Position numbers and translations under genes: made by a program
Part shown: positions 1-50,016 of the stretch, piece after piece
Position numbering within the stretch: position 1 is the stretch's first letter
How the letters are laid out: every line of letters begins with the position of its first letter
Notes under the pieces: model-generated
Database searches by the model: none
Seen by the model: only the letters and a program-made list of their open reading frames with translations
What the model was told of the DNA's origin: nothing
DNA from: an uncultured Rhodospirillaceae bacterium
GTDB lineage: Bacteria; Pseudomonadota; Alphaproteobacteria; Rhodospirillales; Magnetospirillaceae
NCBI GenBank assembly: GCA_903899885.1
Contig: CAIULK010000197.1
Location: 1-50,016 of the forward strand
DNA length: 50,016 nt
Reading direction: 5' to 3'

Positions 1-939
1 AATCATGGTGTCGCGGCCCCAATCGTTGAACCAGGGATAACCGGCGATCACGCTACAGGTCTCGTCGCCCAAGGCGTGGGCGCGGGCCGCCAAACCGGGG
101 CGCCCCTGCGGGATGAATAAAAAGGCGTCGGCGGCCAGCACCAGTTGGCGCGCCCAGTCGTTTCGCAACAAGGGATCGGCCCGCGCGACCAACCGGTCGC
201 GGCGCTCGTTCTCGGCCGCGAAGGCTTGTTCGGCGGTCATCGCCCCGGCCGCCGCCCACTCCTCGGTGGTGACGGTCAGAACGACATCGGTATCCCCCAA
301 CTCGGCCGACCAGAAACCCGGGCTCCACAGCGGTCCCTTGGCGCCGTAATCGCGATCGGCCTCGATCGGGTAAAAGGCCTCGGTCCGTTGTCCGCCGTCC
401 AGAACCAAGCGCGCGCCGGGACCGTCGATATGGGCGGTCATCGGAACGCGCCCACCCGCCGCCGGGTGGCCCATCGTCACCTCGGCCCGCCCATTGCCCA
501 GATCGTGCACCACCATCGGTTCCAGCAGCGGTTGATCCAGCGGGCCGTCATTGCCGCGCACATGTATCCAGGGGCGGATGGTCAGGGACAGCGGCGCGCC
601 CGACAGCAACCGATAGCGGATCATCGTGGTGTTCTGGCGGTACGGCATCACCAAACGCCGCTCGATCACCCGGCCTTGTACCTCGAAGCGCCAGACCGGC
701 AGGCCGTTGTCCAAGGCGAACAGGGTCAGGCCGCTAAAAATCGGCGCTCCGTCGCCCAGCGTTTCAACCACCTTGTCCAGCATCACCGTGCGGCCGAAGG
801 GCGAGCCGAGGGCGGCAACCAGCAAACCGTCGTGCCGCCGATGCGCCTCGCCATCGATCATGCCCGAGGCGTAGCCGCCCAAGCCGTTGGGGACCATCCA
901 TTCCTTCCCGGCGAAATCGTGTTCGATGCGAAGGTCCAT
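1..939 (-). CDS. Glycogen debranching enzyme, archaeal/bacterial GDE type (3' part beyond window)
   Basis: The frame is open from an ATG at 939 to the window edge, giving the first 313 residues. The N-terminal half looks like the beta-sandwich domain of the GDE family, and the last visible residues contain GYPWFNDWGRDTMI, the hallmark that opens the (alpha/alpha)6 catalytic domain of amylo-alpha-1,6-glucosidases. The expected role is cytosolic removal of alpha-1,6 branches during glycogen breakdown. No signal peptide is seen. The catalytic acids lie beyond the visible part, so activity cannot be judged. It starts 11 bases after the stop of the upstream acetyltransferase, so the two are probably cotranscribed. 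The family call is firm; exact substrate preference is unknown. Confidence 0.88.
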   Translation of the reverse strand, partial: MDLRIEHDFAGKEWMVPNGLGGYASGMIDGEAHRRHDGLLVAALGSPFGRTVMLDKVVETLGDGAPIFSGLTLFALDNGLPVWRFEVQGRVIERRLVMPYRQNTTMIRYRLLSGAPLSLTIRPWIHVRGNDGPLDQPLLEPMVVHDLGNGRAEVTMGHPAAGGRVPMTAHIDGPGARLVLDGGQRTEAFYPIEADRDYGAKGPLWSPGFWSAELGDTDVVLTVTTEEWAAAGAMTAEQAFAAENERRDRLVARADPLLRNDWARQLVLAADAFLFIPQGRPGLAARAHALGDETCSVIAGYPWFNDWGRDTMI

Positions 940-950
940 GTCGGTTGTCC

Positions 951-1463
951 TTATTCGTGAAAGGCGGCGAGGATGGTGATGTCGTGCCACCGCCCGCCGA
1001 TGAAGGCGGCGCGGCGCAAACAGGCCTCGTCTTGAAAGCCGAACTTGGTCAGCAAGGCGCGCGCCGCCGGATTATCGCCGAAGATGAACGAGGTGACACG
1101 CTCCAGATTCAGCTCGCGCCAGCAAAAGCGCAGGCCCTGCTCCAACGCGTCGCCGCCCTTGCCTTTTTGGCGCTCGGCCAAATCGGCGATCAGCAGCGAC
1201 ATTTCGGCCGAGCGGAACACCGGCTGGATGTTGGCGATCTGAAGCCAGCCGACCGGACGCCCGTCCTCCTTGTCGCGGATGGCGAACACCACCTTGCCTT
1301 GATCCTGGCCGACCACCTCGAACCACGCCTGATGCGCGGTTTCATCGACCGGCCGAAAGGGGCCGTGCGAGCGGGCCAGAACCGGATCGTTCGCCCATTC
1401 GAACAAAACCCGGGCGTCGCCCGGCAACAGCGTGGTCAAGAAAACCGATCCGCCCTCGATCAT
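951..1463 (-). CDS. GNAT family N-acetyltransferase (RimJ/RimL-like)
   Basis: This 170-residue protein has the GNAT layout: an N-terminal strand-helix region, a central sheet (about residues 57-93), the acetyl-CoA phosphate loop RQKGKGG (about 98-104), and the late motif NPAARALLTKFGF (131-143) typical of RimJ/RimL-type enzymes. It should transfer an acetyl group from acetyl-CoA to an amine, but the substrate (ribosomal protein, other protein, nucleotide sugar or antibiotic) cannot be read from sequence. It lies between a chemoreceptor gene (36-base gap) and the debranching enzyme (11-base gap) on the same strand. PseH/FlmH-like sugar acetylation is an alternative reading. Confidence 0.85.
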   Translation of the reverse strand: MIEGGSVFLTTLLPGDARVLFEWANDPVLARSHGPFRPVDETAHQAWFEVVGQDQGKVVFAIRDKEDGRPVGWLQIANIQPVFRSAEMSLLIADLAERQKGKGGDALEQGLRFCWRELNLERVTSFIFGDNPAARALLTKFGFQDEACLRRAAFIGGRWHDITILAAFHE

Positions 1464-1499
1464 GATTCCCGCTTTCCGGTTGGTGCGGGTACCAGTCTA

Positions 1500-3197
1500 T
1501 CAGGCGGCCCGCACTTCTTCCAGAAAGCGCGCGACTTCCGCCTCCAGATGTCCGCCATCGGCCTGCAATCCCTCGGCCGCCTGAAAGACCATTCGCGCCA
1601 TCCGCCCGGTTTCGGCGGCGGCGGCGGCGACATCGGCGATATTCGTCGCCACTTGGCGGGTCGCCGTCGAGGTTTGATCGGCGGTCCGCGCGATCTCGGC
1701 CGTCGCGGCCCCTTGTTCCTCGACCGCGCTGGAAATGACGGTCGCCATGTCGTTGATTTGTGCGATGGTTCGCGCAATCCCTTCGATGGCGAGCACGGCC
1801 CCGCTGGTTTCGGCCTGAACGGCGGCCACCTGGGCGGCGATATCCTCGGTCGCTCGCGCGGTCTGACCGGCCAAGCCCTTGACCTCGTGCGCGACGACGG
1901 CGAATCCCTTGCCCGCCTCGCCCGCCCGGGCACTTTCGATCGTGGCGTTGAGCGCCAGCAGGTTGGTTTGGCTGGCGATCATGTTGATCAGATTGACGAT
2001 CTCGCCGATTTTCTTGGCCGCCGCGGTCAACCCGCCGATTTTCGCGTTGGTATCGGCCGCCTCGGTCGCCGCCCCCCCGGTCACCGCCGCCGACCGCAAC
2101 ACATGGCGCGAGATTTCATGAATCGAGGACATCAGTTCCACCCCCGCCGCCGATACGCTTTCGACCGAGGCGGTGGCCTGCTCTGTCGCCACCGCGACGG
2201 CGGCACTGCGTTGCCGCGTCTGTTCGGCGGTGGCCGACAGGGTTTCCGCCAAACCGTGCAGATGCCCCACCTCGGTGCGGATATGGGCGAGCGCGCCGGT
2301 GATTTCGCTTTCGAACCGCCGGGTCATCTCCTCGATCTTCTCGGCGCGGCGTTCACGACGGAGGGTGTTGGCGTGGTCTTTTTCGGCCAAACGCTGGCGT
2401 TCCAGCGCATGCTGGCGGAAAACCTCGAGGGCGGCGGCCATTTTCCCCACCTCGTCGCCGCGCTCGCGCCCATCGACCGGATGGTCCAAGGCCCCATCGG
2501 CGATCGCCCCCATCGCCGTGGTTAGGTGCTGGATCGGATGGCTGACCGACCGGGAGGTGAATGCGGCCATGCCGATCGCCAGGAGCAGAGACACGATGGC
2601 CCCCGTCACCCCCACCGCCGCCGCCACTTGGCCCCGGCGGTGGGAGTGGCCATAGGTAGCCTCGGCCGTTTCGACCTGTTTGGCGATCAGGGCGTCGAAG
2701 ACCTTTTGTGCCCGTTCGTAGTTCGGCATCGCGACGCCTAGGATTGTGTCCTCGGCGTCCGTGAACGACCCGTCGGCCAGCGCCGCGATCGATGGCTTCA
2801 TCCCCTTGGTGACGAATATCCGCCGTTTTTCGCGCCATTGCCCAACAAGATTGCGTTCCTCGTCGGTCATGTTGCTTTGAAGGTAGGTATCGAGAAGGGT
2901 CTCGACCTCCTTGTCGTTGGCGGCGACCCGGTCCAGGTATTTGCGGGTCGCCTCGGTTCCGCCGTGCATGATGGTGGCGATCACCATCTGCTGCAAGGTT
3001 TGGCGGCTGAGGTCGTTGATGCGGGCCAACTGTGTGACCGGCACCAGCCGGTCACGGTAAAGACCCTCCATGTCGGCGTTGGCCGCCGACAATCCCCAGA
3101 TACCACCCGCCGTCAGCGCCACCAAAATGGCCGCCATCAGTCCGAACACGGCAAACAACCGCGCCCGGATCGTCATGTCGAGGACCCGCTTGAACAT
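1500..3197 (-). CDS. Methyl-accepting chemotaxis protein
   Basis: This 565-residue chemoreceptor has a first membrane helix at about residues 12-35, a periplasmic four-helix-bundle-like sensor to about 185, a second membrane helix at about 187-211 and a HAMP domain ([20 protein letters not shown] onward). A long cytoplasmic coiled coil follows with the conserved hairpin tip [20 protein letters not shown], where CheA and CheW bind. It ends in a short acidic tail ([10 protein letters not shown]) with no pentapeptide tether for CheR. Ligand unknown. It is 18 bases downstream of the rhodanese gene on the same strand. No other chemotaxis genes are present in the window. Confidence 0.95.
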
Positions 3198-3215
3198 CGC
3201 TCCGGACTCCGAGAA

Positions 3216-3677
3216 CTATTCGCTGGGAAGTCCCTTGGCCTTCCAATCGGGAAAGCCGTCGCGATACCACAGGACACCGGTGTAGCCGCCTTTAACCGCA
3301 GTAACGCTGGCCTTATAACTTTTCCAGCAGCTCGGCCCGTTACAGTACAAGACGACCGGCGCCGCCTTGTTGGCCGGAAGTTTGGCCAAGTTGAATTCAT
3401 CCTGCGACGCGTCGAAATCGGGCGCCTTGGCGCTTTTTTCGTGATACGGCACGTTCAGAGCACCGGCGATATGTTCCTCGGCGTATTCCGAGGCGATGCG
3501 GGTGTCGATGACCACGGCGCCAGCGGCCTGTGCCTTTTGCACATCAGCCGCGGTGACCAGCTTGGTCCCGGCTGCGGAAGTGGGGGTATCGGCCGCACGT
3601 GCCGACCCGATGGCGACCGATCCCAGCCCGGCGGTGACGATGAAGGCGCCCAAAAGCGCGCGTCTCATGATTTTCAT
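3216..3677 (-). CDS. Periplasmic rhodanese-like domain protein
   Basis: The 153-residue protein starts with a Sec-type signal peptide (basic MKIMRR, hydrophobic core, cleavage probably after SARA near residue 28). A single rhodanese domain follows: VIDTRIASEYAEEHIAGALNVP (about 57-77) is the CH2A/B region, and YCNGPSCWKSY (111-121) is the active-site loop with candidate catalytic Cys112 and a second Cys117. The CxxxxCW form is shared with PQQ-associated and thiosulfate-linked periplasmic rhodaneses. A role in sulfane-sulfur transfer or redox chemistry in the periplasm is inferred. It probably leads a two-gene unit with the downstream chemoreceptor. An inverted repeat lies upstream at 3707-3734. 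Confidence 0.88.
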   Translation of the reverse strand: MKIMRRALLGAFIVTAGLGSVAIGSARAADTPTSAAGTKLVTAADVQKAQAAGAVVIDTRIASEYAEEHIAGALNVPYHEKSAKAPDFDASQDEFNLAKLPANKAAPVVLYCNGPSCWKSYKASVTAVKGGYTGVLWYRDGFPDWKAKGLPSE

Positions 3678-3706
3678 GAAAGCATCCTCCCGTTTTTGTC
3701 TTTTTA

Positions 3707-3734
3707 GACGCCAACAAAACCACCCATTGGCGTC
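3707..3734. promoter_or_regulatory. Inverted repeat GACGCCAA-N12-TTGGCGTC upstream of the rhodanese gene
   Basis: Two perfect 8-base arms, GACGCCAA at 3707-3714 and TTGGCGTC at 3727-3734, are separated by 12 bases. The site is 30-57 bases ahead of the rhodanese start and about 100 bases ahead of ygiQ. No run of T follows on either strand, so a terminator is unlikely. A dimeric repressor or activator operator is the simplest reading; a 5'-UTR hairpin is the alternative. No regulator is identified. Confidence 0.4.
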
Positions 3735-3797
3735 GTGTTTCGTTGTACGCAGCCATTAATTCAAAACCAGCCGCCAAAAACAAGGGGCGAAAGCGGT

Positions 3798-3832
3798 TTC
3801 GCCGCCGACCAATACGCAGGTATAATCGGGTC
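3798..3832 (+). promoter_or_regulatory. Sigma70-like promoter with perfect -10 abutting the ygiQ start (probable leaderless mRNA)
   Basis: TATAAT at 3821-3826 matches the consensus -10 exactly. The -35 is weak (TTCGCC at 3798 with a 17-base spacer, or TTTCGC at 3797 with 18). With a normal discriminator, transcription would begin at 3833, the A of the ATG. No Shine-Dalgarno sequence precedes that ATG, which fits a leaderless transcript. Confidence 0.55.
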
Positions 3833-5722
3833 ATGAATCCCAAACCGCTTTTCTCCCACCGGAAATTCTGGGCGCACCGCTTCGGTCCGGCGCCCTTTCT
3901 GCCGATGAGCCCGGCCGAGATGGACGCGCTGGGCTGGGATTCGTGCGACATCATCTTGGTCAACGGCGACGCCTATGTCGATCACCCCAGTTTCGGCGCC
4001 GCCCTGATCGGCCGGGTACTGGAGGCGCAGGGATTCCGCGTCGGCATGATCGCCCAACCGGATTGGAGCGGGCCGGACCCGTTCCGCGTTCTGGGGCGGC
4101 CCAACCTGTTTTTCGGTGTCACCGCGGGCAACATGGATTCGATGGTCAACCGCTATACCGCCGACCGCCGCATCCGCCGCGACGACGCCTATTCACCTGG
4201 CGCCGAGGCGGGCAAACGGCCCGACCGGGCGGCGATCGTCTATGCCCAGCGCTGCCGCGAGGCGTATGGCGACGTGCCGATCGTGCTGGGCGGCATCGAG
4301 GCCAGCCTGCGCCGGGTCGCCCATTTCGATTATTGGTCGGACAAGGTGCGCCGCTCGATCTTGCTGGATTCCAAGGCCGATCTGCTGTTGTGGGGCAGCG
4401 CCGAACGCGCCGTGGTGGACCTAGCCCACCGGCTGGCGGCGAACGAGCCGATCGCGGCGATCACCGACCTGCGTGGCAGCGCCTTCGCGCGCCCGTTTGG
4501 GCCGGATCCCGAGAATGCCGTCCGCATCCCCGCCTTCGAGGCCGTGGCGAATGATCCGGTGGCCTATGCCGAAGCCTCGCGCCTTGTGCATCTGGAAACC
4601 AACCCTGCCAATGCGCGGGTTTTGCTGCAACGGCACGGCGACCGCGACGTGGTGGTCAATCCGCCGCCGGTTCCGCTGACCACCCCGGAACTCGATGCGG
4701 TGTTCGAACTGCCCTATGCCCGCGCGCCCCATCCCGCTTACGGCGACGCCGCGCTTCCGGCTTGGGAGATGATCCGCTTTTCGGTGGCGATCGTGCGCGG
4801 CTGCTTCGGCGGCTGTTCCTTTTGTTCGATCGCGGCGCACGAGGGGCGGACCGTGCAAAGCCGCTCGCCCGATTCGGTGCTGCGCGAGATCGGCCATGTG
4901 CAGGCGCGGACCAAGGGCTTTACCGGCGTTATTTCCGATTTGGGCGGCCCCACCGCCAATATGTGGCGGATGCGCTGCGGCGACGGGCGCGCCAATGCGG
5001 TCTGCCGCCGTCCCTCCTGCGTGCATCCCACCATTTGCGTCAAACTGGTCACCGATCTCGGGCCGTTGATCGATCTTTACCGCAAGGCGCGCACGCTGCC
5101 CGGCATCAAGAAGATCCTGATCGCCTCGGGCCTGCGCTACGACCTCGCCTTGGGCTCGAAGGCCTATATCGAGGAGTTGGCGGCCCATCATGTCGGCGGC
5201 TATCTGAAGGTGGCGCCCGAACACAGCGAACCCGGCCCGCTGGCCCTGATGATGAAGCCCCCCATCGAATTGTTCGAGAAATTCGAAACCTTGTTCCAAG
5301 CGTTCGGCCGCAAGGCGGGCAAGGAGCAGTATCTGATCCCCTATTTCATCGCCGCCCATCCCGGCACCACCGACGAGGATATGCTGGCCCTGGCGCTGTG
5401 GCTGAAGCGGCGCGGCCAGCGGGTGGATCAAGTGCAGACCTTCCTGCCCTCGCCGATGGCGCCCGCCACCACGATGTATCATAGCGGCTTGAACCCCTTG
5501 CGGCCGGTGCGGGCCGACCTGGAGCGCCTGTTCGTCGCCAAGGGCCTGCGCCAACGCCGCCTGCACAAGGCGTTCTTGCGCTATCACGACGCCGAGAATT
5601 GGCCGATGCTGCGCGACGCCTTGAAGCGGATGGGCCGCGCCGACCTGATCGGGCCGTCGAAGCGCCATCTGGTGCCGTCGTGGCAACCGGCGGGAACCGG
5701 ATCGCTAAAGCAACCCCGCTAG
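3833..5722 (+). CDS. YgiQ family radical SAM protein (UPF0313)
   Basis: This 629-residue protein opens with [14 protein letters not shown] and [14 protein letters not shown], typical of YgiQ. An N-terminal B12-binding-like region ([19 protein letters not shown]) comes first, and a radical SAM core carries Cys324, Cys328 and Cys331 in CFGGCSFC. The cluster should bind a 4Fe-4S centre and cleave S-adenosylmethionine; the family's substrate is not known to me. The start is taken at 3833 because the perfect TATAAT lies just ahead of it; the frame is open 90 bases further upstream, but that extension is basic, low in family similarity and would lie upstream of the promoter. It is shorter than E. 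coli YgiQ, mainly at the C-terminus. Confidence 0.92.
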
Positions 5723-5777
5723 CCATTTTCGCTTCGCGCCATTTCGGTTACCATGGTGGTTAGGCGGAGGAGTGGGG

Positions 5778-7451
5778 ATGATGCGGATCGCGATAGCCCG
5801 GATTCTGCGGGTGCCGCAGGCGCGGGTGGTGGCGTTGCTGGTCTTCGTCAACCTGTTCGTTATCGCCTTGACCGCCGTGTCGCTGCACGCCAGCTACCGC
5901 CAGGTTCAGGAGCGGGCGGCCATCGCGTCACGCAACACCAACCGTTTGGTCGCGCAAGGCATCGCCGGGGAAATCGACCGCATCGACCTGGGGCTGCGGG
6001 CGGTGGCCGATGAATATGGCCGCATGCTTGCGTCGGGCGGCATCGACGAGGCGGGGCTGTCGCGGTTCGTTGTCCGTCAGCGCGAGCGTTTGCCGATGTT
6101 GGACAGTCTGCGCTGGACCGACGCGCAAGGCCGGATCGCGGAGTCCGGCGTTTCCGCCGCCGATCGCGACTATTTTATCCGCCCGCGGGACGACCCGGGG
6201 GCGGGACTTGTCATCTCCAAGCCGATCCTGGGGCGCATCAGCGGCAAGGAGGTGCTGGTCTTCGCCCGGCGTCTGGAGGCGCCTGTCGGGGGATTCGCCG
6301 GGATCGTCTATGCGGCGGTGACCATCGACTGGTTCGAACGCAAATTCGATGCGCTGGAGGTCGGGCCGCATGGCGCCGTCGTGTTGCGGGGCGACGCCAG
6401 CCGTGATTTCGATTTGCTGGCGCGTTTTCCCGCCGCCGGGTTTGTCGGCCAAACCAAGGTGTCGCGGCAATTCCGGGCCGCGATCAGCGCGGCGCCTTCG
6501 GGTGGAACCTATCAGGCCCATGCCGGGGCTGACGATATCTTGCGCACCTTCTCGTATCAGCCGGTCGGCGCGTATCCGTTGATCACCTTGGTCGGGCTGG
6601 CCAGCCAGGACTATCTGAACGATTGGCGGCCCGAGGCGGTCAAGATGACCATCCTGGCGGCGGTGTTTGCCGTGGTCACCAGCATCGGCGCGCTGAGGAT
6701 GCTGCGCGCGTGGCGGGCCTTGGAACAGCAAACCCAGGAATTGGCGCGCTCGAACGCCGATCTCGAACAATTCGCCTATGTCGCCTCGCACGATTTGCAA
6801 ACGCCGCTGCGCAACATCGCCAGTTACGCGCAGCTTCTGGGCAAACGCTATCGCGGCCGTTTGGACCGGGATGCCGACGAGTTCATTGGGTTCCTGGTCG
6901 ATGGCGCCAAGCAAATGGCGGAGATGATCGGCGATCTGCGCGACTACGCCCAGATCCCGACGACCCAGCGCGCGCCGGTCGCGGTCGATCTGGGCCGGAT
7001 CGTCGAAACGGTGCGGACCACGCTGGCCGAGCGGATCGAGGCGGCCGGGGCGACGATCGTGAGCGGTCCGTTGCCGGTGGTTTTGGCCGAAACGCCGCTG
7101 ATGGAAACCCTGTTCCAGAATCTGATTGAAAACGCGCTCACCTATCGCGATCCTGGCCGCCCCTTGCGCGTCGATATTACCGCCCGGCCGGCCGGGGAAG
7201 GATTTTGGCGGATTGCCGTGGCCGATAACGGCATCGGCATTGATCCGGCCTATCAAGAAAAGGTGTTCGTCATCTTTCAGCGCCTATCTCCCGCCCAATT
7301 CCCCGGCGGCACCGGTATCGGGCTGGCGTTGTGCCGCCGGATCGTCCACCGCTTTGGCGGCACCATCGGCCTGGACCCGGTGCCCGGCACCGGCACCGGC
7401 ACCGGCACGGTGGTCTTCTTCACGCTGCGGGGGAATGGTCAGCACGGGTGA
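5778..7451 (+). CDS. Membrane-bound sensor histidine kinase with periplasmic Cache domain
   Basis: This 557-residue kinase has an N-terminal membrane helix (about residues 14-36), a periplasmic double-Cache-like domain with the characteristic ADRDYFI segment, a second membrane helix near 290-310, and a short coiled linker. The H box VASHDLQTPLRN (candidate phospho-His338), an N box LIENALTYRDP and a G2 box GTGIGLALCRRI complete the kinase. The DLQTPLRN H box places it near the phytochrome-type HisKA group. ATG 5778 is preferred over the GTG at 5772 because GGAGGAG at 5766-5772 gives proper spacing only to the ATG. No response regulator adjoins it; the N-ATPase operon begins 45 bases downstream. 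The ligand is unknown. The tail encodes a GT repeat from a hexanucleotide array. Confidence 0.93.
   Translation: MMRIAIARILRVPQARVVALLVFVNLFVIALTAVSLHASYRQVQERAAIASRNTNRLVAQGIAGEIDRIDLGLRAVADEYGRMLASGGIDEAGLSRFVVRQRERLPMLDSLRWTDAQGRIAESGVSAADRDYFIRPRDDPGAGLVISKPILGRISGKEVLVFARRLEAPVGGFAGIVYAAVTIDWFERKFDALEVGPHGAVVLRGDASRDFDLLARFPAAGFVGQTKVSRQFRAAISAAPSGGTYQAHAGADDILRTFSYQPVGAYPLITLVGLASQDYLNDWRPEAVKMTILAAVFAVVTSIGALRMLRAWRALEQQTQELARSNADLEQFAYVASHDLQTPLRNIASYAQLLGKRYRGRLDRDADEFIGFLVDGAKQMAEMIGDLRDYAQIPTTQRAPVAVDLGRIVETVRTTLAERIEAAGATIVSGPLPVVLAETPLMETLFQNLIENALTYRDPGRPLRVDITARPAGEGFWRIAVADNGIGIDPAYQEKVFVIFQRLSPAQFPGGTGIGLALCRRIVHRFGGTIGLDPVPGTGTGTGTVVFFTLRGNGQHG
7385..7408 (+). repeat. Tandem hexanucleotide CGGCAC, 4 copies
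   Basis: Four perfect copies of CGGCAC lie near the 3' end of the histidine kinase gene and encode alternating Gly-Thr just after the G2 box. Copy-number change would stay in frame and alter only a loop before the last strand of the ATPase domain. Confidence 0.8.
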
Positions 7452-9297
<1,846 letters not shown>

Positions 9298-9298
<1 letters not shown>

Positions 9299-9564
9299 TG
9301 ACGAAACAACCCTTGTCCGACAAGATCGCCGCCCGCCAGCGCCAGCGCGACGAGGGGGTTGCCGAGGAACGCTCGTTCTTTCGTGGATTGGCGGTGGCGG
9401 GCGGATTGGGATGGATGATCGTGTTGCCGACCTTGGCCGGTTTGGCGCTGGGCCGCTGGCTGGACGGATTGTTCGCCAGCGGCATCACCTGGACGGGTGC
9501 CCTGTTGATGGCCGGGCTGGCGCTGGGTTGCCGGTGGGCGTGGTCGCGGATTCACCACCCATGA
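9298..9564 (+). CDS. atpQ: N-ATPase subunit AtpQ (AtpI-like membrane protein)
   Basis: This 88-residue protein has a charged N-terminal stretch rich in Arg, Lys and Glu, then two hydrophobic helices (about residues 33-58 and 62-82) joined by a short polar turn, as in AtpI relatives. In N-ATPase operons this position, after epsilon, is occupied by AtpQ, which is thought to help c-ring assembly or form an accessory membrane element together with AtpR. The ATG at 9298 overlaps the atpC TGA; a GTG three bases upstream is possible but less likely. The stop overlaps atpR as ATGA. Confidence 0.85.
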
Positions 9565-9791
9565 TCGCCGTCGGCGCTCTGGCCGGTTTGGCCTTGGGCC
9601 TCGCCTATTTCTGGGCGTTGAAGGCCAGTCTGAACGTGCGCCGGGTTTGGATGGCGGTTGCGGCGGCGGCGCGTTTCGCGGCGGCCGGGGCGGGGTTTTG
9701 GGCGCTGGCGCAAGCCGGGGCGCCGCCGTTGCTGGCGGGGCTGGCCGGATTCGTTGCCGGGCGCTGGCTGATGATGCGGTGGGCGACATGA
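9561..9791 (+). CDS. atpR: N-ATPase subunit AtpR
   Basis: This small 76-residue protein is almost entirely hydrophobic, with about three predicted membrane helices separated by arginine-containing turns (NVRRVWM and AAARFAA). AtpR is diagnostic of N-ATPase operons, and its partner AtpQ is encoded just upstream. Conserved arginines in the membrane are a family trait and have been proposed to interact with the c-subunit carboxylates; only the position and composition are directly visible here. It overlaps both neighbours by four bases (ATGA), so translation is likely coupled. Confidence 0.82.
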   Translation: MIAVGALAGLALGLAYFWALKASLNVRRVWMAVAAAARFAAAGAGFWALAQAGAPPLLAGLAGFVAGRWLMMRWAT

Positions 9792-10462
9792 TCGACGCCA
9801 ATCCGCTGTCGCCGCAGGTCCTGTTCCATCTTGGTCCCGTCGCGGTGGGCCGCGCGGTGGTCACCACCTGGGGATTGATGGCGGTGATGGCGCTGGGCTT
9901 CGGGCTTGCCACCCGCCGGTTGCGCGCCGATCCCGGCCGCGCGCAGGCGGTCCTGGAAGTGCTGGTCGAAACCCTGGCCACCCAGATCGAGGACACCATG
10001 CGGGTGCCCGCCGGCCCCTATCTGCCGCTGTTGGGCAGTTTGTTCTTGTTCATCCTCGCCGCCAATCTGTCGGCGGTGATTCCTGGGGTGCAGGCGCCGA
10101 CCGCCCATATCGAAACCACCGGAGCGTTGGCCTTGGTGGTGTTCGTCGCGGTTCACGGCTATGGCATCCGGGCGCGTGGGCTGACGCGCTATTTGCGGCA
10201 TTACCTTGAACCCAATCCGTTTCTGCTGCCTTTGACCCTTTTGTCCGAATTCACCCGCACCTTGGCCCTGATGGTCCGCCTGTTCGGCAATATCATGAGC
10301 CACGAGCTGGTGATCGCGGTGTTGTTGGGACTTTCCGGGCTGCTGGTGCCAGTGCCGATCATGGCGCTGGGCCTGCTGATCGGCGCCGTTCAGGCCTATA
10401 TCTTCGCCATTCTGGCGGCGGTGTTCATCGGGGCCGGGATCGGCGCGATCGAGACCGGCTGA
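9788..10462 (+). CDS. atpB: N-type ATPase subunit a
   Basis: The 224-residue membrane a subunit has five or six hydrophobic helices. The essential stator arginine is visible in TLALMVRLFGNIMSHELV, equivalent to the LRLFGN motif of other a subunits, and the last helix contains VQAYIFAILAAVFIGAGI. It forms the two half-channels through which ions reach the c-ring. The start overlaps the atpR stop (ATGA), and 19 bases separate its end from atpE. It is shorter than housekeeping a subunits at the N-terminus, as is usual for N-ATPases. Confidence 0.94.
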   Translation: MIDANPLSPQVLFHLGPVAVGRAVVTTWGLMAVMALGFGLATRRLRADPGRAQAVLEVLVETLATQIEDTMRVPAGPYLPLLGSLFLFILAANLSAVIPGVQAPTAHIETTGALALVVFVAVHGYGIRARGLTRYLRHYLEPNPFLLPLTLLSEFTRTLALMVRLFGNIMSHELVIAVLLGLSGLLVPVPIMALGLLIGAVQAYIFAILAAVFIGAGIGAIETG

Positions 10463-10481
10463 CATAAGGAGAACCATTATC

Positions 10482-10742
10482 ATGCCCAACGATCTGCTTT
10501 CCCTGGTCAGTATCCTCGGCGCCGTCATGGCGGTATCATTCGGGGCGATCGGTCCGGCCCTGGCCGAGGGCCGGGCGGTGGCCGCCGCGATGGACGCCAT
10601 CGCGCGCCAGCCCGACGCGGCGGGCACCGTGTCGCGCACGCTGTTCGTCGGCCTGGCGATGATCGAGACGATGGCGATCTACTGCCTGGTGATCGCGCTT
10701 CTGCTGCTCTATGCCAATCCGTTCGTCGTCCACGCGTCATGA
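10482..10742 (+). CDS. atpE: N-type ATPase c-ring subunit with two-carboxylate ion site
   Basis: The 86-residue hairpin has two membrane helices joined by the polar loop ARQPDAAG. In helix 1, Pro25 and Glu29 (IGPALAEGRA) align with the Pro and Gln of Na+-binding c subunits, so a Glu replaces that Gln. In helix 2, Glu62, Thr63 and Tyr67 (MIETMAIY) align with the Glu-Ser/Thr-Tyr ligands. This is the two-carboxylate pattern known from Fusobacterium. Na+ ligands are largely present, but ion specificity cannot be settled from sequence. It has its own strong AAGGAG ribosome site, the only clearly independent one in the operon interior, as expected for the most abundant subunit. Confidence 0.94.
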   Translation: MPNDLLSLVSILGAVMAVSFGAIGPALAEGRAVAAAMDAIARQPDAAGTVSRTLFVGLAMIETMAIYCLVIALLLLYANPFVVHAS

Positions 10743-11455
10743 GCCTGGATTGGTCGACGCTGGCGTTGCAGGCGGTCAATTTTCTGGTTTTGGTCTGGCT
10801 GCTGCAACGATTCCTGTACCGCCCGGTGCTGGCCGCGATCGATCGCCGCCGCGCCGAGACCTCGGCGTTGCAGACCCAGGCGGCGGATGCCCAAGCCAAG
10901 GCCGAGGCGGCCGAACGCGAATGGCATGACCGCCAGCGCGCCTTCGAGGCCGAAATCGCCGGATTGCGCCATGCCGCCGAGGCCGACGCCCAGCGCCGCG
11001 CCGACGCCGTGCTGGCCGAAGCGCACCTTCAAGCCGAGCGGATCCTCGCCGACGGCCGGGTTGCCCTGGCCGCCGAACGCCGCGCGGTTCGCGCCGATTT
11101 GGAACACCTCGCCGCCGCCCTATCAACGCGCTTGGCCGCCCGCCTGCTGGCGGTGGTGGCCCCCGGCGTCGGCGCGGCACCCTTTCTCAGCCTTCTGGAA
11201 CAAGGTTGGACCGCCTTGCCGGCCGATCAGCGGGCGTTGCTGGCCGGTGCCCGCCTGGAGGTGGCGCCGCCGCTCGGCGTGGCCGAACAGGAGCATTGGC
11301 GGCAAAGACTGGGCGCGGCCGACGTCGCCGAACGCCCCGATTTGATCGCCGGGGCCGCGTTGGTTGGCCGTTCGGCGGTGTTGCAGGTCAGCTGGGCCGA
11401 TGCGTTGGCGAAGGCGGAAGCCGGGATGGTGAGCGATGCCGACCTTGACGGATGA
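10739..11455 (+). CDS. atpF: N-type ATPase subunit b with delta-like C-terminal region
   Basis: This protein has 238 residues, long for a b subunit. An N-terminal membrane helix (about residues 8-27) is followed by a long Ala/Glu/Arg-rich coiled coil to about 130. Then comes a globular region ending in DLIAGAALVGRSAVLQVSWADAL, which resembles the C-terminal segment of delta subunits (PELIGGV...). The operon has no atpH, so the extension probably replaces delta as the link to the top of F1; this fits the known absence of a separate delta gene in N-ATPase operons. It overlaps atpE by four bases and atpA by twenty. Confidence 0.9.
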   Translation: MSLDWSTLALQAVNFLVLVWLLQRFLYRPVLAAIDRRRAETSALQTQAADAQAKAEAAEREWHDRQRAFEAEIAGLRHAAEADAQRRADAVLAEAHLQAERILADGRVALAAERRAVRADLEHLAAALSTRLAARLLAVVAPGVGAAPFLSLLEQGWTALPADQRALLAGARLEVAPPLGVAEQEHWRQRLGAADVAERPDLIAGAALVGRSAVLQVSWADALAKAEAGMVSDADLDG

Positions 11456-12944
11456 CGTGGCCCGCTGGGCCGAACGGGCAACGGATACCGCCGCCCAAGC
11501 GAGTGTCGATGCGGTCTCGCACGAATTGGGGCGTGTCGAGCGGATCGGCGACGGGGTGGCCACGGTGTCCGGCTTGGCGACCGCGCGCCAAGATGAAATG
11601 CTGCGCTTCGCCAATGGTGCGCTGGCCATGGCGGTGACGCTGGAACCGGGCCGGATCGGCGCGGTTTTGCTGTCGCCGTCCGATGGCATCGCCGCCGGGT
11701 CGGCGGTGGCGCGCACTGGCGACGTGGTCCGCGTGCCGGTCGGCGAGGCGTTGCTGGGCCGGGTGGTCGATCCCTTGGGCCGCCCGCTCGACGGCGGCCC
11801 CATGCCCAAGTGCCGCGCCAGCGAACCGGTCGAACGCCCCGCGCCCGCGATCGTCGATCGGGAAGCGATCGGCCAGCCCTTGGCCACCGGCATCACGGTA
11901 ATCGACGCGATGATCCCGATCGGGCGCGGCCAGCGCGAGCTGATTATCGGCGACCGCAAAACCGGCAAGACCGCCATCGCCGCCGATGCGGTGATCAACC
12001 AGAAGGACAGCGACGTCATCTGCGTGTGGGCGGCGATCGGTCAACGGACCTCGTCGGTCAATCATTTGATCGACACGGTGGGCCGCCTGGGTCCGAGGGA
12101 CCGCACGATCTTCGTGGTCGCCGAGGCCTCGGGGCCATCGGGTTTGGCGTGGCTGGCCCCTTACGCCGCCTGCACGATGGCCGAATATTTCTGCGAGCAG
12201 GGCCGCGACGTTCTGCTGGTGATCGACGATTTGACCCGCCACGCCGCCATCCACCGCGAGGTGTCGCTGCTGCTCCGCCGCCCGCCGGGGCGCGAGGCCT
12301 ATCCCGGCGATATTTTCTATGCCCATTCCCGCCTGCTGGAACGCGGCTGCCGCCGCGCCGACGTCTTGGGCGGCGGGTCCTTGACCATCTTGCCGATCGC
12401 CGAGACCCAGGGCGGCAACCTCACCGCCTATATTCCGACCAACCTGATTTCGATCACCGACGGCCAGATCATCCTGGACCCCAAATTGTTCAACGAGGGG
12501 CAAAAACCGGCGGTCAATGTCGGGTTGTCGGTTTCCCGCGTCGGCGGCAAGGCGCAGCCGCCGGTGCTGCGCCAACTGGCCGCCTCGCTGCGCCTGGATT
12601 ACGCGCAATTCCTGGAACTGGAGGTCTTCACCCGCTTCGGCGCGATGGCCGACGAGCGGACGCGACGCGCGGTCGAACACGGGCGGCGCATCCGTTCGCT
12701 GCTGATCCAGCGCAACACCGCCGTGCGCCGCCTGTCGGAGCAAGCCGCCGGTCTGCTGGCCCTGGGCGAGGGATTGCTCGACCCCTTGGAACCGGCGGCG
12801 GTGGATGCCTTCAAGAACGGCTTGGCCGACTGGCTGGAGGCCACCTGTTCCGACATCGCCCACCCGATCGACGAGACCGGCGCGCTGGGCGACGCCGGGC
12901 GTGCCGATCTTCTGGAACGCCTGAAGGGATTCGCCGGATCATGA
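11436..12944 (+). CDS. atpA: N-type ATPase subunit alpha
   Basis: The 502-residue noncatalytic alpha subunit carries the P-loop GDRKTGKT (about residues 172-179), the helicase-like EASGPSGLAWLAPY stretch, and LLVIDDLTRHA. It starts within the end of atpF (20-base overlap), and its TGA overlaps a second ATG at 12941 (ATGA). That ATG opens a 39-codon ORF and not atpG, unlike the other junctions in this operon. The lysine in place of the usual glutamine in GDRQTGKT is a small lineage variation. Confidence 0.96.
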   Translation: MPTLTDDVARWAERATDTAAQASVDAVSHELGRVERIGDGVATVSGLATARQDEMLRFANGALAMAVTLEPGRIGAVLLSPSDGIAAGSAVARTGDVVRVPVGEALLGRVVDPLGRPLDGGPMPKCRASEPVERPAPAIVDREAIGQPLATGITVIDAMIPIGRGQRELIIGDRKTGKTAIAADAVINQKDSDVICVWAAIGQRTSSVNHLIDTVGRLGPRDRTIFVVAEASGPSGLAWLAPYAACTMAEYFCEQGRDVLLVIDDLTRHAAIHREVSLLLRRPPGREAYPGDIFYAHSRLLERGCRRADVLGGGSLTILPIAETQGGNLTAYIPTNLISITDGQIILDPKLFNEGQKPAVNVGLSVSRVGGKAQPPVLRQLAASLRLDYAQFLELEVFTRFGAMADERTRRAVEHGRRIRSLLIQRNTAVRRLSEQAAGLLALGEGLLDPLEPAAVDAFKNGLADWLEATCSDIAHPIDETGALGDAGRADLLERLKGFAGS

Positions 12945-13060
12945 GCCGGGGTGAGATCCAGCGGCCATTGAGGCTGCGGCCAAGCGGGCGGACGCCCGCG
13001 CCCGGCGAGGGGCAGAATGAAGTCATAACCGCCGACCTTCTTGGAGGTCGGCGGTCATGA
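12941..13060 (+). CDS. Candidate 39-residue ORF between atpA and atpG
   Basis: The ATG at 12941 overlaps the atpA stop (ATGA) and the TGA at 13058 overlaps the atpG start (ATGA), so ribosomes leaving atpA could pass through this ORF to atpG. The product begins MSRGEIQRPLRL, is rich in Arg, Pro and Gly, and has no membrane segment or recognisable domain. Its first three codons match those of atpG because of the flanking direct repeat. It may be only a translational bridge kept open after an insertion. Whether a stable peptide is made is unknown. Confidence 0.35.
   Translation: MSRGEIQRPLRLRPSGRTPAPGEGQNEVITADLLGGRRS
13028..13055 (+). promoter_or_regulatory. Hairpin covering the atpG ribosome binding site
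   Basis: ACCGCCGACCT (13028-13038) and AGGTCGGCGGT (13045-13055) form a perfect 11-base-pair stem with a six-base loop. The Shine-Dalgarno GGAGG at 13043-13047 lies across the loop and first stem bases, and the atpG ATG begins at 13057. In the folded RNA, atpG initiation would be partly blocked unless ribosomes translating from upstream open the stem. No T-run follows, so it is not a typical terminator. Confidence 0.6.
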
Positions 13061-13905
13061 GCCGGGCCGATGGCGTGGCGCTTCGGATCAAAAGCATCGC
13101 CCAATTGCGCGAGGTGGTCGCGGCGATGCGGTCCTTGGCGGCGGTGCGCATGCAGCAAGCGGCGATGATGCTGGACGGCGCGCGGCGCTATGGCGACATC
13201 ATCGGGGCCGCATTGTCGCAGGCCTTGACCTTGAATGGCGGCCCGGCCTCGCCGCCAGCGGGGCTTCCCCGCCTCGCCTTGCTGGTCTTCGCGCCGGAAC
13301 ACGGTTTCGTCGGCGGTTATGCCGATGCGTTGGGCGAGGCGGTGCAGGCCGCCGCGCCTAATTTGGTGCTGATGGTCGGCGCCAAGGGGGCGCAGACCCT
13401 GACGGAATTGGGCCGGGTGCCCGATTGGGGCATTGCGATGGCCTCGCACGCCGGGGCGTTGCCCGAGGTGGCGGGCCGGATTGCCGACGAAGTCTCGCGT
13501 TTGGCGGCCCAAGGCGCTTTCAGCCGGGCCGATATGCTGTTCGGCCGTACCGGCGAGGGGGGGCGCTGGCGCATCCAACGCCATCCGTTGTTGCCCGCCG
13601 ATCTGTCGCGATTCCGCAAGGACGGCGGCACGGCGCCGCCGCTGCATCACTTGGCCCCCGCCGACTTGCTGGACAAGCTGGTCGAGGAACATGTGCTGTC
13701 CGAACTGATGCTGGCCGCCACCGAAGCCCTGGCCGCCGAAAACGCCGCCCGCCTGCAAGCAATGACCACGGCGGGCGACAATATTGAACGCAAGCTCGAC
13801 GAATTGACCGGTCAGGAACGGGTGTTGCGCCAGGAACAGATCACCGAGGAGCTGCTTGACGTGGTCACCGGGGCGGAACGATTGTTCCGCGAGGAGGGAG
13901 CATAA
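13057..13905 (+). CDS. atpG: N-type ATPase subunit gamma
   Basis: The 282-residue central-stalk subunit has the long N-terminal helix (VALRIKSIAQLREVVAAMRSLAAVRM), a Rossmann-like middle part, and the long C-terminal helix with ENAARLQAMTTAGDNIERKLDEL, close to the MxxATxNA pattern of gamma subunits. It couples c-ring rotation to the alpha-beta hexamer. It completes the set beta, epsilon, Q, R, a, c, b, alpha, gamma. The gene is preceded by GGAGG inside a hairpin and ends four bases from a convergent gene; no hairpin plus T-run is seen after it. Confidence 0.93.
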   Translation: MSRADGVALRIKSIAQLREVVAAMRSLAAVRMQQAAMMLDGARRYGDIIGAALSQALTLNGGPASPPAGLPRLALLVFAPEHGFVGGYADALGEAVQAAAPNLVLMVGAKGAQTLTELGRVPDWGIAMASHAGALPEVAGRIADEVSRLAAQGAFSRADMLFGRTGEGGRWRIQRHPLLPADLSRFRKDGGTAPPLHHLAPADLLDKLVEEHVLSELMLAATEALAAENAARLQAMTTAGDNIERKLDELTGQERVLRQEQITEELLDVVTGAERLFREEGA

Positions 13906-13909
13906 CCCG

Positions 13910-14245
13910 TCAGCGCAGGAACAGTTTGAGGCAGACGAGAAGAAGGCCGGTTTGCGCCAGCAAAAGACCGATCATCCATTTGATCATGTCGATCTTCAGA
14001 TCTGCGGCCTTCACATCCATTCGGTGCTCGAGTCCATCGATTCTTGCTCCGAGCCGATGCTCGACCTCGTCGATTTTCGCTTCAAGCCGATGCTCGACGT
14101 CGCCGATTTTCGTTTCAAGCCGGTGTTCGACTTCCAGTAGATCGGATTTGCTCGACGCTTGGCTATCGACCAGCTCGGCAAGCGCCGTCACCTGCTCGAC
14201 CGAGAACCCGGCCGCCTGTAACTTAAGAACCGCCGATGCGCTCAT
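13910..14245 (-). CDS. DUF1640/CCDC90-family coiled-coil membrane protein
   Basis: This 111-residue protein has a short N-terminal head (LKLQAAGFSVEQVTALAELV), then four 11-residue repeats: VEHRLETKIGD, VEHRLEAKIDE, VEHRLGARIDG and LEHRMDVKAAD. A C-terminal membrane anchor follows (about residues 88-110, MIGLLLAQTGLLLVCLKLFL). This head-stalk-anchor plan is that of prokaryotic CCDC90/MCUR1 relatives, which form trimeric right-handed coiled coils. Their bacterial function is unknown. It runs tail to tail with atpG, only four bases apart, and is probably transcribed from its own promoter in 14246-14322, where I see no strong consensus. Confidence 0.75.
   Translation of the reverse strand: MSASAVLKLQAAGFSVEQVTALAELVDSQASSKSDLLEVEHRLETKIGDVEHRLEAKIDEVEHRLGARIDGLEHRMDVKAADLKIDMIKWMIGLLLAQTGLLLVCLKLFLR
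14048..14146 (-). repeat. 33-base tandem repeat encoding hendecads
   Basis: On the plus strand, units beginning TTCAAGCCGATGCTCGAC at 14081 and (with changes) at 14114 and 14048 repeat every 33 bases, matching the 11-residue repeats of the DUF1640 protein. The DNA identity of the central units suggests recent duplication. Confidence 0.75.
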
Positions 14246-14322
14246 GTTTCTCGCTTCCCCGCGATAACGTAACCCTCAAAGAGTATCACGCTCCGCCGGT
14301 TCGTCGCTACCGGGAGAAATCG

Positions 14323-15429
<1,107 letters not shown>

Positions 15430-16044
15430 TCAAGAACTATATGTTTTTGCTCGATTCTCGGCTTCGCGGACCGGGGCGAAGCTGCGGCGGTGGTGGATCG
15501 TGGGGCCAAGGCGAGCGAGAGCCACAAGATGTTGTGCACTGCCGTATCCGGCGTTGCTCTCCCAACCGAATCCGGGGAACTGTTTGGCCAGTTCGGTCAT
15601 GATGCGGTCGCGGTGAACCTTGGCCACCACCGAGGCGGCGGCGATCGACAGGCTTTTGCCATCGCCCTTGACGATGCAGGTCACCGGGCAGGGGAGTTTG
15701 GGGGCACGGTTGCCATCGACCAGCGCCGCGTCGGCCGAACGGCCCAAGGCGGCATAGGCGCGCTCCATCGCCAGCATCGCGGCGTTCAGGATGTTGAGGC
15801 GGTCGATTTCCTCGACCGAGGCTTGGCCGATGCCCACCGTGGCGGTCGCCAGGATTTGGACGGCCAGCACCTCGCGCCGTTTCGCGGTCAGCTTTTTCGA
15901 ATCGTCGAGATGCTCATGGCGGACGGACGGGTCGAGGATGACCGCCGCCGCCACAACCGGCCCGGCCAGCGGGCCGCGCCCCACCTCGTCCAGGCCGACG
16001 ACGATGCCGCCGACGGCCTGTTCGAAGGTGAAGTCGGGCGGCAT
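15430..16044 (-). CDS. rnhB: Ribonuclease HII
   Basis: This 204-residue enzyme removes ribonucleotides from DNA and RNA from RNA-DNA hybrids in the cytoplasm. The opening VGLDEVGRGPLAGPV carries Asp19 and Glu20, and ALVDGN carries the next acidic residue. SLSIAAASVVAKVHRDRIM and GYGSAQH are the other conserved blocks. Start ATG 16044 overlaps the TGA of the upstream aldolase-dehydrogenase gene (TGATG), and the family start lies here although the frame is open much further upstream. The C-terminus is slightly extended (ENRAKTYSS). Confidence 0.95.
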   Translation of the reverse strand: MPPDFTFEQAVGGIVVGLDEVGRGPLAGPVVAAAVILDPSVRHEHLDDSKKLTAKRREVLAVQILATATVGIGQASVEEIDRLNILNAAMLAMERAYAALGRSADAALVDGNRAPKLPCPVTCIVKGDGKSLSIAAASVVAKVHRDRIMTELAKQFPGFGWESNAGYGSAQHLVALARLGPTIHHRRSFAPVREAENRAKTYSS

Positions 16045-18086
16045 CAGCGCAACGAGGCTTCGATGTTGCCGCCGTCCACGGTGACCGTGCAGGCGGTGGT
16101 TTTGTCCGCCTTGGCCAGCCAGACGAAGGCATCGGCGACGTCCTCGGCGGTGACTTCCCGGCCCAGCAGATTGCCCGCCATATAGTCTTGTTCCGACACC
16201 CCGCGCGCCTTGGCCCGGCTGGCGATCATCTCGTCGGTCAGCAGGCCGCTGCGGATGCGGTCCGCGTTGACCGCGTTGGCGCGCACCCCGTCGCGCCCGT
16301 GATCGAGCGCGTATTGCTTCATCAAGAATAGGGTCGCCGCCTTGGGCAGGCCGTAGGGGCCGAACGCCTTGCCGGGGTTCAGCGCCTGCTTCGAGGTGTT
16401 GAACAGCAAACAGCCGCCGGTTCCCTGCGCCCGCATCACCCGCACCGCGTTGCTGGCGACACATTGGTGGGCGAAGAAGTTCAGTTCGAACGACCGGCGC
16501 AATTCGTGATCGGTCAACAGGCCGACCGCGCCCTGCCACGCCGCCCCGGCGTTCGAGACCACGATATCGACCCCGCCGAACGCCGCGCACACCGCGTCGA
16601 ACGCGGCCTTGACTTGCTCCGGCTTGGTGACGTCGCAGGCCAGCCCCAAGGCGGTGGCCCCGCATTTCTTAGCCGCCGCCGTGGCGGCCGCCGCGTCGAG
16701 ATCAAGGATCGCCACCTCGGCGCCCTCGCGGGCAAAAGCCCGGGCCACCGCCAGACCGATTCCCGATCCGCCGCCAGTAACCATCGCGATTTGACGGGCC
16801 AACGGCTTCTCGCCGCCCTTGCCCAGCTTGGCTTGTTCCAGCGACCAATATTCCATGTCGAATAGGTCGGCTTCGGGCAGCGGCTGGAAACGGCCGACCG
16901 CTTCGGCGTCGGTGATGGTCGCCACGGTGTTCTCGGCGACGTCGGCGGCGATCGCCGCATCCTTCTTCGACAGGCCCATGCCGAAAAGTCCCAAGCCCGG
17001 TACCAGCACGACGCGCGGCATCGGGTCCAGCTCGGTCTTGGCGGGCACCGCCTTGGCGTTGTTGCGGGCGAAATAGGCGTGATAGCGGCCGATGTAATCG
17101 CCGACGGCGGCCAGCACATCATCCTTCCAGCCGCCCAGCGGTCCGGTCGGCGGCGGCACCACCAGCGGCATTGCCTTGGTGCGGATGACGTGATCGGGGG
17201 TGACCACGCCGCGTTGGCTGTAATCGGGCACCTCGGTGCCGCCCGCGTAGGCGCGGATCGCGTCGGAGGTGCGGAAATCCAGAACCCAGCGCCGCCACGC
17301 CCCGCCGTGGCCCGGAATCGACACGGCGCCGCGCAGGATGGGCGCCACCTCGGATACCGGGGCCAGGTCGCCCTCGATCGAAGCGGAGGTGAACACCACG
17401 GTTTTGCGGCCCTTGGTCAAGCGCGCCTCGGCCCGGCTGACCATGTCGATCATCCGCTCATAGGATTCCCGGGCGGTTTCGCCAAAGGTGAAGATGCCGT
17501 GCTTGATCAGGATCAGGCCCTTGACTGTGGGGTCCAGTTCGAACACCTCGGCCGCGCATTTGGCCAGCGCGAAGCCCGGCATGACATAGGGGACATAGCC
17601 CATCTCGGCGCCATACACCTCGCGGCATAGGGCCTCGCCGTCCGGCTGGTCGGTCAGCGACAACACCGCCGAGGCATGGGTGTGGTCGATGAATTTATGC
17701 GGCAGAAAGGCGTGCAACAGGGTTTCGACGGAAGGGTTGGGCGCCGAGGCGTCCATCAGATTGATCCGCTGCTCGTTGACCATCGCCTCGTCGGATAACC
17801 GGTCCAGCGTGCGCAGCCGAAAAAGCGGCGCCATCCGCACGGCGGGTAACCCGGCCGGTTCGATGCTGGCCATGTCCCAGCCCGACCCCTTGACGCACAG
17901 CACCTCGACCGTATCCCCCAAAAGGTCGGTCACGGTGGTCTTCACCGAGGTATTGCCGCCGCCGTGCAGCACCAGCTTGGATTCGGCCCCCAACAGGCGG
18001 CTGGTATAGACTCGCAAACCGATATCGCGGTGACCCCAGCGGGTGGCGTAATTGTCGGCCTCGGCCTCGGACCACAAGGATTTCAT
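16044..18086 (-). CDS. Bifunctional class II aldolase / short-chain dehydrogenase
   Basis: This 680-residue fusion has an N-terminal class II (AraD/FucA/RhaD-like) aldolase of about 400 residues with the phosphate loop [10 protein letters not shown] and metal-binding histidines in DHTHAS and KHGIFTF. A C-terminal short-chain dehydrogenase follows, with TGGGSGIG, an Asp ending strand 2 (ILDLD, favouring NAD), the NAG motif and a catalytic Ser plus Tyr-x3-Lys (YGLPK). The annotated relatives are called rhamnulose-1-phosphate aldolase/dehydrogenase, but the ATGA overlap with an MtnA-like isomerase suggests a different substrate, methylthioribulose- or deoxyribulose-1-phosphate. The aldehyde released would pass to the dehydrogenase. 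Start ATG 18086 follows AAGGA. Confidence 0.9.
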
Positions 18087-19183
18087 GAACGACCCTTTTC
18101 CGGAAACAGCGTGGACAGACCCTCGGGACTGGCCGGACAACGGCCCCGCTCGGTGATTAGCCACGTGACGAGACGGGCGGGGGTGACGTCGAACGCGTAA
18201 TTCGCGGCCGCCGATCCGTCGGGGGGAAGTTGCACCGACACCACGTTTCCATCGGCGGTCTTGCCCGAAATGTGGGTGACCTCGGCCTCGTCGCGCAGTT
18301 CGATGGGGATTTCGGCGACCCCGTCGGCCACCGTCCAATCGATGGTCGGGCTGGGCAGGGCGACCGCGAAGGGCACGCCATTATCGGCGGCGGCCAATGC
18401 CTTCAGATAGGTGCCGATCTTATTGCAGACATCCCCGGTCCGCGTCGTGCGGTCGGTGCCGACGATCACCAGATCGACCAGTTTGTGCTGCATCAGATGG
18501 CCACCGGTATTGTCGGCGATCACCGTGTGCGGCACGCCGTGCCACGACAGCTCGCGCGCGGTGAGCGCGGCACCCTGATTGCGCGGCCGAGTCTCATCGA
18601 CCCAGACATGCACCGGCAAACCGGCGTCGAACGCCTTGTAGATCGGAGCCAGCGCGGTGCCCCAATCGACGGTGGCCAGCCAACCGGCGTTGCAGTGGGT
18701 CAGGATATTGATGGTTTCGCCCGGCGCCTTTTTCGCCGCGATCTCGCGGATCAAGGCCAGACCGTGATCGCCGATCGCCGAACAGATCGCCACGTCCTCG
18801 TCGGCGATGGCGGCGGCCTGGGCATAGGCGGCGGGCAGCCGGTCGGCGGGCGACAGCGACGCCAGCGAGTCCATCATCGCGTCCAGCGCCCATTTCAGAT
18901 TGATCGCGGTGGGCCGGGTGGCGTGCAAGGTGTCATACGCGGCGCGAAGCGCGGGCAACGAGCTGTCGGCGCGCGCCGCCAAGGCCATGCCGTAAGCGGC
19001 GGTCGCCCCGATCAAGGGGGCACCGCGCACCCACATATCCTTGATCGCCCGGGCGGCGTCATCCAGCGAGCGCAGGGTAACGGTGACCAGTTCGTGCGGC
19101 AGCCGGGTCTGATCGATGATCTCGACCCCCCAACCGTCGGCCGCCAGCCAAATGGTGCGGGTGGGCTTGCCGTTGATTTTCAT
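18083..19183 (-). CDS. mtnA: MtnA-like S-methyl-5-thioribose-1-phosphate isomerase
   Basis: The 366-residue aldose-ketose isomerase of the eIF2B-related family has [23 protein letters not shown], the catalytic cysteine in [12 protein letters not shown] and the catalytic aspartate in [18 protein letters not shown]. MtnA converts methylthioribose-1-phosphate to the ribulose form in methionine salvage; close relatives do the same with 5-deoxyribose-1-phosphate. No mtnB, mtnC, mtnD or mtnP is in the window, and the next gene is an aldolase fusion, so the pair may run a DHAP-type shunt and not the classical cycle. It overlaps the aldolase by four bases and lies four bases downstream of the DUF1015 gene. 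Confidence 0.9.
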
Positions 19184-19187
19184 GTCT

Positions 19188-20417
19188 TCAATCCAGCGGA
19201 TAGCTGACCATGCCGTCGGCCAGCTTGGGTTCGAACCAGGTCGATTTGGGGGGCATCACCTCGCCCGCCTCGGCGACGGCGACCAAATCTTCCATCCGGG
19301 TTGGGAACAGGGCGAAGGCCGCCGCCATTTCGCCGGAATCGACGCGGCGTTCCAATTCCTCCAGGCCGCGTTTGCCGCCGACGAAGTCGATCCGCTTGTC
19401 CTTGCGCAAGTCCGTGATCCCCAGGACCGGGGCCAACAGGCGGTTCGACAGCAAGCTGACATCGAGGCGGCCCACCGGGTCGCTTTCGGGCGGTAGCGCC
19501 CGGGTGGGGGTCAGGCGGTACCATTGACCGGGAAGATAAAGGCCGACCTCGCGCGGATGGGCCGGTTTCGCCTGCCCGCTGACCGCTTCCACGGTGAAAT
19601 CCGCCGTCAGCGCTTTCAGGAAGGCGGCCTTGTCCAGGCCGTTCAGATCCTTGACCACGCGGTTATAGTCGAAGATCTTCATTTCCTGGATCGGGAAGGT
19701 CACCACCAGGAAGGACTGGGCAAGGTCGTTGCCGGCCCGCGCCTTGGCCACCCGCGAGGCCGCCGCCGAACGGTGATGACCGTCGGCGATGTACAAGGCG
19801 GGCATCGAATCGAAGGCGGCCGTGATGCTGGCGATGGTGTCCGCATCGTCGATCACCCACAGGGTGTGGGTGTTGCCGTCGGGGGCGGTTACCTCGTAAT
19901 CCGGCTTGCCGGATGTTGCCGCCTGAATCGCGGCGGCGACGGCGGGGTGATCGCGGTGGGCCAGCAGGACCGGGCCGGTTTGGGCGTTGCAGGCGTCGAT
20001 CTGGCGGACCCGGTCGTCTTCCTTGTCGGGACGGGTGAATTCGTGCTTGCGAATCCGGTTGGCGTCATAGGCCGCCACCGAACCGCCGCCGACCAGCCCA
20101 GTCTGCACGTGATCGCCCATTTTCAGGCGGTAGACATAGAAACAATCCACCGCGTCGCGGCGCAGAACGCCGTGACCGACCATATGGTCGAGATTTTCCC
20201 GCGCCTTGGCATAGACCTCGTCGCAATACAGATCGATGCCTTCGGGTAGATCGATCTCGGGCTTCGAGATGTGCAGGAAGCTCCACGGATGGCCCGCCGC
20301 CATATCGCGGGCCTCGGCGCTGGAGAGCACGTCGTAGGGCGGGGCCGCGACCTCGGCCGCGAACAACGGCGCCGGCCGCAAACCCCGAAACGGACGAAGC
20401 AAAGGCACCCCGCTCAT
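19188..20417 (-). CDS. DUF1015 (SerK-like) family protein
   Basis: This 409-residue protein has the DUF1015 landmarks: [12 protein letters not shown] at the start, [26 protein letters not shown], and the strongly conserved [14 protein letters not shown] in the middle. Archaeal members include SerK, an ADP-dependent free-serine kinase, but most bacterial members are uncharacterised and I cannot assign a substrate. It overlaps the protease gene by four bases upstream and stops four bases before mtnA, so it is probably cotranscribed with the salvage genes. No membrane segment is evident. Confidence 0.87.
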
Positions 20418-21883
20418 TTCCGGCCCTTACCATCCAGCGGCAGCGCCACATAGCGGATCGCCTGCGGGTTCTCCACCCGCAGCAACAGCGACTTCTGCCC
20501 CGCCGATTTGGCGGCGCTGATCGCCTCGACCAGATCCTTGGGGGTGTGCATGGTCTGTTGCCCGGCTTCGATGATGACGTCGCCCGGCTTCATCCCGCGT
20601 TCGGCGGCGGACGAACCGTTCTTGACCTCGATCACCACCAGACCGGCGGTTTGATCGTCCAGACCGAAGCGTTCCTTCAAGGCCGGGGTCACCGCCGACA
20701 CCATCAGGCCGACGCTGCCGATGGTTTGGCCCGAGGCCGACGAGGGTTGCGGCCGTTCCTCGTCCTTGGCCTCGTCCTGCGGCTGTTCCTTCAGCTCGCC
20801 GACCGTGACCTTCAAGGTGACGATCTTGCCGTTCCGCCAGACATCCATGTCCACCTGCTTGCCGATCGGGGTTTCGGCGACGATGCGCGGCAGGCTGCGC
20901 ATTTTGGTGATGTCCTTGCCGTCGAACTTCAGCACGACGTCGCCGGGCTTGACGCCGGCCTTGGCGGCGGGGCTGCCCTCGTTGATCTTGGCGACCAAGG
21001 CCCCCTTGTCGTCGGGCAGGCCGATGGTATCGACCAGCTCCTGATCGATCGATTGGATATGCAGGCCCAGCCAGCCGCGCCGGGTCTTGCCGAATTTGCG
21101 CAGATCGTCGATCACCGGGGCGGCCAGCGACGACGGAATGGAAAAGCCGATGCCGATCGAGCCGCCCGACGACGAGGGCGAGAAGATCGCGGTGTTAATG
21201 CCGATCACTTCGCCGTCCATGTTGAACAGCGGGCCGCCGGAATTGCCGCGGTTGATCGAGGCGTCGGTCTGGATGAAATCGTCGTAGGGGCCGGAATTGA
21301 TGTCGCGCGCGCGCGCCGAGACGATGCCCGCCGTCACCGTGCCGCCCAGCCCGAACGGATTGCCGATCGCCAAAACCCAATCGCCGACCCGTGCCTTGTC
21401 GGAATTGCCGAAGGCGACGGTGGCCAAGGCCTTCTTGCCGGGGTCGATTTTCAGCAAGGCCAGATCGGTCTTGGTGTCGCGGCCCTTGATCTCGGCCTTG
21501 AAGACGGTGCCGTCGGCCAAGGTGACGGTCACATCCTCGGCGTCTTGGATGACATGGTTGTTGGTCACCACATATCCGGCGGCATCGACGATGAAGCCCG
21601 AACCCAGCGACGTCGCCTTACGCGGCGTCTGGTCTTGCTTCATCTGCTTGTCCATGAAGTCCTTGAAGAAATCCTCGAACGGCGAGCCCGGCGGAAATTG
21701 CGGAATTTCCGAGCCGCGTTCCGGATTGCGGATGGTCTGGGTGGTCGAAATGTTGACCACGGCCGGCGACAGTTTCTCGGCCAGATCGGCGAAGCCCGCG
21801 GGCACGGCCCCGGTCGCCCAAGCGGGCGGCGTCAACAGGCCGATGATCAGCAGCAAGGCGGCTATGCGAGGGAGGTGTCTCAC
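20414..21883 (-). CDS. degP: Do/DegP-family periplasmic serine endoprotease
   Basis: This 489-residue HtrA protein has a signal peptide (hydrophobic LLLIIGLLTPPAWA). The trypsin-like domain has its triad in TNNHVI (His), TDLALLK (Asp) and NRGNSGGPL (Ser), followed by two PDZ domains separated by an acidic Glu/Gln/Pro linker. It degrades or refolds damaged envelope proteins. The start is a GTG with AAGGA upstream. It leads a minus-strand run through DUF1015, mtnA, aldolase, rnhB and ccrM with almost no gaps. The 202 bases separating it from hflC hold a REPIN-like repeat. DegQ or MucD naming is equally possible. Confidence 0.94.
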   Translation of the reverse strand: MRHLPRIAALLLIIGLLTPPAWATGAVPAGFADLAEKLSPAVVNISTTQTIRNPERGSEIPQFPPGSPFEDFFKDFMDKQMKQDQTPRKATSLGSGFIVDAAGYVVTNNHVIQDAEDVTVTLADGTVFKAEIKGRDTKTDLALLKIDPGKKALATVAFGNSDKARVGDWVLAIGNPFGLGGTVTAGIVSARARDINSGPYDDFIQTDASINRGNSGGPLFNMDGEVIGINTAIFSPSSSGGSIGIGFSIPSSLAAPVIDDLRKFGKTRRGWLGLHIQSIDQELVDTIGLPDDKGALVAKINEGSPAAKAGVKPGDVVLKFDGKDITKMRSLPRIVAETPIGKQVDMDVWRNGKIVTLKVTVGELKEQPQDEAKDEERPQPSSASGQTIGSVGLMVSAVTPALKERFGLDDQTAGLVVIEVKNGSSAAERGMKPGDVIIEAGQQTMHTPKDLVEAISAAKSAGQKSLLLRVENPQAIRYVALPLDGKGRK

Positions 21884-21969
21884 CGGAAGTGTCCTTCTTC
21901 TTCAAGAAACGTTCATACGAGATGAAACGAAAACCGTGGCGGCTTCAAGGCGGGAAAGCGGGTCTTCTC

Positions 21970-22072
21970 GTCACCCCCGCGAAAGCGGGGGTCCATGGCG
22001 GGGCGAGATAAGGTTCCAAACCGGATAGGCCGTATCGCCGGACGCATGGATTCCCGCTTTCGCGGGAATGAC
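21970..22072. repeat. REPIN-like element A (two inverted palindromes, 103 bases)
   Basis: The first palindrome is ACCCCCGC-GAAA-GCGGGGGT at 21973-21992; the second is ATTCCCGC-TTTC-GCGGGAAT at 22050-22069. The outer GTCA (21970) and TGAC (22069-22072), and the inner TCCATG/CATGGA, make the two halves inverted copies of one unit about 28 bases long. The element fills most of the gap between hflC and degP. Its twin lies at 26910-27013. Confidence 0.85.
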
Positions 22073-22085
22073 AAGGAAAAGGAAA

Positions 22086-22961
22086 TCACTTACCCGGCCC
22101 ATTCGAGAACAGCCGCAGGAACTCGTTGTCGGGCGACAACACCAGCGAGGTGCTGTCGGCGCCCAACGACTGACGATAGGCCTGCAACGTGCGGTACAGC
22201 GTGAAGAAATGCGGGTCCTGGCTGAACGCCTCGGCATAGGTCTTGTTGGCGTCGGCGTCGCCTTGGCCGCGCAGGGTCTGGGCGGAGCGCTGGGCCTCGG
22301 CCAGGATCACCGTGCGTTCGCGTTCGGCGCGGGCCTTGATCTGCTGGCCCCATTCATAGCCTTGGGCGCGCAGTTCCTTGGCTTGGCGTTCGCGCTCGGA
22401 CTTCATGCGGTCGTAGATCGCTTGGCTGATTTCCTCGGGCAAATCGGCGCGGCGGATGCGGACATCGATCACGGTAAGGCCCAACGATTTCGCGCTTTCG
22501 CTGACCTCGGCCTGAATCTGCTTCATGATCTTCGGGCGTTCATCCGACAAGATCGAGGGCAGCATCACGGTGCCCATCACCCGGCGCATCGAGGACTGAA
22601 CGATCTGGGCCAACTGGCCGCGCGCCCCGGTCTCGTTGCGCAGCGTCTGATAAAACTTCAACGGATCGGTGATGCGGTAGCGGGTATAGGTATCGACCAC
22701 CACGCGCTTTTGATCGTTAAGGATGATCTGCTCGTCGGGCGAATCCAGCGCCAGCAAGCGCCGGTCGTAGCGCACCACGTCCTCGATGAACGGCACCTTC
22801 AAATGCAGGCCCGGGTCCTCGATGGTGGCGCGCCACGCGCCGAAGCGCAAGACCAGCGCCTGTTCGGTTTGGGTGACGACGAAGACCGAGGACCCCAAAA
22901 TCAGCAAGGTCACGGTCAGCAGGGCGAGCAGGCCGTAGCCCAAAAGGCCGAGGCGGTTCAT
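22086..22961 (-). CDS. hflC: HflC, FtsH-protease modulator
   Basis: This 291-residue SPFH/band-7 protein has one N-terminal membrane helix (about residues 6-28), the band-7 domain starting QTEQALVLRFGAW, the conserved KKR/YDRRLLALDSPDEQI segment, and the helical ADLPEEISQAIYDRMKSER region. The tail EFLRLFSNG is close to HflC family ends. With HflK it forms the periplasmic cage around FtsH and modulates membrane-protein turnover. Its start overlaps the hflK stop by four bases (ATGA). Confidence 0.96.
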   Translation of the reverse strand: MNRLGLLGYGLLALLTVTLLILGSSVFVVTQTEQALVLRFGAWRATIEDPGLHLKVPFIEDVVRYDRRLLALDSPDEQIILNDQKRVVVDTYTRYRITDPLKFYQTLRNETGARGQLAQIVQSSMRRVMGTVMLPSILSDERPKIMKQIQAEVSESAKSLGLTVIDVRIRRADLPEEISQAIYDRMKSERERQAKELRAQGYEWGQQIKARAERERTVILAEAQRSAQTLRGQGDADANKTYAEAFSQDPHFFTLYRTLQAYRQSLGADSTSLVLSPDNEFLRLFSNGPGK

Positions 22962-24088
22962 TTCGCGGCTCCCTGCGTGGTCTTTTTGGCCAGATCCGGC
23001 AGCGCCAGATAGGGCAGCGGATTGCCGCCCTTGGCCGAGGGGTCGATGACGATCTTGTTGGCGTTCTTCAAGATCTCTTCCATCGTTTCGATATACATCC
23101 GGCGCGCGATGACGTCGGCGGCCAAACGGTACGACCCCAGCACCGAGACGAAACGCTTGGCCTCGCCCTGGGCCAGATCGGCGACCTGTTCCTTATAGGC
23201 CTCGGCGTCCTGGATGATCCGTTCGGCATCGCCGCGCGCACGGGGGATGATGTCGTTGCGGTAAGCCTCGGCTTCATTGCGCGAGCGTTCCTGGTCGGCG
23301 CGGGCGCGTTGCACGTCGTTGAAGGCGTCGATCACGGCGGCCGGCGGATCGACCTTTTGCAACTGCACCTGCTGCACCCGGATGCCGACGTCGTAGAGGT
23401 CGAGCAGATTCTGCAATTCCTCGTGCGCTTGCAGGGCGATCGATTCGCGTTTATCCGACAGCGCCGATTGGATCGGGTTGCGGCCGACCACTTCGCGCAT
23501 CGCGGCCTCGGCGGCGACCTTGACGGTGCCTTCGGGGTCGCGGACGTTGAACAGGAACTTGCCCGCGTCCTTGATCGTCCAGAACACCACGAAGCCCGCC
23601 TCGACGATGTTCTCGTCGCCGGTCAGCATGCGGCTTTCCTCGGGGATGTCGCCGCCGTGCGGATTGCGGTCGTTGGCGCGAAAGCCCAGAGACAGCTGAT
23701 TGACCTTGGTCACCGGCGGCAGCAGCACGGTTTCGATCGGATAGGGCAGGTGATAGTGCAGCCCGGGCTCGGTGGTATCGACCCACTTGCCAAAGCGCAG
23801 AACCACGCCCTGTTCATTGGTGTTGACCAGATAGATGCCGGTGGCGAACCAGCCCGCCACCACGAAGCCCGCCGCCAAGGCGATGCCCCGTCCGCCCGAA
23901 AAGCCGCCGCCGGAAAAACCGCCGCCCCCGAACTTGCGCCGCAGCCATTCCTGCGCGCGCCGGATCAAGACGTCGAGATCGGGGGGCTCGCCGCCCGAAG
24001 GCCCGCCGCGTCCCCAGGGACCGCCGCCATTGCCGCCGCGCGGGCCGCCGCCCCAGGGGCCGCCGCCGCCGTTGGGATTAAAGGGCAT
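22958..24088 (-). CDS. hflK: HflK, FtsH-protease modulator
   Basis: The 376-residue partner of HflC begins with a cytoplasmic Gly/Pro/Trp-rich stretch (MPFNPNGGGGPWGGG), then an amphipathic LDVLIRRAQEWLRRKF and a membrane helix at about residues 69-90. The band-7 domain follows (TNEQGVVLRFGKWV, SRMLTGDENIVEAGF) with a long helical region (RARADQERSRNEAEAYRNDI). The ATG at 24088 is supported by the family N-terminus. It heads hflKC, divergent from leuA across 153 bases. Confidence 0.96.
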   Translation of the reverse strand: MPFNPNGGGGPWGGGPRGGNGGGPWGRGGPSGGEPPDLDVLIRRAQEWLRRKFGGGGFSGGGFSGGRGIALAAGFVVAGWFATGIYLVNTNEQGVVLRFGKWVDTTEPGLHYHLPYPIETVLLPPVTKVNQLSLGFRANDRNPHGGDIPEESRMLTGDENIVEAGFVVFWTIKDAGKFLFNVRDPEGTVKVAAEAAMREVVGRNPIQSALSDKRESIALQAHEELQNLLDLYDVGIRVQQVQLQKVDPPAAVIDAFNDVQRARADQERSRNEAEAYRNDIIPRARGDAERIIQDAEAYKEQVADLAQGEAKRFVSVLGSYRLAADVIARRMYIETMEEILKNANKIVIDPSAKGGNPLPYLALPDLAKKTTQGAAK

Positions 24089-24180
24089 GTCGAGCCATCC
24101 TTGGTGGTTTGAAAGACGCGCGGATACTAGCTTGGAATTATCCCACTGTCACCGATGGCGGTGAGCCGCGGCGAAACCCG

Positions 24181-24211
24181 TTGACAAGACTGGCCTTGTC
24201 CGCCTTTTTTT
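24181..24211 (+). promoter_or_regulatory. leuA upstream: TTGACA inside a short inverted repeat followed by seven T
   Basis: TTGACA at 24181-24186 matches a consensus -35. The overlapping inverted repeat GACAAG-N6-CTTGTC (24183-24200) is followed four bases later by seven T. It can be read as a -35 within an operator, or as a weak terminator/attenuator hairpin in a leuA leader. The upstream short ORF (MAVSRGETR) has no leucine codons, which argues against classic leucine attenuation. Confidence 0.3.
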
Positions 24212-24241
24212 ACCCATCCCAAGCAGGCGGCGAATTCGGTC

Positions 24242-25780
<1,539 letters not shown>

Positions 25781-25786
25781 TATATA
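25781..25786 (+). promoter_or_regulatory. Possible -10 box ahead of mreB
   Basis: TATATA at 25781-25786 immediately follows the leuA stop, in an otherwise GC-rich context, about 55 bases before the mreB ATG. The -35 would lie inside the end of leuA and is not convincing. Confidence 0.25.
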
Positions 25787-25834
25787 GGGGGCATGTGGAA
25801 CACGGAACCACGACATAAGCCAGTCTTTGGGTGA

Positions 25835-26880
<1,046 letters not shown>

Positions 26881-26885
26881 CAGGC

Positions 26886-27044
26886 TGCGGAAAAAGTTGA
26901 GTTTTTGTCGTCATTCCCGCGAAAGCGGGAATCCATGGGTCCATCGGCACGGCATGTTGTATCCGACATTGTCGTCAGCCCCAGTATGGACCCCCGCCTG
27001 CGCGGGGGTGCCGAGTTGAAACATTAAGTGCGGATTTTTCCGCA
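26886..27044. mobile_element. MITE-like element between mreB and mreC containing REPIN-like element B
   Basis: A REPIN-like core (26910 to about 27013) has palindromes ATTCCCGC-GAAA-GCGGGAAT (26913-26932) and ACCCCCGC-CTGC-GCGGGGGT (26990-27009), inverted and spaced as in element A. It is bounded by 10-base perfect inverted repeats TGCGGAAAAA (26886-26895) and TTTTTCCGCA (27035-27044). It begins only five bases after the mreB stop. The inner right end also folds as TGCGGA-TTTT-TCCGCA. It has no coding capacity, so any movement would need an external transposase. Confidence 0.7.
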
Positions 27045-27083
27045 ACCGGCTAAGTTTTTTAGCGTCCCGCGAATGAGGGAACG

Positions 27084-28025
27084 ATGCGGTCGAGGTCATC
27101 GGGAGCGTTAAGGCGGTTGGCCTCGATCAGGCTGATGATGCATCGCCACGCCTTCTTGCTGTTGGGCGCCGCCGCCTTTGTGTTGATGCTGTTGACCAAG
27201 GCCAATGTCGGTTTCATCGAACAAAGCCGGGTGGCGGTGGTCGATGCCTTCGTGCCGGTCCTTGATTTGCTGTCGCGCCCAGCCACGCTGGTCGCCGAGG
27301 GAACCCGTCATATCCGCGAACTGGTCGCCCTGCGGGCCGAGAATGCCCGCCTGAAGGCCGAGAATCAGCGCCTCTTGCACTGGGAAACCATCGCGTCACG
27401 CCTGCGCGACGAAAACCAGGTGTTGCTGCAACAGCTGAACGTCGTTCCCGATCCCGATCCCGCCTACATCACCGCTCGCGTGGTCGGCGACATGGGGTCG
27501 GCCTATGTCCATTCGATGGTGGTCAATGCCGGCGCGCGCGACGGCGTGCGCAAGGGTCAAGCCGTGTTGTCTGGCGAAACCCTGATCGGCCATGTCGCCG
27601 AGGTTGGCGACCGCTCGGCCCGCCTGCAATTGCTGACCGACCCCAATTCGCGCCTGCCGGTGATGATCGAGGGATCGCGGACGCGGGCCATTTTGGCGGG
27701 CGACGGGCGTGAACGCCCCCGGCTGGGCTATATCGCGGGCAATCCGAACATTCAGGTCGGTGACCGGGTGGTCACCTCGGCCTCGGGGGCGGCGTTCCCG
27801 CCCGGTTTGCCGATCGGCGTGGTCGCCTCGATCGCCGAGGGCGGGCCTTGGGTTGAACCCGATGTGCATCGCCATGAACTGGAATATGTCGCCATCGTCG
27901 ATTACGGCCTAGGCGGCATTTTGCCGTTCGCCGACAAGCCGCAAGCGCCCGTCCGGCGTCGGCCCGCCGCCGCCGGGGTTGGCCCGGCCGGAACCGGCGC
28001 GGTGCCCGGCGGGGGGGACAATTGA
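27084..28025 (+). CDS. mreC: Rod shape-determining protein MreC
   Basis: The 313-residue protein has a short basic N-terminal tail, one membrane helix (about residues 22-41), a periplasmic coiled coil (LRAENARLKAENQRLLHWE), and the double beta-barrel MreC domain with VVNAGARDGVRKGQAV and DPNSRLPVMI. The Pro/Gly-rich tail (about 280-313) is probably disordered. MreC bridges MreB/MreD to PBP2 in the elongasome. It is separated from mreB by the repeat element. The start at 27084 fits; the ATG at codon 18 or 19, nearer the membrane helix, is possible. Confidence 0.93.
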   Translation: MRSRSSGALRRLASIRLMMHRHAFLLLGAAAFVLMLLTKANVGFIEQSRVAVVDAFVPVLDLLSRPATLVAEGTRHIRELVALRAENARLKAENQRLLHWETIASRLRDENQVLLQQLNVVPDPDPAYITARVVGDMGSAYVHSMVVNAGARDGVRKGQAVLSGETLIGHVAEVGDRSARLQLLTDPNSRLPVMIEGSRTRAILAGDGRERPRLGYIAGNPNIQVGDRVVTSASGAAFPPGLPIGVVASIAEGGPWVEPDVHRHELEYVAIVDYGLGGILPFADKPQAPVRRRPAAAGVGPAGTGAVPGGGDN

Positions 28026-28537
28026 GGTCCTCGCCCTGGGCGCGCATGGATCTTTGGCTGCGCCACATCATGCCGTTCGGAATGACGCTGGGCCTGTTGC
28101 TGCTGACCTGTTTGCCCGTCCACATTCCCGGCCTGTCGGGGGTGATGCCGATGCTGCCCTTGATGTCGGTTTATTATTGGGCGCTGTTCCGCCCCGACCT
28201 GCTGCCGGTCGGCACCGCTTTCGCGATCGGGCTGACCAACGACATTCTGGTGGGCATGCCCTTGGGCGTGAACGCCTTGGTTCTGGCCTCGGTGCAACGG
28301 CTGGCCACCACCCAGCGGCGGTTTTTCCTGGCCCGGTCGTTTCTGGCCTCGTGGCTGGCCTTCGCCTTGTTGGCGGCGGGGGCGGTCGGCTTGGGCTGGC
28401 TGTTGATGGAAATGATGGCCGAGCATCCGGTGGGGTTGCTTCAGATGGCGCTGGCCTATCTGGCGACCTTGGGGCTGTTTCCGGCGGCGACCCAGATGAT
28501 GGCCCGCGCCCAGATGGCTTTCCTGAAAGACGTCTGA
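28022..28537 (+). CDS. mreD: Rod shape-determining protein MreD
   Basis: This 171-residue integral membrane protein has about five hydrophobic helices, including LPLMSVYYWALFRPDLLP and the conserved GLTNDILVGMPLGVNAL. It belongs to the elongasome with MreC and PBP2. The TTG at 28022 overlaps the mreC stop (TTGA) and follows a G-rich stretch; the ATG at 28046 is an alternative that would remove eight residues. It ends three bases before the PBP2 start. Confidence 0.9.
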   Translation: MRSSPWARMDLWLRHIMPFGMTLGLLLLTCLPVHIPGLSGVMPMLPLMSVYYWALFRPDLLPVGTAFAIGLTNDILVGMPLGVNALVLASVQRLATTQRRFFLARSFLASWLAFALLAAGAVGLGWLLMEMMAEHPVGLLQMALAYLATLGLFPAATQMMARAQMAFLKDV

Positions 28538-28540
28538 GCC

Positions 28541-30409
28541 ATGTACCACGACAACGACCGCGCCAAGCTGTTCGGCCGCCGCGCCATGCTGTTGGGTGCC
28601 GGGCAAGGCGTTCTGGTGGCCGCCCTGGCCGCCCGGATGTATTGGTTGCAGGTGATCGAGGCGGAGCGTTTCCGTCTGCAAGCCGACGGCAACCGCATTT
28701 TGCAGCAGCTGCTGGCCCCGCCGCGCGGGCTGATCTTGGATCGCAACGGCATCGCGATGGCGGTCAACCGCCATAACTATCAGGTGCTGATCGTCCCCGA
28801 GCGCACCAATTCGATCGACGCCACCTTGGATCTGTTGTCGCAGATCATCACCCTGACCGACGGCGACCGTAGCCGCATCGCCAAGGATTCGCGCCGCCAC
28901 CGCTCGTTCGTGCCGATCTTGGTGCGCGAGAATTTGTCGTGGGAGGATGTCGCGCGGATCGAGGTCAACGCCGCCGATCTGCCCGGCGTCACCATTGATG
29001 TCGGCCAAAGCCGCTATTACCCCTTGGAAACCCTGGGCGCCCATTTGCTGGGTTATGTCGCGGCGCCTTCGGAAGCCGATCTGCAAAGCGACTCGGCTGA
29101 ATCGCTGTTGGAATTGCCGGGCTTTCGCATCGGCAAGGCGGGGGTCGAGCGCATCTACGACCAGGCCTTGCGCGGCAAGGGCGGTACCTTGCGGCAAGAG
29201 GTCAACGCGGTCGGCCGCGTCATCCAGGAAATCGAGCGCAAGGAAGGCGAGCCGGGGCTGGATCTGACCCTGACCCTGGATTTGCGGCTTCAGGAATACG
29301 CCGCCCAGCGGCTGGGCGACGAAAGCGCTGCCGTCGTGGTGATGGACATCCATACCGGCGAGGTCGTGGTGATGGCCTCGACCCCATCCTTCGATCCCAA
29401 CGCCTTCAATCGCGGCCTGACCGGTGTCGAGTGGAACGATCTGATCACCAATCCCCGCTCGCCGCTGACCAACAAGGTGATCGCCGGTACCTTCGCGCCG
29501 GGCTCGACCTTCAAGCCGATGGTGGCGCTGGCCGCCCTGGAAAGCAATTCGATCAGCCCCGACACCCGGGTGTTCTGCCCTGGCCACATGCAGATGGGCA
29601 ATATCGAGTTTCATTGCTGGAAGAAGGAAGGCCACGGATCCTTGGATCTGATCGGCGGGATCAAGAATTCCTGCGACGTCTATTTCTATGAAATCGCCCG
29701 GCGCACGGGCGTCGACCGCATCCACGACATGGCGGTCCGCTTCGGATTGGGCGATCTGACCGGCATCGATCTTCCCGGCGAAAAGCCCGGCTTGATCCCG
29801 AACCGCGAATGGAAGAAGGCGACCTTTGATCAGCCCTGGCATCCGGGCGAGACCTTGATCAACGGCATCGGTCAGGGCTATTGCCTCGCCACGCCGTTGC
29901 AGTTGGCGACGATGGCGGCGCGTATCGCCAATGGCGGCGTCGCCGTGGTGCCGCATGTCGCGCGTGATCGCATCTCCGGGGGCGACGCCCATCCCAGGAC
30001 GGAGGCGGATTGGCCCAGTTGCGATGTCGCGCACACCTCGCTGGCCGTGGTCCGCAAGGGGATGTACGCCGTGACCAATGAACCGGGCGGCACCGCCTAC
30101 CGCGCCCGGATCGAACAGGAACATTGGGAAATGTCGGGTAAATCGGGCACCGCCCAGGTGCGCCGGATTTCCATGCACGAACGCGAAACCGGGGTGAAGA
30201 AGAACGACGAATTGCCCTGGAAGGAACGCGACCACGCGCTGTTCATCGCCTACGCCCCGGAAGAGGCGCCGCGTTACTCGGTCTGCGTGGTGGTCGAGCA
30301 TGGCGGTGGCGGTTCGGCGGTCGCCGCCCCGATCGCTCGCGACGTTTTGATCGAAGTGCAGAAGCGCGACCGCGCCCGCACGGCGGAAAACCCGAAGGGA
30401 GCCGTCTGA
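28541..30409 (+). CDS. mrdA: Penicillin-binding protein 2, elongation transpeptidase
   Basis: The 622-residue class B PBP has one N-terminal membrane helix (about residues 16-36) and a pedestal domain with APPRGLILDRNG and LLGYVAA. The transpeptidase domain follows with Ser322 in STFK, SCDVYF as the SxD motif typical of PBP2, and K534SGT. It crosslinks peptidoglycan during side-wall growth with RodA, whose gene starts on its last base (TGATG). The C-terminus ends shortly after the catalytic fold without a long extension. Confidence 0.96.
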   Translation: MYHDNDRAKLFGRRAMLLGAGQGVLVAALAARMYWLQVIEAERFRLQADGNRILQQLLAPPRGLILDRNGIAMAVNRHNYQVLIVPERTNSIDATLDLLSQIITLTDGDRSRIAKDSRRHRSFVPILVRENLSWEDVARIEVNAADLPGVTIDVGQSRYYPLETLGAHLLGYVAAPSEADLQSDSAESLLELPGFRIGKAGVERIYDQALRGKGGTLRQEVNAVGRVIQEIERKEGEPGLDLTLTLDLRLQEYAAQRLGDESAAVVVMDIHTGEVVVMASTPSFDPNAFNRGLTGVEWNDLITNPRSPLTNKVIAGTFAPGSTFKPMVALAALESNSISPDTRVFCPGHMQMGNIEFHCWKKEGHGSLDLIGGIKNSCDVYFYEIARRTGVDRIHDMAVRFGLGDLTGIDLPGEKPGLIPNREWKKATFDQPWHPGETLINGIGQGYCLATPLQLATMAARIANGGVAVVPHVARDRISGGDAHPRTEADWPSCDVAHTSLAVVRKGMYAVTNEPGGTAYRARIEQEHWEMSGKSGTAQVRRISMHERETGVKKNDELPWKERDHALFIAYAPEEAPRYSVCVVVEHGGGGSAVAAPIARDVLIEVQKRDRARTAENPKGAV

Positions 30410-31569
30410 TGGCGCTCGGACAACCCAGGATTTCCAGCTTCAACCGCTCGGAGCTAACGTGGCGCGACAAGATCTGGCAGATCAATTGGAGCTTGATCGC
30501 CCTGATCACCGCGATCTCGTGCATCGGTTTCCTGACCCTGTATTCGGCGGCGGGCAAATCGCTGGAGCCTTGGGCGCTCAAGCAAATGATCCGCTTCGTG
30601 CTGGGCATGGGGATGCTGCTGCTGGTGGCGATGGTCGATTTGCGGTTCTGGATGCGGCACGCCTATACCTTTTACGGCATCGCCCTGGTGCTGCTGGTCG
30701 CGGTGCAGGTGCGCGGCACGGTCGGCATGGGGGCGCAGCGCTGGATCGACCTCGGCTTCATTCAATTGCAGCCGTCCGAGGTAATGAAGATCTCGTTGGT
30801 CCTGACCCTGGCCCGTTATTTTCACGGCGCCACCTTGCAAGATGTCGGGCGCCCGCTGTTCCTGATTCCGCCCCTGGTGATGGTGCTGGCCCCGGTTGGG
30901 CTGGTGATGAAGCAGCCCGATTTGGGCACTGCCTTGATTTTGCTGATGTCGTCGGGCGCGATGTTCTTTCTGGCCGGGGTGCGGGCCTGGAAATTTGGCC
31001 TACTGATCGCCCTGGCCGGCGGTGGCGTGCCCGTGGCGTGGCGGTTCTTGCACGATTACCAAAAAAAGCGGTTGGAGATTTTCCTCGACCCCGATTCCGA
31101 TGCCTTGGGGGCCGGGTATCACATCACCCAATCCAAGATCGCCTTGGGATCGGGCGGGGTGTTCGGCAAGGGATTCGGCGAGGGCACCCAAAGCCGCCTG
31201 AACTTCCTGCCCGAAAAGCAGACCGACTTCATCTTCACGATGTTCGCCGAGGAATGGGGGATGATCGGCGGCCTTGTGCTGCTGGGGCTGTATTCCCTGC
31301 TGGTGGCCAACGGCTATGGCATCGCGCTGCGCTGCCGCAGCCATTTCGGGCGGCTGCTGTCGATGGGCGTCATGACCACCTTCTTTTTGTATTTCTTCAT
31401 CAACACCGCGATGGTGATGGGGCTGTTGCCGGTGGTCGGCGTGCCGCTGCCGCTGATTTCCTATGGCGGCACCGCGATGCTGTCGCTGCTGTTCGGCTTC
31501 GGGCTGGTGATGAGCGCCTATATCTCGCGCGATATTCCAATCGGGCGGCGCGGCTCGCACGAGGATTGA
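30409..31569 (+). CDS. rodA: RodA, SEDS peptidoglycan polymerase
   Basis: The 386-residue membrane protein has about ten helices and the SEDS signatures QRWIDLGFIQLQPSE (with the catalytic Asp expected in the following loop region), KQPDLGTALI, FLPEKQTDFIFTMFAEEWG and GVPLPLISYGGTAMLS. It polymerises glycan strands from lipid II as PBP2's partner. It overlaps mrdA by one base and is followed by murI after a single base, so wall precursor and polymerase genes are one unit. Confidence 0.96.
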   Translation: MALGQPRISSFNRSELTWRDKIWQINWSLIALITAISCIGFLTLYSAAGKSLEPWALKQMIRFVLGMGMLLLVAMVDLRFWMRHAYTFYGIALVLLVAVQVRGTVGMGAQRWIDLGFIQLQPSEVMKISLVLTLARYFHGATLQDVGRPLFLIPPLVMVLAPVGLVMKQPDLGTALILLMSSGAMFFLAGVRAWKFGLLIALAGGGVPVAWRFLHDYQKKRLEIFLDPDSDALGAGYHITQSKIALGSGGVFGKGFGEGTQSRLNFLPEKQTDFIFTMFAEEWGMIGGLVLLGLYSLLVANGYGIALRCRSHFGRLLSMGVMTTFFLYFFINTAMVMGLLPVVGVPLPLISYGGTAMLSLLFGFGLVMSAYISRDIPIGRRGSHED

Positions 31570-31570
31570 G

Positions 31571-32371
31571 ATGCCCCTGCGGTCGATCGGTGTGTTCGAT
31601 TCCGGGGTCGGCGGGCTGACCGTGGCGGCGGCGCTGCGCCGCCGGTTGCCTTCGGAACATCTGATTTACTTGGGTGATCTGGCGCGGCTGCCCTATGGCA
31701 CCAAATCGGCGGCGACGGTCGAGCGCTATGCCCTGCAAGCCGGGAAGTTCCTGGCCGGTTTCGACATCAAGATGCTGGTGGTCGCTTGCAACACCGCCTC
31801 GGCGCACGGATTGGCCGCCTTGCGGGCAGCCCATCCCGATCTGCCGATCCTGGGCGTGGTCGAGGCCGGGGCGGAGGCCGCGGCCCGTTTAACCAAAACC
31901 GGCGGCATCGTGGTCGCCGCGACCGAGGGCACGTGCGCGGCCGAGGCCTTCCCGAAAAGCCTGTACGCCCGCCGCTCGGACATTCGCGTGCTGCAAATTC
32001 CCTGCCCGCTGTTCGTCGCCCTGGCCGAGGAGGGCATCACCGAGGGCCCGCTGGCCGACACCGTGATCCGCCACTATCTGGCCGCCGCCTTCGGGGATCA
32101 CGACAACGACACCCTGGTGTTGGGCTGCACCCATTTCCCATTGCTGACCAATGCCTTGCGCACCGCTCTCGGTACGAAGCCGGCCTTCGCCGATTGTGCG
32201 GCGGCGGTTGCCGATCAAGCGGCGGAGGTTTTATCCGTCCACCGCCTAGCCGCGCCGGATCGTTCTGGAATGCTGCGTCTTCTGGCCACCGACAGCGCCG
32301 CCCGCTTCCGTACCCTAGCCGAACGCCTCGTTCCCGATCTCGCGGGCGAGGTCGAGCGGGTGGATTTGTAA
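31571..32371 (+). CDS. murI: Glutamate racemase
   Basis: The 266-residue enzyme makes D-glutamate for peptidoglycan. FDSGVGGLTV is at residues 9-18, YLGDLARLPYGTKS follows, and the two catalytic cysteines are Cys73 (ACNTAS) and Cys186 (GCTHFP). Length is normal. It is the last gene of the mre-PBP2-rodA run and ends three bases before the convergent rlmH; no clear terminator lies between them. Confidence 0.95.
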   Translation: MPLRSIGVFDSGVGGLTVAAALRRRLPSEHLIYLGDLARLPYGTKSAATVERYALQAGKFLAGFDIKMLVVACNTASAHGLAALRAAHPDLPILGVVEAGAEAAARLTKTGGIVVAATEGTCAAEAFPKSLYARRSDIRVLQIPCPLFVALAEEGITEGPLADTVIRHYLAAAFGDHDNDTLVLGCTHFPLLTNALRTALGTKPAFADCAAAVADQAAEVLSVHRLAAPDRSGMLRLLATDSAARFRTLAERLVPDLAGEVERVDL

Positions 32372-32374
32372 AGC

Positions 32375-32833
32375 TCACGCCCGGTGATACGGGTGTCCAC
32401 TGAGCAGCGATTGCGCCCGCCACAGTTGTTCCGCCAGCAAAGTGCGCACCAGCATGTGCGGCCAGGTCATCGCGCCGAACGACAGCAACAGGTCGGCCCG
32501 TTCGCGAACGCCTGGTCCATGGCCGTCGGCGCCGCCGATCAGGAATACCGTCGCCGGAACCGCTTGGTCGCGCCATGTCTCCAGCGTGCGGGCGAACTGT
32601 TCGGAACCCAACGTGCCGCCGCGTTCATCCAGCGCCACCAGCTTGGCGCCGCCGGGGATCGTGTCCAGCAGCAGGGCCGCCTCGCGCGTCCTGCGTTCGG
32701 CGACGGGCAGCGGGCGCTTTTCCTCGACCTCGATCAGCTCCAGCTTCGGGCGCAGGCGTTCGGCGTATTTCAAGAACAGATCCCGCTCGGGCCCCGGGCG
32801 GAAACGCCCGACGGCGGCCAGCAGCAGGCGCAT
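32375..32833 (-). CDS. rlmH: 23S rRNA pseudouridine-1915 N3-methyltransferase RlmH
   Basis: The 152-residue SPOUT enzyme has KYAERLRPKLELIEVEEKRP, LVALDERGGTLGSEQFA and FLIGGADGHG, with a C-terminal knot region ending LLAEQLWRAQSLLSGHPYHR. It methylates the pseudouridine in helix 69 of mature 70S ribosomes. ATG 32833 overlaps the rsfS stop (TGATG) and gives the family start MRLLLAAVGRF. The frame upstream of it is open but is out of register with RsfS. Confidence 0.95.
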   Translation of the reverse strand: MRLLLAAVGRFRPGPERDLFLKYAERLRPKLELIEVEEKRPLPVAERRTREAALLLDTIPGGAKLVALDERGGTLGSEQFARTLETWRDQAVPATVFLIGGADGHGPGVRERADLLLSFGAMTWPHMLVRTLLAEQLWRAQSLLSGHPYHRA

Positions 32834-33186
32834 CAGGCGGTGGCGGGGGCGGCGCGCGGGCCGCTCCACATCTTTTCCAGATTGTAGAATTCGCGGATTT
32901 CGGGCCGGAACAGATGCACGATGATGTCGTGACCATCGATCAACACCCAGTCGCACTGGGCCATGCCCTCGGTCGAGGGATGCAGCCCGGCGGCCCTCAT
33001 CTTTGCGGCCAGATGTTCGGCCATCGCGCCGACTTGGCGGGCCGAGCGGCCGGTGGCGATCACCATGTGGTCCGCGATGGTGGTGCGGCCCTTCAGGTTG
33101 ATGACGGTGATATCCTCGGCCTTGTCGGCCTCGAGGGTCTCTAGAATTTGGTCCAAGACAGCGTCGTCATCCGCCAAAATAAACAT
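32833..33186 (-). CDS. rsfS: Ribosome silencing factor RsfS
   Basis: The 117-residue protein has DITVINLKGRTTIADHMVIATGRS, GMAQCDWVLIDGHDIIVHLF and REFYNLEKMWSG, the core of the RsfS/Iojap family. It binds ribosomal protein uL14 and blocks subunit joining when nutrients are short. It sits in the widespread nadD-rsfS-rlmH order, six bases after nadD. The start ATG 33186 leaves a short acidic helix (DDDAVLDQILETLEADKAED) at the front. Confidence 0.95.
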   Translation of the reverse strand: MFILADDDAVLDQILETLEADKAEDITVINLKGRTTIADHMVIATGRSARQVGAMAEHLAAKMRAAGLHPSTEGMAQCDWVLIDGHDIIVHLFRPEIREFYNLEKMWSGPRAAPATA

Positions 33187-33192
33187 ACTCCG

Positions 33193-33798
33193 TTAGAAAT
33201 TCCGCAATGCGCTGGCCGAGGCCGGATGGCGCCGCACCGCCAAGAACACCCAAGCGGGCGGCGGGTGATCCGCCAGCTCCCGCTCCCGCGTGATCCGGGC
33301 GCCGGCCATCCGTCGGGCCGCCTTGGCCGCCAAGGACCGGAAAGAATAGGGGCCGCGATCGATAACCGCAACCGGTACCGTGCCGAAAATCCGCCGCCAG
33401 CGGCTCCAACGATGGATTTGCATCAGATTATCGGCCCCCATCAGCCAAACGAAGCGAATTCGGGGAAAGCTGCGCACGAACAACGCCAATGTATCGGCGG
33501 TGCGCTGGGTGCCCCAAGCGGTCTCGACACCGCACGCCCGCAGATGCGGATGCCGTCCGCACATCCGATCGGCGCCCGCCAAGCGATCCGCGAACGGCGC
33601 CATGCCCGCCACCGGCTTCAAGGGATTTTGCGGGCTGACCAGCAGCCACACCTGATCCAGTCCCAACCGTTTCAACGCGGTCAGCGCGACGTAACGATGT
33701 CCGTCATGCGCCGGATTGAACGAGCCCCCCAACAGGCCGACCCGCAGGCGCCGCCGGTCGCCCCAGCGGTTGATCTCACCCCGGCCGGCACTGGCCAT
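33193..33798 (-). CDS. nadD: Nicotinate-nucleotide adenylyltransferase
   Basis: The 201-residue NaMN adenylyltransferase makes deamido-NAD. The nucleotide-binding [11 protein letters not shown] lies at about residues 24-34, with [11 protein letters not shown] and [10 protein letters not shown] following. The late SSTxxR-type motif is present as SASALR at the extreme end. The N-terminus is extended by about 18 residues ahead of [12 protein letters not shown], and it overlaps the end of proA by 23 bases, so translation is probably coupled. Confidence 0.94.
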
Positions 33799-35041
33799 TG
33801 CCGGTCACCACATATTTATAGGTGCAAAGCTGTTCGACGCCGACGGGACCGCGCGCGTGCAGCCGCCCGGTCGAGATGCCGATCTCGGCGCCCATGCCGA
33901 ACTCGCCGCCGTCGGCGAATTGGGTCGAGGCGTTCCACAGGCAAATCGCCGAATCGCAGCCAGCCAGGAAACATTCCGCCGCCGCCGGGTCCTCGGTGAG
34001 GATCGCGTCGGTATGGTGTGAGCCGTAAGTGTTGATGTGCTCGACCGCCGCCTCGACCCCGTCCACGGTTTTCACCGAAACGATCGCATCCAGATATTCG
34101 GTGCGCCAGTCGTCCTCGGTCGCGGGCATCACGCGGTCGTCGAGGGCCTGTACGCTGTCGTCGCCCCGCACCTCACACTCGGCTTCCAGCAGATCGTGAA
34201 CCAGAACCGCCAGATGGGTGGCGCTTACCGCTTGGTCGATAAGCAGGGTTTCGGTGGCGCCGCAAATGCCGGTGCGCCGCATCTTGGCGTTCAGCACCAC
34301 CCGGCGCGCCATCTCCAGATCGGCTGCGGCCCCGACATAGGTGTGGCAGATGCCCTCCAAATGCTGGAACAATGGCACATGCGATTCGGCGATCACCCGC
34401 TGGACCAGCGATTTGCCGCCGCGCGGCACGATGACGTCGAGATATTCGGCCATTCGCAGCATCACGCCGACCGCCTCGCGGTCGGTGGTGGGGACCAGTT
34501 GGATGACGTCGCCCGGCAGCCCGGCGGCAACAAAGCCCTTGGTCAGCGCCGCCATGATCGCCGCCGAGGAATGGAAGCATTCCGACCCGCAGCGCAAGAT
34601 CGCCGCGTTGCCCGAGGCCAGGCACAGGGCCGCCGCGTCGGCGGTGACGTTCGGCCGGCTTTCGTAAATGATCCCGATCACCCCCAGCGGCACCGACACC
34701 CGGCGGATGTGCAACCCGTTGGGCCGCGTCCATTCGGCCAGCACCCGGCCGACCGGATCGGCCAAGGCGGCGATATCCTCCAACCCCTTGGCCATCGCCT
34801 CGATGCGCTTGGCATCAAGCATCAGGCGATCCAGCATCGCCTTGGTCAGGCCCTTCAACCGGCCCTGGCCCATATCCACCGCGTTGGCGTCTTGGATCAG
34901 GGCGGCCTCGGCCCGCAGGATTCCGGCGGCCGCAGTCAGCGCCGCCGCCTTCACGCCGTGAGGCGCCATCGCCAACGCGCGCGCCGCCACCCGCGCCCGG
35001 CGGCCCATGTCGGTCATTTGGGTTTCGATGTCGGGGGTCAT
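33776..35041 (-). CDS. proA: Gamma-glutamyl phosphate reductase
   Basis: The 421-residue enzyme reduces glutamyl-5-phosphate to the semialdehyde in proline synthesis. [20 protein letters not shown], the glycine-rich [22 protein letters not shown] and the catalytic cysteine in [13 protein letters not shown] are visible; [19 protein letters not shown] is the typical end. ATG 35041 is chosen for family length; ATG 35016 ([10 protein letters not shown]) is possible. No proB adjoins it; nadD follows. Confidence 0.95.
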
Positions 35042-35133
35042 GAGGGAATGGTCCGTATCTGGGTTTACCGGAGCGGGGATGATAACACCGGGGTGACGAA
35101 GCCGACAAAGAAAGAGCCGGTCATGCCGCGGGT

Positions 35134-35385
35134 TCAAAAAATCGCGGTCACCTTGACCGTCCGTGGTCCGGTCCCTGGCGCCCGGCTGTAGCGGATGGCC
35201 TGCCCGTCGAACTCGGTGATCCACACATGCGGTGCCGACGATGGCCAGGAGCCGGGATGAGACTCGTCGCAGGCGGCGATGCCCTCAAAAAAGGTAACAA
35301 AAGCCGCCGCCCGCCGGGGCGGCATCGAGAGCAGCATCTGTTTAACCTGCGGGGTGTAGTCGAGGAGCTTAACCGATGGCGGCAC
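35134..35385 (-). CDS. Small putative toxin paired with a Phd/YefM-type antitoxin
   Basis: This 83-residue protein starts from a GTG that overlaps the antitoxin end by 17 bases. It has an N-terminal helix ([20 protein letters not shown]), a second short helix and a C-terminal beta-rich half ([19 protein letters not shown] then RTVKVTAIF). The helix-helix-sheet order and size recall RelE/ParE toxins, but no family signature is convincing. The toxin assignment is inferred from the partner gene. If real it would probably be a ribosome-dependent RNase or a gyrase poison. Confidence 0.5.
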
Positions 35386-35704
35386 GGCGCTTGATCTCCG
35401 TGTTCAATTCCGCCGTGGCGTCCTCGCCGATGAAGCCTTGCGTCGCGGCGATCTCGACCGCCTTGCGGGTCAGCAATTCCTCCTGGTCGCGCAGCAGCGC
35501 CAGATAGCGGTCGGCCTCGACCACCACCACGGCTGGGCGGTCATTCTTGGTGATGACCACCGGCCGAGCGGCGGCGCGGTCCAGCAGCGCGCCGAACAAG
35601 TTCTTAGCTTTACCGGCTGCGATCGACAAGATTGATCCTGCATGCTCGGCAAAGCGCACCACTTCGAATTCATCGGTACTCATCGGGGCCAACGCGCGGG
35701 TCAT
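35369..35704 (-). CDS. Phd/YefM-family antitoxin
   Basis: This 111-residue protein shows the antitoxin core: FAEHAGSILSIAAGKAKNLFGALLD, then PVVITKNDRPAVVVVEADRYLALL. The first part binds operator DNA as a dimer in the family; the C-terminal part (about 75-111, EIAATQGFIGEDATAEL onward) would wrap the toxin. ATG 35704 is chosen because AAGGAG lies six bases ahead of it; an ATG at 35725 lies upstream of that ribosome site. The promoter should lie in 35705-35848, shared with the divergent msbA. Confidence 0.78.
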   Translation of the reverse strand: MTRALAPMSTDEFEVVRFAEHAGSILSIAAGKAKNLFGALLDRAAARPVVITKNDRPAVVVVEADRYLALLRDQEELLTRKAVEIAATQGFIGEDATAELNTEIKRRAAIG

Positions 35705-35848
35705 GCTCAGCTCCTTAATGGCCATTGCGGCTTATCGTGGCTGTTACGGCTGTTGCGGTCAAGGGCCGCCTTATTTCCTCCCTCCTTGGCCCGCCGGGGC
35801 GGTCGTGATATGGTCCGGCCTCATTTTTGACCATCGGCGGACAACGCT

Positions 35849-37624
35849 TTGAGCGAGAACCGGCTACCCTTCAATCACTCCACCTATCTCTTGGCCCGGC
35901 GCTTGTTCATCGAGGGAATCCGGCCCTATCTCGGCCGCGTCGTCTTGGCGATTTCGTGCATGGTGGTGGGGGCGGCGGCCAATGCGGGTTACGCGCTGCT
36001 GATGGACCCGGTGGTCAACAAAATCTTCACCGAGCGCCAGGAAGCGTTCTTGTGGCCGTTGGGCATGGCGGTGATGGGCACCTTCGCGGTCAAGGCGATC
36101 GCCAATTACGGCGAGGCGGTGTATTTGTCGGGGGTCGGCTTGCAGGTCATCGCCGACATGCAGGCGCGTCTGTTCGGCCATCTGATGCGCCTCGACGTCG
36201 CCTATTTTCACGCCAATTCGACCGGGCGGATTCTGTCGCGGCTGACCAACGACATTTCCTCGATGCGCTTCGCGGTCACCGACGCCCTGACCGGCGCCGG
36301 CAAGGATGCCTCGTCGGTGATCTTCCTGATCGGCGCGATGTTTTATCAAGATTGGCGGCTGTCGGCCTTCACCTTCTTCATCTTTCCCGTCGCCATCTTG
36401 CCAATTTCGCGGCTGGGCAAGCGGATGCGCAAGGCGACCACCAACACCCAGGACCATATGGGCCGCCTGACCACGTACCTGGAGCAATCGGTGCAGGGCA
36501 TCCGGGTGGTCAAGGCCTATGGGATGGAAGAGTATGAAACCCAACGGGTGCGCGATCTGGTCAACCGCCTGCGCGATTTCATCTACGCCGCGCAGCGGGT
36601 GCGTTCGGCCTCGTCGCCGATCATGGAGTTTCTGGGCGGCATCGCGATCGCGGTGGTGATCTTGTACGGCGGCGGACGGGTGATCAGCGGCGCGACCACG
36701 CCGGGCTCGTTCTTCTCGTTCATCACCGCCTTGATGCTGGCCTACCGTCCGCTGAAAGCGATCGCCGCGCTCAACACCAATCTGCAAGAGGGGCTGACCG
36801 GGGCGGCGCGCACCTTCTCGGTGATGGACAGCGAACCCTTGATCCAGGATCGCCCGGGCGCCAAATCCTTGAAGATCAACGAGGGCGCGGTGCGGCTCGA
36901 CGACGTGTTCTTCACCTATGACGGCGCCAACACCGTGCTGGACGGCGTCGATATCACCATCCCCGGCGGACGGCGGGTGGCGCTGGTCGGCGCCTCGGGG
37001 GCCGGCAAGACCACGGTGCTCAATCTGCTGCCGCGCTTTTACGATGTGGCGGGCGGCCGGGTGCTGATCGACGGGCAAGACGTGCGCGAGGTTAGCCAAG
37101 CCTCGCTGCGCTCCAAGATCGCGCTGGTCAGCCAGGAAATCACCCTGTTCGACGATACCATCCGCGCCAACATCGCCTATGGCCGCTTCGGCGCCTCGGA
37201 TCTCGAGATCGAGGCGGCGGCCCGCGCGGCCGCCGCGCACGATTTCATCGTTTCGCTGCCCGACGGCTATGACACCACCGTCGGCGAGCGTGGCCTGTCC
37301 CTGTCGGGCGGCCAGCGCCAGCGTTTGGCGATCGCGCGTGCCATGTTGAAGAACGCGCCGATCCTGCTGCTCGACGAAGCGACCAGCGCGCTCGACACCG
37401 AGTCGGAACGCCAAGTCCAGATTGCGCTGGAAACCTTGATGCGCGGGCGGACCACGGTGGTGATCGCCCACCGGCTGTCGACCGTGGTCGGCGCCGACAC
37501 CATTTTCGTGCTCGACAAGGGCCGGGTGATCGAACAGGGCAACCACGCGGAATTGCTGGCGGCGGGCGGCGCCTATGCCCGGCTTTACTCGTTGCAGTTC
37601 GCCGCCGAAGCGACGGCTCAATGA
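35849..37624 (+). CDS. msbA: Lipid A export ABC transporter, MsbA type
   Basis: The 591-residue half-transporter has six membrane helices in about residues 25-310 and an ATPase domain with Walker A GASGAGKT, the Q-loop, signature LSGGQRQR and Walker B ILLLDEATS, followed by HRLSTV. It should flip lipid A-core across the inner membrane using ATP. The start is TTG at 35849 (product begins SENRLPFNHS after the initiator); the next ATG lies too far inside. The downstream LPS genes support MsbA over other exporters. The DUF374 gene overlaps its stop. Confidence 0.92.
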   Translation: MSENRLPFNHSTYLLARRLFIEGIRPYLGRVVLAISCMVVGAAANAGYALLMDPVVNKIFTERQEAFLWPLGMAVMGTFAVKAIANYGEAVYLSGVGLQVIADMQARLFGHLMRLDVAYFHANSTGRILSRLTNDISSMRFAVTDALTGAGKDASSVIFLIGAMFYQDWRLSAFTFFIFPVAILPISRLGKRMRKATTNTQDHMGRLTTYLEQSVQGIRVVKAYGMEEYETQRVRDLVNRLRDFIYAAQRVRSASSPIMEFLGGIAIAVVILYGGGRVISGATTPGSFFSFITALMLAYRPLKAIAALNTNLQEGLTGAARTFSVMDSEPLIQDRPGAKSLKINEGAVRLDDVFFTYDGANTVLDGVDITIPGGRRVALVGASGAGKTTVLNLLPRFYDVAGGRVLIDGQDVREVSQASLRSKIALVSQEITLFDDTIRANIAYGRFGASDLEIEAAARAAAAHDFIVSLPDGYDTTVGERGLSLSGGQRQRLAIARAMLKNAPILLLDEATSALDTESERQVQIALETLMRGRTTVVIAHRLSTVVGADTIFVLDKGRVIEQGNHAELLAAGGAYARLYSLQFAAEATAQ

Positions 37625-38316
37625 GCAGCCTCGTCAAAAGGCTGGGACGAAACGAGACATTGAGGGGATTTTTGTGCGCGCTGGTCGCCTTCTACATCCG
37701 GCTGGCTTATGCCAGCGGGCGGTGGGAGGTGATCGGCGGCGACGTGGCCCAGCGGTTGTGGGACGAGGGAAAGCCCTTCATCCTGGCCTTCTGGCACGGC
37801 CGCATTCTGATGATGCCCAAGATCTGGCGCCACGGCGTGCCGATCCACATGCTGATCAGCGAACATCGCGACGGTGAATTGATCGCCCGCACCGTCGCGC
37901 ATTTCGGCATTCATTGGGTCAAGGGCTCGAAAACCCGGGGCGGCGCCCACGCGTTGCGCACGATGTTGAAGGCGCTGAAGGCGGGCGAGTGCGTCGGCAT
38001 CACCCCCGATGGGCCGAAGGGTCCCCGGATGCAGGCTTCGGACGGCATTGTCCGGGTCGCTCAGATGTCGGGCTGTCCGATCCTGCCCGCCGCCTTCGGG
38101 GCCTCGCGCCGCACGGTGGTGTCGTCGTGGGATCGTTTCGTGGTGGCGGGGCCGTTGGCGCGGGGCGTGTTCGTGTGGGGCGAGCCGATCCATGTTCCCG
38201 CCGATGCCGACGCCCTGGGCATCGAGCATTATCGCGGGCTGGTCGAACTTGCCTTGCGCGCCGTCACCCGTTTGGCCGACGAGCGGACCGGCACGGTTCC
38301 GGTGGAGGCCGCATGA
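37621..38316 (+). CDS. DUF374 lysophospholipid acyltransferase-like protein
   Basis: The 231-residue protein has an N-terminal membrane-associated helix (GFLCALVAFYIRLAYA), ILAFWHGRILMMP, where the family places the acyltransferase histidine, LISEHRDGELI, and GITPDGPKGPRM. DUF374 proteins commonly accompany waaA and lpxK in alphaproteobacteria and are thought to act on lipid A or a phospholipid; the acyl donor and acceptor are not known. It overlaps msbA and waaA by four bases each. Confidence 0.88.
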   Translation: MSSLVKRLGRNETLRGFLCALVAFYIRLAYASGRWEVIGGDVAQRLWDEGKPFILAFWHGRILMMPKIWRHGVPIHMLISEHRDGELIARTVAHFGIHWVKGSKTRGGAHALRTMLKALKAGECVGITPDGPKGPRMQASDGIVRVAQMSGCPILPAAFGASRRTVVSSWDRFVVAGPLARGVFVWGEPIHVPADADALGIEHYRGLVELALRAVTRLADERTGTVPVEAA

Positions 38317-39596
38317 TCCACCGCCTGTACCGCGTGTTGACCCAGGCGGGCGGCCCGCTGATCCGGGCCTATCTGAACCGGCGCCGCCAACGCGGCAAGG
38401 AAGATGCCCTGCGCTTCCCCGAACGCCATGGAATCGCCGGACGGCCGCGTCCGGCGGGGCCGCTGGTGTGGCTGCACGGCGCATCGGTCGGCGAATCGCT
38501 GTCCTTGCTGCCCCTGATCGAACGGTTGGCGGCCCGGCCCGGTCTGTCGCTGCTGGTCACCACCGGCACCGTCACCTCGGCCCGGCTGCTGGCCGAACGT
38601 TTGCCGGCGCAAGCGGCGCATCAATATATTCCGGTCGATCGCCCACCTTGGGTAAAGCGGTTCTTGGACCATTGGCGGCCCGATCTGGCGCTGTGGGCGG
38701 AATCCGATTTCTGGCCGAACATGCTGGACGAAACCGGGCGGCGGCGCATTCCACTGATTTTGGTGCAAGGCCGGGTGTCGCCGCGCTCGTTCCGGGGTTG
38801 GTGCCGGATGCCGCGTTTCATCCGCCGGGTTTTGTCGAACTTCACCCTCTGCCTGGCCCAGACCGAGGGCGACGCCCAGCATTTGCGCCGGTTGGGCGCT
38901 CGCGATGTGCGGTGTTTGGGCAATCTGAAACTGTCGGTGCCGCCGCTGCCCTGTGACGAGGTGGAATTCGCCCGCTTGGCCGGATTGCTCCACGGCCGCC
39001 CGGTTTGGCTGGCCGCCAGCACCCATCCCGGCGAGGAGGCGATCGCGGCGGACGTGCATCAACGCTTGGCCGCGACACACCCCCGGCTGCTCACCGTCAT
39101 CGCGCCGCGCCATCCCACCCGGGGCGACGAGGTGAGCGCCTTGATCCGCGCCGCCGGGCTGACGGTGGCGCAACGCTCGCACGGGCAGGCGCCCGCGCCG
39201 GACACCGCCGTTTTCGTCGCCGACACCCTGGGCGAGATGGGCTTGCTGTTTCGGCTTGCGCCGATCGTCTTCATGGGCAAGAGTCTGACGGCGGAAGGGG
39301 GGCAAAACCCCTTCGAGCCCGCGTGCCTGGGGGCAACCGTGTTGTTCGGTCCACGCATGAGCAATTTTCCCGACATGGTGCCCGCCCTGCTGGCTTCGGG
39401 CGGCGGCGAAGCCGTCGCCGACGCGGTCGAGCTGGCCGACGCCGTCGCCCGCTTGCTGGACGATCCGGCGCTGCTGAACGCGCGCCGGAACGCCGCGCAG
39501 GCGTGGACCAAGGCCGAGGCCGGGGCGCTGGATTCGGTGGCGGCGGCGCTGGACCCGTTTTTGATTGGCGCGGAGGCCCGCCATGCGCGCTCCTGA
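38313..39596 (+). CDS. waaA: Kdo transferase (3-deoxy-D-manno-octulosonic acid transferase)
   Basis: The 427-residue GT-B glycosyltransferase adds Kdo to lipid IVA at the inner membrane. WLHGASVGESLSLLPLIERL, TTGTVTSARLL and LWAESDFWPNML form the N-terminal domain; WLAASTHPGEE, FVADTLGEMGLLFRLAP and GGQNPFEPACLG form the C-terminal domain. ATG 38313 overlaps the DUF374 stop (ATGA); the long frame upstream is in the shadow of that gene. Whether it adds one or two Kdo cannot be told. Confidence 0.95.
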   Translation: MIHRLYRVLTQAGGPLIRAYLNRRRQRGKEDALRFPERHGIAGRPRPAGPLVWLHGASVGESLSLLPLIERLAARPGLSLLVTTGTVTSARLLAERLPAQAAHQYIPVDRPPWVKRFLDHWRPDLALWAESDFWPNMLDETGRRRIPLILVQGRVSPRSFRGWCRMPRFIRRVLSNFTLCLAQTEGDAQHLRRLGARDVRCLGNLKLSVPPLPCDEVEFARLAGLLHGRPVWLAASTHPGEEAIAADVHQRLAATHPRLLTVIAPRHPTRGDEVSALIRAAGLTVAQRSHGQAPAPDTAVFVADTLGEMGLLFRLAPIVFMGKSLTAEGGQNPFEPACLGATVLFGPRMSNFPDMVPALLASGGGEAVADAVELADAVARLLDDPALLNARRNAAQAWTKAEAGALDSVAAALDPFLIGAEARHARS

Positions 39597-40545
39597 TTTT
39601 TGGAATCACAACGGGGCGGCGGCGCGGCTGTTGTCGCCGGTCTCATCCATTTGGGCCTGGGCGGTCGAGCGCCGCTTGGCCGAGGCCGATCCCTATCGTC
39701 CGCCGATTCCGGTGGTTTGCGTCGGCAATATCGTCGCGGGCGGGGCCGGAAAAACTCCGGTGGTGACCGATCTGGTGCGCCGCTTCCGGGCGCGCGGACG
39801 CCATCCGCATATCTTGTCGCGCGGCTACGGCGGAACCGAGGTGGGGCCGCGCGCCGTCGATCCGGTTCGTCACGATGCGGCGCGGGTCGGCGACGAACCC
39901 TTGCTGCTGTCGTCGGAAGCACCGACCTGGGTGGCGCGCTGGCGCCCCGATGGCGCGGCGGCCGCCGCCGAGATGGGCGCCGACCTTTTGGTGATGGACG
40001 ACGGTTTTCAAAACGCGACGATCGCCAAGGATCTGTCGCTGATCGTGGTCGATGGCGGCTATGGTTTCGGCAATGGCCGGGTGATGCCGGCCGGTCCATG
40101 CCGCGAGCCGATCGAACGCGGGCTGGCCCGTGCCGACGCGGTGGTCTTGGTCGGCGAGGACAGCTCGGGCTGTGCACGCTATTTCAACGATATCCCGGTG
40201 TTGCGCGCCAAACTGGTTCCTGGCCCGGAATCGGTGCGGCTGATTGAACGCCGGGTTGCCGCCTTCGCGGGCATCGGGCGGCCGGAGAAATTCTTCGACA
40301 CGCTGCGGATTCTGGGCGCCGATTTGGTCTCGGCCACCGACTTCCCCGATCACTATCCCTACAGCGCCGACGAGATCCAGGAACTGATCGCCGACGCCTT
40401 GGCGCAAGATGCGCTGCTGGTCACCACCGCCAAGGACGCGGTGCGGGTTCCCGCCCATTTGCGGGACAAGCTGTTCGTGCTGCCGGTCGCCATGGAATGG
40501 CGGGACCCGGCGGCGCTGAACACTCTGCTCGACCGGGTGGCATGA
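39583..40545 (+). CDS. lpxK: Tetraacyldisaccharide 4'-kinase
   Basis: The 320-residue membrane-associated P-loop kinase phosphorylates the 4' position of the lipid A disaccharide. VVCVGNIVAGGAGKTPVV carries the P-loop, followed by HILSRGYGG, VGDEPLLLS and LLVMDDGFQN. ATG 39583 has GGAGG six bases upstream and gives a family-type start (MRAPDFW); it overlaps waaA by 14 bases. Confidence 0.96.
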   Translation: MRAPDFWNHNGAAARLLSPVSSIWAWAVERRLAEADPYRPPIPVVCVGNIVAGGAGKTPVVTDLVRRFRARGRHPHILSRGYGGTEVGPRAVDPVRHDAARVGDEPLLLSSEAPTWVARWRPDGAAAAAEMGADLLVMDDGFQNATIAKDLSLIVVDGGYGFGNGRVMPAGPCREPIERGLARADAVVLVGEDSSGCARYFNDIPVLRAKLVPGPESVRLIERRVAAFAGIGRPEKFFDTLRILGADLVSATDFPDHYPYSADEIQELIADALAQDALLVTTAKDAVRVPAHLRDKLFVLPVAMEWRDPAALNTLLDRVA

Positions 40546-41408
40546 GCAAGATTTGGCGGCACCGGTTCGAGGCCTGGGCGGCGTGGCTGTTCTACGCGCT
40601 GTTCAAGAGTCTGCCGGTCGATCTGGGCTCGGCCCTGGCCGGGGCGCTGGCCCGGCGGATCGGGCCGTATCTGTCGGTCTCGAAAACCGGACGGCGCAAT
40701 CTGGCGGCGGTCTATCCCACCCAAACCCCGGACTGGGTCGAGGCCCGGCTGGGCGAGGTTTGGGAAAATCTCGGCCGGGTTTCCGCCGAATTCCCGCATG
40801 TTGATTGGCTGATCAACCACCGCGTCACCGTCGAGGGGCTGGAGCATCTGCACCATATGCGCGACGACGGCAAGCCCGGCATCTTCGTCTCGGCGCATTT
40901 CGGCAATTGGGAATTGGCTGGCGCGATGGCCTGCCGCGAGGGGCTGCCGATCACCCTGATCTATCGCGCCGCCAACAATCCGGGGGTCGAAGCCCTGTAC
41001 CGCAAGGGGCGCGGCGCGGCGGCGGCCGGAGGGCAAATCCCCAAGGGCGCGCAGGGGGCACGCATGGCGATGGCGACCTTAAAATCGGGCGGCCATTTGG
41101 GAATGTTGGTCGATCAAAAAATGAATGACGGCATCGAGGCTGATTTTCTGGGGCGGCCCGCGATGACCGCGCCCGCCGCCGCCCGTTTCGCGCTGAAATA
41201 TCGCTGTCCGTTGGTGATGGCCAAGGTCGAGCGGCGCCGTGGCGCCCATTTCCACATGACCTTCCTGCCGCCGCTGGCCCTTCCCGACAGCGGCGATGTT
41301 CACGCCGATACCCTGGCGGTTACCAATATCATCAACGATCGCATCGGCGAATGGGTGCGCGGCAACCCCGGCCAATGGCTGTGGCTGCACAAACGCTGGC
41401 CGAACTGA
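40542..41408 (+). CDS. lpxL: Lipid A late acyltransferase (LpxL/HtrB family)
   Basis: This 288-residue protein has an N-terminal membrane helix, the catalytic HxxxxE motif in SAHFGNWELAG, the YRAANNP segment and GMLVDQKMNDGIEADFLGRP, and ends PGQWLWLHKRWPN. It would add a secondary acyl chain to Kdo2-lipid A, though LpxL, LpxM or LpxP type cannot be separated here. It overlaps lpxK by four bases and ends one base before a convergent lipoprotein gene. Confidence 0.92.
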   Translation: MSKIWRHRFEAWAAWLFYALFKSLPVDLGSALAGALARRIGPYLSVSKTGRRNLAAVYPTQTPDWVEARLGEVWENLGRVSAEFPHVDWLINHRVTVEGLEHLHHMRDDGKPGIFVSAHFGNWELAGAMACREGLPITLIYRAANNPGVEALYRKGRGAAAAGGQIPKGAQGARMAMATLKSGGHLGMLVDQKMNDGIEADFLGRPAMTAPAAARFALKYRCPLVMAKVERRRGAHFHMTFLPPLALPDSGDVHADTLAVTNIINDRIGEWVRGNPGQWLWLHKRWPN

Positions 41409-41409
41409 T

Positions 41410-42042
41410 TTACTGCGCGTCCCAGGCCTTGCCCCAGTCGGCGCCGGGAAGATCGTCGTCCGGCGCCGGAGAGGCCGTGGCCGGAGCGGTCATCGCGGGC
41501 GTCATCATCGCCGGAGTGGGCATCGCCGCCGGAGCGGGCATCGCCGCCGGAGCGGGTGCCGCCAGTGTCGGCGTCGGCACCTCGGACGATCCCACGGGGT
41601 TCACCGGGACCATCGCCCCTGGCGTTCCATCGACGACCGAGAAAGGCGCCGAGCCCGGAACCTGCGCCGCAAGGTCCTTGTGCTGGGCTTTCCATGCCCG
41701 AACCTGTGGCTTGCTGAACGGGTTGATATAGCCCCCGCTCTCCGTTTTCATCAGCGGATTGATGCAGCGATAATTTATTTCATGCGGGGCCGTGATCCGG
41801 CACTGATAGCGCGTAACACCGCCACGCAACGGGGTTAGGCCATAGGCGCCGCAGGTTTCGGCGGCCACGGCGTCGGCGGCGGCCTCGTCGCCATCGGAAA
41901 AGCAGACCTGGAACTGGCCGGTCTTGCGCAGGGCATCGATCGGTTTCGAGATGGCGATGGATTCCTTCGCGTAAACGAAGGGCGCCTCGTGCTCGCAGGC
42001 CGCGACGGACAGACTGAACGCTAGCAACAACAGGCGGCGCAT
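41410..42042 (-). CDS. Putative lipoprotein with Pro/Ala/Met-rich repeat tail
   Basis: This 210-residue protein has a lipoprotein signal (MRRLLLLAFS core, lipobox SVAAC, lipidated Cys16). A central domain contains four further cysteines (QVCFSD, AETCGAYG, YQCRIT, YRCINP), which probably form disulfides in the periplasm. The tail is low-complexity (APAPAAMPAPAAMPTPAM) from an 18-base DNA repeat, then acidic. I do not recognise the family. ATG 42042 gives the signal peptide; the open frame further upstream is not supported. Its promoter region (42043-42169) is shared with divergent zapE. Confidence 0.7.
   Translation of the reverse strand: MRRLLLLAFSLSVAACEHEAPFVYAKESIAISKPIDALRKTGQFQVCFSDGDEAAADAVAAETCGAYGLTPLRGGVTRYQCRITAPHEINYRCINPLMKTESGGYINPFSKPQVRAWKAQHKDLAAQVPGSAPFSVVDGTPGAMVPVNPVGSSEVPTPTLAAPAPAAMPAPAAMPTPAMMTPAMTAPATASPAPDDDLPGADWGKAWDAQ
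41503..41556 (-). repeat. 18-base tandem repeat in the lipoprotein tail
   Basis: On the plus strand CATCGCCGCCGGAGCGGG occurs perfectly at 41521-41538 and 41539-41556, with a degenerate copy at 41503-41520. Each unit encodes six residues of the Pro/Ala/Met tail, so copy-number change would keep the frame. Confidence 0.85.
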
Positions 42043-42169
42043 GCCGGGGGACCCTCTCTCGTCGTCGGCGTTTTCTCGCGAAATGCCGTTCCTGTTTATC
42101 GCAAGCGGGCCGGGGACGCAAAGGCGATCCTTGTGTCGAAGGCGACATCGCTTCAAACTGTGCCCCAAC

Positions 42170-43318
42170 ATGAGTGACGGACCTTTTCACGCCTATCTCG
42201 CCAAGGTCGCGGCGGGGGATCTCGAACCCGACCCGATTCAGAAGCTGGCCGCGCATAAACTGCAAAGCCTGCACCTAGCCCTGGCCGGTTATCGCCCCTC
42301 GATGGGGGAGACCGGTTGGCTGGGCCGCTTCGGATTTGGCGCCAAGGCGGGCGCCGAACTGGCGTGGCGGCCGGGCGACGCGGTCGGCGACGAACGCCGC
42401 CAAGGTTTGTACATTTATGGCGGCGTCGGCTGCGGCAAATCGATGCTGATGGATATGTTCTTCGCCGACGCCCCGCTGCCCGCCAAGCGCCGCGTGCATT
42501 TCCATGCCTTCATGCGCGACATTCACAAAAGCATTCATGCGTGGCGAAGCGCCGCCCACCGCGCCAAGGCCGACCCGATCCCCCGTCTGGCCCGCGAGAT
42601 CGCCGAGGACGCCTGGCTGTTGTGCCTGGACGAGTTGGAGGTCAACGATATCGCCGACGCCCTGATTGTCGGGCGCCTGTTCGAGGCCTTGATGGAAGAC
42701 GGCGTGGTTGTGGTGGTCACCTCGAACCGGCCGCCCGGTGATTTGTATCAATACGGATTGCAGCGCGAGCGGTTCCTGCCCTTCATCGATTTGATCGAGC
42801 GCCGTTTGGATGTGCTGCATCTCGATGTCCGCCACGATTACCGCCGGGGCCGCGATCAAGGCTTGGCGGTTTACCACACGCCGCCCGGCCCGGCGGCCGA
42901 GGCCGCGCTGGACGCCGCCTTCGTCGCGCTGGCGGGCGATTCGGCGGTGGAGACGGCCCGCATCGAGGTGACCGGACACGAACTGGTGATCGGGCGGACC
43001 GCGCGCGGGGTGGCCCGTTGCCGCTTTACCGATTTGTGCGATGCGGCCTTGGGACCGGCCGACTATCTGGCGCTGGCCGAACGCTTTCATACGCTGATCC
43101 TGTCCGACATCCCGCGTCTGTCGCCCGACGACCGCAACCAGGCGCGCCGCTTCGTGACCTTGATCGACGCCTTGTACGAGGCGAAAACCCTGCTGATCTG
43201 TTCCGCCGCCGCCCCGCCCGACGGGTTGTTTCCGACAGGCGACGGCGCCTTCGAGTTCAAGCGGACCGCCTCGCGGCTGATGGAAATGCAAAGTTCGGAA
43301 TGGGGACGACACCCTTGA
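42170..43318 (+). CDS. zapE: Cell division protein ZapE, AFG1-like ATPase
   Basis: The 382-residue AAA-type ATPase has Walker A GGVGCGKSMLMD, the RVHFHAFM segment, Walker B LCLDELEVND with its following IADALIVGRLF, and SNRPPGDLYQYGLQRERFLPFI, all typical of ZapE/AFG1. In E. coli ZapE binds FtsZ late in division; mitochondrial AFG1 acts in protein quality control. ATG 42170 begins MSDGPFHAYLAKVAAG, the family start. It overlaps the downstream aminotransferase by 19 bases. Confidence 0.93.
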   Translation: MSDGPFHAYLAKVAAGDLEPDPIQKLAAHKLQSLHLALAGYRPSMGETGWLGRFGFGAKAGAELAWRPGDAVGDERRQGLYIYGGVGCGKSMLMDMFFADAPLPAKRRVHFHAFMRDIHKSIHAWRSAAHRAKADPIPRLAREIAEDAWLLCLDELEVNDIADALIVGRLFEALMEDGVVVVVTSNRPPGDLYQYGLQRERFLPFIDLIERRLDVLHLDVRHDYRRGRDQGLAVYHTPPGPAAEAALDAAFVALAGDSAVETARIEVTGHELVIGRTARGVARCRFTDLCDAALGPADYLALAERFHTLILSDIPRLSPDDRNQARRFVTLIDALYEAKTLLICSAAAPPDGLFPTGDGAFEFKRTASRLMEMQSSEWGRHP

Positions 43319-44493
43319 AAACCGGGAACGCGCTGCTGTCGTCGTTCGGCACGACGATTTTCGAAACCATGTCACGCCTTGCCGCCCAGCACGGCGCGGT
43401 CAATCTGGGCCAAGGCTTCCCCGAGGGCTTGGAGCCACCCGACGTGATCGAGCGGTTGGCCGAAACCGCCCGCACAGGCCCGCACCAATATCCGTCGATG
43501 ATGGGCACCCCGGCCTTGCGCGAGGCCGTCGCCCGCCACGAGCGGACCTATTGGGGCCTGCCGGTCGAGGCGAGCAGCCACGTGATGGTCACCTCGGGCG
43601 CCACCGAGGCGTTGGCCGCCTGTTTCCTCGGCCTGGTCGAGCCGGGTGACGAGGTGGTGGTGATCGAGCCCTTGTACGATTCCTATCTGCCGATCATCCG
43701 GCGCGCCGGGGGTATTCCCCGTATCGTGCGCCTGTCCCCACCGCACTGGACCCTGCCGCGCGCCGAGATGGAAGCCGCCTTTGGCCCGAAAACCAAGTTG
43801 CTGATGCTGAACAGCCCGACCAACCCGGCGGGCAAGGTTTATGGCCCCGACGACTTGGCCTTCCTGGCCGCTATGCTGGAACGCTGGGATGCGCTGGCGG
43901 TGTGCGACGAGGTGTATGAGCATCTGGTCTATGACGGCCAGCGCCATATTCCGCTGATGACCCTGCCCGGCATGGCCGAGCGGTGCGTGAAGATCGGCTC
44001 GGCCGGAAAAATATTTTCGCTGACCGGCTGGAAGGTGGGCTGGGTGGTCGCCGCGCCCGCGCTGCTGCACCCGGTGATCAAGGCGCACCAGTACCTGACC
44101 TTCACCACGCCGCCCGCGCTGCAAGATGCGGTGGCCTGGGGGCTGGACACCCAACGGGCGTATATCGAAGGCTTGGCGGGTGTGCTGGAAAAACGCCGCG
44201 ACCGCTTGGCCGAGGGGCTGAAAGCGGTGGGGTTCGAGGTGATGCCGACGGCGGGCAGCTATTTCCTCTCGGCCGATTTCCGGCCGCTGTGGGCGGGCGG
44301 CGACGATCAAGCCTTCTGCCGCCATCTCACGGAACAGGCCAAGGTCACCGCGATCCCGGTGAGCGCGTTTTATGGGGCGGACCCGCCGGGGCATCTGGCG
44401 CGGTTCTGCTTTGCCAAAACCGATGCGGCGATTGACATGGCGTTGGAGAGGCTTGGACGGTTTTTCGGGGGGCGCGGGGGAGGTCCGAGGTAG
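43300..44493 (+). CDS. Class I/II pyridoxal-phosphate aminotransferase
   Basis: The 397-residue fold-type I enzyme has NLGQGFPEG, QYPSMMGTPALREAVA, TSGATEAL, NSPTNPAGKV and VCDEVYEHLVY; the Schiff-base lysine lies in GSAGKIFSLTGWKVGW, and the late arginine in LARFCFAKT. It is nearest to the methionine/kynurenine aminotransferase group (YbdL-like), but the amino donor is uncertain. ATG 43300 overlaps zapE; a TTG at 43315 that overlaps the zapE stop (TTGA) is a possible alternative start. Confidence 0.9.
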   Translation: MGTTPLKTGNALLSSFGTTIFETMSRLAAQHGAVNLGQGFPEGLEPPDVIERLAETARTGPHQYPSMMGTPALREAVARHERTYWGLPVEASSHVMVTSGATEALAACFLGLVEPGDEVVVIEPLYDSYLPIIRRAGGIPRIVRLSPPHWTLPRAEMEAAFGPKTKLLMLNSPTNPAGKVYGPDDLAFLAAMLERWDALAVCDEVYEHLVYDGQRHIPLMTLPGMAERCVKIGSAGKIFSLTGWKVGWVVAAPALLHPVIKAHQYLTFTTPPALQDAVAWGLDTQRAYIEGLAGVLEKRRDRLAEGLKAVGFEVMPTAGSYFLSADFRPLWAGGDDQAFCRHLTEQAKVTAIPVSAFYGADPPGHLARFCFAKTDAAIDMALERLGRFFGGRGGGPR

Positions 44494-44539
44494 GCCTCAC
44501 GCCCAGCGCCCAAGCGTTTCGCGACCATGTCTGGCCGAT

Positions 44540-44908
44540 TTATCGGCTCACCTGGAATGAATAGCCGCCTTTAACCCTGGCGTCGTCTTCCGATCGCACC
44601 GACCATTGGACGGTGTAGGTCCCTGGGGGAAGAGGTGTCGGAAGAGTCACGATGATGGTGCGGGGATCGACGGGATCAGCGGTTATCCGCGTCGGGCCGA
44701 CCGGCATTCCCTCGCTCGTGCCGACATCGACAACAACCGCCCCTGCCTCGACCGGCTCCGAGAACGTCAGACGCAGTTGTTGGGGGGCGTCCGAAACGAT
44801 GGCGCCGACAGCGGGAATCGCGGCCTTGAGACGGGCATGAGCTTCGGCATGTCCGCTGATGGTGAGGCAAAGCAGAACGGCGGCGATGGTCAGGGAAATC
44901 GTTCGCAT
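44540..44908 (-). CDS. copC: CopC-domain periplasmic protein
   Basis: The 122-residue protein has a signal peptide cleaved probably after AEA (residue 23), exposing His24, the N-terminal copper(II) ligand of CopC proteins. The beta-barrel core shows LKAAIPAVGAIVSDAPQQLRLTFSEPVEAG and ends GTYTVQWSVRSEDDARVKGGYSF. The DGHPV-type segment that supplies a later His in classical CopC is DDARV here, so the second histidine is missing and metal affinity may be altered. It is the last gene of a three-gene minus-strand unit with an outer-membrane protein and a cupredoxin. Confidence 0.87.
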   Translation of the reverse strand: MRTISLTIAAVLLCLTISGHAEAHARLKAAIPAVGAIVSDAPQQLRLTFSEPVEAGAVVVDVGTSEGMPVGPTRITADPVDPRTIIVTLPTPLPPGTYTVQWSVRSEDDARVKGGYSFQVSR

Positions 44909-44921
44909 TTGGCGGGGGCCT

Positions 44922-45812
44922 TCAGAACAGGGGCTTGCCGAGGGTTTTTGGCATGAGATCACCGAGGAAGAAATGAATCTGACCGATGACTCCGACCGAC
45001 GTGTTGCTGGCGGATGTCGCCGGGATGACCGCTTCCAGCCCGACCTGATAGGTGTCGCCCGTGTAGACCAGACCGGGGGAAATGGTGCCCGTGCGGGCTC
45101 CGCCATTCCCCGTGACCGGGTTCTTCGTGGCGAATTCAACCACGGGGACGAGGTTTCCGACGAGTTCCGGCAAACCAAGATCCACCACCTGTTCTTGCAG
45201 GTAGGGAAGCGAGTATTGAAGCGATAGTCCCGTATTCAAAACGTTCGGCGCGGCATTCGTCTGGTCGGGCAATTGATAGCCGAGGGTGCCGGTAATGGCG
45301 AAAGGGCGGAAATAGCCGATGGGAAGATCGCCCAGCCCTTTCCCGAAATACAGGGTCGGTGTCGTCGAGCCGTACCTGTCGGCCCCGATCGCGGTCTTGC
45401 CCGTGCCGCCGATTTCACGCCCCACTCCGACGGAAGCGATAAATTCGTGGGGTTCGTTGACATAGACTTGGTATTTCAGGGTAAGGTTGACGTTCCGCCA
45501 GCCCTGCAAGCTCTTGTCGCCGATTTGGTCGAGGATGGTGTAGCCGTCACTGATCCCGATCCCGAGCCGCTCGGTGATTCGCTTGTCGAACTCGAAGTTA
45601 AGGTCGCTCTCTCGATTTGCCGGATTGTCGTCCGTGGCGCCGTTGCGAATCCGCATTACGGTTGGCAGCGAGGCTTCGTCCTCGACCGCCGGGTCGTCGA
45701 TCGTCAACGTCGCCGGAAACAGGCGAGCCCCCGCCTCCGCATGGGAATGTGCCGCTCTGGGGGGCACGAGACCGAGAACAGCCAAAATCGGAATAAAGAA
45801 CAGTCGTCTCAT
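44922..45812 (-). CDS. Putative outer-membrane beta-barrel protein of the metal module
   Basis: This 296-residue protein begins with a signal peptide (LFFIPILAVLGLVPPRAAHS) and a mature start rich in His and acidic residues. A pattern of alternating strands follows, with many Tyr, Gly and Asn (NVNLTLKYQVYV, TPTLYFGKGLGD, ITGTLGYQLP), fitting a porin-like barrel ending in aromatic Phe (GKPLF). It recalls the phenol MetA-type transporter group, but I cannot name it. Its place between copC and the cupredoxin suggests a part in copper or other metal traffic. ATG 45812 is chosen for the signal peptide. Confidence 0.65.
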   Translation of the reverse strand: MRRLFFIPILAVLGLVPPRAAHSHAEAGARLFPATLTIDDPAVEDEASLPTVMRIRNGATDDNPANRESDLNFEFDKRITERLGIGISDGYTILDQIGDKSLQGWRNVNLTLKYQVYVNEPHEFIASVGVGREIGGTGKTAIGADRYGSTTPTLYFGKGLGDLPIGYFRPFAITGTLGYQLPDQTNAAPNVLNTGLSLQYSLPYLQEQVVDLGLPELVGNLVPVVEFATKNPVTGNGGARTGTISPGLVYTGDTYQVGLEAVIPATSASNTSVGVIGQIHFFLGDLMPKTLGKPLF

Positions 45813-45864
45813 CTCGGCATCCTCGAATTGGCGGAGCAAGCCGCGGCCCAAGCACCGATGCCGT

Positions 45865-46347
45865 TTAGCGGACGGTGATGGTTCCCCTCATGCCGGCCTC
45901 GTAATGACCGGGGATATTGCAGGCGAATTCCAGGTGCATGGCCTTGCCGAAGGTCCAGGTCAGTTCCTTGGTTTCGCCGGCCTTGACGAACACGGCATTG
46001 GGATCGTCGCCCCCCATGCTGGCATGCATCGCCGCCATGTCGCCGCCCATCTTGGCCATTTCCGCCATCTCCGCGCGGTGATCAGCCTGGACCTTGGCGT
46101 CGCCCAAGGTGAAATCGTGATCAACGGAGCTGGTGTTGGTGACGACGAAACGGACCGTTTCCCCCGCCTTCACCGTGACGGAAGCGGGCTGAAAGCTCAG
46201 ATCGAGCATGGCTATCTTGACGATTCTGGCCGCTTTCCCGGAATCACTCGGCATCCCGAAGGAGAAGGCATGATCGTGGGCGTGCACAAGCGTGGTGCCG
46301 GAAAAGGCAATCGCGACGCCTAGAACCGCCATTTTTATCATTCGCAT
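45865..46347 (-). CDS. Cupredoxin with Met/His-rich insertion
   Basis: The 160-residue periplasmic protein has a signal peptide ending near residue 23, then a His-rich start (HAHDHAFSF). The type 1 copper ligands are His77 (VDHDF), Cys143, His148 and Met153 (CNIPGHYEAGM). Between strands, an insert at about 90-111 carries His90, Met94, Met97, Met100, Met104, Met107, His108 and Met111, a spacing that favours copper(I) binding. ATG 46347 gives the signal peptide; the open frame upstream is not supported. It leads the minus-strand arm, divergent from the sensor kinase. Confidence 0.88.
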   Translation of the reverse strand: MRMIKMAVLGVAIAFSGTTLVHAHDHAFSFGMPSDSGKAARIVKIAMLDLSFQPASVTVKAGETVRFVVTNTSSVDHDFTLGDAKVQADHRAEMAEMAKMGGDMAAMHASMGGDDPNAVFVKAGETKELTWTFGKAMHLEFACNIPGHYEAGMRGTITVR

Positions 46348-46412
46348 TTTCGTTCTCCGGCAGTGTTCGGCCATGGATAATGAACCGTCCTTTTCCAAAG
46401 CCATCTGCCGCC

Positions 46413-46456
46413 GATATACACCGGGGCTTGCCGCCAACCGTGTAAAGAATTGTAAA
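46413..46456. promoter_or_regulatory. TGTAAA direct repeat between the cupredoxin and sensor kinase genes
   Basis: TGTAAA at 46441-46446 and 46451-46456 repeats with a 10-base period, one helical turn, the arrangement bound by OmpR-family regulators such as the one encoded nearby. On the minus strand a TATATC -10-like box (46418-46413) lies about 22 bases downstream, leaving the repeat in the -35 region, as for an activated promoter. On the plus strand TTGCCG (46428) and the second TGTAAA are 17 bases apart. Confidence 0.5.
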
Positions 46457-46558
46457 TGGACGCAAGGCGCCGTTGCCAAACCGCTCTTGCCGCGAGCACA
46501 CCACGGCGTGCGCGCTTGCAGTGGGGTGTCGGTTCTTGGTCGAAAAGGATGTCGCGGC

Positions 46559-47932
46559 ATGAGGTCGTTTCTACCCGATTCCATCGCTTCCCGGACGATG
46601 CTGGTCCTTTTAGTGGGTTTGATATTGTCCCAAATCGTCAGCATCGCGATCCTCTCCCACGACCGCCTTGATGCACTGGCGAAGGCGAATGCACTGATGT
46701 GCGCCCGGAACATCGCGATGATCACCCACATCATCGACGGCACTCCCCCGGAAGCTCGTCCGGCTTTGGTGAGCGGGTTGGGGAGCTCCCTGATGGCCAT
46801 CACCTTGACGGATCATGCGGACATCCCCGTGGGCCATCAGGATGACGATCACTTTCCCCAGGTTCAGGCCGCCTTGGCCGACTACTTCCCCGATGCCGGG
46901 CATTCTCGGCTTCATGCGGCACACCGGGCGGCGAAAAATATCGCCACCGGCAATTTCTGGGTTCGCTTGCTGAATGGGTTCCCATCGGACCGTCTCATGG
47001 AGGCGTCGTTCCGGTTCGATGACGGCACCTGGGTGAATTATGAGATGGTCATGGCGGAGGCCGCGACCTTGTGGTCTCCACGGGTCGTCCTGTCCGCGCT
47101 GGGGATGGTGGTGGCTGTCGTGGTCTTTGGGATGACGGCGGCCCGGTGGGTCGGACGTCCGCTCTTGGTCTTTGCCGCCGCGGCGGACCGCTTGGGCCGT
47201 GACGTCAACGCGCCCCCACTCCCGGAGAGCGGCCCGCGGGAAGTGCGCCGGGCCATAGCCGCCTTCAACGAGATGCAGAGACGGATAAGGCGCTTTGTCG
47301 ATGACAGGACCCAATTGCTTGCCGCCATTTCCCACGACCTAAGAAGTCCGGTCACCCGCCTGCGGCTGCGGACCGAGATTCTGGCCGATGGTGTTGCGCG
47401 GGAAAAGATGCTCGGGGACCTGGGGGAAATGGAGGCCATGATCGCCTCAACCCTGGATTTTGCCCGCGGCGAAGCCGCCGACGAAAAAAATCAAACCATC
47501 GACCTCGCCGCGATGCTGTCCGTCGTTTGCGATAACGCCGTCGATATGGGGCTCGCGGTCTCGTACGACTGGGAGGGTCGGCAGGTTTGCGTGTGCCGAC
47601 CGTTCGCGCTCAAGCGGGCGCTGGTCAATTTGATCGAAAACGCGGCGCGATACGGGGGGAACGCCAGGGTTTCAACCGCCTATCGGAACCAGATAATTCA
47701 GGTCATCATTGATGACGATGGGCCGGGTATCCCGGACGCGGAAATCGAGAAGGTGTTCAACCCCTTCTATCGTATCGAAGGCTCGCGCAACCGAAGGAGT
47801 GGCGGGATTGGACTGGGGTTGACCGTTGCTCGCACCATTGTCCGGTCGCACGGCGGGGACATTCGTCTTTCCAACCGCGTCGGTGGTGGCTTGCGCGTTG
47901 AGGTCTCCCTTCCTCAGGAAGCTGACCGATGA
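46559..47932 (+). CDS. Membrane sensor histidine kinase of the metal module (His-rich sensor domain)
   Basis: This 457-residue kinase has membrane helices at about residues 13-33 and 175-193, and a HAMP domain to about 250. The H box AAISHDLRSPVTRLRLR carries His259, and the N box LVNLIENAARYGG and G box GGIGLGLTVARTIV follow. The periplasmic domain carries His86, His93, Asp95-97, His98, His115, His119 and His122 within about 40 residues, a likely metal site. The kinase core is EnvZ/CusS-like. ATG 46559 is chosen because the long open frame upstream lies inside the divergent promoter. It overlaps its response regulator by four bases. Confidence 0.92.
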   Translation: MRSFLPDSIASRTMLVLLVGLILSQIVSIAILSHDRLDALAKANALMCARNIAMITHIIDGTPPEARPALVSGLGSSLMAITLTDHADIPVGHQDDDHFPQVQAALADYFPDAGHSRLHAAHRAAKNIATGNFWVRLLNGFPSDRLMEASFRFDDGTWVNYEMVMAEAATLWSPRVVLSALGMVVAVVVFGMTAARWVGRPLLVFAAAADRLGRDVNAPPLPESGPREVRRAIAAFNEMQRRIRRFVDDRTQLLAAISHDLRSPVTRLRLRTEILADGVAREKMLGDLGEMEAMIASTLDFARGEAADEKNQTIDLAAMLSVVCDNAVDMGLAVSYDWEGRQVCVCRPFALKRALVNLIENAARYGGNARVSTAYRNQIIQVIIDDDGPGIPDAEIEKVFNPFYRIEGSRNRRSGGIGLGLTVARTIVRSHGGDIRLSNRVGGGLRVEVSLPQEADR

Positions 47933-48699
47933 TCGGCGATTCGGGGGACTGCCCGCACATCCTCATTGTCGATGACGACCCGGAGATTCGGACTCTTCTG
48001 GCGCGGTTTCTGACATCGGAGGGGCTTCGCGTCACCACGGTCAACGACGGCCCTGGCCTGCACAAGATCCTGGAAACGGAGATGGCGGACTTGGTGGTTC
48101 TCGACCTGATGTTGCCGGGTGAGGACGGGTTGTCGCTGTGCCGCCATCTGCGGGCCACCACGGCGCTTCCGGTCATCATGCTGACGGCCGCCGGCAGCGA
48201 GATGGACCGGGTAACGGGATTGGAAACGGGGGCGGATGATTATCTGTCAAAACCATTTGGCACGCGTGAATTGTTGGCGCGCATCCGAGCCGTCTTGCGC
48301 CGTGTCGGCCATCGGGGGGTGCCGACCGCGCCCGTGGCCGGCGCTGTGCCGTGCGAGGTTCTGGAATTCTTGGGATGGCGGCTGGAGACGGCACGCCGTC
48401 AATTGATGTCGCCGGACAATGTTTTGGTCGATCTCACCAGTGGCGAATACGATCTGTTGCTGGCTTTTCTATGCCATCCCCATCGAATTCTCAGCCGGGA
48501 TTCCCTGCTCGACCTGTCTCGGGGCCGCGTTGCTGGCCCCCACGACAGAACCATAGACGTTCAAGTCGGCCGGTTGCGGCGGAAATTGGAGGCCGATCCC
48601 AAGAATCCCGAGGTGATCCTAACCGTGCGTGGCGGTGGGTACCTGTTGACCTGCGATGTCGTTGTAAAGACGGGGGAACCCGCGTCAAAAATCAAATGA
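47929..48699 (+). CDS. OmpR-family response regulator
   Basis: The 256-residue regulator has a receiver domain with acidic cluster VDDDP, phospho-acceptor Asp59 in VVLDLMLPGEDG, Thr in LTAAGS and Lys in SKPFGTRELLARI. A winged-helix DNA-binding domain (about 150-245) follows with TSGEYDLLLAFLCHP and RTIDVQVGRLRRKLE ahead of VRGGGYLL. ATGA overlap with the kinase makes them a cognate pair. The likely targets are the divergent cupredoxin-OMP-copC genes through the TGTAAA repeat. The next 106 bases before gyrB contain nothing I can assign. Confidence 0.93.
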   Translation: MIGDSGDCPHILIVDDDPEIRTLLARFLTSEGLRVTTVNDGPGLHKILETEMADLVVLDLMLPGEDGLSLCRHLRATTALPVIMLTAAGSEMDRVTGLETGADDYLSKPFGTRELLARIRAVLRRVGHRGVPTAPVAGAVPCEVLEFLGWRLETARRQLMSPDNVLVDLTSGEYDLLLAFLCHPHRILSRDSLLDLSRGRVAGPHDRTIDVQVGRLRRKLEADPKNPEVILTVRGGGYLLTCDVVVKTGEPASKIK

Positions 48700-48805
48700 C
48701 GCGGTCGGATCCGCCTGGATTCGCGGGACGCCGCGTTTCCGTACCTCCCCTTACCGCCCCCATCGCCGTTTCATTTCAAGTGTCATCCGGCAGGCAAAAG
48801 CCCCC

Positions 48806-50016
<1,211 letters not shown>

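Follow-up and report, generated by a model that had tools for sequence, protein, structure and literature searches.

Copper-related envelope genes facing a two-component system

What do three neighbouring envelope genes and the two-component system that faces them do together, and how is their expression controlled? This question is raised by a locus in a 50,016-nucleotide stretch of DNA (the window) from an uncultured Rhodospirillaceae bacterium, a relative of Telmatospirillum. A preliminary description had placed here three minus-strand envelope genes and a divergent kinase/regulator pair sharing one 211-base intergenic region, and we confirmed all five genes at the following positions:

44540..44908, minus strand: copC-like gene, 122 aa (Pfam PF04234, 72.8 bits; cut-off 23.3)
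44922..45812, minus strand: barrel of an undescribed family, 296 aa, predicted to be 12-stranded (AlphaFold2 model, fold matches and neighbours)
45865..46347, minus strand: CopI-like cupredoxin, 160 aa (Pfam PF00127, Copper-bind, 44.5 bits; NCBIfam CopI; alignment with relatives)
46348..46558, no strand: divergent intergenic region of 211 bases separating the envelope genes from the kinase/regulator pair
46559..47932, plus strand: sensor histidine kinase, 457 aa (Pfam HAMP, HisKA, HATPase_c; EnvZ-like by sequence, Cus-type by context)
47929..48699, plus strand: OmpR-family response regulator, 256 aa (Pfam Response_reg, Trans_reg_C)

The GC content of the window reaches its minimum at 45-47 kb (0.598), and the less GC-biased codon style described earlier is reflected in a GC3 of 0.67-0.77 for the five genes versus 0.78-0.85 for most flanking genes, with a few other window ORFs, taken unchecked, also at 0.62-0.67. 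This lower GC bears on whether the locus was acquired, yet the kinase, the regulator and the operator described below have orthologous counterparts across many genomes of the bacterium's own family. Insertion between an aminotransferase gene and gyrB was rejected as proof of acquisition because there is no reference state, since the aminotransferase gene of 12 relatives lies next to none of the flanking genes, gyrB included. The copper-related system indeed has no Cu-ATPase or Cus pump as a neighbour; that it is self-contained, as also proposed, is doubtful, since two Cu-ATPases and one heavy-metal RND permease are encoded on other contigs of the genome. Nor do the five genes behave as recurring neighbours: the complete set was found at none of the other loci examined (86 for the barrel, 20 for CopI and 16 for the kinase), and it was rejected as a recurring system. 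Selection on the set as a unit is thus unproven; its sub-modules recur strongly.

The CopI-like cupredoxin and an altered CopC

The cupredoxin exceeds the curated cut-off of the Pfam Copper-bind model and has all four of the type 1 ligands claimed for it (H77, C143, H148 and M153), together with a His/Met-rich insert at about residues 90-111 (H90, M94, M97, M100, M104, M107, H108 and M111). The His-Cys-His-Met ligands and the insert are the features that it shares with CopI of Rubrivivax gelatinosus, Vibrio cholerae and Pseudomonas aeruginosa (PMC13308877), the study from which we take the function of CopI used below. It differs from those proteins in scoring below both curated cut-offs of the NCBIfam CopI models (164.1 against 280 and 90.6 against 200 bits) and in sharing an operon with the barrel and CopC.

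The CopC domain anticipated in the preliminary description is real, but one of its usual Cu(II) ligands is missing. As in the CopC-CopD copper-handling pair, the protein has the CopC fold, a His at its predicted mature N-terminus (His24) and the Asp of the Cu(II) site; in contrast to that pair, alignment with solved CopC (6nfq/6nfr) places an Ala at the position of the second His (SEDDARV; D-x-A for D-x-H), and there is no CopD at the locus. Among about 75 readable CopC proteins linked to the barrel, that of the window is alone in having lost this His. It is also the only CopC of the genome and falls under the cut-off of the NCBIfam CopC equivalog (84.8 against 95 bits).

A predicted outer-membrane barrel linked to copper by gene context

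The barrel-like protein had been left without an assigned function, and searches of its sequence against Pfam, NCBIfam and the PDB gave no match, nor did a Pfam search with eight family members at E values up to 1; sequence thus gives the barrel no membership in the COG4313/FapF channels. No relative was found in viral contigs, and no paper on the family was found among open-licence papers. An AlphaFold2 model, for which rows from plasmid records were left out of the input, has 12 long strands (pLDDT 87.6), and its nearest solved folds are FapF (5o65, Z 22.2) and the COG4313 channel Pput2725 (4rl8, Z 21.3), matched over 222-223 residues at 9-13% identity. The protein is a credible outer-membrane channel. 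In the model it has the 12-stranded fold of these channels but differs from them in its copper-gene setting, theirs being catabolism or amyloid secretion. A CopB/PcoB identity was rejected, since there is no CopB Pfam match and PcoB (7pge) ranks low (Z 12.4). The TonB-dependent copper transporters OprC and CrtA (PMC12914433) share with the barrel a candidate role in copper passage across the outer membrane and proximity to copper-sensing uORFs; they are 22-stranded barrels with a plug domain, whereas the window protein is predicted to have 12 strands and carries no more than a short segment at its N-terminus. Its mature N-terminus is predicted to be His24, and a His at this position is almost invariant in the barrel family, as it is in CopC.

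The family is tied to copper by its context only. CopC adjoins the barrel in 80 of 86 loci, the usual order in relatives being uORF-barrel-CopC-CopD with CopD behind in most; blind clustering of the neighbouring frames was dominated by antisense frames. A frame of the CruR type (CXXC...R(A/G)PP), as in the copper-sensing CruR (DUF2946) uORF operons (PMC9426467), heads the barrel operon in 59 of the 80 testable relatives. Neither CopD nor the uORF is present in the window locus, where CopI occupies the place of the uORF.

A Cus-like switch and its presumed operator

All Pfam matches of the kinase and regulator exceed the curated cut-offs. CusS/CusR-type pairs had been named as the controllers of such copper genes, a likeness that fails at the level of sequence and gains support from context. 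The best NCBIfam models were EnvZ for the kinase (221.7 of 415 bits) and OmpR for the regulator (254.3 of 331 bits), both below the equivalog cut-offs, and the heavy-metal models TIGR01386 and TIGR01387 scored lower still (113.7 of 292.55 and 133.2 of 279.2 bits, respectively, both under cut-off), so membership in the CusS/CusR sequence subfamily was rejected. An osmoregulatory EnvZ/OmpR function was rejected as well, given the sub-threshold equivalog scores and the pump setting in relatives. The sensor domain of the kinase lacks a Met-rich loop, and the residues conserved in it are a few His and Asp. At 13 of 14 loci, orthologues of the kinase (55-63% identity) and regulator (up to 69%) lie divergent to a gene for a heavy-metal RND permease, and the pair is Cus-like by context because these orthologues face heavy-metal RND pump operons, whose protein families are CusA/CzcA, CusB-like, TolC-like and YtkA. 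One linked permease was Cu/Ag-like, with 1022 bits to solved CusA versus 467 to ZneA and three Met motifs kept. The arrangement thus resembles E. coli CusRS-CusCFBA in having a two-component switch divergent from copper genes, with a CusA-like pump operon as the partner of the orthologues; it differs in that the window pair is of the EnvZ/OmpR sequence group and has no pump, its targets being CopI, the barrel and CopC.

A direct repeat in the intergenic region is presumed to be the operator of the regulator:

46441..46455, plus strand: presumed regulator operator TGTAAAGAATTGTAA, direct repeat with a 10-bp period (TGTAAA-N4-TGTAA)
46415..46418, minus strand: TATA of the presumed copI -10, exactly 26 nt from the operator

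The chance expectation for this operator in the window, with one mismatch allowed, is 0.02, and the 15-mer occurs as a single exact copy in the 3.4 Mb genome. It is found at 16 orthologous loci in the same place and orientation, and the TATA spacing of exactly 26 nt is kept in 13 of the 16 relatives as well as in the window. Promoter and terminator scans gave nothing exceeding chance. The box could also act in autoregulation of the kinase operon alone.

Copper tolerance and competing explanations

We lean toward the view that the locus is a copper-inducible periplasmic tolerance operon assembled from recombined known parts, in which CopI, the barrel and CopC have been placed under a Cus-type switch. 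The gene content, the conserved operator geometry, the contexts of the orthologues, the absence of CopD and the uORF, and the missing CopC ligand are observed directly. We infer that copper is the signal: the kinase would sense excess periplasmic Cu(I)/Ag(I), and the regulator, once phosphorylated, would act as an activator, binding the TGTAAA-N4-TGTAA box and thereby switching on transcription of copI-barrel-copC at the divergent promoter. CopI would capture, and perhaps oxidize, periplasmic Cu(I), and the 12-stranded barrel would serve as a passage across the outer membrane, with copper as its presumed cargo and the direction of flow likewise presumed; the altered CopC may be a weak carrier or a relic. 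In relatives the switch and box face a heavy-metal RND pump operon, CusA-like in the case examined, and the barrel and CopC belong to a uORF-barrel-CopC-CopD operon; in the window these parts have been re-paired. Operator rarity and geometry, the RND-facing orthologues, the CopI-like insert and the barrel-CopC pairing (80/86) count for tolerance; the lost CopC Cu(II) ligand, the lack of recurrence, a sensor without a Met-rich loop and possible kinase-only autoregulation count against it, as does passive export through a barrel with no evident driving force.

Were the operon one of acquisition, the barrel would import copper as Cu(II) or bound to a chelator, for CopC and CopI to deliver to cuproenzymes, and expression would be repressed or tuned by the two-component system. 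The barrel-CopC-CopD order of most relatives and the CruR-like frame in front of it (59/80) agree with import, as CruR turns off a copper-import operon under excess copper (PMC9426467). Even in the relatives import is unproven, because CutF, a related uORF, works in the opposite sense (PMC9973294), and at the window CopD and the uORF are gone, a tolerance-type cupredoxin has been added and the switch is one that faces efflux pumps in relatives; we consider acquisition rather unlikely. The missing CopD and uORF, the loss of the second Cu(II) His from CopC and the absence of another CopC in the genome would also suit a decaying remnant, in which the barrel and CopC are nonfunctional leftovers of a barrel-CopC-CopD operon and the working parts are CopI and the two-component system alone. 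This seems improbable for a barrel whose frame is intact and 51-57% identical to its nearest relatives, whose conserved motifs are kept and whose gene is the central one of a tight operon. A further explanation, in which the barrel would let organic or amphipathic molecules through in general and be connected to copper through a copper-binding organic ligand or envelope repair, draws on FapF and COG4313 as its nearest folds, COG4313 members having been implicated in the uptake of hydrophobic molecules (PMC4493636). We judge it quite improbable in view of the nearly fixed CopC partner, the frequent copper-sensing uORF, the conserved predicted N-terminal His and the lack of any recognized catabolic or chelator-biosynthesis gene beside the barrel, among neighbours that are partly annotated. 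The least probable explanation is that the switch responds to another metal or to general envelope stress, with copper not the signal. The EnvZ/OmpR sequence group and a sensor with conserved His but no Met-rich loop are compatible with such a signal, but the Met motifs of the one pump examined closely mark it as a Cu/Ag type, and the window targets are CopI-like and CopC-like.

Implications for copper passage across the outer membrane

Little is known about how copper gets across the outer membrane; according to a 2026 paper (PMC12914433), copper can diffuse passively through porins, and the few outer-membrane transporters identified as specific for it are members of the TonB-dependent superfamily. 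It is possible, and we propose it only tentatively, that the barrel is the founder of a dedicated TonB-independent family of outer-membrane copper channels, in which a CopC-like N-terminal His on a lumen plug would select or gate copper, and which would have moved between uptake operons repressed by copper (uORF-barrel-CopC-CopD) and the copper-induced tolerance operon proposed here. The window also offers a natural example of regulatory re-pairing, in which a switch and its operator are kept while the target genes differ. Interest in the locus centres on the barrel family: conserved, Pfam-less and 12-stranded, nearly always found with CopC and in most cases also with CopD and a copper-sensing uORF, it offers a direct candidate for a second copper route across the outer membrane and makes the question of copper passage testable.

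The five-gene set is a local arrangement

The five-gene set is a local arrangement, because it was seen in no other genome examined; what is conserved is the pairing of the barrel, a predicted 12-stranded outer-membrane protein, with CopC, and that of the kinase/regulator switch with its presumed operator. The preliminary description had asked how often the five genes recur as a set; it placed every gene correctly, and Pfam supports its assignment of CopC, cupredoxin, kinase and regulator. A stretch of 211 bases separates the minus-strand unit from the plus-strand unit.

Genes of the locus
44540-44908, minus strand: CopC gene, Pfam-supported
44922-45812, minus strand: barrel gene, no Pfam match
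45865-46347, minus strand: cupredoxin gene, Pfam-supported
46559-47932, plus strand: kinase gene, Pfam-supported
47929-48699, plus strand: regulator gene, Pfam-supported

The less GC-biased codon style proposed for these genes was also borne out (GC3 of 0.67-0.77, compared with 0.78-0.85 in most flanking genes examined), and the lowest G+C of the window falls at this locus. The source genome is a 3.4 Mb assembly of 269 contigs. An aminotransferase gene (43315-44493) adjoins the barrel operon here and, in opposite relative orientation, in Telmatospirillum siberiense (L222, and L012); it is not beside the barrel operon in other relatives.

The switch and its presumed operator are conserved opposite another operon

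The intergenic region contains TGTAAAGAATTGTAA, the presumed operator, for which 0.02 matches with up to one mismatch are expected in the window and no other exact copy exists in the genome. The same direct repeat, in the same orientation, lies upstream of 16 related kinases. At 13 of those 16 loci, as in the window, a TATA is placed exactly 26 nt from the box in the direction of the divergent operon. Viewed from copI, the box would sit close to the -35 region, a common position for an OmpR-type activator.

The top-scoring models were EnvZ for the kinase and OmpR for the regulator, of which the source genome has two further OmpR-like paralogues. Switch orthologues in 14 genomes (55-63% identity for the kinase, 59-69% for the regulator) face another operon, with a heavy-metal type RND permease on the operon-facing side at 13 of the 14 loci. 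At the loci closely examined, this operon encodes a YtkA-like protein, a TolC-like protein, a CusB-like adaptor and a CusA/CzcA-family permease. One such permease, checked in detail, scored 1022 bits to E. coli CusA versus 467 to ZneA and retains the Met residues of LLYMP, APxEM and RIDML, which in CusA serve as ligands for Cu/Ag. At some orthologous loci the switch is opposite a pump of the CusA/CzcA family that forms a second class (L184:6717-12267): its adaptor differs, and its permease frame has a C-terminal extension with a weak cytochrome c match. At the one orthologue lacking a nearby RND pump (L183:6676-9134), the operator faces a His-rich gene, which by eye reads like a cupredoxin or oxidase subunit II, and a membrane-protein gene that, likewise by eye, resembles a haem-copper oxidase subunit.

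Matches above cut-off elsewhere in the source genome comprise two Cu-ATPases and a single RND permease of the heavy-metal type; this permease is only 32% identical to the switch-linked pump of relatives.

The barrel belongs to an undescribed family linked to CopC

We confirmed 218 barrel loci in one genome collection, mostly in Alpha- and Betaproteobacteria; none of eight family members has a Pfam match. Among the 86 loci examined (the window and 85 relatives, which are closest matches and so not a random sample), CopC lies downstream of the barrel in 80 and CopD in 65. On seven plasmids the barrel is labelled 'hypothetical protein' or lacks annotation; it directly precedes CopC on all four plasmids inspected, with CopD next on three. 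In 59 of the 80 loci with enough upstream sequence, the barrel is preceded by a frame that contains CXXC and ends in R(A/G)PP, the features that mark CruR, a copper-sensing upstream frame (uORF; PMC9426467). Judged by this motif, the frames ahead of barrel genes are likely a large set of copper-sensing uORFs. A narrower DUF2946 search for such CruR/DUF2946-like frames (L012-L091) caught 19 loci and missed most of the 59. Neither CopD nor a uORF was found at the window locus; elsewhere in the source genome CopD gave two weak matches, both outside this contig.

The AlphaFold2 model of the barrel is confident, with 12 long strands; FapF and the COG4313 channel are the solved structures that it matches best. 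Conservation is higher in the N-terminal segment 24-46 than in the remainder (0.74 versus 0.57), and a near-invariant His comes straight after a signal-peptidase motif (a pattern match in 81 of 86, with four more recognised by eye), a predicted mature N-terminus common to the barrel and CopC. By analogy with COG4313 (PMC4493636), the N-terminal segment may plug the lumen.

CopC and the cupredoxin

The window's CopC is the only one found in the source genome. Aligned with a solved CopC, it keeps the Asp and has Ala in place of the second Cu(II) His; a relative's CopC, aligned likewise, keeps both residues. In a count over 78 sequences, three of them set aside as unreadable or misframed, D-x-A occurred only in the window and D-x-H in all other barrel-linked CopCs with a readable C-terminus (about 75 sequences). 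Because D-x-A replaces D-x-H, the Cu(II) site of this CopC is probably weak.

The cupredoxin has the ligands H77, C143, H148 and M153, along with an insert rich in His and Met that spans roughly residues 90-111. Its best NCBIfam match is CopI, at a score under the CopI cut-off; CopI has been described as a periplasmic cupredoxin for copper tolerance that bears such an insert (PMC13308877). Of 297 genomes from the order, 68 contain homologues, with neither barrel nor CopC nearby in any of 20 neighbourhoods. Three genomes of another family (L134, L141, L190) have a CopI-like cupredoxin immediately preceded, in one row of genes, by a regulator of the OmpR type and a kinase. The TGTAAA box is absent at these three loci, where this regulator type is apparently linked to CopI independently.

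A proposed re-pairing and a possible shift in function

The simplest account is a re-pairing, in which a Cus-type switch of this bacterial family would have retained its operator and come to face copI-barrel-copC. In one relative, a transposase-like frame was seen by eye between switch and pump operon (L181:6959-7987), a possible route for re-pairing such operons. The barrel operons of relatives may import copper, and the lack of uORF and CopD, together with the altered CopC, agrees with a shift from copper acquisition to copper tolerance, but CutF, a related uORF, works in the opposite sense (PMC9973294). The locus consists mostly of known parts, newly arranged, and the barrel represents a notable undescribed family, whose candidate role as a copper channel merits testing.
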